Below, piece by piece: positions 1-64,000 of a stretch of 64,000 nt of DNA; within the stretch, counting starts at the first letter, position 1, and the number at the start of each line of letters is the position of its first letter. A program made the translations under genes and the position numbers. The notes under the pieces were generated by a model. The model ran no database searches. It was not told where the DNA came from and saw nothing but the letters and a program-made list of their open reading frames with translations. This DNA comes from Leptasterias polaris (Eukaryota; Echinodermata; Asteroidea; Forcipulatida; Asteriidae), in contig JAZGTN010000074.1 of NCBI GenBank assembly GCA_037783415.1, forward strand, positions 1 to 64,000. Direction: 5' to 3'.

Positions 1-432
1 TTTGAAGAAATGAGACGACAGAAATGGTTGGTCATTTCTTTCTTGGATTTTCTGACAATGGAGATTTGAATAGTCTTGAGGCGCCTCTATCAACACCTTT
101 TCTTTACCTTCATGAGGTTACACCTTTGTCTCCCTCTTTGATGTTATCATCCTTTGCTTTTTCTGTATTTTTTCTGCCTTTTGTTTCCACTTATATGCTT
201 TCTGTAGCACCAGTATTCTTAATTGTGTGTAATCTGTTGTTATTTAGCTTTCTAGAAAGACTCTGCGGGGTCCAAACGTCTTGCCATTAACTAGACATTT
301 ATACCAACGTTTATAGAAAAAAACAATTAAATAAATGTTCACCTGGTATAGACCTCAATTAGATTCCTGATGTGGACTCGTATGTGGATTACATTCTTTA
401 ACCCGAAAGAAATAAGAATTCTCACTATCTCA

Positions 433-840
433 CTATCTATAGCCCTGTATATTGGCGGTCTCCCTATTTTGTCAGTATCTTTGTTCGGGGGTGCCGATCA
501 GAAGCAACACAACCGTAGCTTCTGATTGGCACCCCAAACAAAGATGTTCACAACTCAGTTGATAGAGTACCGGCACGTTGGTTCAATTCCCGCGCTAGTA
601 ATTGATTCGTTGTTCATCAACTCCAAGTCATTTTATATTTACCAAGTCAGTTTCCCTTGTTGTATATAACTTGATATTTAAAATGAAATAGTCGCATCCC
701 CTTAAGGTTATTCCCTGGCTGCTGCTTTCCAGGGTGTGATCCCTGCTACAAGGCAGTTAACGGTTTTTGTGGTTTCTGACTGAAACCCTGAACAAAGATA
801 TCGACAAACTAGGGAGACCGCCAACATAGGGCTAGATAGT
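433..840. repeat. Imperfect palindrome with outward tRNA-like module
   Basis: The left arm (433-487, containing TTGGCGGTCTCCCTA and ATCTTTGTTC) is the reverse complement of the right arm (about 790-840, GAACAAAGAT and AGGGAGACCGCCAACATAGG). A shorter inner palindrome surrounds 488-545 (GGGGTGCCGATCAGAAGC / GCTTCTGATTGGCACCCC). The right arm leads straight into a tRNA-like sequence. Confidence 0.75.
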
Positions 841-903
841 TCAGTTGGTAGAGTGCCGGCACGTCAAACCGGAGGACCCTGTTTAAATCCAGCTGTTGTG
901 AAT
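829..903 (+). repeat. tRNA-derived (SINE-like) module, degenerate
   Basis: The sequence has an A-box-like TAGTTCAGTTGGTAGAGTG, an anticodon-like arm CCGGCACGTCAAACCGG and a weak B box (GGACCCTGTTTAAATCC). The acceptor stem does not pair. I read it as a tRNA-derived repeat head, not a functional tRNA. A partial relative (CTCAGTTGATAGAGTACCGG) lies at 555-600. Confidence 0.55.
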
Positions 904-1032
904 ATTTCTTTGTTCAACCCCAAATCATTTAATATTTACCCTCTCCGTTTAATTTTGCTATTAAAACTTCAAGTTTATGAGAAACATCAAACTCGGCTAA
1001 TAAGATGTTATTCGTTCCAATTGACCTTGCAG

Positions 1033-1134
1033 AGAATCAATCAGCTTCACGACGATTCTGCGTTGCATAACTTTTCTGTAATAATCGCAGAGAGTTTTCT
1101 TACCGACCCTCATGAAGCTATGGTTCGTCTGAAG
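1033..1134 (+). CDS. GABA-B-like receptor exon, ligand-binding domain
   Basis: A 34-residue exon with acceptor TTGCAG before 1033 and donor GTAATG after 1134, phase 0 at both ends. It reads RINQLHDDSALHN followed by a beta strand (FSVIIAESF) and DPHEAMVRLK. This matches the stretch of the GABA-B ligand domain just before the 'ENxAR' segment. It is the most upstream exon I could recognise; nothing convincing was found in 1-1032. Confidence 0.8.
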
Positions 1135-4100
1135 GTAATGCTTTACCTATACATGTAGTTGAATAATACAATTGGTGCAATAATCGTTTAATCTTAAGTA
1201 GACTCCATCGACTACACCTGTTGATGAACTTGTTTTTCAACATTCTCACGGCTATAAATACATGATCAGCAATTATAGGCTGTATAATTATGAATATTTT
1301 GTTTATAGATGTTACTTTTGCATCGGGGATAAAGAATGTATTTATCTTTACACGATGTGTATTACATTATACTTTCCCGAGTTCTGTGAACAAAATATAC
1401 GCCGGCCGAGCAGTTACGCATAGGGAAGGGGGAGCGCACAGGGGCACGTGCCCCCCCCCCCCCCCCCCCCCGTGCCCGTGCCTGTGTAACTTAAGATTAA
1501 CATTTACCGGAGTAACATTTACCGGAGTAACATTTTTCATTTTATCAGCTTTAATGGGATATTTTTTTTTATGTTTTAAAATCAATTTTCCACTCACACG
1601 TGGACAAAGTATTTGTTTACTTTTATACTGACGTTAGATTTTCGTATACAAAGATAGTAAATATGGCTCAACAAGAGTGCTATAAAGGGGCTTGTTTCGG
1701 AGAAATGCAAAAGGAAACTAAAGTGAAAACAGTCCAGAAATACCCAATAAAAAATTGTGCACCCCTTGTGCCCCCCTTATATTTATCACACTATTGGCGC
1801 TAAGTCCGAGACCCAAACATTATATTACCACCTTTCTGAGTCTATTCAGGGCCCGTGTACCATAGGGTTGGAACAAGATTTACGCACTCACAAGGACGGG
1901 TTTTTTTTATAACTGTGGGCTAATTTGATTTACTTTCTGTGATATAATTCCCTTATTGACATAGAACACAAATTGTAGGACGAATAACGTTATTTGTTAA
2001 ATTAAAATGTGCTTTTTATTTTATTTTTGTCCATTTTCAAATATTTCATCCTTATCTATTTGTGTTTATTTGTTTCCTAATTTTTCACCATTTTAATTTG
2101 TTATTTTGTTCCTAAAATTAAATGAGTCTTATTTATTAGGCTTAGTCGGGATTCTACAAACCATAATGACATCAGACCGAACAGGAAGTCCATGTCTCGT
2201 TTGACCCAAGGGAGGGCAATAAGAAATAATTTCTTTAATAACACAATATGTTACTTAACTTTTCTTCAGACGAAGCTAAACAAACATTTGGACCGCACTA
2301 CGTTTTCCTTAAACAAATTGTGGATAACTGATTAGTTTAGTCATCTTTTGCAAAGCTGCATGTCGTCCTCTTTCAGCAGGGGAACCAATCAGAGCTGTGC
2401 TGACTCTATACTTAAACATTTGAATTCCTTCAATGGCTCCTGCCAAGGTTTGGCCGAGCTAGCCGAAGGATCTACATTTTGGGTAGTCTTGTACTTTTTG
2501 GGGCAAGTTGGTTTGTTTGTTCGGGTGTATGTTTTGTGTGTTTTTTGTTTGCTTGTTTGGGGTTTTTCAGATTATGGGAAAGAAACCCTCCGATTTTAAG
2601 TCAGAGATAGCCATTGGGCTGTTTCCAATAGGCTCTGTGGACACAAACAAAATATTAAAGAAGTCGGTCTGAACTGAGAGGCAGTCTCCTATGCCCATTT
2701 TCAAAGTGCACGTTTAATTTTTTAATAGGAAAAAGATGTGAGAATAATAGCGACTAGTTTCTACGAGAACATGGCTAGGAGAGTGTTTTGTAGCGTGAGT
2801 ACCAAACTTAAAGAGTATCGTGTTATCTGTTTATTACATTAAAACGTCAGATTTTCCCAAATAATTTTCAGTAATATATATATATATTTGTTTTTGCATT
2901 CTGTCGACGAGTTCCTGTTGGTCGAAAAAATTAGGGTTTTAAAGTTTCTATATAGTATGCAAGAACTTGAAGTTGCGCCCTAATGACGTAAAGACACATT
3001 TCCGTCAGTGATGGTTCTCCCTAACCTGCATATAGCCTAACTATTTAGAATAAAGTCAAGAATGTTGTTTAAAAGGTGTTTATGAGATAAAAACATCTTG
3101 GATTTTATACCCCTTAACTTTCCCTCCTCTTTGAAGTCCTACCGTTTAAATATGTTTGGTGCATCCTATGTGTGGCTGGTACCCGGGTACTTCTCTGCAG
3201 GGTGGCAGTATGTACCTGCAGAAGACGTCCATTGCTCACCTGCGGAGCTGAGGATGGCTAGTGAAGGCTACCTGACCGTTACATTCAGCATGTTTAGCAT
3301 CAGTGGTGAGATTGGCCAGTGTGGAAAAGTAAGACATGTAGTTCATATGAGTCCCCCGCTGGTTTAACAAACAATCAACATGGTGCAACAAAGGCAATGT
3401 TTTGACAATGTATATGTTTTACTCGACTGAGTTTTCGCTCGTTTAAAGGGAAGGTATACGTTTGGTAATCACTCTTAAAATTAATGGCAATAAAAACTTA
3501 AGGTTAGCAGCCTACAGCAGCTTTCGATGGAATGAAACATTTTGAGAAAAAATTCACTTTGAAGTAATTTAGTTTTGTAAAAAGATATCAGTTTTTATAC
3601 CCGAAATTTGAATCTGAGAAACGTTTCTGTCAGACACGTTTCTCTAATTGTGTATTCTATTGAGATCATTCTTCCTGCGTGGACATATCCACTCCAGTAG
3701 TATATAAAATGGGGGTTCTGGACCACTTTCTTGGTTTATACAAATTGAGGAAATGGGGTTCTGGACCACTTACGTTAGGAGCTGTTTTTTACCATATATA
3801 GCTCTCAGACCCCATTGATGGGGCTGTCTTACTCCCTTGGCGGTCTCCCCAGCGCAGAGCCACTGGCGACCTTAAGAGCGCCCCATTTGTATATATATAT
3901 ACACGATGGAGTATAAACTGTTTACGTTTGTGAATAATTGGGTGGAGGGTCATAAGAGTCGCTAATCTTTTGCTTGCAAAAGATTAATTTGACAAAGCAA
4001 CCACACTTTATTTCAAAGTTGTTGTCGCAAGCTCTTTCATTATTAAAGCCCGGGCTTCGGCCATTAACTCTTTTTTTTCTACCTTACTGCTTTGAGTATC

Positions 4101-7100
4101 GGAAGCTTTGCGAGATTTTTTCTGAATATTATTCTTCATTTGGTTATATTTTTCTATCTCGTCGAGTACGAGCTTGAACTCTTCATGGGAGATGTGTCCA
4201 TCTCGTATCGAGTGTGAGATCACATCTGAAACACTGTTGAGCTTGGATAGGGCGAGAACATGAATCTCGTTGTGTTTTTTGGCTTTTACAAGGAGACGTC
4301 CAGAGACGAACTTACCGGCAATACCGGTTAGACCACAAACAACTGCAGCACCCTCAAGTGCAGCAACAATAGGTGCGGCTATAATTGTGGTGAAGTCACT
4401 ACCGTAAACCATGCCCTGTATGTGAATCCCCTAATAACACACTCTTTTCCTCTTGAACCTAAGTATCTTCAACAAAAACAATTATTCAAAAATTCTCAAA
4501 ATAGTTCCTGGGAATCCGAGAAATTCACACAATATACAGCACCCAAATGCTACACCGAGTACCGGTATCCATTTTCGGCAGGACTCAAAGTATTCAGTGT
4601 GCCTATTCTTACCAACCTGTAACTTTCCATCGATTGTCTGCCTTTCACTTCATTGATTTTCTTGATAAACACTCGATTAGTAACCGGGTTACGAGGGACA
4701 CAATAAAACATAATTCCAGGACATCAGCGCCTTCCTCCCGGACACAGGATTTATGAAGTTTAGGTTCCGGAACATTTGTTGTCTTAATCTGATGAGCACC
4801 GTTCACGACAATATCGACCTTCCTTTTAATAGTATCCTCATCGGTCTTCTCATGTCCTTCTCTTCTAACCCACAAAGGGATTCTGTGCTTGATTGCTTGT
4901 GCGCTTTCCATTTATTCCGAAAGTTCTTTGTTTTGTGTACAATGATGTTGTTTGTAAATTTTGTTGTACGGAATACCGATTGCTGGGCACAGTAGTACTT
5001 TAAGTAACTTTATTAAACGTCTGCTCCAGAAAACGGGGTCCTTTGTTCAAATGCCATCACGTAGCCTGTAGATTGTTTTCCTCGCAAAAATGGGAAAGCG
5101 CTGTGTAGGATCTCGATGCAAGCTGTTACATCGGTATACGTGTAACACGGCCCTTTCGGGTACATGCAGCAACGCGGATGCTTACTACACTTAAAGGCAC
5201 TGTACACGTTTGGTAATTACTCAAAATATATATTAGCATAAAAACTTACTTGGTAACGAGCAACGGAGAGCTGTTGATAGTATAAAACATTGTGAGAAAC
5301 GACTCCCTCTGAAGTAACGTAGTTTTTGAGAAAGAGGTAATTTCTCACTAAAATAATAAAAGACTTCTGGCCAGAAGCCTTTTATTCCTATCTGAAAGCA
5401 CACTAATTTGTACAACAAGGGTATTTTTTCTTTCATCATTTTCTTGCAACTTCAATGATCAATTGAGCCCAAATTTTCACAGGCTTGTTATTTTATGCAT
5501 ATGTTGGGATACACCAAGTGAGAATACTGGTCTTTGACAATTACAAAACGTGTTCAGTGCCTTTAAAAGGCAAAAATGCCACGTGAGGCTATGCGAGGTT
5601 AATTAGGTACTTGGGCCATTTTTCAACACAGTTTTTCGTAACCGGGAGAATTGTTCAATCAATATTGTATGTTCCGTGCACAGAATATAACTATACTCAA
5701 CTTTTATAGTTATTATTATTATTATTATTATTATTTTATTTTTATATATTTTTTTTTTTTTTTTTTTTTATATAATTTTTTTTGGGGGGCGGTTTTCGCC
5801 CCCACAAAGAAAATACATTGAAACAAATTGCCACCTGCAAAAGAAAACGCAGCCAACCACACCTCACTCCCCGAAAATAAGAAAACGCCTTAAAAAGGTC
5901 GCTGCGTGAAGAGTGCAGATTCTTAATTTGTTTCTGTGGATTATAACATAACTTGTGTTCGAAACCTTTCTCTGTATAGACACCGACAGAGTTTCGGCGT
6001 GAAATGGGAGAACTTCTGGGCACAAATATTTCGGTGAGTGATCCTGGATTTTCTGCTGTGAGTTACGACGGTGTATGGGCTCTGGCGTTAGGAATGCACG
6101 ACGTACGAGACGAAATACCAGGAGGACTAGGTTCATACAGGTACGGTGATGAGGAGTATGCCAAGAAGGTCGGCATGAGTATACTCAACCAGGAATTCGC
6201 CGGAATGTCGGTAAGACTTTCTCTGTAGATGAAGCTACCGTAACACAAAGGCATTGCCAAGCTATCTGAGCTCACTGTCACGTCCTTGGGGGCCTATTCA
6301 ACTAAACGATTGACAAATCATTGGAATGATAGTGGATGATGTGTTATATTGCCCTTCCAAATAAGGGATGTAATCGGATTACCGTCCATTGTGTTGGGAA
6401 TTATAGCTCCCTAGAAGGCACTTTTGTGTAAGCTCCATAAGAACCGGTAAAACACACAAACCCATTACAGCACTGGTTGGTAATTTCGAAGCATTTATTT
6501 TAAAACCTAGGATCATAACTTATTTACTGCTGCCCAGGTTTTGCGGTCGTTGGCCATCGCCGAGTTCTTGTTACGAATTGAAGATCAACATTGTTTCATT
6601 CATTCATGTGCAATATGCATCCATCGTTACTCCATCTTGCAAATTTTGACTGTATGCCTTATGTTAGGCCTTAGTGTTAGGCTTCATGGGAAATATAAGA
6701 GAGGTTGTTTGTCTGGCAATTTAATGTTTTTTCCACTTTTGTGTGGCTATGGTTCGATGAAGAACTTGTGTATTTTGAGAATTTTTGAAGGAAATAAAGT
6801 AGAGAAAAAAAATGTTTGTTTAAAAAAGTACTGAACACACAACACTTTTTTAGTATGCCCTACTGAAAAGTGTTTTGTTGTTGGTGGAAATCAGTCACCG
6901 TAAAATTTAACGCACTTAGTATGATACATTTCTGTGAACCTTGACATTTCTGGCCTGCGAGAAATTGATCAAAATATGTCTTTTAAATGAAGAAGCATTT
7001 TTTCATCATGACGCGAATCATGCGTGCGTGTAAAACTGCTGTTAATCGTGTACAATATTTTCGTTAAAATAAGTAAATAGCGCTTATTACGAAAGCATGC

Positions 7101-10100
7101 ACGTACCAGTGCATTCGTTATCATGTGGACTATGCTAAAGTAAGCTAAGAGCATAGCTAGTGAAACAAAATTTATAAATCTAAATTCGGCAGTAAAAGTG
7201 TTTGTTTAAGAGGAGTTTATACGTGAGTATTTTTTTTATTTTTATTTTAAACTTTTAAAACAATAATAATTACCAGTTCTATAAAAAATCTCATACGAAT
7301 GAACACTTTGTATAATTCAATAATTGTTTATCTTTTCTTGTAGGGTTTCATTCGTTTCACTCCTACGGGGCATATCATTGGAAACCTACTCATAGAACAA
7401 AATATTGGTGAGCTATACACTTTAAGTAGTACGTTTTAGCCATGAGCCAAATCATCCTTCACTAGTTTACTTTGGACAGGTCTGTTAGTTTCGTGTCTAT
7501 AGTTTTATAGTGCAGTTGATGACAGCTTTTTATTCTTACAACATGAATCGACATATTCCATCTTTCTGCATATTGTCCAGAATAAGCGAACTGGATGCAG
7601 AATACTGCTGATAGCCGCGGCCTATAGTCGGCCAATGGCTGTTCTCAAGAGATAGAGAAAGGACGACTCCAAAGATTAGGAATTAGATCAGAACCAGGAG
7701 TCTGAGGTAGTTTGGGCAACATACAGTATAGACTACCGTACAGATCAAGGGCTAAATAAACCTTTATCATGGTGCGGTCATTGGGTTTTTGCCCTTCATC
7801 CCAATGTAACCGACCTGAGACTGGAAGGGAAACAGTATAGTCTGGTTCATTTAAATGGAAAATGGTGGGAAGGAGTTGTCATTATCAAATGTGTGAGCAG
7901 GGATCCCTACCAAGATAGCCATACAATAATAAAGGCATATGTACCTGTTATAGCTTGTCAGGACACATGTTCCCTGGAAATATGGAAGACGCGGTGACCA
8001 ACTTTCCGGCATGCTTTGCTGAAATAAGTAACGAAATTTACGGAAGTCAATGAAGTATCTTTTTATGTTGGACTTTATGTTTTACTTGTTACATTTTACA
8101 GGAAGTAAAGAGCACCTGATTGCAACTTATGATACTATTGTAGCGTTTGGCCCAGACCGTTCAGCGAGAGGGCGCCAGCACGGGCTCGGTGGGAGCCGTG
8201 TTACCGAGCGGCCTCCTGGAGGGCGCTGTGACACGGCACCGTTGTTAGAGCTGTGTCGCAGCGGGCCCCTCGCTGAACGGCTGGGACACCCGTCTCGTTG
8301 GGAAGACGTGGCCTAAACGTTCTTCTTGTCATGTGAGTCTTGGAGTAGAGACGTGTTGAATAAACCAGTAAAGAATTGACCGAGAAAACTGTATCCTGCT
8401 GTGTGTTTTTGTTGTGTTCTGCTGAGAAGAACCAGTGGACAATTATTGTTACATTGGTGGCAGCGACGGGACGGCAGGAGCACTAGCAAGACACTGGAAT
8501 CAGGTAAAAAGATTGTTTTCTCTGTGGGGGTTTTCACGTGTGTTGGGTAGTTTGGCGTCAGACTCAGCAGATGCTGGGGACACGCCGAGCCAGACTCAGA
8601 CAATGGGTGGGCCATTGTGGTCTACAGTGGATGAGATTTTATCATTCCTAGGGCTGGGAGAGGCCGGTAGGAGCAACAGTGGAGATGAGGGGGGTCAGCC
8701 ACAGGTTCTTAAGGTCAGTAGAGTCACGTCCACGTCGGGTCAGGTGGGCGCGGGGGGTCGGAGCGGTACCACACGGAATCGTTCCGGCTCCCTCCGCAAC
8801 GTACCGGCACGAAGTGGGCGGAGGGGTCGGGGCGATCCCTCGGAATCGTTCCGGCTCTCTCAACAGAGCACAGACACGAGGGGGCTGGAGGGGTCGGGGC
8901 GATCCCTCACAGAATCGTTCTGGTTCTCTCAACAGAGCACCGACATGAGAGGGGCGGAAGGGTCGGGGCGACGGAGCACCGACGTGAGGGGGGAAGGATC
9001 GGAGCGGGTTCCAAGGAAGCAGTTCTGTGCCTCTCCGCAGCATGCCCCAGAGACCAGGGAGGGGTTGGGGCGGTCCCACACGGAACCGACCTTCCCCTCC
9101 CCGTGGCATTCGGCGGGAGACATCAGAGCGCGGCTCTTTTCGGAACTGGGCCATCCTCACCCCGGACATGCGGTTGTGGAGCAGCTTTCTTCGGGGCCTT
9201 TCTTCCGGGAGCGTGCCCACATGGGGGATGCCCAGTCTACACCGCAGCGGGCCCAGGAGCCACGAAGTCACGGCACGGAAGTGCGTGGTCTTGTTGACCA
9301 GAGGCTGACAGCACAGGCCTATGAGACAGAGAATTTGATTCAACTCGACCCCGCACATTTCTTTTGTGCGGAGCCTGTCAATCAGCTCCGCACTGCACAA
9401 ACCTATGGAGCGGAGCCCACGGCTCAGCTCCGCACTGCACAAACCAATGGAGCGGAGCACACGGCTCAGCTCCGCACTGCACAAACCTATGGAGCGGAGC
9501 ACACGGCTCAGCTCCGCACTGTACAAACCTATGGAGCGGAGCACACGGCTCAGCTCCGCACTGTACAAACCAATGGTGCAGAGCCCACGGCTCAGCTCCG
9601 CACTACACAACCCTATGGAGCGGAGCTTGTCAATCAGCTCCGCACTGTACAAACCAATGGAGCAGAGCCCACGGCTCAGCTCCGCACTACACAACCCTAT
9701 GGAGCGGAGCTTGTGAATCAGCTCCGCACTGTACAAACCAATGGAGCAGAGCCCACGGCTCAGCTCCGCACTACACAACCCTATGGAGCGGAGCTTGTGA
9801 ATCAGCTCCGCACTGTACAAACCAATGGAGCAGAGCCCACGGCTCAGCTCCGCACTACACAACCCTATGGAGCGGAGCTTGTGAACCAGCTCCGCACTGT
9901 ACAAACCAATGGAGCAGAGCCCACGGCTCAGCTCCGCACTACACAACCCTATGGAGCGGAGCTTGTCAATCAGCTCCGCACTGTACAAACCAATGGAGCA
10001 GAGCCCACGGCTCAGCTCCGCACTACACAACCCTATGGAGCGGAGCTTGTGAATCAGCTCCGCACTGTACAAACCAATGGAGCAGAGCCCACGGCTCAGC

Positions 10101-13100
10101 TCCGCACTACACAACCCTATGGAGCGGAGCTTGTGAATCAGCTCCGCACTGTACAAACCAATGGAGCAGAGCCCACGGCTCAGCTCCGCACTACACAACC
10201 CTATGGAGCGGAGCTTGTCAATCAGCTCCGCACTGTACAAACCAATGGAGCAGAGCCCACGGCTCAGCTCCGCACTACACAACCCTATGGAGCGGAGCTT
10301 GTGAATCAGCTCCGCACTGTACAAACCAATGGAGCAGAGCCCACGGCTCAGCTCCGCACTACACAACCCTATGGAGCGGAGCTTGTGAATCAGCTCCGCA
10401 CTGTACAAACCAATGGAGCAGAGCCCACGGCTCAGCTCCGCACTACACAACCCTATGGAGCGGAGCTTGTGAACCAGCTCCGCACTGTACAAACCAATGG
10501 AGCAGAGCCCACGGCTCAGCTCCGCACTACACAACCCTATGGAGCGGAGCTTGTCAATCAGCTCCGCACTGTACAAACCAATGGAGCAGAGCCCACGGCT
10601 CAGCTCCGCACTACACAACCCTATGGAGCGGAGCTTGTGAATCAGCTCCGCACTGTACAAACCAATGGAGCAGAGCCCACGGCTCAGCTCCGCACTACAC
10701 AACCCTATGGAGCGGAGCTTGTGAATCAGCTCCGCACTGTACAAACCAATGGAGCAGAGCCCACGGCTCAGCTCCGCACTACACAACCCTATGGAGCGGA
10801 GCTTGTGAATCAGCTCCGCACTGTACAAACCAATGGAGCAGAGCCCACGGCTCAGCTCCGCACTACACAACCCTATGGAGCGGAGCTTGTCAATCAGCTC
10901 CGCACTGTACAAACCAATGGAGCAGAGCCCACGGCTCAGCTCCGCACTACACAACCCTATGGAGCGGAGCTTGTCAATCAGCTCCGCACTGTACAAACCA
11001 ATGGAGCAGAGCCCACGGCTCAGCTCCGCACTACACAACCCTATGGAGCGGAGCTTGTGAATCAGCTCCGCACTGTACAAACCAATGGAGCAGAGCCCAC
11101 GGCTCAGCTCCGCACTACACAACCCTATGGAGCGGAGCTTGTGAATCAGCTCCGCACTGTACAAACCAATGGAGCAGAGCCCACGGCTCAGCTCCGCACT
11201 ACACAACCCTATGGAGCGGAGCTTGTCAATCAGCTCCGCACTGTACAAACCAATGGAGCAGAGCCCACGGCTCAGCTCCGCACTACACAACCCTATGGAG
11301 CGGAGCTTGTCAATCAGCTCCGCACTGTACAAACCAATGGAGCGGAGCCCACAGCTCAGCTCCGCACTGCACAACCCTATGGAGCGGAGCTTGTGAATCA
11401 GCTCCGCACTGTGCAAACCAATGGAGCAGAGCCCACGGCTCAGCTCCGCACTACACAATTCTATTGTGCGGAGCCTGTCAATCAGCTCCGCAAACAACCC
11501 CATGGAACGGAGCCAACGGCTCAGCCCCGCACTGTACAAACCTATGGAGCGGAGCCTGTGAATCAGCTCCGCACCTGCGGAACGAGTGGAGGATGGAGCG
11601 GATGGAGTGGGAACCGACGGAGACCCAGCGACAGCCACCGCCGGGGACGGCCGGACCAGAGACACAAGGCCAACAGCCATAGTAGGACAGACTTGCCAGC
11701 CTTTTTGTTGTTGTTGTTGTTGTTGTTGTTGCGTGTTCCCACCGGGACGGGAGTTCGCTGCCTGCTTGGGGACAAGCAGTGTTCTTGGAGGGGGCAGTGT
11801 AGCGTTTGGCCCAGACCGTTCAGCGAGAGGGCGCCAGCACGGGCTCGGTGGGAGCCGTGTTACCGAGCGGCCTCCTGGAGGGCGCTGTGACACGGCACCG
11901 TTGTTAGAGCTGTGTCGCAGCGGGCCCCTCGCTGAACGGCTGGGACACCCGTCTCGTTGGGAAGACGTGGCCTAAACGTTCTTCTTGTCATGTGAGTCTT
12001 GGAGTAGAGACGTGTTGAATAAACCAGTAAAGAATTGACCGAGAAAACTGTATCCTGCTGTGTGTTTTTGTTGTGTTCTGCTGAGAAGAACCAGTGGACA
12101 ATTATTGTTACACTATTTTACATGAGATCACGTGGTCTGTTTCTCCGGATTCACTGTGGTATTACAGTGGTGAGTTTATGTCAATAGTAAGCCTACTATA
12201 GCAGCTTAATGTCACAATGCACGCTGCCATCTCGTTTACGTCCAATCGAATTGATGTAACCAGGCCGAGTTTCTTTTATCCCCAATTAAACTAGCCTTTG
12301 AAAATCTCATTTCAAAAGGTTGTAGCGTTTTTGAGCTATCGCGAAATATCTGATGCGGTTATATCCACGCAGGTCGAATTATCCGTAATTGGAATACACA
12401 ATCTGAGAAACGTTTCATGCAAAACGTTTCTTAGACTGACAATCTTTTGAATCTAAAACCACATTCCTTAGAAAGAAATCTTTCTCAACATTTTATAAAT
12501 TATCAACACCTGCAGTGCTTCTTCACCAAGTAAGTTTTTCTGACCATTATTTTATTGAGCAATAATAGGCAATAATCCTACACGTGTTTTACAGGAAATC
12601 ATAAATAAGCAGCAGATTAGTTTTGTTGCTATTGTCGTCAGGTGACTGTTCGGCAACGCTAAACATTTTATTTGCTTGCATGAGGTCTGATTTAACTCCT
12701 TGATTCATTTGTAGGAGGTAAGCCTCCATACGATTCAGACATAAGAGAAACTGTCACTATACTCCAGGCCACGCCCATCGCTGTCATGGTTGTTTTGTCT
12801 GTGCTTTCCTGCATGGGTCTTATTCTTGCCTTGATATTTCTCGGATTCAACATCTGGAAGCGTAAAAACAAGTGAGTCTTGTGCAAAGAGTATAGAGCGC
12901 CGAAGGCGCAAGATGGGGAACTCCGGCTGAAATGTGAAATGTGCACAGGACGCCATTTCAGCAAGCAACTCTTTTGAAAAGAAAAATAGCTCAGTGCAGA
13001 CAATGACCATTGCTATCAATGAAAAACTAAATATTTGCTTGATGAAATGGCGCCCATGGTTATTTCAAGTTCCCGAAAAGATATAGTTCCAGTTCCCCAC

Positions 13101-16100
13101 CTTGCGCTCTATAATCAGTGGGTAACAAATAATTAGAAGTGGCATAGTCAAGTCAGTAAAAGAAAATTTGCAATACAGTGTACAATCATCAATGAAGTCT
13201 TTTCACAGAAAACGGTGTAATGTCGACTGTTCTGGATACGTATTCATCAAAGCCGGTGATTGTGATTCGAAGTCTTGCATTAGGGCCTAATCATCATTAA
13301 CTGACTACATGTCCGGGGTAAATTTTCAACGAAGGTCATGTCGGGTCAAATCCCTCTCAAAAACAAATAAGTTGTCTGGATTCGTTTCTGAACCTTATGG
13401 ACCTATATGAAGTTTATATAATTCTTTCACAAAGCTTATTAACTGAGGTATAGTTCTAAATAGGCGATAAGAAAAATGATTATATCTATACTGGCAACCA
13501 GGTATTCAGCAAACAAACCCAATAGTTAAATAATCAAAATAAATTAAATCTGAAAGTCATGTTAGGAGAGGAATGCTCTTCCACTTCTTCCGATGTTTCT
13601 AATTCGTTTATGTTTTGTTCCTTTTTGAGTATAGGTTTGTTGCTTGATATAAGTGGTTTTATGGTTTGAGAATCGAGCAAGCGCTTTCTCTTTGATTTTC
13701 CTTGTACTTTAGCCCTTCATTTAATGTTTTCCTTTATTTATGCAGACAAATAAAAATGTCCAGTCCTAAGCTGAACAATTTGATTGCTTGTGGTATTATG
13801 GTGGCGTACGTGTGTGTGATACTCATAGGAATCGACGGATCTATGGTGGATAAGGAGTCTCTTGTTATTATTTGTAGGGTAAGTCGAATAATTTTAGATA
13901 TCATAAAACTGCAAATTTCGGCTGATTTGAAAAACAGATGTTTAATATATGATGTCTATATTAGTTTTTAAATTTTGTATAACCGTCACCGATTTAATGG
14001 GTTAATTAATACATGCAGATTGGACGAATAATCCTTTTTCAGCGAATAGCATATACTTACAAAAAACCTCCCGGGTCAGAATCGACCCCAGTCCGAGGGA
14101 GCCTGACCTATTTATAGGTCAGGCTGACCTGTATTGATGACTAGGTATCTGTGTTAGTTCAAGCCCTTTCACACGACAGAAAAAAACACTCCAGTGTTTG
14201 AGAATTATTTTAAAATTAGCTTCCGATGAAAGGACACCAATTTATTGAAATGTTCATCATTCCTTGCGAAACTCTGCCACTGGGAGGTTTGTAGTAGGTA
14301 CTGACCTACGACAAAAGGAATTCTAATTGGGAGTTTCAAGAGTGTAAAGATCTCAGACGCTGGATGTAGATATTAATCAGTCCTTTGTGAGTTTATTTCC
14401 CGAACTCAAAAATCCGATTGGTCTAAGTTTTGGCCATAACAGCAACGGAACTGAAGGCTCTTTTGTGGATATTTCTGTTTGTTTCATTTAAAATTTGTTA
14501 ATTCACATCGTCTTCACTGATAATATGTGTAACTGTTGCAGGCTCGTTCATGGCTGATCGCTTTGGCATTTACCTTTGCCTTTGGCGGGATGTTCACCAA
14601 GATGTGGCGAGTGTACAGCATCGTCATCGCAAACAAAACTAAAAAGAAGGTAAATCTGTCAATCAACCAGATGACCTTTGGTCCTGTTAAGGGGTTGAAA
14701 ACTTTGAAATAATCCAATGTTCACTTTGATGATTATAGTATAGAGTATTATAGGGCCATCCCTTCGACCTTTGCACGCACAAATGTCGACTGATCCGGTA
14801 AATTGAGGAGGTTTCAGTATTCTCCCAATACTTTGAATTCTTGTTTTGGCGACGTCCCAACTACCTGGTAAAAACATTACTTGTTGAATTTTACGCACTT
14901 GCATTGCGGCCTATTTTTAATGACTAATTTACTCTCTTAGGAGTTGACTCGCTCTTGTCTCTTTACTGTTTTTATATCGACTAGGTGATAAGAGATCGCT
15001 CTCTCTTTGCAATAATATGTGTGATGTTGCTGGTGGATGTCGCAATCCTCCTACCTTGGTTGTTAATTGATCCGATAAACGTTAAGGAAGAAAAGCTTGC
15101 ACTTCCTCAGGTAAGTAGTTTAGTGCACTTTCTCCAAACATTTCGTTTGGTTTACAATTTATCGTAAACTCAGTTATAATCTCATGACTTATAATTTGTT
15201 TGGGACAGGAATTTGTTCATTTCAAGTTTTGATGTTCAAGTAGCCGTATTCTGTCAAGCCAGTGCACATATACTCGTAATCTCTCCTTTATCCTTATCCC
15301 GTGTATGGATTGTAATGCAATACGCCATGATTTATGACAATAACCCATTAGCTTTGCAAAAGTGTTTTGAGTCTTTTTATATTAAGACCAAATCATTTTT
15401 TAAGGATCAACTTGAACAAAACCACTCAAACAAATTTTACCCTTTTGTTTGTTTATTAGGGCCTATGTGTTAAGTTATTATTTGGTCGTAAGTTTGAAGT
15501 TTTCTGCGTTGCAATTTTACTGAAATTTGTACGGAAAAAACAAGCATCCCTTTTTTCAATATTTGAACTACTGTGTTTTCGCCGTTGGCTGCCCTTCATA
15601 TTTGGAACCAAAACGTCATACTGCGGACTGGTGAAATTGGTTTATCTTCGTCTCCATGCATTTACTGATTGGTTTCTTTGGATCGTTTCCGATCTCTTCA
15701 AAAAAAAAAAATTCATTACTGTGTATAAGTTTGAATCATGCCGAGCAAATGTGATGTCGGTGGATTCCAGAAACAGCAAAAAGAGTCATGAGGTTAATTA
15801 TTTCTTTCATTTTCTAAGAAGGAATCCGGCCATGCTTATTAACAACTCTCGAAAGGATCTCAAGTTGTCAAAATGGTTCTTGAATGCTTTTTATGATGAA
15901 GGGTTCAACAACAAAGTAATTTAAAAGCTTTGCTGAATTGTTCGTAGATCAAGGGCTGTTACTACGGAGCACCCTAAGGGACATTTGATCGGAAATAGTA
16001 CTGAAAGAGAAATAATTTAATTTCATGAATTATTTTGAGCAATCGATAGCATTTTTGTCTCGCCTACCATTTTGTTCGAAATCAGTTCGCAACTCTTCCT

Positions 16101-19100
16101 TCATAAAAAGCGCCATTTCGCATTCCTCTTTCCATCCAAACAACACTTTGTATTTCCATGGTCCATCCTGTCCCACGTTTCCACTGACCAATGTTTCACT
16201 TTTTTCTCTTCTGATTATCTTTACCTGTTCTGTGTCTTCAAATCATACCGTCTGGTTTGTACACTGTTCCATATCCGGTTCTCTTCAACCTAATTTCCCG
16301 AAAACAAACTTTATTTTACGACCATTTTGATACTGTTTTTGTGTTTTTATTGATTACATCAGACCAAAGAAGATATTTCAAACCGTCAGAAACGTGAGAT
16401 GTTAAGTATCATATGTACATCGAATAACAACACCATATGGATTATGGCTATGCTCATCTACAAAGCATTTGTGGTCGTCTTCGGCGCTTTCCTCTCTTGG
16501 TCAACAAGGTACTATTTGCTTACCTATATACTACTTCTTGTAAGTTATAATTAATTGTTTATTGTCTGGCTGAACCTTTAAAACGACACGTAAAGCATTT
16601 TTATCTGAGGACACAACTTTTTTCCTAAAATAATGGTTTGCATTTTATTTAAACTGTTGTTTCAGTGGGCTTTCTCTAAAATAAATGGGTTTGTTTACGT
16701 AGCAAAATAAAAGTGAGCAACAAAACAATACGAAAACACGAAATTTTTTGTTAAAGAATTATTTTCCTCGTCTCTACGTGGTTCAAATGTTTGTTTTGGA
16801 CAAGCCTTTGTCAATTGCTTCTTTTTACGTCTTCTTTTGCCTTTGTTTTCTCCATGCCCCTGTACTGCTATTATAAGAGTAAAATACTGTATATAAGTTA
16901 TACCATGTTTTGCTTTACTGTGACAACCCTTTCATGTATTAAGGATATTATTTTCTTTGAGGGACTTTTTCATTTCATTCATTTCATTTTGGTTTTGTGA
17001 AAAATACGAAACAACACGTTCGGAGACTAAACATATTTGTTTATAAAGAGTGGCATCAATCTAAACAATCTAAACAAAATTCAGATAAAGCATTTTGCAG
17101 TTACAACTGAATATTAAAAAAGAAAGCTCTTAACAGGGGTAAACAAATTGTTTTGTTATTGAGAAACTTTAAGTTTTTTCCTTAGTTTGCATTTTGGTTA
17201 ATCACAAAGGTTCTTCATAACTCATTACTGTTTGATATACCAACAGAACACTGCTCGGAATTGCACTAGTCCTGAGTTGTTCACAATCTATTGTTTTATT
17301 TTAGTAGTCCCCTTTTTTACTTGTACAATTATTTTGTTTAGTAGACTCGTTTGTATTTTTGACTGGTTCTTTTGTGTTTACCTCGAATGTTAAGGTAAGT
17401 TTGGCTGAATCTTTCCAACTAGGCCATTCTAGTAAAACAAATTAACTATACGCACATATCCTCCCTGCTAATTTCAGTTAATTTTCACACATTATTGATA
17501 TTGTTGCTTCGATGGGCTTACACCAGGGTCTCTCCACTAGTCTCTGTCCCACCAAATTGCCATTTTCATAAATGGAGCATTAGCTCCCTTGACGTACCAA
17601 TCATCAAATTCAATTCCGAGATAGTTATGAAGCGTACCTGGCCACTTAGAGGCAACCCATAACACCATAACAATTTAGTAAGTATACAAACAATCAATCA
17701 AAGGCAGGGCCGCTTCAGTTAGAAAGTTGTTATGTAAGTTATATATATATATAATACAAATCCATCATACATAAATGAATAAATGAATAATAAATAAATA
17801 AACACAAAAATATAAAATCATAAATTATTCGGTATCAAAGTAGTGAGTGCAGCACAGTACGGCATGTTGCATGCTTGCAAAGGGTCCGTGTGATATGTAC
17901 GTCGGATTAGTCCACACTAAAGTGGCATAGTCTTCATGGGTCCACAGTTTTCTGAAACTTGTAATATGAGTTTTGGTGATGGTTAGGCTGTGTTCCATGA
18001 AGACGTTGACCGATCTGTCCATTCCAGATAGCAAGGTCGTGAAATAAGTAGGGCACGTCTTCCGAACTTAAGTAAGCGTTAAATATTCACAGAGTATTGT
18101 TACACAGTTACAAACGTAAGGAGATTAATTTTGGTCTCCCACATGGCGAACCGTTTCTGATAGCGCTCTCTGTTGACTCAGTTTCCTTCAGCCCACGTTA
18201 ATTTTCGTATGGGGCACACACACACACACACGTGTGTAAACACCTGCAAACGTGGACCTCCTATTGTCCCTCCTTTGTTTATACTTTTTTTGCAACAGCT
18301 CCCATTGGTTTTGTACACGATCTCCAACTGTGGACCTTTCCTCAACCGTGGACCTATTGTCCTTTTTTTTTTATAGGTTCCCGGTTTGAATGGGTATACT
18401 GTCTCACACACACGCATTCAAAAATGCCTCCTTGTGGAGCACTCTTTTGTTCTTTCCTTTAATTCTCCCTGCACTCTTTTGTTCTTTCCTTTAATTCTCC
18501 CTGCACTTAACAGTTTCCCATAGACTTTGTAAACAAATTTCATTGTGGAGCACCCCCGTCTTTAGAAATTCCATGTTGAGACCTATTGTTTTTACTTTTT
18601 TGTTTTGTCCTTGGTCTCCATAAGGTACCGAAAATGAGCACAACGGGGGACAAAATCCCATTATACTGGCGCTGAACCGACAGCAGCTCGAAGTTTCTCA
18701 TAAAAACCTCAACATCCTCTTAAACACAACGGAGTTAAGAGACTCCCACTATGGCTTTGAAAAATATAAAAATAGATCCTGCGGTTTTTTTTGACATCCA
18801 GTCGTTTCGTCGTAGGGTGTGGAGTAGATCATGATTTACGGATAACAGTTTGTAACTCTTCTGAATACTTCTCGATTGTAGGAATGTCAAGATAGAAGGA
18901 CTGAACGACAGTTATTACGTTGGGTTGTCCATCTACAACACCGTCATTTGCTGTGTGGTCGTCGTCCCCTTATCATTCCTCAGTGTGGCATCGGTCGGCG
19001 TGAGCTTTGCTCTTGTTTCTGGCTTTCTCCTTCTGTGCATAACGGCGTCTCTATGTATGATCTTCATTCCAAAGGTGTGTTGTTGTTTTTTTACAAATAA

Positions 19101-20273
19101 TTCCAAACACTTAAAAACAAAACAAAATCTTACAGTTTTATTATTTTCGATCTTCGAGCTCAGAGGTGAAATTCAGGCAGAACGTTTTCGTCTACTAATA
19201 AATAAGCCGGCGTGGCAGTGAGATTCTGCCCCCATACGGCTAACTGTGCACACACTTCTTCTGTTAGCGCCCTCTTTTGAATCGTCCCACTTCAGCCCAT
19301 GTTAATTTCCCATATCGGGGACAGAATCTCCTGGAGACATATTTCCCTATGACACCGGGAAGCCTGAATGTAAACAGCAGGACATCAAATACGATTCAGC
19401 GAACATCGTAATAAAATGAAGCCCGTGATCCTTTGTAATCTAATGAAGCCCTTTTGAAGGGCTATAGATTATTGAAAAATACCAGTTAGTGCAATTAACA
19501 TTTTCAAAATCGTTAACTAGGCTTTAATAGTTATACTTCCTAAATATTAAATTAAACTGCATTCAGTTTCATTTTGATGCTTTAATTTAAAAGGATTATT
19601 TATTTTGGTCAGAATATAATATTATTTTTAGTTTTTCAGAGAATTCACCAATTGGGTACTTGTAAAAACATATTTTTTCACGATTCATATAAATCAATGT
19701 TTTGCAAATGTGTAATATCGTTCGATCTTCGCTAAGTGCCATATCGTGGTTGAGTGGTCTAAATCAATGCACCATGACTCACGATCGTGACACTTATATT
19801 ATGTGACTCTGCTACATTTGTGTCCTTGAGCAAGGCACTATGGACATATTACTTTTCTTAACCCAGTTGTGAACGGGAACCTGCAAGGGCAGAGATGGTA
19901 GTGTGTTGGCACAAACCCATTACCGCTAATGTAGCTCACGAGGGAGTTGATTAAGTTTGAGTAATGGTCTAAAAGTATTGTCTGATGAACAAGGACAATA
20001 CATGTACATTGTACATCAAGTTCCTTGATTTAGCTACAGGAGTTATAAGTGCTGTATATAGGAATTGCGTATTATTATTGTCGTGATTACTTTTTTCTGC
20101 AGGTAATTGCTGTTTATCGCAAGAACCAAGTTTCAGAAAATACCTTTACCGGGATAAAGCTTGGATCTCAGATTCCAACTCCCGTGGCCATTGATAAAGA
20201 GATACCTACAACAAGTGCCCAAGTTGCATCCGGTGGTGCAGCGGACGCGATGCCCTCTCACGGAACGCCGTAA
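1033..20273 (+). CDS. GABA-B-type metabotropic receptor, 3' part of gene, interrupted by an LTR element
   Basis: Class C G-protein-coupled receptor of the GABA-B group, expected in the plasma membrane. Twelve exons can be joined in phase: 1033-1134, 2729-2794, 3137-3328, 5980-6210, 7344-7407, 8102-8138 plus 12117-12169 (one exon split by an insertion), 12715-12871, 13746-13878, 14542-14649, 14985-15110, 16363-16508, 18882-19074 and 20103-20273. All have GT/AG borders and compatible phases. The first five encode part of the Venus-flytrap ligand-binding domain, including ENMARRVF and YDGVWALAL, which are characteristic of GABA-B receptors. The later exons give seven TM segments, with MSSPKLNN before TM2 and ARSW before TM3. 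The signal peptide and first lobe lie left of the window. The C-terminal tail is short (about 55 residues). The ligand cannot be deduced; the family is expanded in invertebrates, so GABA binding is not assured. Confidence 0.92.
1300..1392. repeat. Dispersed repeat shared with 50.95-51.05 kb
   Basis: GATGTTACTTTTGCATCGGGGAT... to CCCGAGTTCTGTGAACAAAA closely resembles 50949-51055, where the same segment ends in a B-box hairpin. It lies in an intron of the receptor gene. Confidence 0.6.
1451..1471. repeat. Poly-C tract, 21 nt
   Basis: Uninterrupted run of 21 C, flanked by CACGTG and CGTGCCCGTG. One of several long G/C homopolymers in the window. Confidence 0.95.
2729..2794 (+). CDS. GABA-B-like receptor exon, ENMAR segment
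   Basis: A 22-residue exon, phase 0/0, with acceptor TTTAATAG and donor GTGAGT. It encodes EKDVRIIATSFYENMARRVF plus CS. The ENMARRVFC pattern is strongly typical of GABA-B receptors. It joins in frame to the exon at 1134 and to SYRLNMFG at 3137. It is too short to stand out as an open reading frame. Confidence 0.88.
3137..3328 (+). CDS. GABA-B-like receptor exon, ligand-binding domain
   Basis: A 64-residue exon, phase 0/0, beginning SYRLNMFGASYVWLVPGYFS and ending in SGEIGQCGK. It corresponds to the region where GABA-B receptors read Y(K/R)xxMYGxxYVW, followed by C(S/T)xxEL and the 'EGY' turn. Its two cysteines (HCS and QCG) are candidates for a disulphide. Confidence 0.9.
3447..3700 (+). 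repeat. TTAA-type MITE fragment (family B)
   Basis: Starts AAAGGGAAGGTATACGTTTG and aligns by eye with the complete copy at 49520-49908, including CAGCTTTCGAT, GATATCAGTTTTTAT and GAGAAACGTTTCTG. The right terminus is missing. Confidence 0.65.
4008..4911 (-). pseudogene. TE-associated membrane protein gene, broken
   Basis: Two open stretches on the minus strand belong together. The upstream part (4645-4911) contains KVDIVVNGAHQIK and VSLVTRLLIECLSRK. The downstream part (4008-4412) is 134 residues, with a glycine-rich hydrophobic start (IIAAPIVAALEGAAVVCGLT) and then a charged helical region including SKLNSVSDVISHSIRDGHIS and LDEIEKYNQMK. Between them (4420-4640) the frame is broken by stops and shifts, though hydrophobic sequence continues. 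I recall similar multi-copy proteins of unknown function in cnidarian and echinoderm genomes, but cannot name the element. It lies inside a receptor intron in antisense orientation. Confidence 0.5.
5195..5563 (-). mobile_element. TTAA-flanked MITE, family A, copy 1
   Basis: A 369-bp element with inverted ends AGGCACTGTACACGTTTGG / AAAACGTGTTCAGTGCCT and TTAA on both sides (5191-5194 and 5564-5567). A TTAA target duplication is the mark of piggyBac-type transposition. It has no transposase. It is nearly identical in reverse orientation to 39413-39780. Confidence 0.85.
5704..5790. repeat. (TTA)n and T/A-rich microsatellite
   Basis: About ten TTA units (5709-5737) followed by T-rich runs and a short G tract. 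Intronic. Confidence 0.9.
5980..6210 (+). CDS. GABA-B-like receptor exon, YDGVWALAL segment
   Basis: A 77-residue exon, phase 0/0, with acceptor CTGTATAG and donor GTAAGA. It starts TPTEFRREMGELLG and contains SYDGVWALALGMHDVRDEI, the counterpart of YDAVWALALAL in GABA-B receptors. It follows directly on the 3328 exon. The 2.65-kb intron between them holds a decayed TE gene and a TTAA MITE. Confidence 0.9.
7344..7407 (+). CDS. GABA-B-like receptor exon, end of ligand domain
   Basis: A 64-nt exon (21 codons plus one base) encoding GFIRFTPTGHIIGNLLIEQN. It corresponds to the 'G.v.F...G...' strand near the end of class C ligand domains. The acceptor is TTCTTGTAG and the donor GTGAGC. Confidence 0.85.
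8139..8453 (+). repeat. Left LTR of element 1
   Basis: 315 bp. Contains the inverted pair CCGTTCAGCGAG (8158-8169) and CTCGCTGAACGG (8269-8280), which could fold the GC-rich first half. A polyadenylation-like AATAAA (8359) lies downstream. No hammerhead core was found. Confidence 0.92.
8602..11890 (+). CDS. Repetitive ORF of LTR element 1, unknown function
   Basis: The frame is open from inside the left LTR (8435) to 11890 in the right LTR. The first ATG after the primer site is near 8602 (MGGPLWSTVDEILSFLGLGE). Residues about 55-300 are Ser/Arg/Gly-rich with repeated RGxEGSGR and SFWFSQQSTD. About 50 copies of a 14-residue unit (E-x-x-x-Q-L-R-T-x-Q-x-x-G-A) follow, then a poly-leucine stretch from a (TTG)n repeat. 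No Gag zinc knuckle or enzymatic domain is recognisable. The sequence differences among the 84-bp repeats are silent in this frame only, which argues that it is translated. It could be a Gag-like or accessory protein; I cannot assign a function. Confidence 0.6.
9371..11575 (+). repeat. Minisatellite array, 42-bp half units and 84-bp units
   Basis: Six variant 42-bp units (9371-9622) are followed by 22 units of 84 bp starting at 9623 and ending near 11470, then about four decayed 42-bp units. Each 84-bp unit encodes ELVNQLRTVQTNGA then EPTAQLRTTQPYGA. Units differ mainly at GTC/GTG and AAT/AAC of the V-N codons. Confidence 0.95.
11703..11732 (+). repeat. (TTG)n microsatellite
   Basis: Ten TTG units inside the element 1 ORF, read as a leucine run. 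Confidence 0.95.
11798..12112 (+). repeat. Right LTR of element 1
   Basis: Same 315 bp as the left LTR with no difference seen by eye, which implies very recent insertion or gene conversion. Confidence 0.92.
12296..12560 (-). repeat. TTAA-type MITE family B fragment
   Basis: Read on the minus strand it matches the 49520-49908 copy: CTGAGAAACG, ATTGTGTATTCCAATTACGG, GGATATAACCGC and GAGATTTTCAAAGG are recognisable. Degenerate and without clear ends. Confidence 0.6.
12715..12871 (+). CDS. GABA-B-like receptor exon, linker and TM1
   Basis: The exon begins with GGKPPYDSDIRETVTILQ, the short linker after the ligand domain; class C cysteine-rich domains are absent here, as in GABA-B receptors. 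TM1 follows (PIAVMVVLSVLSCMGLILAL), then FNIWKRKNK at the cytoplasmic end. Phase 1 in, phase 2 out. The donor is GTGAGT. Confidence 0.92.
13746..13878 (+). CDS. GABA-B-like receptor exon, TM2
   Basis: Encodes KQIKMSSPKLNNLIACGIMV and the rest of TM2, ending in the conserved extracellular ICR. The 'MSSPxLNN' intracellular loop before TM2 is the strongest GABA-B signature in the window. Confidence 0.95.
14542..14649 (+). CDS. GABA-B-like receptor exon, TM3
   Basis: A 36-residue exon, phase 0/0: ARSWLIALAFTFAFGGMFTK followed by MWRVYSIVIANKTKKK. It matches the GABA-B pattern ARAWLL...AFGxMFxKxWRV. The end is basic (intracellular loop 2). Confidence 0.95.
14985..15110 (+). CDS. GABA-B-like receptor exon, TM4
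   Basis: A 42-residue exon, phase 0/0: VIRDRSLFAIICVMLLVDVA, then ILLPWLLIDPINV. The LLxDxxIL..W...DP arrangement is typical of GABA-B TM4. The donor is GTAAGT. Confidence 0.93.
16363..16508 (+). CDS. GABA-B-like receptor exon, extracellular loop 2 and TM5
   Basis: Encodes a polar loop ending IICTSNNN, then TM5 TIWIMAMLIYKAFVVVFGAF and LSWSTR. The loop cysteine is the usual partner of the TM3 cysteine. Ends in phase 2, completed by the next exon. Confidence 0.93.
18215..18236. repeat. (CA)n / (GT) microsatellite
   Basis: CACACACACACACACA followed by CGTGTGTG, in the receptor's TM5-TM6 intron. That intron (16509-18881) otherwise shows only AT-rich sequence and no recognisable gene. Confidence 0.9.
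18882..19074 (+). CDS. GABA-B-like receptor exon, TM6 and TM7
   Basis: Encodes NVKIEGLNDSYYVGLSIYNT, TM6, then TM7 ending SLCMIFIPK. The sequence NDSxYxGxSIYN...FIPK is conserved in GABA-B receptors. The donor is GTGTGT. Confidence 0.94.
20103..20273 (+). CDS. GABA-B-like receptor last exon and stop
   Basis: Starts VIAVYRKNQVSENTFTGIKL directly after TM7 and ends ...MPSHGTP with stop TAA at 20271-20273. No leucine-zipper coiled coil is visible in the 56-residue tail, unlike the vertebrate heterodimerising subunits. Confidence 0.88.
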   Translation, partial: VIAVYRKNQVSENTFTGIKLGSQIPTPVAIDKEIPTTSAQVASGGAADAMPSHGTP

Positions 20274-20611
20274 ACGAACAATTGTGTAATGTTCACAAGG
20301 AATCGATATAATTGTACACGTTTCTGCTTTAAACCTCCTGTATCTCTTTTTCAAATCTCACGATATTGTGGAAAGATGACGAGATTAACCCGCGTACCAA
20401 CGCGGCCTGAGGCACATGAAACACTGAGACAAGTCACTGAAATCAAAAAAAAACTTTTCAGGACTTAGACAAAGTCCTCAGTTTTACAAGAAAGATGAAT
20501 CTAAACAAATTATATGAAATTTCATAGTTTTTCGAAAAATTCAACAATCACTTTTCGCACAATCACTTCACAAGGAAATTAATTTAATACGGGAATTGGA
20601 CGCTTGGCATG

Positions 20612-20815
20612 AAGGAGAGAACTACAGAAGGACCAAGGGACTCACAGAATGGCAACAAAGGACAGGCAAGAGAAGAAGAGGACGACTAAAAGGAAAGATG
20701 AAATCGTGACATTAACATTGAAATATGGAGCAGAATGACAAGTGACATAAGACTAAGAGAATGGAAATCGTTGGAGGAGGGTTTTCACCTAACAACGGAT
20801 GAATACAGCCTGACT
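20612..20815 (+). pseudogene. LINE reverse-transcriptase C-terminal remnant
   Basis: Translated, the segment reads TGKRRRGRLKGR, a stop, then WSRMTSDIRLREWKSLEEGF. That is the usual tail of many non-LTR ORF2 proteins (R.RGR...W.DD....A.DR..W..L..AF). A short decayed remnant 3' of the receptor gene. The rest of 20274-21840 shows no gene. Confidence 0.45.
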
Positions 20816-21840
20816 ATAATCATCACTTGTTAAAGTGTTTTAAACTTTGTAGCGTGCCCCTCACTGCTCGCTAAACTAATAGTTTCTGCGAACGGGTACA
20901 GCCTCAATTAGAGTCCACCCTAGGAATATTCTCTCCAATGCTTTCAGTGATTTTAAACTGTTCAGCGCCCGGTCCTCAAAATCTATTGCCACATTTAGTG
21001 CTGTCATGCACTCCACAAGTTTCCAAAATTACACCAGAGACCTAAACCTAGGAACGGGTCCCAATGCATTTTAAGATTATAGGAGATAATTAATTTGCTG
21101 TAATAAGTTCCTTAGAACACTTCCACTGCGTCATAAGTTTGTTCGTCCTGTCAATTGACCTGGGAATGCAAAAATACCACTGCAAGAAGATTGTGCCATA
21201 TTTGATGGTGCTGAGTGTGTGCAAAATGGCCATGGTGTGACCTTAATCATTTTAGGTTCACTAGTGAACCCCAGAAAACAAACCATACTACTTTGAGGGT
21301 GCCTTGTCAATAGCTGCTCCTCTCTCATTGCTCCGATTTTCTTCTGTCTTTGTATTAATATTGTGGAGAGTTTGAATGTTTAGTCTAAGTCAGAGCCTAC
21401 GTAGCTGTTTTTGGTGCATCCGTGAACCTTTGTGGAGTTTACTTTTTAGATTTAGCACAGCAAAATAAATAATTTACAAAATCCAACCTCCGACTCAAAC
21501 CCCAACAATTCTCAGTTGGTCTACACTGATGTTGCTCTTTGTTCTCACTTGGGCAGCCACTATGTGTTACACATCTTACCCCATCGACCTCAATCAATTT
21601 CGACAATATATAGTCAACTCTACCATGTCTTTGTCTCCAACCTATAACTCAATCTGATTTGCAGCAATTTTTCAAGTTTGTAAACAAGCTCAAATCACCA
21701 ACATCAATGCCATGTTCTCTGGCAGTGGCAAATGATTTTGGCCAGTTCTTCTTGGTGGGGTTTGCAATAAAGCAATAAAAAGAGCTGACTGAGGACAGGT
21801 GTAACAAAGAGAAATTTCTTTTTCCATGGCTAAACGGTCA

Positions 21841-22085
21841 GTGTTAGACTTTACGTACTAAATTGTGAGACCTGTTCCTTGATAAGAGGGGTAGTTCAAT
21901 TTACGTACCAACTTGTGAGACCTGTTGCTTGATATGAGGGTTTAGTTCACTTTACGTCCAAACTTGTGAAACCTGTTCCTTGATATGAGGGTTTAGATCA
22001 CTTTACGTCCAAACTTGTGAGACCTGTTCCTTGATATGAGGGTTAGTTCACTTTACGTAGGCCTACTAACTTGTGAGACCTGTTC
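21841..22085 (+). repeat. Minisatellite, about 60-bp unit, 4-5 copies
   Basis: Units contain ACTTGTGAGACCTGTTCCTT, GATATGAGGGTTTAG and TTCACTTTACGT with small differences (for example TTGCTTG in the second unit). Confidence 0.9.
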
Positions 22086-22575
22086 AGTTTTAAAGTCAGC
22101 ATCAAAATTAAGGTTAGTTTAAGGTTTTGATAGGCACATTTAAAGTCAAAATAAGAGCATGTCAAAGTTGAAGGGTCTTGTATCTCGAAGTCAGACCCAC
22201 TTTGAAGGTCTGGAGTTAGGATAAGTACCCGGAACAGCTTCGCGTTTGTTCACAAGAACCGATGTCTAATAATCTTTACTCTGGTACAACCTAGATCCAA
22301 TCGTGATAGTAGCCAGTTACGGAAACTCAAAACACCGTTTGGGAAATGAGTACGTAGTTTGGCCCCGCGCTTTTCTTTTGTCAACCTGTTGATTTGATTC
22401 TCGACATGCTTCATTTGGGTTTTTCCCCGTCTTGTTATAGTGGCACAAACAAACGTGAAGTGAGCTCACGCCACACCCCAGTGTTCGACACTGTCACAAT
22501 GTGATTTTAATAATACTATTTCCCGTGGAGAACATTGCGGAATTAATGGATTTGGAATGTAGAGGGTATTGTGTA

Positions 22576-23742
22576 CACTGCAAAAATGTTGGTCAAATCA
22601 TTTGTTGGGCAAAGTAACTTCCACAATTATTGGTCGATAATTGCCCAACGAAAGCAATAATTGGTGTTGTTGGGCAAACATTTTGTTTGCCCATTTTTGT
22701 ATAAGAAGCGGAACAAAAGTTGGGCAAGTGTTGGGCAAATATTTCGTAATCTGAATTCATCATAATTGTTGGTTACACTTTTGCTTATGTATTGGGCAAC
22801 TTTTTGGTAATTTTAATTAATCTCGATTGTTGGTTAAAATTATGCACATTAGTTGGGCAAAATCGTCCGATCATGCGCACTACGATCAAAGAGTTGTCCA
22901 AGAACTGGGCACATTTTACCCCAAAGTTGGGCATTGTTCCCGCCAAACGCCGTGTGTGCATAAAAGCATAAAAACGATATTTTCCAACATGGCGAGTGGA
23001 GGAGTGGCTGTGACCGTGTCGTTTCTCTTAAACGAGCGGGGTTGCCCAGTGGTTATAGATCCACATTGAAGGTTAGTTTTTAACTAAACATGAAGTTGTG
23101 TTTCCTATTCAGTCGTACATAGTCGTCGTGACAGTTGCATAGCAAGCAACACAGTGACACTACCGTTGAATTATTTTCAGTTTTATCATGCCATTATGTG
23201 CAACGCCTCGGCCCGTGGCATGTATGCGTGTATGTTGTGTTGTATGTGTGTGTAGTACATGTGTGACAATACATGCATGGAACTATCACTGCATTGCTTG
23301 CGCTGCAACTGTCACGACTGTGTACAACAACTGAACAGGAAACAAACTTTGATTAGTTAAAAACTAACCTTCCAAGACATCTACAAACCACTGGGCACCC
23401 TCACGTTTTTCAGAGAGACGCCAAGGTCACAGCTCGCCACCGTTTGCCATTGTGGAAAAGATCGTTTCTATGCCTAGTTTTACGACGTACCACAGGAGGA
23501 ACTGTGAATCAAAGGGTTAAATAATATTTGGTTTAATTTTAACCAACGGTTGGCAAATTGTGCTCATCACCTGGTTAAATAAATTTTACCCAATCAGTTG
23601 GTTATAAAATACTGCCCAACTGTTGGGAGAGGTCTATTTGCCCAAGTAATTGGCAAAAAGTGTGCCCAATGTGAATGGGTAATATTTTGCCCAAAAGTTG
23701 GGTAAAAAGATGGGCATTATTTTACCCAATTTGTTTACAGTG
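22576..23742. mobile_element. Large foldback (palindromic) element rich in TTGGGCAA
   Basis: The ends CACTGCAAAAATGTTGG and the reverse complement of the right end (CACTGTAAACAAATTGGG) are inverted. TA lies outside both, consistent with a Tc1/mariner-like TA duplication. Both arms are filled with TTGGGCAA / TTGCCCAA motifs. The inner parts of the arms are diverged copies: ATGGCGAGTGGAGGAG at 22989 against ATGGCAAACGGTGGCG on the other strand near 23450. No transposase. Small open frames in the arms are probably incidental. Confidence 0.7.
23069..23373. repeat. Inner inverted repeat within the foldback element
   Basis: GAAGGTTAGTTTTTAACTAA at the left faces TTAGTTAAAAACTAACCTTC at the right. 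The pairing continues inward through TTTCCTATTCAGT / ACTGAACAGGAAA and GTCGTGACAGTTGCA / TGCAACTGTCACGAC. Arms are about 95 bp around a 110-bp centre. Confidence 0.85.
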
Positions 23743-23812
23743 TAAAGTTCAGTTGTATGTATTGAGGGAGTGTATTACCGGAATGTTCAACAATTTAACT
23801 TATGCATTACAC

Positions 23813-24579
23813 TGTAACTAATTTTGGGTTGGGCCGTGAGCACCCAGAGAGGGAGCCCTAAAAATTATTCTAGGTGATTAAATAAGTTGTAGTACTAAGT
23901 GGTCACTATTGTATTCCGTTAATGAACAGTCTTTGAATAGTTTTTGAATAGTTTTCAAATTCCTCCAACCGTGCCATATAAGGCAAGGGAATTGCGTTGG
24001 TTAGGACTTGGCTGCAAAGAAAGACGAAGTTACGCTGGGCAATTTGAGGCCCTGGAGTTTCACCCCCGTTTATGGGGATTGTTTCAGTTTATGAAACCAA
24101 TTTTGAGTATATGAGAGCTTAGAGAGCAACTCGTAGAGACTCTATCCGCCAAAACCAGGGTTAAACCTGGTTTTGGAACTTGGGTTAGAGCAACCACGAA
24201 GGAAGAGAGACGGGAGGTCACTCCGCCAGACACGGCAAGGCGAGCCCCGCCACCATGGAGGCCAGAGTTGAGGGAGGACCCATGAAGATACTGCTCACCC
24301 TGGAGGTTTACTTTTTCGTTTTAGTTAATTGATTTGAACCGGCTTTTGCGATAAGTTGTGTTTATTACTTGCATTGTATTTAAATACCGATTTGTTCTTG
24401 TAGTTATTTGTGTAGTCGCCAGTAGTTTTCAGTTTAAATAAATGGTAATTGTTAAGTGTTCTATAGTGTATCCTAATCTCTCCTTGTCTTCTTATTTTGT
24501 CCGGGTTGTTTTATGGAGTGTTGGTGCGAAGGTGCTATTTTAAAAATCCAAGACCGCATAAAAGGATGATCTTGTGACA
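23813..24579 (+). repeat. 5' LTR of Gypsy 1
   Basis: Boundaries are set by the primer site immediately downstream and a TG start; the left end is less certain. A TATA-like CATATAAGG occurs at 23972. Confidence 0.65.
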
Positions 24580-24580
24580 T

Positions 24581-24598
24581 TGGGGGCTTGTCCGGGAG
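24581..24598 (+). promoter_or_regulatory. Primer-binding site resembling the tRNA-Pro 3' end
   Basis: TGGGGGCTTGTCCGGGAG differs by one base from the tRNA-Pro primer site TGGGGGCTCGTCCGGGAT over the first 17 positions. It starts one base after the LTR end. Confidence 0.7.
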
Positions 24599-24699
24599 AT
24601 CTTTCCAAAGAGATTAAAGCACTTTTGATCACCGCTCTATAAGCTAACAACATCGGTCAGAAGCCGCAAGACAGCATAGAGCGAGAAGAAAGGCAATTA

Positions 24700-25500
24700 G
24701 AACGAGAACATTTAAGGGAAATGAAAGAGTATGATTTAAAGATAGCCAAAGAAAACGCCAGAGCTCAAGCAAACACTAGCCAAGTACAAATGGTAGGATT
24801 ATCATTAAGTCACCTAAGTTACCTCAATTCAAAGATAGACAAGATGACTTAGACTTGTACATTAGAAGGTTTGAGAGGTTTGCGAGTATTGCTGAATGGC
24901 CTACAGAAGACTGGGCGGTTGCCCTAAGTTCTTTATTATCTGGTCGGGCACTCGAGGTCTATTCGAGACTGCCTGATGAGCAGGCACAAAACTATAAGCA
25001 GGTAAAATTAGCGCTACTTAGGAGGTATAGATTAACAGAGGATGGTTTAGAGAAAAGTGTAGAATAGCTAGACCAGAAGAAGGTGACACATATTCGCAAT
25101 TTGCTGACCGTCTTCAAGACTACCATATTAGATGGATTGAACTAGCTGGAGTCGATAAGAAATATGACACTTTGTTGAATTTGATAGTGAGGGAACAGGT
25201 CATATTAGGGTGTTCAAAGGACCTCATAGTATTTCTCCGTGAACGTAGGCCTAAGAGTTTAAAAGAGATGACCACTTTTGCAGACCAATATTTGTTAGCT
25301 CACTCTCAGTTTTCAAACACAGTTAGATCTAAACAGGATAAGAGTAATCTATCAGACACCCAGCTCAGTAAAACTAGCGGTAGCAGAAACAGCCAGAATA
25401 GAGTTCCAAATAGTCGTCCTCAGAACACTTCGCAGTTCGGTTGTTTTACCTGTGGTGAAAAAGGCCACATAGCTCGAAATTGTAGAAACCGGTTTAGTAA
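24700..25500 (+). pseudogene. Gypsy 1 gag, frameshifted
   Basis: The capsid-like part includes LYIRRFERFASIAEWPTEDW and LLSGRALEVYSRLP. The frame breaks near 25065 and resumes with YSQFADRLQDYHIRWIE. A CCHC zinc knuckle (CFTCGEKGHIARNC) lies at 25442-25483. A helical gag of this type with one knuckle is usual for Gypsy/BEL elements. Confidence 0.8.
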
Positions 25501-25699
25501 CAAGGTACCCCGAAATAAAGTAGCAGGTTTATCTGTTAACGACGGAGTAACTCAAGTCCAGGAAAAGCTTGAGACTAGTCAGCCACTAGGGGCATGTATC
25601 GATGTTCCCAGACCATGTCCGTGCTTAGCTAAGTTAGGGAAACTGGTAAAGTTAGCTGGTGGAAACGAGATACCTGTAGCTAGTGCCGCGTGTACTCTA

Positions 25700-25914
25700 G
25701 GCAATGGTATGCCTGTAGTTAAAGGGTTTGTAGGATCGACGAAGGTAAATGTATTAAGGGACACAGGTTGTAGCACTACGGTGGTTAAGAGAGACTTAGT
25801 TAGTGACAGTCAAATTGTAGGGACCGAGCAAAAATGCATACTACTTGATGGTACAGTGCGTAGCTTTCCAGTTGCAAAAATTAGGGTAGACACACCGACA
25901 TTCAAGGAATTCTG
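25700..25914 (+). pseudogene. Gypsy 1 aspartic protease remnant
   Basis: Contains VNVLRDTGCSTTVVKRDLV near 25745-25803, where D-T-G is the catalytic triad of retropepsins. The frame stops at 25913. Confidence 0.75.
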
Positions 25915-25941
25915 AGTGAATTCAGAGATGTATTAACAGAT

Positions 25942-26615
25942 GTGCCGGGTAGAACCAAATTGATCGAATTTAGTGTAAATTTGACAACTTCACAGCCAGT
26001 GAAAACCAAGGCATACCCCGTGCCTCATGCATTAAGGGGCACTGTAAACTCAGAAATTGAAACTATGGTGAGAATGGGAGTCATAGAGAAGTCAGAGTCG
26101 GCTTATGCATCCCCCATAGTTATTGTGAACAAGAGTGATGGAAATGTCAGACTTTGTATAGATTTCCGAAAACTGAATGCTATAACAGTCTTTGATCCTG
26201 AACCTATCCCAAATATAGAAGATCTTTTGGCGAGAATTTCCGAGGGGAAAGTGTTTACACAGATTGACCTGTCCAAGGGATACTGACAGATCCCCCTATA
26301 GCAGAAAAGGACAAAGATAAAACTGCCTTTGTTACGACAGAAGGGGGTTTGTTTCAATTTACAGTACTCCCATTTGGTATGGTAAATGCACATGCAGTGT
26401 TCAGTCGCATGATGCGTAGGTTGTTAGATGAAATCGATCATGTGATCAATTACATAGACGATATTTTGATCTTTACTGATACCCTTGAACAACACACATG
26501 TGTACTTCATAATTTACTTAAGCGTTTACGTGCCATTGGCCTAACAGCACGACCGAGTAAATGTTATGTAGCATATAAATCCATTGAGTTTCTAGGGCAT
26601 GTTGTGGGTGAAGGG
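25942..26615 (+). pseudogene. Gypsy 1 reverse transcriptase, truncated
   Basis: RT motifs in order: YASPIVIVNKSDGNVRLCID, QIDLSKGY, FTVLPFGMVNA, then YIDDILIF (26449-26472; the Y-x-D-D catalytic box). TGA replaces the conserved Trp codon after SKGY (26284), and a further frame shift occurs at about 26300. Truncated after the RT thumb. Confidence 0.85.
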
Positions 26616-27109
26616 CTTTTGTTTTTTGGTTACGTAACGAAATGTAATCACGGGTGGTTACTATTCATTGTCACGAGGCAAAATTTTAAAAACGTGACTT
26701 TAGGAGACACTATAAAAAGACAAATAGAGCCACTTGCAAAGCAAAACAAGAAAACTTAAGATGAACCTTATACATAGACATAGAAACTGGTCCACCCCAC
26801 GACTCTGTGGCAGGTGGAAATACGATTCTTGTCTGTCGTGACACGACCTTGCCGACTTTGATTAGAGACGAGCACTTTCCCATCAATACAACCCAAAATG
26901 TCTGGGAATTAACATGTTGAACATGTCAAAGCAGCATAGGCCTATTGTGCTTGATTTTGATACTTTGTAATGTATAAAGTCAACAACAACGGTGCATATA
27001 TTTGTCCAGTCCCATCCTTTATTTCCTGCTCAAAATTACCTCAACTTAATTTAATAATTTTCGTCAAAGAACAATTATATATAGATTTGAAATAAATGCA
27101 CCGCCACTT

Positions 27110-27474
27110 AAAGGCAGTTTATACTTTTGGTAAATGTCAATCAAGACCAGTATCTACACTTAGTGTATCCCAACATATAGGCCTACATGAAACAACAAAC
27201 CTGTGAAAGTTTAAGCTCAATCGGTCATTGCAATCACGAGAAAAAATTGGGGAAAAACCATAAGTGTTTTCACTGTTTTCAAACATCGAGTTTTTGACTC
27301 ATGAGATCAAAACTTATTGTTTTACTCATTTCTAAAAAACTATAGCATTTAAAGCAAAAATCTTTCAAAGGGAGTTTCCCATCATGACCATCCTTATACC
27401 ATGTAAGTTATGTGTGAATCTGTGAACATTTATATTATTACTCTTACCAATGTTACAAACACCCTTTAAACTCT
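27110..27474. repeat. TTAA-type MITE relative
   Basis: Starts TTAAAGGCAGTTTATACTTT and ends ACACCCTTTAA. Internal TCTACACTTAGTGTATCCCAACATA is shared with the family A copies at 5.2 and 39.4 kb. The right half differs from them. The rest of 26616-29040 shows no gene. Confidence 0.6.
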
Positions 27475-28367
27475 TGTCACGTTTGGTTGAGATTTATTCT
27501 CAAGCAAAAGTAAAAAGTTTTACTTTCGATTGACCCGTAGTTAAAAAAACAAGTGGCTGTGTAAACATACACTGTGATTACAATTATAGTAATGTTTAGC
27601 CTTTAGACTTATTGGTTGGTTAATACATAGACTCATTGGTTGGTTAATACCTCTGATGTCAAAAGAATAGGAATCGAATTTAATAATTAGCAACACGGGT
27701 AATTGCAAGGTACGCTGCACACCTTACAAGCAACCCACCACTGTTAAAAAGAAGCAATTTTCACCCAAAATATTTATTCTAATAAAACCTAAACAGAAAC
27801 GTTTAAAGAGGTTGCAAGATGTTTAACAATAAGTTATTTGGTTTATACACTAAATGCATTGGGCCTGCTTTCTGTGATGTTCTGCGCTTTTATGACACCA
27901 TGTAAAGGAGTGATTTCTAATGGACCGTAAAGAGCGGACTTCTACTGTCGGGAGCCACTTAATTGGGCCCTTAATTTTCGCCCTTAATTGGGCCCTTAAT
28001 TTTCGCCATGTTTTATCCATGTAATATAATCGCTAGTTTGTTGTCTAAATTATTGTTAGAGTTGTACGTGTTGAGGAAATCACTGTATGGAAAAGGTAGC
28101 CCAAACATTTTCAGCTTCAGAAATAAACTCAGAAGTTATTACATTTCTATAGGTTCCCACTTTGTGTAATTATTTGCTATGCACATCCCCATGATGTATT
28201 GACCAATCACAGCTGCCCTGGTACCAAAAGCCTCTGTAGTGTGCCCAGTAAAACAACTGCTTTAATAGAAAACAAACAACTTTTAAAACCACAAATAACA
28301 CAAAATCGGAATTCATTGTCCCAAAGCCCTCGTAATGTGCCAAGAACGCTGCCGTGCTGAGAGGGGT

Positions 28368-28388
28368 GGGGGGGGGGGGGGGGGGGGG
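28368..28388. repeat. Poly-G tract, 21 nt
   Basis: Uninterrupted G run after GAGAGGGGT. Confidence 0.95.
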
Positions 28389-29177
28389 TTACTTTTTCGT
28401 TGGCTTCTACCATGGTGTGTACAATATCAGGCTGACTTCGGTGAATCATATATGATGCGTCAGACCCAATAAAACATCTGCTATTAAGATATACAAATCC
28501 TTAAAATCCTTAAAATACAACTATACAACCATATAGAGGGCTTCAGCTTGCCTTGTCTTGCTTTTATTTTGCTCTGATTTATGGCTCGCAAAATCGGCCA
28601 AAATCGTTTTTTAAATGTGCCATCTCCCTTTGCTTCTCACATCCTAGCTCTAAATGAATTTCTGCATACCTGGGTTTGTGTTGATGTGCTGTTTTTTGTC
28701 TGATTTGATGACAAATTTGACTTCTTCCTGCATTCAACATTTTTTGAAAACCACTGGATCAACATGGTGTCCGTCGAACTTTCACATGCACATCGAATAC
28801 GACTGTTAGCATTCATCACCATCGTCATCTTCATTTTGCTGAACTTTGGAACTTTGGCGTAAGTGTTTTCAGCAGTTCATGTTCTGCCTCATATTCTTCA
28901 TATGAACCCTGGAATTCTGCACATGAACCACTATATATCCAGAGTCTGCCGTCGTTAAAGGGCAGCAGTTTTATAAGCCCCATAAGAACCAATAACATAA
29001 ATATAATCAGCAGGAGTTGTAACTTTTTAATAAAAATACGGCTGGCTCATGCTTTTGGAACAACATCCCGTCTTCGCTGGCACTGGAGACGTACTTTTCA
29101 TGGTTGCCCCCGACTACGCTATCGGAATCATGATTCAACATTTACGTGCTGTGTACACAGTCTTCTTTCCATTGCTG

Positions 29178-29295
29178 GAGATGTCCACCCCAATCCGGGA
29201 CCTAACTATAAGCACCCCTGTGGCACCTGTAGCAAACCGGTTAAATCTAACCAACATGGGCTTTTATGTTCCAGCTGTGGGGCGTGGTTTCACAC
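29178..29295 (+). pseudogene. 2A-like motif and PHD-like zinc finger of the LINE
   Basis: One frame reads LLSIAGDVHPNPGP followed by C-x2-C...LLCSSCGAWFHTK, then a TGA stop where the next cysteine-containing stretch should start. NPGP preceded by a hydrophobic stretch is the form of 2A/2A-like sequences known in APE-type LINEs. H replaces the usual E of D-x-E-x-NPGP. Confidence 0.65.
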
Positions 29296-29439
29296 CAAAT
29301 GACAGGGTGTCTCTCTGTCAGAATACCGCAGACTTTATTCTTGCCCCGATGAGCCGTGGACTTGCCCTCATTGTTCCCTCCCAGTGTTCTCAGATTCCTA
29401 TTTTGGTGTCAGTCTTAAATCTTCAATGGGCTCTGTGTC

Positions 29440-30115
29440 ATCTGGAATGGGGCCGGTGGCCGGTAATCACTGCATTTTATTTAACGCCCGGAGCATTAAG
29501 AACAAACTGGCTGAACTAGAATCTCTTCTGGAGTCCACCAATATCAGTCTGTTTGGAATTACAGAAACGTGGTTGGACTCATCGATACCTGACGGAGCTA
29601 TTAGCGCCAATCATAATCATCTTTAGGAAGGACCGTAACGCAAGAGGAGGTGGTGTCCTGTTGGGAGTTTCACCCGAACTGCACCCTATTGCAATCTGTC
29701 GTCCAACTCTGAATGATCTTGAGTGCATCTTTGTGTCCTGTACCATAAAGAATGACCCTTGGCTGTGTGGTGTGTACTATCGTCCACCTAATGATGCAAA
29801 CTCTCTAGACTTGCTTGAGAATGCCCTACTTTCATTGGACACTAGTCGGTTTGTAAACATTATATTGATGGGTGATTTTAATGTGAACTGGTGTGAAAAT
29901 AATGGTTCTCATCACTTATTACCTTATTTAAAAAATATAACGGGGGGTGTCGGGCTTCATCAGATTGTTTCTAAACCTACTCGGGTTGTGCTAAATGGCA
30001 CCAGTACTGTTCTTGACCATGTATTTACTACTCAACCTCACCAACTGACTCATGTTAATGTTTTGGACCCTTTCTCCACATCAGACCATTCATTGATTAG
30101 TTTTAACATTCAGGG
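29440..30115 (+). pseudogene. LINE AP endonuclease domain, one frame break
   Basis: Conserved endonuclease motifs are present: ILFNARSIKNKLAELES, FGITETWLD (catalytic E), GGGVLLGV, ILMGDFNVNW (D and N) and TSDHSLISF (final SDH). The frame changes near 29620. Confidence 0.85.
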
Positions 30116-30319
30116 TTTGTCTGGAACCATGCCTAGGTTGTCTCATTCTCGTTATAGTTATTCTAAGTGCGATGTTGTTCTTTTGAGTGAACTCGTTAGG
30201 CGTTCCTCTTGGGAAAGCATTTATTACAGTAACGATGTTGACACGGCGTGGGCATGCTTTCTTGATCTCTTTATGTCATGTATTGATGAGAGCATTCCTC
30301 GTTATACTAATCGAAAACG

Positions 30320-30925
30320 TAGAAAGCCCTGGATCACTAATGAGATTAGAAGGCTTGTTACCAAGAAGCGTCAAATGCTATGTTAAATTTCTTGCTTGTA
30401 GGAATGATCAACAGAATAGTTCCACCCTATGGAAACAATATCGTTCCTTGAGAAACAAAGTTAGGAACAAGACAAAAGCTACCAGAGCTCAATACATTCA
30501 TCACTTGCTGACATTGAAAGATAATGGTAAACGTTTTTGGTCTTATATCAAAACCAAGCGTACTGTCGCCCAGGTGAGGTCATTTAAGATTGATGATGTC
30601 ATGTCATGTAATTCTCAGAATATAGCCGACACTTTTAATATTAAGTTTGCTGCTCATTTTACAGACTCTCTTAGTACACTGAGTGCCAGACGGGAGTACT
30701 TGCTCATGTAATTTGTCTGTATGCAGCTCTTGTTTGGTAACCGGGGTTATTTTCCACCGTCACTTCTGAGTCTCATCAATGTTAATAACAGACATTCTGA
30801 TTCTAGGTTAACTTTTCACCACCTGTTTGCTCGCACAGATACATTTTTAAATTTATTTGTATTTAAAAATACTCTATGCCATGTCTTTTTATCAGAAACT
30901 GGAGCTCTTATCCGGTTAACGTTGT
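30320..30925 (+). pseudogene. LINE ORF2 linker joined to its C-terminus
   Basis: RRKPWITNEIRRLVTKKRQM, WKQYRSLRNKVRN and GKRFWSYIKTKR are the standard stretch between endonuclease and RT. It runs to FAAHFTDSL near 30670. Next comes a segment with FARTDTFLNLF, typical of the very end of ORF2. Roughly 1.5 kb of RT is missing. Confidence 0.75.
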
Positions 30926-31759
30926 AGATAGGTTTACGTGTGCCCCATTGTCAATTTTTTTTAGTGAACTTAAAAATCACCTTAATTTTAACTTTTAACT
31001 TTAACTGAAATTACCTTTTTAACTTTTAACTTTTACTGAATCGGCTTTGTCCTGGTTTCCATCGTGTCCGTCTGCTTCTTGTGTTCGTCTGTTCTCTGTT
31101 TTTTCTTGGTCTACGTGTGTTTCTTGTTTTGGCTGTCATTGTCGCTGTTTTTGAGGGTCGGAGTGACACACCTCTGTGGTGATAGTGTTTTATTTCACTT
31201 TTGTCTTTCTCCTAGGCAGCCCTTTTGTTTTGCCTGTTTTCCCTGGTTTGTTGTTATTTTATTTGTTGTGTTCCCTTTTTGTGTGCTCTATCTTTGCCTT
31301 GCTTATTTGGTATGTTTTCACTTAAAATTGTATCCATGCTGTATATTGGGGTGGGGCGGGTTATTTAATTTGTATTCTTTTTTTATCTTGCTTTTTGTGA
31401 TATTTTGCTTGTATTGTTCTTATGCCTGAATAAAGTATTATTGTTATTATAACTACCGGTAGCTTAACAAAGAAAACAAACAACCACTAAAAGCACAAAT
31501 TACACACAATTTGAGTTTATTGCCCAAAATCAACGAAATAAATTAGAAAATCTATTTGTGACAAAATGAAAAGACAATTAGACCCATCAACCAAAAATAC
31601 AGGCAACTACAAAAGGCTATTAACTGATCAATAAAACAGGGTTTCATTAATAAAAGAAATAAAATCCGGTTAAAGTCACCCACAGTGAACTATATAAGTA
31701 TACAAGAAACTTGATTATAAATGTAAAATGAAATCATTGTTAAGGAAAACGTGAAAATC

Positions 31760-32215
31760 GAAGATGGTTACAGTTCTCTCTAATTCATGATTTTTAAAAA
31801 CAAAATATGCAACAAGTGACGAGACTGTGCTCCTGGTTTCAGGAAACGATATTTTTTGACACAATTTCGGAAAACTAACATTGAGTTTGAATTGATTTGT
31901 CCGAGCTTTGCCAAGTAAATCAAGATGTCTGGAATTAACAGTAAGTTACACATCGCACGTAGTTTAGGCAACAAAAGACATTATTTAAATAATCCCTACA
32001 GGTTCGTAAGTCCCATCGCTCTGATACGGTCCTCATGATTGTTCCAGGAAACCATGCTTCACGATGGCTCGACATGCTCTTCGTTGTGTTTGATTGCAGT
32101 TGTGATAGGCCTATATGTGTTTCATACTTTAAAAAAACACCAACCGGAGAGCAGAAATCTAGGATGGGTAAAACCAAAGTCTTGTAGGTGGAGTGTAACA
32201 CCAGAGCTCTATAGA
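31760..32215 (-). pseudogene. LINE ORF2 3' fragment
   Basis: The minus-strand translation contains STYKTLVLPILDFCSPV and LSQLQSNTTKSM, the end of a non-LTR RT (LYxxLVLPILDYCSPVW...L..VQ...T). RWDLRTCRDYLN and a further decayed stretch follow. Independent of the 29-31 kb LINE (opposite strand). Confidence 0.65.
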
Positions 32216-32715
32216 GGTCATTCCATCCACAATTACACGAATGGGGCCAATCACTCTATTACACTACGATACAGTATCCTTAAGAACATAATCGGTTACG
32301 TTAATACACAATGCCCTTAAAAAATAGTTACATACAATCAATATAGTTTTAAAAAATACATGAAATTGCATATCAGTCTAAATTAATTTTTTGTACATAT
32401 CATTCTTACTGAAGGTTGTGCTTCTTTGTCCCAGGATTGGTTGCTCCCAAGCACCATTTTTTTCGCCTAATTACCATTCTATTCGCCCAATTACCATTTT
32501 ATTGCCCAATCTCAGAATGACGACATCTTGAAAGTATAGGATATTCGCCCAATCCCCATTTTTTTTTCTTTTTCCAATCACAATTCTTCTCGCCCTATCA
32601 TGATCACTATTCTTCGCAACTAAGGAAATGGAAAAAATTTGCGAATGAAGGGGCCATCAAAGGGAGCTGTGGCGGTGTGTAACACAACATGATATGGTGT
32701 GCCTAGTGAGTTGGT

Positions 32716-32928
32716 TCATGGTGTGGTGAGAAAAGCAAATCTTGCTTTAAGTAGGAGGTGATCTGATGGAAAGCTCAGGTTGGGACAAGCATGAAACGGA
32801 AGGATGGAGTCTTCATCAACCATCTTCAGCACGTCATTACAATGCAATGCGTCTGAGCTAAACCAAATGTAATCAAGAGTCGCAATGTACTTCTCCGATC
32901 CGTACGTTTCAGGATCAGTTCGGTAGAC
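32716..32928 (-). CDS. EEP nuclease last exon
   Basis: 70 residues and stop. Contains EKYIATLDYIWFSSDALHCN and PNLSFPSDHLLLKARF, the last two catalytic motifs (D in LDYIW, H in SDH). The acceptor is TCCTCAG. Confidence 0.9.
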   Translation of the reverse strand, partial: VYRTDPETYGSEKYIATLDYIWFSSDALHCNDVLKMVDEDSILPFHACPNLSFPSDHLLLKARFAFLTTP

Positions 32929-35900
32929 CTGAGGACAGAACAAATAATCAAACCAAACTATGTCACAAGTTATTAATTTGGGTGGGTTGAACAAAGAGAA
33001 ATTGACTATAGTGGGATTTGAACTAAATTATTATTTCAAAGCAACTAGCACAGACAAAATGCGGAGACTTTTGGTCCTAGGTTTGAGTCCCGCTGTAGAC
33101 CATTTTGTCTTTATTTCCATCAAAATGATTAAAACTACGGAAGTCACAAGGGCACGGAGATATAGAAACAACGACTGGAGAAATAAAGGCTGTTTGACAG
33201 CATTCGATAAGAAAGAAGCGAATTATGCTTGATGCAACCTGTCAAATAAGTCTCGACCTGAGGTGGCAGAACCCGTTACCTTAGGGTGAGTAGGACTTGC
33301 ATCAAACAGCATCTGAACAGCATCACTGGGACGATCTCTCTTGGGAGTCTGGTAATAACCAGATGAGTCTTCATAGCAGGAGAATGACAGCTCATGACCC
33401 TATGTGAGAACCCAAATAATGTAAAACCAATATGTTTATCCTAAGCATGATGGTTGGGGTTAGACTGTGAGGATACATGATGTATAAGTGAAGACATAGC
33501 CCCATGAATATGGCCAATCCACTTCCTTTCCTTGGCCCTATAGCACCATTGCAATCCTATTTTTGTGCCCGATCTAATTTAAAATCCGGATTTTGAAACT
33601 TACCGGTCGAATGCAACTGTACTTGTAGAAAGCCCTAATGCTGAATTGTTTTTTAAAAACATCACAGATCTTTTTGGAAAATTGTTTGCTTTTTGATTTG
33701 CGAGTGTGACTTTTTTCCACATATTATATTAACTTGCGTGAACACCTTTGTCAGGTTCCCTCAACAATCCACAACAGTTAGACGATCAACTGCTGATATT
33801 TAATGGGGACCAGACTGATTTACTCAGCGCGCCGAGCGCAATCAAGGTTTTGTGAAGTATGTGTAATGCGGTGCGCATCTCACGCCCGTCTGAGCAAAGA
33901 TATATTATGCTCAGCGCGTTATGTAAATCAGTCTGGTCCCCATTAGATCGTATAAATGTTCTGAAATTGTTCAGGGAACCTGACTAGTATGGTTCTCGCG
34001 CAAGTTGTTAATACGTGATCACAAAATTCACACTCGTAACTCGAAAGGAAATCAGTTTTCCCCCAAAATCCGTGATGTTAAAAACGTTTAGCATGACGGC
34101 TTTCTACAAGATAGTAGGCCTACAGTAGCATTCGATCGGTAAGTTTCATAACCCGGATTAAAAATTACATCGGGCACAAAAATAGGATTGCAGTGGTGTT
34201 AGGCCCGATTGGCAAGGATACGAACGAAGTGGATTTGGCCTATGGGGCTAGTGAAGACATGGCATCGTATAATCATGGAGTCTCACACTGTTCAGAAAAT
34301 TACCGATTCTTTTAGTATTCAAGAAAGAGGGTAAATATCCATTGTGTTTCTTTCAAACTAGTAAAGTATCAATTGTGCAGATAGTACACCTATGCAGGGC
34401 TGGGGGAGGGGGGCTAGGCCTACCCTCACCTTATCGTACATATTGTTGCTCGATCGCGCTGTCACTGAAGACAAGCACAACTTGTTCTTATCACTATGTG
34501 ATATTAAGTATGTGAAAACTAATGGACAAAGTGACCCTACTTGATTAATTATATTAAAAATTGCACTATCGTTTGTCTCACCCAACAGTTTGTTTGTCCC
34601 TGAAAAAGTATTAATTGTAGCCTGCGTTTTGATTTAATAACTCAGGAAGGCTGATTCAAATCAATAACTCCCAAAATTGGTTAAACAAAATTGGTTAAAG
34701 TGGTCAGATATTGCATTAGCATCTAGAATTCTAACTGTTTCGGAGCATTTAAGCGGGCCCCGGAACCGGCCCATGCCGTTAGGGCTTTCGCGTAACGCTC
34801 TCGTAGGCGCCACAAATTGCATTCACCATTTGCTGCTTGGTACATTTTCACGACCCCCCCCCCCCCCCCCCCCCCCGTTTGTAAAATCCTGGATCCACCC
34901 CTGTAGAGGTCATACACTTGTGATGTCACATTTTAACATAATATGTTTACAACGATATATTGTGGTATTTTGAGTCCCGTCATACTTAACCTAGGCCTTA
35001 ACTTACCAGCATTACTTCATATGCACTCCTTAGGCTTGTCGATGGATGTGTGAAACGATCTTTGAATATATCCATCAAAGACAGAACCTGCAAAGTACCA
35101 TCACTGTAGTTCAGTGTCATTGACAAGATCAACAGTTTCACTAACGGCCTAACATAACGATTTTTGTTCATGCTATAAATATAAGTGTTTTGTACGGAAG
35201 TGTGTAAAGGACATTGTATAAAATTAAAAAATTAAAATAAAAAAATCCGCCCGGGCGGATTACTATTTCCCCCGGGCGGATTACTATTTCCCCCGGGCGG
35301 ATTACTAATTCGCCCGGGCGGATTATTTCGCCTGGGCGGATTACTAATTCACCTGGGCGAACAGCAGCGTAGCCACCGGGGTGGGTGGGGGGGGGGGGGG
35401 GGGGGGGGTGGTCACGTGCCCTACACAAAATTGCAGTGTCTCCTCCCCCCGAAAACAATCGTGATAGTACTGACAAAAAAAGGAAAGAAGAAAAATAAGC
35501 TGAATCACATAATGAACACGTTAGCTCAGGATAGTAACCGGCCCGGTCGAAATAGTAATCCGCCCGGGCGAATTAGTAATCCGGGCGGAAAAGCATGTGG
35601 AAAACTTGCGCGCATTTGCTAAATGGCCCCCAGCGGCGCACGCTACAACACGGGAAATCGGTGACTCAATAACGCCAAAATGGCAAACTTTCTTACATAC
35701 ACAAAAATTGAATAGGTGTTTCACACCGTCTCGTTCGGAAATTAAAACTTTAATTTCTTCCCTTTAGAAACATATAAAAATTGAAATAGATAACTTTGGA
35801 GAAAATAGGGCTTTTTTCATTTCAAATACGGGATACAAGCTTACATCAGCATTTCCTATGGAGGTCAACACGAATTTGGCAGCACTTCCTCCGGGTTCAC

Positions 35901-38900
35901 TCACTAAACAGAACGGCAAAATTGTTTACGACATCGCACAGACCCATCTCGCACGCCAAAATAAACTATGGACAATTCTCTTTCCGTCTATGTAACACAA
36001 TTTTTGGCCTAGAGGAAAGGACGGCTTTTTTCGTCCAATTATAAGGAGTTTTCTTTGTTTTTAGGTGACCTTTATAATGTATGCAAAGCTGCCTTAGTCT
36101 GGTTCCGCAGTTCTCTCACCCACACGCTGTGAACGCTATCATTGAAGCGGGAACTAGATCTGTCAAGTACGCTTCCTGTACACGTTGCAAGAAACGAAGT
36201 AGAAACCGCATTATGTTCTCTGAGTTTTTCGCTTTGTACGCCGAATTATCACATCCAGGAGTTATAAGTAGAAGATATTAATGTTATTCATCAGCTACTC
36301 TTATATTGGTATAAAAACCCTGTCCTTGCCAAAGTACGTTTTTGTAGCAGTAGTTGGACGGTACTTTGTGATCGGATCACAACATTACGTTGAATAGGGG
36401 TGACATACTACACAACAGTCAAGAGGAGTACCTTCACAATTAAGGTTCATAAACAAGATGTTTTTTTATATAAATCTGTTAAGTTAATCGTTCTCACTAA
36501 AGGTCAATTATTTGCCAACAATTGTTTTGTTTTTCTGTGCCATTTTATAAGCCCCCTATGCCATTTTTAGCCAACATTGGTTTATGTTGAAGAACTTAAT
36601 CAAAAGACATGTAGTTGTGTGAACAATTTAGATTTTGTTTTGTTCACTCATGGAGGAAGGAAGGTTTATAAATGAACACTATCTCGTGTAATATAGTGAA
36701 CCAAAACTGATTTTACAAAAATCAACTAAAAAAAGTCATTGCCGGTGTTTCAAAAAGTAAAGTTTTCTACGGTTTATTGGCAGATGTGTTTTATATTTTC
36801 TTATTCTGTATGTGTTTTGTAATTTTGTGGGAGAGAGAGTGTTTTATTCAATAAATTTTCCTGAAGTTGAATAATTTTAAATGTAAGACATGGTATGGAG
36901 TCATCCTGTTGTTTGTTGTTTATGTGGCCAGTGTTCCACTCCCCCATTGAATAGAATGGTTTAGTCCACTGACCTGCTGAGTTAGATTGAGTGGGTGATA
37001 AGTATGCACGGTCACCAGGTCAGTGCACTCACACTAAGCTGCTACACAGAGCGGCTTAATGTTTTCTGCTCGAAATATGGTCAAAGTTTTCCATATTTTT
37101 ATTTTTACCATGTCCTTTACACACTTCCGTAGTTTTGTACGTACGTCGTTGAAATTATCAATAAAATGACAAGGAGACAGTTGTATCGTTTGCTTCTATA
37201 CTCTCGGGTTCTATTCACGTGGTAAAAACAAGCCAACAACCGAGCTCCCGTACAACGAGATCTCGCGTGAAACAATGACCTCATATTCTATATTCATTAA
37301 GGCTGCATACACCGAGTACAATCCAAAGTGAAATTTCCCCGCAAATAATACTGGATTAACCGAACGACCTTGCAGGGTCGTAGCTGTGCGATAAGGCCAT
37401 TCAAGACTGCTCACAACTCTTTTATTCCCCTTATATAGGCCTACCTTTCCATTAAAACCACCCTAAAAGTTGAAAACAAATCTAAGTCGCTCATTGGTTG
37501 AACATCTCATTAATCAGATAGCCTGTTTAGCGCCCTCTTTAGTTTTATCTACAACCGAACCGCTGTAGTGTTGGGAACATGGGGGTCGAACATGGGGGTT
37601 GATGTCGACGTTCAGTCGCTGATGGGAGGGAAGGGGTGGACTTCGTGTTTGGAGTGAGGGTGGACAGGGTGATTGTCTTCAAGAGAGCATTGACCTAAGG
37701 AGTCTGAAGACGCAAATGGAAAATGAGGGGCATAATGTTAAGTTCATTATTGAGAGGTCGGGAAAGTAAAAATAGTCTATTATCTATGGTCTAATTAACC
37801 TATTTCTCTGGCAACTAAAGCAGGAATTACGAGTTTATCTCAGGGTTGAGTTCAGTTGACCCCCCCCCCCCACCCCCCCCCCCCCCCCCCCGTTTAAGTG
37901 TTTTGGGGTAACCACCCCACAATTTGTCGCTGCTCTACAGTATTACACCTTTACAATAAGTGGAAAAAGAAACATACTGACAAATACTTTATTGAATTCA
38001 TTAACGGATGAATCAACATTTAATAAAATGTTCACACAGATAAAATAAAGAAGACTTCCATATAATAAATCTTTTTTGTTACATATTTATCAACATTTAT
38101 ACTTGATTTATTAGTAAACAAAAAATAATCAAGTTATACATTACAAGGGAAACTGACTGTAAATGTTTAAATGATTAGGGGATGAACAACAAAAAACTAC
38201 TAGAGTGGGATTTGAACCCATGACCTCCAGTCTAGCGTGCCGGGGCTCTACCAACCTAGCTAACTCTCCCTATGTTGACAGTCTCCAAGACAGTCTTCAA
38301 ATGGAGACCGTCAACATAGGACTAGATAGCTAGGTTGGTAGAGCTTGGGCATGTCAAACTAGAGGTCGTTGGTTCGAATCGCACTCTAGTCACATTTTCT
38401 TTTTTATTCAAAAATCATTTGAAAAATAAATTGCATAATGTACACTTGAAGTATTTACAAGTTACTAATAAATAAAGTCTAGCAAACATCAAACAAACAC
38501 GATACGAGACGAAAAAAACAACAGCAAATGGTGATGAGTTTAAACTGTCAGACAGACCATGTATAAAAACTCACACATTAAACTGATGGTCAACCGACCA
38601 CAGCTTCAAAATCCAAATTTGTCTTTAAAATAAAACAACACCTGGTGAAACGATTTCACTGGCACTGAGCGGTTGGATGCTAAAGAAGCAATTAGAAGAT
38701 GGATCATAATCTGCCTAAGTTGTTACCTACAACAAGTAAACCTTCACTACCCAGAGCCTCATCAATGTCTTCATTTCAAGTCACATGTACCCCAGCCAAT
38801 AAGTATTTACAGTCAAGTGAGTTATTGTGTAGGAACTTGGAACAATTTGAGGTCTGCAAATAATGTCTATTCTAACGCATGGAACTTTATTTACAATTTT

Positions 38901-41900
38901 AACATGAGTTTTTCTGTTGCTGTGGAAATCCTGTTACAATTTTATTAATTTAATTCAATATTTGCATTCACTTTTGCTGAGGTTGGAGTGTCTGGAAAAG
39001 AACTTCCAGTTCAGCACCATGCACAATTTGATGTATTTGAAATTTTACTTCTGCCCTTTTAATAGGGGGAAGTTGTCTGACGGTGTGGGCCATAGAGTTA
39101 AAGAAGTGGTCGATGTCGTCCTCTGTCTTTTGTGCCTTATTTAAGTAATTCATTATTGACTGATCTACCTCTGAACTGTTTGCCCTCTTCCTGGGTGTAG
39201 CAGTGAATGACTTGGCTGGGGTACTAGTACTACTAGAGGCTTGAACTGAAGACATTGAAGGAATTGATGTAGGTAGTGAGGCAGCTTCAAAACCATCCTC
39301 ACTGCATACACTTGCTTCCTCAGCATCCAACTGCATCTCCTCCGGTAGATTACTAGTTGTTCTAGAGAAAAAAGGGCAAAAAAGAAAACATAAAATTAAA
39401 GATGAAGCTTAAAGGCACTGAACACGTTTTGTAATTGTCAAAGCCCAGTATTCTCACTTGGTGTATCCCAACATATACATAAAATAACAAGCCTGTGAAA
39501 ATTTGGGCTCAATTGGTTATTGAAGTTGCAAGAAAATGATGAAAGAAAAAACACCCTTGTTGTACAAATTAGTGTGCTTTCAGATAGGAATAAAAGGCTT
39601 CTGGCCAGAAGTCTTTTATTATTTTAGTGAGAAATTACCTCTTTCTCAAAAACTACGTTACTTCGGAGGGAGTCGTTTCTCACAATGTTTTATACTATCA
39701 ACAGCTCTCCGTTGCTCGTTACCGAGTAAGTTTTTATGCTAATATATATTTTGAGTAATTACCAAACGTGTACAGTGCCTTTAAGTAAATAAAAACAGAT
39801 AGTAAAAACAACCAATTCATTGAACCATTGAAAAATTCAATACATTTAGTTTGTTTTTTTGTGTGTTGTTGGGTTTTTTTGGGGGGGAGTGAGTGTTTGC
39901 GACTTCCAAAAAATTATACTGAACTTACTCTCTGTGTTTCAGATGAGGGATTAGAAAGCCAAGTATGTCTGCATATTTGTACTTTTTCACAGACGATGCA
40001 CTCTTTTTGGCAGCCTTCTTCTTTCTATATGTGTGGAACGCATCCCTGATGTTCGTCCATCGCTTACGTGCTGCCTCCCCTGCAAATTTAACAGAACAAA
40101 AAATGATTTAATAATATGATTTGATTTATGTCAGGTTCCTTGCAACTGGCGACTCCTACAAGACAATCTCCTTCAGTTACAGAGTTGGAAAGTCAACTAT
40201 CGTGAGTATAGTACCAGAGGTCTGTGATTCTATCTGGCGACATCTACAACCCCTGCATATGCCAGTTCCACAGGAGGCAGACTGGATTGCAATAGCCAAA
40301 GGCTTCCAAGATCAGTGGCAATTCCCAAACTGCATTGGTGCAATAGACGGAAAGCATGTTGTCATCCAGGCACCTCCAAATTCTGGGTCAAGCTTCTTTA
40401 ATTACAAAGGGACATTTTCCGTCGTCTTAATGGCACTTGTTGATGCCGACTATTGCTTCACCTTGGTTGATGTTGGAGCATATGGTTCACAGAGTGATGG
40501 AGGCATATTTGCCCTATCTGCAATGGGGAAGGCCCTGCACAGAGAAAACCTATCCATCCCACCTCCAAAACCCCTCCCTGGTGCCCCTGAGCTTGGTAGT
40601 ATGCCTCATGTGATAGTTGGAGATGAAGCATTCCCACTGAAACCATACCTCATGAGACCATTCCCTGGCCAAGAGTTGGATGACAACAAGCGTATCTTCA
40701 ACTACCGGCTTTCAAGAGCGCGTCGAGTAGTCGAAAATACATTTGGCATTTTGGCAGCAAAGTGGCGCATTTACCAGAGAAGGGTTCAACTTTGTCCATT
40801 AACTGTGGATAAAGTTGTAAAGGCTACGTGCATTCTACATAACTTCATCAAGCACACCTCTGCCAATGCATCAAGCAACACAACCAATCATCCTCCAGAA
40901 GTGGGAAGAGATCACCATGGGCCTATTTGTGACCTTCAGAATACAGGGAACCATGCCTCCCAAGAAGCATATGATGTGAGGAACACCTTCACTAAGTATG
41001 TGATGTTGCCAGCTGGTGGGGTAACATGGCAGAGAAACGCCTGTTTTGGCCATGCGAAGTAGATCATGTATCCTGTCAGCTTATTAATATTGCTAGCATT
41101 AATAATGCTAGCAATATCATTCTAATGACTCGCTGTGATAACTGCAGCTTCATTGAGGATTAGTCCCTCGACCTAGTACTAGTGTAGTAGTAGTACTACT
41201 ACGTAGTAGCTACAAACACAAAGGCCTGTTTAAAATTCAAGGTGTCACAAATTTTCCAAAGTTCATTTTTAATATGACAAGAGTGGCCCTTGAGCCTTGA
41301 AACAAAAATGTAAATCTGGTTCTGAATCCCCTCAAAATGAAGTAAAAGGTGTTTTTTTTAGATTACTTGTAATTTAAATTACTTGTAATTTGTAAATAAA
41401 ATTAAATTACACATTACTCAATCTTAAAGTTGACGCCCAGGTAGCACACGTCACTAGTTGGTTGTTTTTATACAGGTCAATAACCATTTTATGAGTACTC
41501 TATTTTAATTCTCAATATCATTGGTGGAATTCATTGTCAATGTTGGAAAATTTAACTTTAAATTATTATTATTTTTTTTTTTGGGGGGGGGGGGGATTAT
41601 TAGTATTGGAATTGTACTTTGATTCCAAGGATGCGACTCCACCAGGGCGTGTTATGTAGTATCTATTTAGATCTAGATCCAAAGGAAACTACAGTAATCC
41701 CTGTAGCTGCTGTATGGCTCCACCCAGCCGGCCAGCCAGTCCATGTTTTTGATTTTCCAATGTATTATTAATGTAATTTGTAACGGGATTACATAGTACT
41801 ACACAATGACTGGACACCAACTACACGATACAATGACTTGTTGACCTCTGACATGAACTACGTGATCCTATGTGATCCTTGTGTGTCCTTTAGTTACCCA

Positions 41901-44900
41901 AATAAATCATCTTTAGTTCGATTTAATATTCTGTCTCAGTCCTCCATATATTACTCCAGCCTTCACCATCGAACAAAGGTAACACTAGGGAAAGCGTTAC
42001 AATGGCGTAGTCGGCAGGATGGCTGTTTAGACTGGATGATTTTGTGGATTTTGACAATGTAATGATGCTGTGAAACCATGCCATGTAGCTGAGTGAGTAC
42101 ATAAATCCAGAACAATATCATGAACATTATGATACCTACATAGCTGATATAACTATCCATATTCTGAAGAGAACCCTGTTAAATGGTGGCCAAGCCAGAG
42201 ATGTATGAACTGTATTTTGTACAATAAAATCTTTGCTGAATTTGAGGTAAAAAAAAAAATGGCTGAGAGGGCGGTATATCTTCGACGCTTCACAAACGAA
42301 TACATAGTCCAACTATGTCAGATCAACCACATAGATGTAAACGAGATTAAGACAAAGCAATAAAGGATCCAATGCCTTTGTGACCTTCCCCAAATGAAGG
42401 AACCACAACCTGACCAGCCCCAAAAGCAGCCAGGACTAATAGATATCTCGCAATTGTTGTTGAAGATGGAAGAGAACCGCAAACAGGAGACTGAGGTCCT
42501 CTGTCAAACCCTCCTGAAGGCAGTCACTGAAGCTACCAAGGCTACAGCTCCCACTAAGATAAGATTTGGTCCCGAATTGCCTGATTTCCATAAGCTGTCG
42601 AGTGACGATGACATCACCTGTTACTTGACGACTTTTGAAAGAATGGCCACAGCAGAGAAAAGACCGAAGGAAGAGTGGCCTCGTCTACTTGAACCTTACC
42701 TCACCGGTAAAGCACAGAAAGCCTTCCACGCACTGACTGAAGAAGATAAAAAAGATTACGCCAAAATCGTTGCAATTATTCTTCGTCATTACCAGTTAAC
42801 ACCAGAAGCATATCGCTTTAAGTTCAAAAGTGCTTCAAAGAAACCTGATGAAACCTTTGAAGAGTTTGCGACAAGATTGGAGCTCTACTTCAAAAGATGG
42901 GTCAAACCTTCTGATGAATCATTGGCATTGGATGATGTTAAGAGAATGACAGAGCTCATCATGACAGATCAACTCCTAAACTCCATTGCTGATGAACGAC
43001 TCCGTCTTAAACTAAGAGAAAAGAAACTACCCACAACACAGGCGACAGCCAAAGCCGCTGATGAGCACATTCTTAACAGAAAGATGTCGTCCAATCCAAA
43101 CACCACTTCATTTAAGCCACAACAGTTCAGTCAACCAAACTTCCACCCTACCGTGTCTCGACCCAATCAATCAGACCACAGACAAGAACGTCAGGACCAA
43201 TCCAAGTCAGAAAACTATCAGGGTAAATCATCCTTCGCAAAGGGTCGCCCACCAACCAAAACAACCGGAAAGTTCGACTCGATCTGTTACAGATGTCATG
43301 AGATGGGTCATCGGATTGCTGAGTGCCCCTATCCACCAGCACAGTCAAAACAATATCAACCAAAAGTACATGCAGACTCCAAACCATTCGCAATGAAGTT
43401 TAATGAAGTCTCAACCAAACCAGAGCCAACAAAGCCACAAGTTAATTTCTTGATGAATGTCCCCCCCCGATGATGCCCCCAGTGTAGAGCACAGAAACAG
43501 TGGCCCTTACATTACTGTGACTGTTTGTGACCATGAGATTACAGGTTTGATAGACACCGGTTCCTGTGTTTCTCTCATTACAGAAGAGCTATGTCAATCT
43601 TTAGCTCTAACCACAACACCCGAGTCTTCAAGCTCATCGCTCTACATGGTTGATGGGACCGAATTTTCACCTGTGGGGAAAATTCTGACCAAAATTGAAG
43701 TCGCTGGTGTGGAAACCCAAATACACCTTCAGCTGATGAAAAGTATGCCAACTCCACTACTACTTGGGCGAGATTTTGCTAAGCAAGTCAACCTTGTGAT
43801 GGACTTTCACATGAACTCATTTTGGTTGGAAGATGGCATTGATGACCACCGCATCAAGTGGCCAATGATCCATGAACCCCCTCAGAAGGAGAAAAATGGC
43901 CCCCCTACATGTGACGCTAAACCAACCCTTACTACCCATAACAGTCTTCCTCTACAGAATATACTTTGTGAATTCCCTGACGTGATAACTGAAAAGCCAG
44001 GGCGAACAGACATTGTAAAACACTGCATCTACACTGGAGATTCACAACCCCTCCGTGGTCCAGTGTACCGTCTTTCCGATGATCGTCGTCAGTCACTACG
44101 GAAACAGTTAGATGAAATGCTAGCTGATTGCAGAGTTGAGCACTCTTGTTCACCATGGGCATCCCCTGTGGTAATGGTCCCAAAGAAGGAGAAAGGTGAC
44201 TATCGACTATGCATCGATTACAGAAAGCTAAATAAAGTCACAAAGCTTGATGCTTACCCAATGCCAACTATCGACTTCATCCTTGAGTCACTACATGGTG
44301 CAAAAATCTTCAGTTCTCTTGATTTAAAGAGTGGTTATCATCAAATGAAAGTGCACTCAGATGACCAGGAGAAAACGGCATTTATTTGCGAGGAAGGACT
44401 TTTCCAGTTTACAGTGCTACCCTTTGGAGTTGTCAATGGACCTGCAAGTTTCCAAAGATTAATGGAAATTGTCCTCCAAGGCCTGATTGGGAAGATCTGC
44501 TATGTTTATCTTGATGACATTGTGTGTTACTCCTCTACACCTGAACAACACAACGTTGATCTCTATCAAATTTTCCAGAGACTACATCAGTCTGGCTTAA
44601 CAGTCAATAAAGGAAAGTGTACCTTCGGCTGCAGCAGCATGAAGTACCTTGGTCATATAGTTGGAGCTGATGGCATTCGAACCGACCCAGAGAAGGTTCA
44701 AGGAATCTTTGACTACCCCACCCCAACGAATCTTAAGCAACTTGAGAGGTTCTTGGGCATGGTAACCTAGTATGCAAAATTCATACCCAACCTGGCCAGC
44801 ATCGCAGCCCCACTGAACCAACTACGACACAAAACAGCAAAGTGGGAATGGAACGAAGATTGTCACTTATCTTTCATCAAGATGAAATCAATTCTCACTT

Positions 44901-47900
44901 CAGAACCAGTACTGATGTACCCAGATCCAAGCAGACCATTTGTTGTTCACACCGATGCTAGCAACACAGGTTTGGGGGCAGTACTTCTGCAGGAGACAAA
45001 TGGAGAGCTTCATACAATAGCTTACGCCAGCCGTTCCCTTGATACTTGTGAGAGGAACTACAGCACTACTGAGCGAGAGTGTTTGGCCGTGATTTGGGCC
45101 CTTGAGAAATGGAGAGTGTATCTTGAAGGAAAACGGTGCCAAGTTGTTACAGACCACCAAGCCCTCACCTGGCTTTTCAAAAAAGCAAACCTGACAGGCA
45201 AATTTGCTCGATGGGTGCTAAGATTACAAGATTTCTGCTTCGATGTAACCTACCGACCCGGTGCCCTACACCTGGTCCCAGATGCTCTCTCAAAAAAACA
45301 ATCGTAGCAGTGGTCCAAAGCCTATCATCTCCAGATGATACACCTACCGATGACGTAAATTCAACCACCACAGCTACCAATGATGACACTGGAAATGAAA
45401 GCTGTGCCGCACCACGCTGTGAACTTCCCCAGACTTACCCGGTCAATTGGATCCAGTGTGATGGTTGTGATCAATGGTATCACTTGCTGTGTGTACATGT
45501 CAAAAAGAAGCAAGCCCAACAAATGCCTTCTTACTCCTGCCCCTCATGCAAAAAGAAGCGTTGGGAAACAAGACGAGAAATTGAGTGGCAAACTACAGGA
45601 GCCAACAATCAAGATGAGGCAACAGTTCCAATGCTTAATTTTGCACAACTACAAATGCAACAGGCTGCAGACCCATCCCTATCTGTACTGAGAAAGGATG
45701 TGCAGAATTCCCTTGTGTACCGCCTCAAAGATGATGTGTTGTACCACTACAACAAATTGAAATGGAAGCTGGTTATCACTCAAAACCTACTGCTGGTCAC
45801 CTTGGCCGTACCAAAACCCTGCACCGACTTCATGATCTTCATCTATGGTGGAAGGGAATAACCACGGATGTGCGAAATTTTGTGAGAGCGTGTAAAATGT
45901 GCAGGCAGACCAAGCCAGTATTTCGTAAGCCACCAGGGCTTATGCTTTCTACCACTTCTGAGACCCCATGGGAGATTGTTGGTGTGGATTTAATGGGACC
46001 ACTTCCAAAGAGTTACAGTGGACACGAGTATCTACTTGTCGCAGTTAACCATTATACTAAATGGGTAGAAGTGTTTCCAATGCGCAAGGCCACTGGGAAA
46101 GCAGTCGCCTGTCTGATCGTCCGACAATTGTTTAGTAGATATGGTGCCCCACGGAAACTGCTGTCGGACAACGGCTCTCAATTTACCTGCAAAGCCATGG
46201 AAGCAGTCTGTGTGGAATGGGGAGTAGAACAGGTGTTTATTTCACCTTATCACCCTCAGTCAAATTGGGTGGAAAGAGTGAACCGTAACCTCAAAGCCAT
46301 GATGCAATCCTATGTGGGTGATGATCACCGTACTTGGGATATCCACGTTGCAGAATTTGGATTTGCCATGAACTCAGTTGCACATGCTACAATAGGCATA
46401 GCCCCAAGCATTTTGATGACTGGAAGGAAACTTCGCACACCACTGTCAAAAAAACTCAACATTGACAGTGCCCCTCCAGAGGAGCCTGGACTACTCAGGC
46501 AGAAAGTCGCTGAACAAAATGTTCGCTCAATGAAGAAGAGGAAGAAGTTTTATGACAAAGGACGCCGCATCGCCGAATTGACCATTGGAGAAACAGTGAT
46601 GCTGAAAACGCACCCCCTGTCTAATGCCAAAAAACATTTTGCTGCGAAACTTGCACCCAGATGGTGTGGACCATTCATTGTCACTGAGCGCCTGACCCCT
46701 GTTAACTATAAACTGACTGCGATCGCTAATGCCAAGAAGGAAGTGATTGCACATATTGATCAGACGAAGTCATGTGGATCCTCAGACCTTAAGTGAGAAC
46801 TGATAGAACTGTCGGACTCAGGAAGTATTTTTTTGTTGAACCCGTTGGTTGTTGCCCAAGCTGTTGTTACAGTTGAACTCAGTTACAAGTTGCACGTTTA
46901 AAAAAAATAAAAAATAAAAAATACAACAGGATAGCCTTTGAAAATTTGTTTTCTGTAGCACGTACAAAACATAAGGTGTTTTTTTTTTGGAAATTTTGAA
47001 ATTGTTGGTATGTTAAAAAAGAAAAATAAGACATTCAAAATGCAGCATTAATGAAAACTTTTATTTTTAATTTTTTTTAAGAAGAAAAAAAAGAAAAAAA
47101 TAACAGTTAAGGTGAACTGTCTCTAGGCAAAAAAAATATGCCTTGTTTTTTGTTGTTGAGTGATTTCTATGGATAGGACTTTGCTACTCACTGGAGAGGA
47201 CATTTAAGAGTAACCTTTGAACATTGAACTCTACAAAGAAACAATTTTTTTAGTGGATTTTCAAGTTGAAGATTAGTGCCTACTTAGTGTTTCTGATCTC
47301 GATGTGATTTAAACAGATTCTCCACATGTATGCCTTTTCTAGTGGAGGAGAGTGTAACGGGATTACATAGTACATGTACTACACAATGACTGGACACCAA
47401 CTACACGATACAATGACTTGTTGACCTCTGACATGAACTACGTGACTATAAACATTGAACATGAACATGTGACTTACATTGACTGATGCATGCTGGGATA
47501 CCTTCCAAGATGGCAACCTATGTGATCCTTGTGTGTCCTTTAGTTACCCAAATAAATCATCTTTAGTTCGATATAATATTCTGTCTCAGTCCTCCATATA
47601 TTACTCCAGCCTTCACCATCGAACAAAGGTAACACTAGGGAAAGCGTTACAAATTGTATGACGTACGATTTACACTTTAATAATATTTATTATAGCCTAG
47701 TTTCTCTGTCCTTTCTCTATAGTTTTACTTAGTTTGTAAAGTTGTTACACTTACCAGAGTTTCCCTCCACAAACAGTTACAGACATAACATCAACTTGAG
47801 CCATACTTTGTATTACAACTTGTACAAGTTGTGTACAAAATATGGCTCAAGTTCACGTAACGTCTGAGAAAAAAAGTATCAACCCTGTGAGAGTGCTGCC

Positions 47901-50900
47901 ATCTTTGTTTTGAGCCACCAAGCGGCGGCCGTGGCCAACATTATTTATTTTTTGCTCCACATTTTGCTACGGCTTTTGTCACTTTAGATGCTTTCCAGGG
48001 CTATTAAGTAGGACTAAGTACCTCACTTAAAGATATTAAAATTAGGAAAATTACATGACTTGTATTAATGTATCTATCTACTTACTGTAGGCCTAAGATA
48101 ATGGGAAAAATAAAATGTACGTTGGCTCGCAGGAGGCGAGACTGCACCAGTGCTGTAGGAGTGACCTGGGCTAGGCCTAAAAACCGTGGGCGATGCTTTG
48201 GCGTGTCGCCTGATTTGCTAAATAAAAGCTTATAAAATGTTAACCAAACATGCTTACCGTTGCATTTAATTCTGTCCCCTATCTCCTTCCAAATGTCCAG
48301 CTTCTTTCTCACGTCTTTGAAGGCTTCGCTTGACTTATCATACAGAATTTCGTTCTTTTCTACCTCTAAAATAAGTTTTGGGAGGTAAAAAGTTGCCGGC
48401 CGCGTGACGTAATACCAAAGGTGGACTCTGATTGGTCAATGGAAAATATCGGACCTACAATGCCTAAAAAATCGCGCCAGGATTGATCGGAACGATACGT
48501 ATCGTTTTGCTCCTTGTTTCCGTTCACGTTATCGCATGCTGTGTGACTTGTAGCAGTACTTGATAATGGGGAGCGATTTATTTTCTCTTCTCGTTCTCGT
48601 TCTCGTTCTCGTTCTCGTTCTCGTTCTCGTTATCGAGGCCTGTGTGACCGGGCCTTTAAGGCCAATTATACATCAGGGAGGGAAAAACATGAACTTACAA
48701 TTCTGAATTTAGAAAAAATAATAAAAGAATATTTATTGAAACCTTTCTTACCTTGTTAGTATCTTCATCAATCTGATCAAAACTTCTTAAGTATTTAGTC
48801 ATCGCATGATTGAAACACCTGTCATGAAGCAGCTGGTACCCGGGATGATGTGGTTCCTGGTTGAAATCTCCACACAGGATATGCGGTGTTTCTAATCCAT
48901 CAGAAAACTTGATGAGTTCATTGATGACAAACGATACCTAAACACCGAGTAATATCGTACGATCTTGTATCAATTATTGACCAAGCTAATAGCAGTCGGG
49001 CCGTTTCCAGCTATTTCACCGAGTAAGATTGCTTCAACCGTGCTAATAATTATTTTATATTTATTTTTAAACATTTGTTTTTAACTGAAATTAATTATTT
49101 ATTTAATATTTGATTTTACCTCTAATGAAATCAAATCCATTCTTTTAAAGAGGTCGAAGGACAGGTGGACATTACCAACGGCAAGGAGACGATTCGTTTT
49201 GTGACATCGGAATAGAGTAAATAGAAATGAACGTCTACTGTCGGTTAAGCTGATCAGTGTTTCCTTGTCATCTGTAATTCCATGTCGCATGTTTTCCTGA
49301 CAGGGATTAAAATATCGCAAAAGTATTCCTGAATGATGAAGTAACGTTCAGTCTGCAAAGGTACCGGTTTGCGTATTAAGGCATTATTCATTATCACGAT
49401 AATCTATTCGTTGAACGAGGATCCGATATGTGTAATCTGGACTCATCTTTTCTCGCTACCTAAGATTTAAGACAGTCGAAAGTTTAAACACGGAGTAAAC
49501 CGTGTCCGTGTTGAATTAAAGGGAAGGTATACGTTTGGTAATCACTCTGAAAATTTATGACAATAAAAACTTACTTGGTTAGAAGTACAGCAGCTTTCGA
49601 TAGTATAAAGCATTTTGAGAATCATTTCACTTCGAAGTAATGTGGTTATGAAAAAGGATATCAGTTTTTATCCCCATAAATTTTAAACTGAGAAACGTTA
49701 CTGTTATATACGTTTCTCAGATTGTGTATTCCAATTACGGATTATTCTTTCTGTGTGGACATAACCGCTCCAGTTTTTCCGCGATATCTCAAAAAAGCTA
49801 CCACCCTTTGAAATTGAATTTTCACAGGTTAGTTTTATTGTATATATCTATATTTATATTGGAATAAAACATTCGAACGGTTCCAAGAACGAAATGTATA
49901 CGTTCACTTTAACCTAGCCCAGAATGTGGGTTGAACGAGGATTGCCGTTCGTGCGAAGAAATCCGGTACGTGTTGAGGGTTACAGGTTAACCTAGGCTGT
50001 CTGTGCTACCTTGGGTTCTTCAGTGCAACAAGTTCAAGACGATCTAACGGTAGAACTGGCTGTTACAAAAAAGAATCTGGTTTATGGGTGAGTACGTTCT
50101 TGATATAAAGGGATGGGTCGTTTTTGAGACGTTTTCTGGTGATAGCAGGCGTCAGTGGTGGGAACTTTAACAGAGACGGATTGGGAGCCGTTCCCATCAG
50201 GAAAACAAGCGCCTGTTTAGTGGTTCACAAAATCAAAGTCATTACAGCATATTAATCAGAGGCGTAGGTCTTCCTGGCTGTATAAATTGTTCATATTTGT
50301 TATTGCTTAATCAATGCTACTGCATTTTCTTTTAAGCGCAATCTGAAAAGTACAAATAAAGGACTAAAGTATGATTGATGTAATTTTGTAAAAAAGCAAC
50401 GGCAACACACTTAAAACATTACTAACCAACACATTAAAATAAAAAGGCACTCTAAAGCTTCAAAGTATAGTTTTTTAATAATGTGTTTTAACATACTTTC
50501 GATAATGGAAGGATGTGCGGGAAATATACCTGAAACACGTCCCTGAAGTTGCCGTCCATCTTTTTAATCAGCTGAAAACGTTCCTGTTTGTGAAATGTTG
50601 CAGAACCATCAGTCCACGGTCTTGTATCCTGAAGAGGCCGATCATTAGGTCGCTGAATGTAATCACCGTAGTATCCTCTCTGCTTCATTGCTGGTAAAAG
50701 TGTCTTACCATAATACTTACAACTCACCTCAGGAGGAAAAAAATCGAAAATGTTGTCAATAATTTAAAAGTGAAAGGCCATCTGACTCAGTGAAATCTTT
50801 GCAAAGTTATCTCCGTACAGGATGTCCACTTTTCCCCATAATTTAATAGAAGATGGCGATGGAGATGGAGAAGAATGTTGACTGCCAGAGAAAATGTATG

Positions 50901-53900
50901 TCAGATTTATTTTTTAGAATCATTTATTATCGGTACTATATTATATAGATGTTAATTTTGCATCGGGGATAATGAATATAATTTGGTTTTTACCCTTACA
51001 CCGATGTGTGTTAAGCACTGTGTACTCAGTATTCCCCGAGTTCTGTGAACAAAAATCCACAGGCAAATCACTCGTCATGGGTTCGAATCCCACCTGAGTG
51101 ATTTGCATGTGGATTTTTTTTTCACAGAACTCGGGAAAGTGTAAGGGTCATGAAACGAAATGACCTTGTCATGAAACGAAATACAAAAAACAAGGAAATA
51201 ACGACACTTAAAGACACTGATTTCACTGTTACCTCAGGCAACTAGCTCCCAATAATTTAAGGAGTTAAAATTCTTTCTTTTTTCAGTAGTAGTCAAAATT
51301 TCGACGATAAGACGTCGTCATCCTGTGATAATTATCTCAGTTTCTTAACAAATCAGGTAACAGTCGATCGAAGCTCCGTTGAATCTAACGGTGCAAGTGG
51401 CTTAAAGCGTGTATACCGATCACATTGTTACAGTCAATGTTTCTGGTGTCCACGACACACAATAAGGTGACAATAATTCTGCATCTTTTCAGTCTTGGCT
51501 CCACATTAGCAAATTGAGATGAATACAACACAAGACAACAATAACAATGCCCGAAACATGCTGACAATTACCATTGACGATTTGAGGTTTGTGAATGAGT
51601 TTGTTTCCATCGTGACTATAGTTTACATTATTCCTATTAGTTTGCTTGCAATGAAAATAAACAAAGGGGGAGGTGACGGTATAAAAAATAATGCATTAAA
51701 TACTTCAAAATATATTACTTTATTAGGGCTCCCTCGACATTGCTCAAAACTTTTATTTGGCATAATATTGTAACTATTATTTACAATAACAAGTTAATAG
51801 ATTTGTATCCGCAAACTTTGGACTCCTTTCTATTTGAGCTTAGATCAAGAGAGATCACATTTTGTCTCCATAGGTATTTCTCTGTTTAGTAGGGACTCAG
51901 GATGGCTCTGATAATGTCTCAGAGCTCTCTGTCAGTATAGTTTTGTTTTTTAAAGGGCGGTTTTAGGATGCTCTCAATAATGCTCTGAATATTACCTTTT
52001 TATCGCCGAATAGACATCGTAGTTACCGTTTAATAACTATTTTACTCTTAAAATGTGCATTTAGTAATAATTAAGAATTAAGGTCAAAAATGCACCTCTC
52101 CGCGTGGCTTTTTTGATGATATGCATTGACCCCTTGACGTCATCGTCGGCTACAAACACACGGTCAGCATTTGACACACCTACATGTACATAAACGTCTC
52201 CTTTTAAAGGAGCTCTATACTTCTAGTTTTAGGCCATGGAATGAATCCCTACTCACTGTGAATAAAGATGTATATAATACAATTTACCTGTAGAAGTTTC
52301 AGCCTCATAAGTCGTCAGGTTTTTCAGAAAAAAGTGAAAATTACACGAAAGTTTTTCACGAAAGTTGTGTAAATCCGTTGCAGATTACAATTATTGGCAT
52401 GGCGCCCTCTTGCAGTGAGAGACTCATGATTCGTGAACCGGCGATTCTTACTTGTGTATGAATTCGAAAGTTGACTGCCCGTCTAAAAATAGAGATCGGG
52501 TTCGCGGTCATGAAAGGTCACTTGCCATAACACCACCGTGTTGCGCGCTGTGTGCTAATAATAGCTTATAAAATGTTTGCGGTTTTTGAACTGTACACAC
52601 GGGTCTGGTCATCGTGTAATGTTTGTACATGTGTACTGTACTATGTACTTGCAACGAAGCTGGGTTCTGATGTTTGACTATTGCTATGAACTACACACCG
52701 GCATAGCTGTGTGTAAAGATTACTGGTTTTTACTCTGTGATTTATAATTACACATGCTTGGCGCTTTACGTAATAAGTAATGCATTCAAACAAATCTTTC
52801 AATAGTTGTACAGTGTTATACACTTATATGCTGGAGGGTGGTTTTGTGGGCTGCTGGAGTAATTACTTTTGTTCGGTTTTCAAATAACAGTCAGTGTATG
52901 TAGGGGTCAGAAAAGTGCTTCCTTTTATTTGCATGACCGCCACGGTTTTCCATAAACAATGAGCTTGGAGGACACGTTTTCAAAAATTCATTTAGGGAAA
53001 ATTTATTATTGTAACAAAACAAAAACATCACATAACGAAGCAACAATGTTTCATTATACCTACAAAAACTATGACATAATTTTCTGTGTTCAAAATAAAG
53101 AAATATAAGACCAAAAACAAAGCATCCGTGTGCGGAAATAAGTGTCTCCGGAAAAGTCATTTGCTTAATAGTTAACGGAATTGGGCAGAAGAATTTTACT
53201 CATAGAATGTTAGCTACACTATTGATCTAGTCTTTCACTGTATTCTTTATTTCTAAGGATTCTCGAAACAGTCAAGAATACTTTAAGAATTCGTCTTCGT
53301 CAGCGTTTATACCGTTCAGAATCGAAATGGCCGCCATATTTCGTTTGTAAATGAGAGCCCTTACTTGATTGGTAAAACCGTGAACCAAACTGAGTGTGCT
53401 ATGTTGCTATGTAACCAATCAGCTGCTGCGTAAGGAAACGTATGGCTCCTTACTTACTACACAGAACTGAATGCGGTTTTGGGTAAACATTGAGGTGCCC
53501 GACTATCTTACAAACTGTTCACTGTGGCTTCCTCACGTTTGGCTCTCCAAATGCTTGGTGCATTCGTCTAAAGAAAGAGGCCTAATCCCGCAAGCCCACT
53601 ATAAACAAATATAATACAACAAAATAAACAAATATTTTTAAGCATAATTCCATTCCTCCGATATAAGTAGATAATATTGTTTTACCCTTCTCTCTAGGGA
53701 ACCTATGATCAGTTAACCAATTTTAATAAATGTTTACCACCATAATGACAACACTTTCACATTTGTTTTCTTGTTTTATGGAAACATTCATTTATTTTAA
53801 GTTTCTTCTTTCAGCTGCATGAATTTCTCACACACATACCCACATTTACATGTACACTAGTACAAATTAATTATATTAAACATTTAAATATTAATGCTAA

Positions 53901-56900
53901 GTATAATAAAAAGCAACTAAAGGACGCCCAGGCAATTAGTAGACTGGTATAAAGCATCAATGTTGAAATATTTGTTGTATGTTCCCTCTTATCTCTGGAG
54001 TGGATCCATTTGCAATACAGCATTTGGCACACTTGGTCGTGAGTATTGCTTAAAATAAGTTTACTATTGATACTAAACGGAAGCCACAGAAAGCAATGAA
54101 CGTGGCTTTTTCTTTATCTTAAATCCACAATGAACATTGATTTTTCTTTATCTAAAAGTCATTATACAGAATTGAAAACTTTATGAAGTTCACACTGGAA
54201 CCTTTTTTTTCTGTGAAATATGAATTCATAATCAAGAAAACTGTATCTGAAACTCTTAAAACAAATGCACTATATTACTGATTTCGGTTGTGAGAACCCA
54301 AAATAACGACAATGTATTGTAACGGACATTGCAACCGCCGGACAAACCGCCGGCGTGAGAACGCTCTCTCTCCAGAGATTGGACCGGAAGTATGGACTAT
54401 AAATAGACAGTTGTGTTCGCGCCGGCGGGAAAACGTTGGCCAGGAGCCAAGATAACTGACTCTTTGCTTTGTGTAATTGTACGTGCATGATAAGTTGTGT
54501 TAGACAGACCAGATGTTGAGTTCAGTGAGTGAGCATGAACAAGTTGTCGTTCTTGGAAGATAAATAAATTGGTGTGTTTCACATTTAACCGAATTTGAGT
54601 TTCCGTTTGTTTTCTGTCTGCGTTTGGCTGCAGAGCAAACAAGGACCCGTTGGCAGTACGTTACAATGGTGGCAGCTTGTGGGATATTTTTGACTCAATT
54701 AAATGTTGAACACGACTGAAATATGACGACGAGGTACACATCATCGGCTGATATCGTGGACGCCATCTTCGGATTAATGAGTGACATTCGGGAGTTGGAA
54801 GCCTCCTTGGCACGGCAGATTTTTGAGTCAGCTATTTCCTCACCTGAGTATGGAAAGAATCCTTGGGACACGAAACCAGTCGTTGATGCGTACCACAGAA
54901 GATGCTTCGAGAAAACGATTGCCAATTTGGAAGCGACGTGGAGTAGTGGTGACTTAGCCATCAGTGAGGATCAGAGTGCAGGTAAACGCCACGCAAACCC
55001 GTCCCGCGGTCCCGTGGCTGGCGCCGATGTTGGGCTTTGTTGTGTGGATGCGGAGACCACAAGTAGGGAGGCCGTTGCGAGCGGTGAATGCCCTACTGTT
55101 GATGTGGTCCCGAGTCCCTCGATCTTGCCCTGCATGGCGTTTGCCGTTGGGATTGCGGTTCGTGGTTGCGATGGGTTTTCCAGCCCTGATCCAGCTGCTT
55201 TGTCCCTCAACTCCACGTCAACACCTCCACCGTTGTGGAAGGCTTCAACAACGCACACTGTTCCGCCGTTGTGGACGGCTCCGCCAGTGCAACTTGCCTC
55301 GCCGGAGCACGCTGCTCTCATCATCAACCAACAAACTGACAGGACAAAGACTATGACATTGAACAATCAACTCCAGGACACTGGCGTTGGCCTTCATGTG
55401 CAGGTGACGGCAGCTCAGCTGGAGCGGCAATCTCCACCAGCAAAAGCAGCCCCGCCGGAACAAGCAAGAGCACCGACGGACCCCCGGATGCATGATGATG
55501 AAGGATACGGACTGATGCAGGACGCATCGCAGATGACAAGGCCGAGGGTACAGGAAGTACCACCGAAGACAGGATACCTGTTGGTGCGGGGAGCATCAAC
55601 GGCTGGGTATCCGCCAGTGCATGATGCACCACTGAAGAAGGCCGCTGAAGACAGAGTATCCGCAGGTGCAGGGAGCACAACAGAAGACAGGGGATCCGTT
55701 GGTGCTGGATGCACCAAAGACAGAGTGACTACCGGTGCTGGGGGCACCACAAACATGGGACCCGCCGGCACAACAGACGGGGGACCCGCCGGCACCACAG
55801 ACAGGGGATCCGCCGGCACCAACGACAGGGGATCTGCCGGCACCAAGGACAGCGGAGGATCCGCCGGCACCACGGACAGGGGATCCGCCAGGGGAAGCAC
55901 CGAACAGAATATGTCAAGTGTTCGACTGCATGGCCTGAGTCATCGGCTGAAGACACTGAAGCTAGAAGAGCACATCATTAACAGTGACTGGAGAGAAGTC
56001 CTCTCTTGGATGGACATTGTTTTGTTGTTGTTAAATAAAGAAATGCGGTTGTGGGTCTCACCGCCGATTGTTGTATCTTTGGTGGATTCTGGGTCACCAA
56101 ATTGGGGACCAGAATCAACATTGATCATCATTCCCGGGGAAACTCCAACCAGTTACAAGTAAAACCTGTTGAACTATGTTAATCACCTGCCTATCCAGGA
56201 GTATAGGCTAAACTAAGGAGGGAGTGATGTAACGGACATTGCAACCGCCGGACAAACCGCCGGCGTGAGAACACTCTCTCTCCAGAGATTGGACCGGAAG
56301 TATGGACTATAAATAGACAGTTGTGTTCGCGCCGGCGGGAAAACGTTGGCCAGGAGCCAAGATAACTGACTCTTTGCTTTGTGTAATTGTACGTGCATGA
56401 TAAGTTGTGTTAGACAGACCAGATGTTGAGTTCAGTGAGTGAGCATGAACAAGTTGTCGTTCTTGGAAGATAAATAAATTGGTGTGTTTCACATTTAACC
56501 GAATTTGAGTTTCCGTTTGTTTTCTGTCTGCGTTTGGCTGCAGAGCAAACAAGGACCCGTTGGCAGTACGTTACAGTATTTACGTGCTGACAACTGAGCA
56601 TACTTGTTCACTATTTTCTCCTGAGTCACACAACTGATTGAGCAAAAATGTTCACAGATTTGTTTTTTCAAGTATACGGTTGATCACACAAAACATCAAT
56701 ATTGTCTGCAACTATTTTTTGTTGGCTGTACCAATCCTCTATAACACCTAATAAACAAACAATTAGGCAATTACCTAGCAGTACTTTGTTACAACATAAA
56801 TAATAAATGACCGAAAAGGTAGGGTCTTAGATTGCTTTTTTGTTGTTCTATGTAAAGGCTTATTAATAGGCAAAATTATACAGAAAGATTCTATAAAATC

Positions 56901-59900
56901 ACATGTGAAAGTTTCAGCTGAATACAGTGTCTAAAAATGCTGGTAAAACAGCCAAAAACTTTCGCGGTATTTACACAAGAACGCAAAATCCATCCACGTT
57001 TAGCGAAGTGACAGATATCTCTGGTTGCAGCATTCTTGAACGGGACACCATTGCACCAACCCACGGAAATCTGGCCGGGTTACAATATCAGGAAGACACC
57101 AGACACTGGTCAAGTTCTCCTGCTGCAAGTACCTCCGGACAGAATCCTCCAAAACTTTAACGTGATACAACGGTAGGTCAGTCACAGAGAGGCCTGAAAT
57201 TTGAGGTAAAAAAAAGTACCAGGTTAGGTAACATAATTACCAAGAATGGACTCAAAATAATATAAGGTTATTGAAATAACCAGGGTTACTGTGCACAGAA
57301 ATGTCTTAACCTGAACGTAAATGGTCAAGTTAAAGACTGAATTTTTGCATCTGCACAGATATCAGAATTTTTAAAAAAATTGAGTACAGCGACCCAGTTG
57401 GGACAAGTCAAGACCAAAATGTACTATAAATGCAATAAAACAAAGTACAATTCGAATAAAAGACTTGTATTGCACAATACTATCATACCTAAAATAATAA
57501 GAGGGAAAAAAGGCTAAATCACTTTGCGTATGATCATCATACATGGTGTACATAAAAGCAATGATGAATGTTTGGTAAACTTCTTGGGCGCACTTGTATT
57601 TCATGCATTTCTGATAAAGGAAATGTTTTACTATCTCTGGACTAAAAAAAAAGGTTTTTGTCTTTTGTTGTAATGACAAAATTCAGCATGATCACACCAA
57701 GACAAAACGAATAAAAAGCAGCCAAAGGATTGTGTTTACAACAAACGTATTGGCTACAGTGTCGTTACTGTCAACTCGCCCACTCCAAAGTTGCCCACTA
57801 CAAAGTCGCCCCCTATTAAGACGCATTGTTTTTGTGTACGTTTTTGGGGCCTTAGTTTTTTCACCTGTCTCGTTAAATTTTGTTTTTGCCATGATGCCCC
57901 CTAATTCAGACAAAAATGCCGTGGTGCCCTTTTCACATAATTGCTATCTCTGCCTCCTCCTCATTGGCTTGGCATAGTATACATCCCTTTTTTCAATTGC
58001 GTTGTATGTTCCGACATGAATATTGGCCAAATTCATTAAACGAGAAACGAGTTCAACTTACCAGTTAACTAGTTTACATTTAATAGAGCTGAAGTTAACA
58101 GAAATAAAAATGTGTGCACCTACCACTTTTCTGTTGGTGATTCAAATGGTGCAACTCCAGAAATAACAGAACTGCTGAAGATGCACAAAATAAATAAAAA
58201 TAGTTGAAGTAATGAATCTGTACAACATGTCTAAAATTAACACGTACACATCATACATGGTACTTCTTGTTGAATGCACGTTAACTTCATGTTAAGTTAA
58301 TAAACACAAACAAGAATTTGAAATTGCATCCTTTCAAACAAACTGCAAAGTCATCTGGATCTACATACGGCGGGACTACAGATATACTGTAATTGATGGA
58401 CAGCTGGTAATGGTTACATCTGTACGTACATGTATCATTGTATGTTCTCATAAAACATTTTTTTAATCAATAAATTATAGGTGCTTGGCTGTTGGCCAAC
58501 AACTCGCCTATTTTAAAAGATTTTAATTTGTACATAAACTTACACATTGGAAGATTCTGAAATGTCCCCCTTCAACATTTTCTGGTCCAACTCCACGATG
58601 GTGTTGACGTAACCGGTGGCTCAAAAGGGGGGTAGCAGTGGCACTGATGATTGGACAGCAGATCTATAAAAGTTAAAAATATTTTTGTTTGTGTTAAATT
58701 TAATCAAGAAGTAGACCTAATGAAGAATATATATCAATAAAAATAAATAAAAATACATGGCAGCATTATGATTATGTGATTGTTTTACTGTTAAAAAGTA
58801 TGAATACTTAGAGAGCCTTTTCATTCAATCAAATGGCACACTTTGACACTATCAAAATAGGCCCACGATTTCTGGCAAACCAAAATGCCTCCTACAGAAC
58901 AGAGTGGTCACATTGGTAATAAAATAATCAAGATTTATATAAAGAAAACTCACTTGTGTGTGCATATCTAGCAGCAATCTCGCCAGGTCAGCATTCGAAA
59001 GACTCAGTCCCATGGCTTTACTTGTCCAGGTATCTTCCTAATTAATCCTAGTCCTACGTCCAAGATGGTCCAAGCACCGACGACACAGGACCCTTTCAAT
59101 TTCATGCTGGATGGAACTTGGAAGTAACAACTTTTGAAGTTTTCTATACCTGACATGACGTTTGACCGACGCACTCTTTCATCGTTTTAGGGCCTATTCT
59201 GTCAACTTTGGCCTCCCAATTTTCTTCCTGGGTTTATTGGCAACCGTTGAATCCAGTTTAGATCTAGTAAATTGACCTTTCAGACTCTAACATCGATAAA
59301 AGCCGTGGTATAAAACTTATGAAGATTGCAAAGATATTTTGTATCGACAACGCGATGTGTGTACACAGCAACTCCAAACAACCTCGCACGCGCGGAAACT
59401 GTGCTCACTACTATACACGACAAATACAAAATAGATATTCTCCTATTTTACTGGGTACGAGGTAACATAAACATGAACCATTTGCGAATATTTCCAAGTG
59501 AAAATGTACAACTATTATCGAGTGTGTGAGGGCAGCATTCAACGAATTGTCTTCAAAAAAGACTTCTCGTCTCAGTGAGACGAAAAGTCTTTTCGTGATA
59601 TTGTTTTACTAATTTCTCAAAAACTACAGCACCTCAGCCACTAATATTTTAAGGGAAGCTTTCGACTATCAATATCTTTAAACCATGTAAGTTTAGTGTG
59701 AATCTGTGAGCTTTTTTGTTTTGTATCTTACCAGAAGTATAGAGCTCCTTTAAGGGAAACAAAACAAACTCAAGAAGAAACAAAATTAAGAGATGTTCGT
59801 GCGCCTTTGCACGAACACCTTATTACATTATACTGTATAATAATCTTTCTATAAATCCAGGGTATTCTACATTGTGTCAGTGTTGCAAAAATGAAGCCTA

Positions 59901-61550
59901 TAGGCCCTACATGTTGTGTAGTTTTTCGTAAACAAATTAAAAATTCAATTTTAAATGATTGGACCAGTTGTTTATACACGCATTTGAGCTGGAAGGATAT
60001 GTACCCTGGATCCTCATGCCTCGCCATAGTAAAAACATTTACAAAAAACAGAGCACCAGTCTCTTGCAACATGTAGATCGATGTACTCAAAATCAAGCCG
60101 AGCTGTGGAATCGCCGTGCCAAGAACGAAAATCCCCAAAACACAAATCCGTTGTAAATTTAACAGCTGGTTTTCACCTGTTGAATCGTCCTTTCAAAAGA
60201 AACTTTTGCGGCCGTATCGATAGCAAATGGTGGAGTTTGGCGGTGTATTTGCGTTACCTCCGTACAATCATACAGCCAGGTTCAAACTAACTAGACGCCG
60301 ATACATCGAGGACATTTTTACCCTGTTTTAGCGCACTCCCAGCCCAAAATCTGAAAACGCGAGGTAAAACAAACAACGCGACTCATTTGTTTTATTCTAC
60401 TTCTTGGGGACTCCATCTATTGGAAAAATGTAAAAAATTAATATTTCAGAGCATCTTAGAACCGCTCTTTAAATAATTTTGTCATCAGAGAAAGGTTGTA
60501 ATTTGTAGGGCTATAGTTGAATCGGGTATTGTAAACTTGTGTACGTAACCAGCCTCGTGTTAACCTTTCACCCCTACTTTGTGGATGTGCTGTGCTACTG
60601 CTATTTCAGTATTTGTGTTGTGTGCTATTGATTGGCGGATTAAAGCTTATTCAAGGGCATGAGACCTTTTCATATTTTTTAGAATTCTTAGTGATTTTGT
60701 GGGCGTAGTATTTTAGTGAATTGCTCGTCCTTTTTAATTAGAGGGCTGGCCTCTTTCCCGTGACTCTACATTACTCCTTCATCATTATTTGTTCTGGGGG
60801 GTTTTATGGACTCGTACGGACAGGCCTACCATCAAGATAATTGATCGACGTCACGTAATTTTGTTGAGGTGTTTTCTATAATCATTAACATTTTTATATG
60901 ATACTTTGTACGATACAATGTGTATATCTATGGCATGAACGTAGCGCTCTATTGCTGTTGGTGCGTTTAACTCCAAAAGTATTTCACATTTTGTAGTGGG
61001 GTACAATCGATCCAGCTGTCCAGTCGGTTTACAGAAAACACGCTGATATGGAAATAGCAATTTTAAATGTGTTGAAATTAGTACACAGACAAACAGCACA
61101 AACAAACAACCATAATATTGATGAGACAAGACCGTCCATAAAACATAAAACAAAACCCTAGCAATGAACGTAGCAAAACCATAACTCCAGCAAAACAAGT
61201 GATAACAATCTGAAACCAAAACTAAAAATGTGAACAATGAATCAGTTGGTTTAGTTTTGAAGTTTGAACTACATCGGCGGATTATTACGCAATGGCCCTA
61301 GGCCTACCTCTTGCATGCAGATTATATCAGCGTCATTATGATTGTCAATCTCATACATTAGAAGTTCATGACGCTGACCATTTGTCGCATCGTCTTCACC
61401 GAACCCTTTAGTATCCTGACAAAGATCTTCATTCAAGATATTGTACGTCAAAATGATGAACTCGCCGGTAGTGTGAATCTGTTGCTTGTGCGGCTCCTTG
61501 TTGACCCAATCCCGTTGGAGACAAACAGCGGGTGTTTTTGTAGACGCCAT
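32716..61550 (-). CDS. CCR4/nocturnin/angel-type endonuclease-exonuclease-phosphatase gene
   Basis: Eight minus-strand exons join in order: 61308-61550, 50530-50727, 49120-49296, 48752-48937, 48258-48363, 35007-35087, 33280-33399 and 32716-32928 (stop at 32716-32718). The residues expected of the EEP fold are present: LTYNILNE (N), ICMQE (metal-binding E), LAVGNVHL, ILCGDFN (D, N), TLDYIWFSS and FPSDH (catalytic D/H). This is the Mg-dependent nuclease family of CCR4, nocturnin, angel and PDE12, mostly poly(A)/RNA 3' exonucleases. I cannot tell which subfamily. About 440 residues are visible. All junctions are in phase 0 except after 48258, which ends in phase 1 while 35087 starts in phase 0, so at least one exon is missing between them. 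Introns total about 27 kb and house most TEs of the window. Confidence 0.87.
33280..33399 (-). CDS. EEP nuclease exon 7
   Basis: 40 residues, GHELSFSCYEDSSGYYQTPK to MLFDASPTHPK. A family-specific insert between the SAY and TLDYIW segments. Acceptor CACATAG, donor GTAACG. Confidence 0.78.
33498..34249. mobile_element. MULE-like foldback MITE with 11-bp target duplication
   Basis: A 752-bp palindrome-like element with arms of about 330 bp starting AGCCCCAT on both strands. Paired landmarks include GGCCAA.TCCACTTC, GCAATCCTATTTTTGTGCCC and GGGACCAGACTGATTTAC. The 11-bp AGTGAAGACAT flanks it directly at 33487-33497 and 34250-34260. A target duplication of 9-11 bp with very long inverted repeats is characteristic of Mutator-like/foldback elements. 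No ORF. It lies in the exon 6-7 intron of the EEP nuclease. Confidence 0.88.
34854..34876. repeat. Poly-C tract, 23 nt
   Basis: Uninterrupted C run followed by GTTTGTAAAATCCTGGATCC. Confidence 0.95.
35007..35087 (-). CDS. EEP nuclease exon 6
   Basis: 27 residues, VLSLMDIFKDRFTHPSTSLR then SAYEVML, matching the 'L.SAY' segment before the final catalytic motifs. Phase 0/0; only this frame is open. Acceptor TTTGCAG, donor GTAAGT. Confidence 0.8.
35247..35592. repeat. CCCGGGCGGATTACTA minisatellite in inverted blocks
   Basis: Five to six units of about 21 bp (CCCGGGCGGATTACTATTTC and variants) occupy 35247-35360. The same motif reappears in opposite orientation at 35540-35592 (AATAGTAATCCGCCCGGGCG). 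A 22-nt G run (35387-35408) sits between the blocks. A foldback-type arrangement. Confidence 0.8.
37860..37891. repeat. Poly-C tract with one A
   Basis: Twelve C, one A, nineteen C. The rest of 35600-38190 has no recognisable gene. Confidence 0.95.
38198..38269 (-). repeat. tRNA-like module, minus strand, SINE-like
   Basis: On the minus strand: GTTAGCTAGGTTGGTAGAGC (A-box region), then GGGTTCAAATCCC, a good T-arm/B box. Acceptor-stem pairing is only partial. Its mirror partner is at 38320. Confidence 0.6.
38320..38391 (+). repeat. tRNA-like module with perfect acceptor stem
   Basis: 72 nt beginning GACTAGA and ending TCTAGTC, a perfect 7-bp acceptor stem. A D-arm-like GCTAGGTTGGTAGAGC, a loop ATGTCAA that would place anticodon GTC, and a B box GGTTCGAATC are visible. 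The anticodon stem (TGGGC/ACTAG) and T stem pair poorly, so a functional tRNA-Asp is unlikely. With 38198-38269 it flanks a hairpin CCTATGTTGAC.GTCTCC (38270-38319). Confidence 0.55.
38968..40079 (-). pseudogene. MADF/BESS DNA-binding protein of the Harbinger element, first exon missing
   Basis: Exon 40079-39929 encodes GEAARKRWTNIRDAFHTYRK and KYKYADILGFLIPHLKHRE, the second half of a MADF (Myb/SANT-like) domain. Exon 39361-38968 gives a Ser/Thr-rich linker, a basic TPRKRA and a BESS motif (DDIDHFFNSMAHTVRQLPPI). The intron between them contains a TTAA MITE. In Harbinger elements this second protein aids transposase localisation. The first half of MADF would lie beyond 40079, where transposase sequence now sits. 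Confidence 0.8.
39413..39780 (+). mobile_element. TTAA-flanked MITE, family A, copy 2
   Basis: 368 bp, ends AGGCACTGAACACGTTTTG / CCAAACGTGTACAGTGCCT, with TTAA at 39409-39412 and 39781-39784. Very similar, in inverse orientation, to 5195-5563, with only a few differences by eye. Nested in the intron of the Harbinger MADF gene, so it postdates that element. Confidence 0.88.
40135..41062 (+). pseudogene. Harbinger-type DDE transposase, N-terminus missing
   Basis: The reading frame follows a splice acceptor (TTATGTCAG) and starts FLATGDSYKTISFSYRVGKS. It runs uninterrupted for about 310 residues. DDE_Tnp_4 motifs: CIGAIDGKHV (first D, about 40346), VIVGDEAFPLKPYLMRPF (second D), and RRVVENTFGILAAKWRI (catalytic E). 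CILHNFI follows near the end, as in PIF/HARBI1 proteins. The catalytic core is intact, so the protein lacks only its N-terminal DNA-binding part. Confidence 0.88.
41085..41117. repeat. Perfect 14-15 bp hairpin
   Basis: ATATTGCTAGCATT, a 3-nt loop, then AATGCTAGCAATAT, shortly after the transposase stop. It could act as a 3' structure or be part of the element end. Confidence 0.7.
41779..42001 (+). repeat. Left LTR of Gypsy 2, internally deleted
   Basis: 223 bp. Compared with the right LTR it lacks about 70 bp after GAACTACGTGA and 6 bp near TAGTAC. The rest is almost identical. AATAAA is present at 41901. Confidence 0.9.
42394..43473 (+). CDS. Gypsy 2 gag
   Basis: An intact 359-residue ORF starting MKEPQPDQPQKQPGLIDISQ. 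Its helical capsid-like region includes LEPYLTGKAQKAFHALTEED and FEEFATRLELYFKRW. A single CCHC knuckle CYRCHEMGHRIAEC is at residue 298. It builds the cytoplasmic particle and packages RNA. It ends in a C-run at 43460-43467, where the pol frame overlaps. Confidence 0.9.
   Translation: MKEPQPDQPQKQPGLIDISQLLLKMEENRKQETEVLCQTLLKAVTEATKATAPTKIRFGPELPDFHKLSSDDDITCYLTTFERMATAEKRPKEEWPRLLEPYLTGKAQKAFHALTEEDKKDYAKIVAIILRHYQLTPEAYRFKFKSASKKPDETFEEFATRLELYFKRWVKPSDESLALDDVKRMTELIMTDQLLNSIADERLRLKLREKKLPTTQATAKAADEHILNRKMSSNPNTTSFKPQQFSQPNFHPTVSRPNQSDHRQERQDQSKSENYQGKSSFAKGRPPTKTTGKFDSICYRCHEMGHRIAECPYPPAQSKQYQPKVHADSKPFAMKFNEVSTKPEPTKPQVNFLMNVPPR
43457..44770 (+). pseudogene. Gypsy 2 pol: protease and reverse transcriptase, stop at 44768
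   Basis: The protease has ITGLIDTGSCVSLI (DTG at 43553) and LLLGRDF. The RT has SPVVMVPKKEKGDYRLCIDY, SLDLKSGYHQMK, FTVLPFGVVNGPASFQ and YVYLDDIVCYSS (catalytic YLDD near 44501). A TAG at 44768 interrupts GMVT|YAKFIPNL, where the homologous sequence simply continues. It overlaps gag by 17 nt in the +1 frame. Confidence 0.9.
44771..45307 (+). pseudogene. Gypsy 2 pol: RNase H domain
   Basis: In the same frame after the stop: FVVHTDASNTGLGAVLLQ (first catalytic Asp), TTERECLAVIWALEKWRVYL (Glu) and VVTDHQALTWLF (Asp). It ends with the usual ...LHLVPDALSKKQS before a stop at 45305-45307. Confidence 0.9.
45403..45562 (+). pseudogene. PHD-like finger in Gypsy 2 pol
   Basis: In a shifted frame between RNase H and integrase: CAAPRC, then IQCDGCDQWYHLLCVHV and YSCPSCKKKRW. 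The spacing C-x4-C...C-x2-C-x4-H-x2-C...C-x2-C fits a PHD finger, a module that usually reads histone H3 tails. Confidence 0.8.
45720..46796 (+). pseudogene. Gypsy 2 integrase
   Basis: From about 45762: an HHCC zinc domain (YHSKPTAGHLG...HRLHDLHLWW...CKMCRQTKP), then the DDE core with VDLMGPLPKS, LSDNGSQFTC and SPYHPQSNWVERVNRNLK. The C-terminal domain includes GETVMLKTHPL and KLAPRWCGPFIVTERLTPVN. No chromodomain is evident. The frame differs by one from the preceding PHD-containing stretch (change near 45765). Confidence 0.9.
47353..47651 (+). repeat. Right LTR of Gypsy 2
   Basis: 299 bp, full length. Preceded by a purine tract (GTGGAGGAGAG). Confidence 0.92.
48258..48363 (-). CDS. EEP nuclease exon 5
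   Basis: 35 codons plus one base, VEKNEILYDKSSEAFKDVRK to EIGDRIKCN. A charged helical insert with no motif. It is kept because it has clean splice sites (TTTTAGAG / GTAAGC) and joins in phase to exon 4. Confidence 0.65.
48490..48655. repeat. Repeat with AACGATACGTATCGTT palindrome and (TTCTCG)n
   Basis: The palindrome at 48491-48507 is followed by a hexanucleotide array TTCTCG/TTCTCGT (48584-48632) and TGTGTGACCGGGCCTTTAA, which looks like the end of a small DNA transposon. It lies just upstream of EEP exon 5. Confidence 0.6.
48752..48937 (-). CDS. EEP nuclease exon 4, GDFN motif
   Basis: 62 residues beginning VSFVINELIKFSDGLETPHI, then LCGDFNQEPHHPGYQLL. GDFN carries the catalytic Asp and Asn. 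Acceptor GTTTAG, donor GTAAGA. Confidence 0.9.
49120..49296 (-). CDS. EEP nuclease exon 3
   Basis: 59 residues, ENMRHGITDDKETLISLTDS to LLAVGNVHLSFDLFKRMDLI. It contains the conserved N-x-H strand. Acceptor CCTGTCAG, donor GTAAAA. Confidence 0.85.
49520..49908 (+). mobile_element. TTAA-flanked MITE, family B, complete copy
   Basis: Inverted ends AGGGAAGGTATACGTTTGG / GAAATGTATACGTTCACT, with TTAA at 49516-49519 and 49909-49912. Relatives are at 3447 and 12296. Confidence 0.75.
50530..50727 (-). CDS. EEP nuclease exon 2
   Basis: 66 residues starting VSCKYYGKTLLPAMKQRGYY, continuing to DGSATFHKQERFQLI. This corresponds to the 'LL..GY.G.....DG.A.F.....F.L' segment of CCR4-type enzymes. Acceptor TCCTGAG, donor GTATAT. 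Confidence 0.87.
51035..51136 (+). repeat. Long hairpin with a tRNA B box in its loop
   Basis: Arms of about 39 nt (CCCGAGTTCTGTGA...CCACAGGCAAATCACTC and GAGTGATTTGCATGTGG...TCACAGAACTCGGG) enclose GTCATGGGTTCGAATCCCAC. The loop is a perfect polymerase III B box/T arm. Confidence 0.85.
51140..54313. other. Gene-free stretch
   Basis: Intron 1 of the EEP nuclease. Apart from short repeat fragments (for example TTTAAAGGAGCTCTATACTTCT near 52204, also seen reversed at 59730) I see no coding sequence, RNA gene or complete element. Confidence 0.6.
54318..56575 (+). mobile_element. Small non-autonomous LTR retrotransposon (element 3)
   Basis: Two 348-bp LTRs (54318-54665 and 56228-56575) start TGTAACGG and end CGTTACA. 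They differ at one position by eye (G at 54363, A at 56273). GTAT flanks both (54314-54317 and 56576-56579). The primer-site-like TGGTGGCAGCTTG follows the left LTR at 54667. A purine tract AAGGAGGGAGTGA precedes the right one. The internal 1562 bp encodes one ORF and no RT or integrase. It lies in intron 1 of the EEP nuclease. Confidence 0.92.
54723..56162 (+). CDS. ORF of LTR element 3, unknown function
   Basis: 479 residues from ATG 54723 (MTTRYTSSADIVDAIFGLMS). The first 80 residues are helical and charged (ELEASLARQIFES...VVDAYHRRCFEKTIANLEA). The middle is Pro/Ser/Thr/Ala-rich and of low complexity. Residues about 340-400 are a decayed repeat of GTTDRGSAGT type. The end is again helical (HRLKTLKLEEHIINSDWREV). 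No zinc knuckle or enzyme motif. It may be a Gag-like or structural protein; no function can be assigned. The frame fills the element from primer site to purine tract. Confidence 0.55.
   Translation: MTTRYTSSADIVDAIFGLMSDIRELEASLARQIFESAISSPEYGKNPWDTKPVVDAYHRRCFEKTIANLEATWSSGDLAISEDQSAGKRHANPSRGPVAGADVGLCCVDAETTSREAVASGECPTVDVVPSPSILPCMAFAVGIAVRGCDGFSSPDPAALSLNSTSTPPPLWKASTTHTVPPLWTAPPVQLASPEHAALIINQQTDRTKTMTLNNQLQDTGVGLHVQVTAAQLERQSPPAKAAPPEQARAPTDPRMHDDEGYGLMQDASQMTRPRVQEVPPKTGYLLVRGASTAGYPPVHDAPLKKAAEDRVSAGAGSTTEDRGSVGAGCTKDRVTTGAGGTTNMGPAGTTDGGPAGTTDRGSAGTNDRGSAGTKDSGGSAGTTDRGSARGSTEQNMSSVRLHGLSHRLKTLKLEEHIINSDWREVLSWMDIVLLLLNKEMRLWVSPPIVVSLVDSGSPNWGPESTLIIIPGETPTSYK
57000..59013 (-). other. 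Possible unrecognised spliced gene, minus strand
   Basis: Candidate exons: 58954-59013 (ATG; MGLSLSNADLARLLLDMHTQ, donor GTGAGT), about 58544-58667 (acceptor TTTATAG; ICCPIISATATPLLSHRLRQ to HFRIFQC, donor GTAAGT), and an open stretch at 57000-57185 containing LEDSVRRYLQQENLTSVWCL and FRGLVQWCPVQEC. The first two have good splice sites in compatible phase. I do not recognise the protein. It could be a decayed TE gene in intron 1 of the EEP nuclease. Confidence 0.3.
59560..59755. repeat. MITE-like remnant with AAGACTT hairpin
   Basis: AAAGACTTCTCGTCTC...GAGACGAAAAGTCTTTT forms a hairpin. The following TTTCTCAAAAACTACAGCACC and ACCATGTAAGTTTAGTGTGAATCTGTGA resemble the right half of the 27.1-kb repeat. 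The rest of 59100-61300 shows no gene. Confidence 0.55.
61308..61550 (-). CDS. EEP nuclease exon 1 (start codon)
   Basis: ATG at 61550-61548. Encodes 81 residues: MASTKTPAVCLQRDWVNKEP, then FIILTYNILNEDLCQ and NDADIICMQE. The donor is GTAGGC. No signal peptide or mitochondrial presequence is obvious. The start is the only ATG upstream of the domain in this frame. Confidence 0.85.
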
Positions 61551-61603
61551 GTGATTTGATTCACGCGTGGTACCTGTAATGTTTGACAGTGATATTTATT
61601 ATT

Positions 61604-61756
61604 AGGTGTTCGGGCTTAGAAGCCCGAACAACTCCTTGTTTTTGTTCGGTTTTTTTTAGGTGTTCGGTCTACAGACCGAACAACTCTTTGTTATTGTTCG
61701 GTTTTTAGGTGTTCGGTCTACAGACCGAACAACTCTTTGTTATTGTTCGGTTGTTT
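61604..61756 (+). repeat. Three tandem hairpin units (GTTCGGTCTACAGACCGAAC)
   Basis: Units of about 50-60 bp start AGGTGTTCGG. The first has the palindrome GTTCGGGCTTAGAAGCCCGAAC; the second and third have GTTCGGTCTACAGACCGAAC. Each is followed by AACTC(C/T)TTGTT(A/T)TTGTTCGG. They lie just 5' of the EEP nuclease start codon (minus strand). Confidence 0.88.
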
Positions 61757-61898
61757 TGTTTTTTTGTGTGTTTTTTTTCTTCTTTGTTTTGCTTATTCCT
61801 CTCAGTGGGCTTTGTCCGCAAGCAAACGCATACTTGCGAATCTTTGATCAACTTGAAACTTAATGTGAAGTTAGAACATAACTAGGAGAAGCCGAGTA

Positions 61899-62275
61899 AG
61901 TTGTGACGTCATGATTACGTCATCAGGTGTCAAATTACAAGCCATTTTAGGTCCAAAGGTGCTCTCATTCCAATGCCTGTATGTCTCTGAATATTAAAGC
62001 TACAGTATTCATAATTGGGCATATGATAGATCAAGACACGGGCAACATTTGAAAAGTTAACGCCAAAATCACACGACCTTTACTTCCGGTCGTACCGGAA
62101 GGTCAAAGTTTGCCTTTGTGAAATTCTATAAATTTTGTCTTGGTACAATTTTCCGGCGAAATGATTAACTTCAGTATATCTGATCAATTTCAAATTTATA
62201 CCATGTAAGGACCCTTGATAAAACCTCCATCAAGCAGTTGTGACGTCATGATGACGTCATCAGGTGTCAAATTAC
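61899..62275 (+). repeat. Direct repeat with TGACGTCA sites
   Basis: GTTGTGACGTCATGAT.ACGT CATCAGGTGTCAAATTACAAG occurs at about 61899-61941 and again at 62229-62272. Each copy has a CRE-type TGACGTCA and a second ACGTCA half. It lies between the divergent EEP nuclease and RAG1-like genes. Confidence 0.75.
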
Positions 62276-62279
62276 AAGG

Positions 62280-63230
62280 TTTTAAAGATTAACAATTTTA
62301 ATCTTTGAAAATCTATATCAAATCAAGACGAAGGGACCGTCGATTGCCTAACGCAGCATGGCATACCTCCTCGCGACTGATTCCATTGCGCAACGGTGGG
62401 TAGGCTTGCTAGTCAAGACGCTTGTTGGGCACGGCCGTATCAAGCCCATTAACACAGCGCATTAAAAGATTTCGCAACGAACAAACGTTTCCTCCAGTAA
62501 TGAAACAACAATCCGTTTCCAAAATGGCGGAGGCTCAACGTTAACGTTGAATAAAAAAACGATAATTACATTGAATTGTCCATACATAACCAATTGATTT
62601 TCGAGTTATTTGTTCATAATTTATCATAAACACTTTCAATCGATCACTTTTATTTATTGAGAGTAATAATGTGTGAGGAAAAATATAAAATATGAGGGTT
62701 TTTCCACCCTGGTAACTGGACGTGAATTCCCGAAGATAGTGAGAAACTGTTGATTCTAAAATGTCCCAAAATAAAAATTCTGGGTTTTCCCGATAAAGTG
62801 GAGCCAATTTCTTGAAAAAAATATACTTGTTTTCCCTAAAGCCCAAACGAATAAAACAAGACAGCGGGCATATTTACAAGAAATAGATTTTTAAGAGTGT
62901 GTTTTTCACGGAGATGAACAAAAAATCACGTAAAACTCCTATTAAAATGTACACACAGTCGCAGACGTGCACCGCGCACCTCCACAGCCAACACGTCAAT
63001 AGCGCGCGGGATGCAAAACGTAGATTAGTGTAGTAAAAAGATCTATGTACTACTACCATAGCTCTATGACTACTACTCAGTATGTTGTTTACGTTCGTAT
63101 CGCGATCGTCAAACACAGACTCTCAAATAAAGATGTGTTGAACAAACAGACTGCAATACTACTGTGATTCACTGTTTCAAGGTAAACACTTTATTGCAAC
63201 GATGACATCTTTACAGGAAGTTTTCCAGAT
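62280..63230. other. Upstream region of the RAG1-like gene
   Basis: Contains a CAACGTTAACGTTG palindrome (62537-62550) and AT-rich sequence. No convincing terminal inverted repeat with a CAC-starting heptamer was found, nor another gene. Confidence 0.5.
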
Positions 63231-64000
63231 ATGAATACATTGCAGTTTCATCAATTAGCACTTGATAAGTTGTGTCGTGTGTGCACAAAATTAAATACAA
63301 ATAATTCATATGTGGCAGTGGATTGTGCACAATACAGAAAGGAATTAGAAATACTGTACAGTATAAATATCTGGCTCGATGATTCAACAAGGCATCCGAA
63401 TAAATTATGCTGGAGGTGTGTGCGTAATTTGACACATTGTAAACAACAAACTAGGGAATTTGAATATTCATCTGCTACACAAAAAACTACTGACGAATGG
63501 CCGACTCACTCAAGATCTGGAACATGCACCACATGTGAGCAGTACAGAAAAAGTACTTAAGGGGGGTCGCCCTGTTAAGAGAAATCGTACTGGAAAAGGT
63601 CTTCCGAACATTAATCCACCGAGCCTCAACAAACAGGACTGTGAGAAAAGTTATCTGTTTAACTTTGCGACTAATGATTCTGCGTACACAGTTCCCCCAA
63701 ATCTCGACATTCTTGGCACAGAGAAGGCAGTGGAGACAATTTTCATATGTGCAATATGCCAGTGTATCCTGAGCTCCCCTTCTGTGCAAACTCAATGCGA
63801 ACACAACTACTGTTCTTCATGTTTAGAGCAGTGGTTCGTTTTTCGAGGCAGTCACACCGTTCCCTGCCCTGTATGTCAAGTTAGTGTGAATCATGACAAC
63901 GTCACATCATCACCCCGAATTTTGAGGCTTCAGCTTAGCACATTGACAACAGTTTGCACAGTATGCGGAACAATAGGTAAACTGTCCAAAATGGCTGACC
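63231..64000 (+). pseudogene. RAG1-like gene, 5' part, one frameshift, runs off the window
   Basis: The first part (63231-63560, 109 residues) matches the RAG1 zinc-binding region that precedes the RING: LDKLCRVCTKLN, WLDDSTRHPNKLCWRCVRNL and, after a Trp/His pair, CTTCEQYR. The order C-x2-C ... D-D-x3-HP-x2-(F/L)C-x2-C ... C-x2-C is that of RAG1 (CRICG ... HPTxFCHNCW ... CDIC). After a +1 frame change at 63556-63565 the second part is open to the window end. It contains a C3HC4 RING, CAICQCILSSPSVQTQCEHN then YCSSCLEQW and CPVCQ (63748-63878), and a further C-x2-C (CTVCG) where RAG1 has its ZFA finger. The RAG1 core (DDE nuclease) would lie to the right, outside the window. The start ATG at 63231 is likely. 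Alternative: an N-RAG-type transposon that carries only the RAG1 N-terminus. Confidence 0.82.

Follow-up and report, generated by a model that had tools for sequence, protein, structure and literature searches.

A RAG1-like N-terminus in a sea star genome is very probably part of an internally deleted Chapaev-type transposon

A RAG1-like first exon at the edge of the window

The stretch of DNA analyzed here (the window) comprises 64,000 nucleotides, positions 1 to 64,000 of contig JAZGTN010000074.1 (C74) in an assembly of the sea star Leptasterias polaris that totals 629.7 Mb in 334 contigs. Near its right edge, an ATG at position 63231 of the forward strand begins a coding region with the zinc motifs C-x2-C, DD...HP..LC-x2-C and C-x2-C, followed by a GGRP-basic stretch, a RING finger and a further C-x2-C (Table 1). 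A preliminary description of the locus regarded this succession as specific to RAG1. The motifs and their order are real, but the coding sequence of this first exon is divided between two frames rather than carried by one. The first frame (63186-63557) is closed by a TAA codon at 63558-63560, and the second, which carries the GGRP, RING and later zinc motifs, is open from 63433 across the edge of the window to 64392 in the contig. The shift between them lies near 63.55 kb.

Table 1. Features of the window, with continuations beyond its edge in contig C74
Feature	Position	Strand	Basis or remark
Probable Chapaev-type transposon, 5' part	62430..64000 (whole: C74:62430-66603, 4174 bp)	+	near-identity boundary, termini, duplications
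Left target site duplication, TGGG	62426..62429		right copy at C74:66604-66607
5' terminal inverted repeat, CACGGCCGT	62430..62438	+	3' copy ends at C74:66603
Exon 1	63231..64000 (whole: C74:63231-64272)	+	to donor after LKTPGR; splice sites predicted from sequence alone
First frame of exon 1, RAG1-like zinc motifs (Chapa domain)	63231..63557	+
RAG1_imp_bd (PF12560) match	63357..63551	+	Pfam
Second frame of exon 1: GGRP-basic stretch, RING, zinc motif	63556..64000	+	shifted in window copy
RING finger (zf-C3HC4)	63748..63876	+	Pfam
C-x2-C of zinc finger after RING	63955..63966	+
LTR retrotransposon with protease, RT, integrase	42364-46796
Second gag-like frame with zinc knuckle, then RT-like frames	25031-26759		RT-like frames by eye
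DDE_Tnp_4 transposase	40115-41062
LINE-type endonuclease frame	28748-30711

Elsewhere in the window, the DDE_Tnp_4 transposase is one that we take to be Harbinger-like. An 84-bp tandem repeat (9368-11574, 26.3 copies, 96% matches) sits inside long open frames of 1154 aa (forward strand) and 1107 aa (reverse strand).

The best Pfam family for the first piece of exon 1 is RAG1_imp_bd (PF12560; E 1.7e-4, 1.6 bits below the cut-off). The zf-AD family matches this piece more weakly (E 0.019); thus, of the two kinds of profile that the preliminary description had set against each other, RAG1 or another RING/ZAD family, it is RAG1 that prevails for this piece. The RING piece matches zf-C3HC4 at E 4.1e-7. 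The PF12560 match weakens to E 0.0059 when the query is the 257-aa read-through and lies above E 1 when it is the 521-aa product of a sister copy, C173. A PF12560 search of the genome (16 matches, E ≤0.001) includes neither the C74 locus nor its near-identical short copies.

Exon 1 has 14 relatives (E up to 0.01) among 110 candidate proteins, with E values from 4.4e-29 to 4.8e-72 and identities of 36-64%. One of them is a 357-aa protein that NCBI names "V(D)J recombination-activating protein 1-like [Asterias amurensis]." These matches and those from Pfam place the likeness far above chance, and, judged from its sequence, the RAG1-like order of motifs at the locus is genuine. Among 15 aligned family members, PF12560 is detected at E up to 1 in seven and RING models in all. 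When a profile of the family was compared with solved structures, RAG1 chains ranked 6-8 and covered the RING and the next zinc finger (profile positions 170-274, E 5.6e-7), although BRCA1, RING2 and RAD5 chains slightly outscore RAG1 on the RING part. One RAG1 chain also aligns to the N-terminal half of the profile (positions 5-106, E 2.5e-6), a half that, among the best 60 of 120 structure matches, is covered by that chain alone. A search of the PDB with the first frame alone gave two matches, at E 0.76 and 0.95. A search with X-padded queries for further full-length relatives produced one among 562 candidates, a 394-aa protein already counted, and relatives were confirmed for none of 48 pattern stretches in viral_contigs and none of 63 in genome_contigs.

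Splice sites predicted from the sequence end exon 1 with LKTPGR, before a GT donor after C74:64272, and place further exons at C74:64642-64873 and C74:64961-65253, the latter with a stop. The last exon contains ...PKMHLLENH...GFGLLNEQGGELIHTEFN..., and its E motif reads NEQGGE. Of the motifs of a DDE transposase, these two exons retain just the C-terminal pair, H(4)H and E, and they align with relatives that carry the whole set of transposase landmarks described below.

The preliminary description had proposed following the contig to the right in search of a RAG1 core and had itself held that the lack of one would speak against its reading; no core lies downstream in C74. A search of the genome with PF12940 lists three matches, all in contig C160, and the spliced product of C173 matches RING models but not PF12940 at E up to 1. 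By eye, no RAG2-like kelch gene was noticed among frames of at least 70 aa in C74:62001-82000; the RAG2-like model PF03089 matched nothing in the genome and was silent on control sequences as well. A reading in which exon 1 stops where the RAG1 nonamer-binding domain begins was rejected on the frames of C74:62001-82000.

Contig C160 contains two similar pieces that resemble the C-terminal part of a RAG1 core, on the reverse strand (485829-486412 and 917286-917702) and with a SGEGNEAANKLFREL stretch. One of them matches PF12940 at 4.7e-20, and among the genome matches listed nothing outside this contig is RAG1-core-like. In C30, the region of position 4407365 holds an 825-aa open frame with RAG1-N-like zinc motifs and then long threonine/proline-rich repeats, in which no RING was seen by eye.

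Ends and copies of the element

The window ends inside an element that begins with CACGGCCGT at 62430 and ends with ACGGCCGTG at C74:66603, with TGGG on either side. Four copies are 99.4-99.9% identical to C74, with identity starting at 62419-62430. Ends were inspected in 11 copies of at least 67, and 10 of these were readable at both ends. All 10 are flanked by a matching 4-bp duplication (TGGG, CTGC, GTGT, TGGC, GGAA, TGCG, ACAC, GGCT, ATGT and CCTA). The 5' end is CACGGCCGT in nine of the 10, including C74, and the 3' end is ACGGCCGTG in all 11. The exception is C113, whose 5' end is altered and whose duplication (TGGC) depends on the start position chosen. The eleventh copy, C9, was read at its 3' end only and carries a frame that by eye resembles a LINE reverse transcriptase. 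The preliminary suggestion of a RAG1-like, non-core N-terminus outside vertebrates that resides in a transposon was right. The ends start with CAC, as in the terminal repeats that it proposed to look for; the duplications are 4 bp long rather than 5 bp.

The copies in C260, C89 and C103 lie at different points, and in both orientations, inside one flanking sequence that is itself repeated, which may reflect a target preference or nesting within another repeat. Just to the left of the element in the window are a 49-bp tandem repeat of three units, each with a short palindrome (61601-61757), and a 43-bp repeat whose TGACGTCA cores are separated by 337 bp (61899-62278).

These ends bear on the proposal that the locus is a ProtoRAG or other RAG1L (TransibSU) element, or a relic of one, in which the exon would lead into a RAG1 core accompanied by a convergent RAG2-like gene. 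Such an element would account for the zinc motifs, the RING and the following zinc finger, for the RAG1 chains that match both parts of the family profile and for ends that begin with CAC. However, Martin et al. (PMC7204232) describe 5-bp duplications for RAGL elements, those of protostomes included, and report that RING/ZDD is missing from echinoderm RAG1L. The duplications found here have 4 bp, the locus has no RAG1 core (the PF12940 matches listed being confined to C160), and the downstream exons encode a transposase C-terminus of a different type. With the protostome RAGL consensus CACTWMCAAAC..., the ends of the element share CAC and not the remainder; when two mismatches are allowed, this consensus matches the window 108 times, against a mean of 85 in shuffled sequence, with many of the matches in one tandem repeat. 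From the missing core, the 4-bp duplications and the different transposase C-terminus, we regard the ProtoRAG reading of the C74 copy as refuted and any RAG1L origin of the locus as extremely improbable. Because CAC ends are common to RAGL and Chapaev elements, the length of the duplication bears much of the distinction between them.

The RING part of exon 1 has at least 132 matches in the genome (150 of 174 candidates scored) and the last exon at least 140 (150 of 198 scored), so that counts derived from them are lower bounds. The 67 exon-1 matches with at least 97% identity were paired with the 66 last-exon matches with at least 99%. Sixty-six of the 67 find a C-terminal partner, in at least 57 short copies, at least six long copies and three others; exon 1 of C35 lacks a last-exon partner. 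The distance between the two match starts is exactly 1404 bp in 55 of the 57 short copies and 4223-4243 bp in the long copies, and it is 1547 bp in C26, 2226 bp in C312 and 2804 bp in C9, which has an insertion. The window copy is one of the at least 57 near-identical short copies and lacks ~2.8 kb.

Five short copies that were aligned differ by 0-9 substitutions per ~4160 bases. Amplification was very recent, and the locus is not an old relic of the ancestral transposon. The copies also bear on a third proposal, in which a host gene was domesticated from a RAG1-like N-terminus at this locus. Although a gene of that kind seems to be present elsewhere in the genome (C66, below), at least 67 near-identical matches, this locus among them, are dispersed in the genome, and the locus itself shows inverted ends, a target duplication and a frameshifted exon 1. 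The copy structure excludes domestication at this site, a reading with a probability close to nil.

The sequence in C66, near position 1799359 (L012:2261-3958), is a 566-aa open frame with RAG1-N-like zinc motifs, a RING, a zinc finger and a GRPRK tail. It matches PF12560 at 1.8e-5, above the cut-off, and contains none of the seven transposase landmarks. Its protein is 86% identical to one of Asterias amurensis, 59% to one of Acanthaster planci and 54% to one of Patiria miniata, over 98-100% of its length; two of these homologues are named uncharacterized and one RNF146-like. These identities fit a genome close to that of Asterias. The C66 frame appears to be a host gene that sea stars have conserved and that may have been domesticated from a Chapaev-type N-terminus.

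Exon 1 occurs in two versions among the 57 short copies. Its frame is long (402) in 25 and shifted (320) in 31, with another length in one; the window copy is of the shifted type. An assembly error might produce such a shift, since it falls in a run rich in A, a place prone to possible read errors, and programmed frameshifting might make use of one. However, the shifted length is common to 31 short copies and missing from 25, and in the alignment of five copies the two that are unshifted have a common gap pattern relative to the three that are shifted, which fits two subfamilies. Programmed shifting, moreover, leaves the copies without a shift unexplained. Either explanation of the two frames seems very unlikely.

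Relatives with a whole transposase and the origin of the short copies

Translated frames of 15 fetched regions were scanned for seven landmarks: GGDKGG (D1), GDYE-like (D2), C(2)C, LHISLG (PLH), F(V/I)GNHVH (FVGNH), PKMHxLExH (H4H) and (G/N)EQGGE (E). The results are pattern matches rather than checked exon models. Ten of the 14 regions other than C74 contain all seven in order: C58a, C136a, C20, C26, C52 and C136b, which form one family, and C58b, C205, C58c and C6. C74 shows the last two only. The four incomplete regions are C90 (H4H only), C58d (D1 only), and C30 and C66 (none). In PMC12730594, C(2)C and H(3-4)H are given as motifs of the CMC/Transib/RAG1 group. Among solved structures, nothing matched a profile of the core exons at E up to 1, and the sole Pfam model above its cut-off for the core is DUF1280 (1.6e-10).

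Several relatives also have recognizable ends with 4-bp duplications: C58c (CACGGCTGTTTC, CAAA), C6 (CACCGCT, GCAC), C58b (CACCGCTGTT, ACAC) and C20 (CACGTAT, ACTG). Because 6 of 200 shuffled C58c sequences give an end match of at least 6 bp, the 7-bp cases are weak when taken alone. In the C20 family, the 4 bp match in three of four copies checked, with C136a failing, and a search of C205 for element ends found none.

A second family gives a similar picture. C90 (C90:1923001-1933000) and C205 match at 94-98% on either side of ~3.6 kb that C90 lacks, from which C90 appears to be another internal-deletion derivative with a RAG1-like N-terminus.

Taken together, these observations indicate that the locus is very probably the 5' part of a cut-and-paste DNA transposon of Chapaev (CMC) type that is non-autonomous and has undergone internal deletion. 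This assignment rests on ends, duplications and order of motifs, and it is slightly weakened by the 4 of 14 regions with an incomplete set of landmarks and by the absence of the locus from the PF12560 genome search. The hallmarks given for Chapaev in PMC4079192 include duplications of 3-4 bp and 5'-CAC/GTG-3' ends. The element has inverted 5'-CAC...GTG-3' ends and, in 10 of 10 copies, 4-bp duplications. A DDE domain in which C(2)C and H(3-4)H separate the second D from the E is lacking in the window copy and present in 10 of 14 other regions. A Chapa domain followed by a RING is seen in the architecture, with the likeness to Chapa judged from the published description.

The proposed complete form would encode one multi-exon transposase with a RAG1-like Chapa zinc region, a RING and zinc finger, and a DDE catalytic domain. 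The short form has lost ~2.8 kb, including the exons for the catalytic D residues, and retains exon 1, the last two exons and the two ends of the element. The exon for the first D is consistent with this proposal. A query taken from the relative C58c has 78 matches (128 of 128 candidates scored), of which one lies inside each of the six long copies and one beside exon 1 of C35; none occurs within 6 kb of any of the 57 short copies or of C26, C312 or C9. Long copies were assessed for D1 only, at 68% identity to the query.

We infer that the transposase of long copies binds the CACGGCCGT ends and mobilizes short copies in trans, and that every insertion duplicates 4 bp. Movement of the short copies in trans is likely, because short copies with the frameshift are no fewer than those without it (31 versus 25 of 57) and an intact frame is seemingly not needed in cis.

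In-frame short copies could nonetheless yield a protein. In C173, three exons join in frame into 521 codons, with GT-AG ends and matching phases, and the product would contain RAG1-like zinc fingers and a RING but no catalytic D residues. The KP protein of the P element is a repressor of transposition. The 521-aa protein might similarly be a working regulator of its family rather than debris, perhaps one that represses through ubiquitin ligase activity of its RING. The joining of the C173 exons, the long exon-1 frame in 25 of 57 short copies and retention of both N- and C-terminal parts are compatible with such a role. However, the 31 shifted copies have spread too, and an open frame is no sign of selection when the identity of the copies reflects their recent origin. 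We consider a regulatory function unlikely.

Comparison with known systems

The closest known elements are Chapaev transposons that carry a RING. Kapitonov and Koonin (2015, PMC4411706) describe two Chapaev subgroups in which Chapa is followed by a RING, and TransibSU without a RING. With TransibSU and echinoderm RAG1L both reported to lack the RING, an echinoderm RAG1-like N-terminus with a RING points to Chapaev. The element described here resembles these Chapaevs in its N-terminal Chapa and RING and, by the PMC4079192 hallmarks, in its CAC...GTG ends, its 4-bp duplications and the DDE transposase of its complete relatives. It differs in that Chapa, as presented in PMC4411706, was described from lancelet and sea anemone Chapaevs, whereas here there are several families in a sea star. 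The window copy, moreover, derives from internal deletion and belongs to a set of at least 57 near-identical copies. Chapa with a RING in Chapaevs is thus already published, and the sea-star element adds a member. No published report of these elements was found in the titles and abstract starts of open-licence PMC articles. A burst as recent as this one would make Chapaev transposition testable.

ProtoRAG, RAGL and TransibSU elements have in common with the sea-star element the RAG1-like N-terminal zinc motifs and CAC ends, and the RAGL elements of amphioxus and molluscs have RING/ZDD too (PMC7204232). RAGL elements differ by their RAG1 core, convergent RAG2L gene and 5-bp duplications; the C74 element has neither a core nor 5-bp duplications. 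With vertebrate RAG1, the likeness is confined to the non-core region, where profile searches align the RING and zinc finger and the upstream zinc motifs; no core follows in the C74 element. Thus, a false ProtoRAG lead is removed: a RAG1-like N-terminus with a RING does not by itself mean RAG1L. The naming of the 357-aa Asterias protein may share this confusion.

N-RAG-TP of Aplysia (Panchin and Moroz 2008) is described in PMC8355894 as a transposon made solely of the RAG1 N-terminus. By that description and that of PMC2996935, it resembles the C74 element in coding for a part like the N-terminus of RAG1 without a RAG1 core. The two were compared by description only, and they differ in that the missing transposase is here explained by deletion, with long copies in existence. 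The sea-star element gives a clear case of a RAG1-N-only transposon explained by deletion, with long copies elsewhere in its genome. It illustrates how an N-RAG-TP-like transposon can arise, and C90 and C205 provide a second case. A wider proposal, that RAG1-N-only transposons such as N-RAG-TP are generally internal-deletion derivatives of Chapa-RING-DDE Chapaevs and that the in-frame derivative here is a catalytically dead RAG1-N/RING protein that regulates its own family, is speculative, and we think it unlikely. If the relation held generally, the donor of the RAG1 N-terminus, supposed to have been free-standing, would from the outset have belonged to a complete RAG1-related transposase, the origin that Kapitonov and Koonin proposed (PMC4411706).
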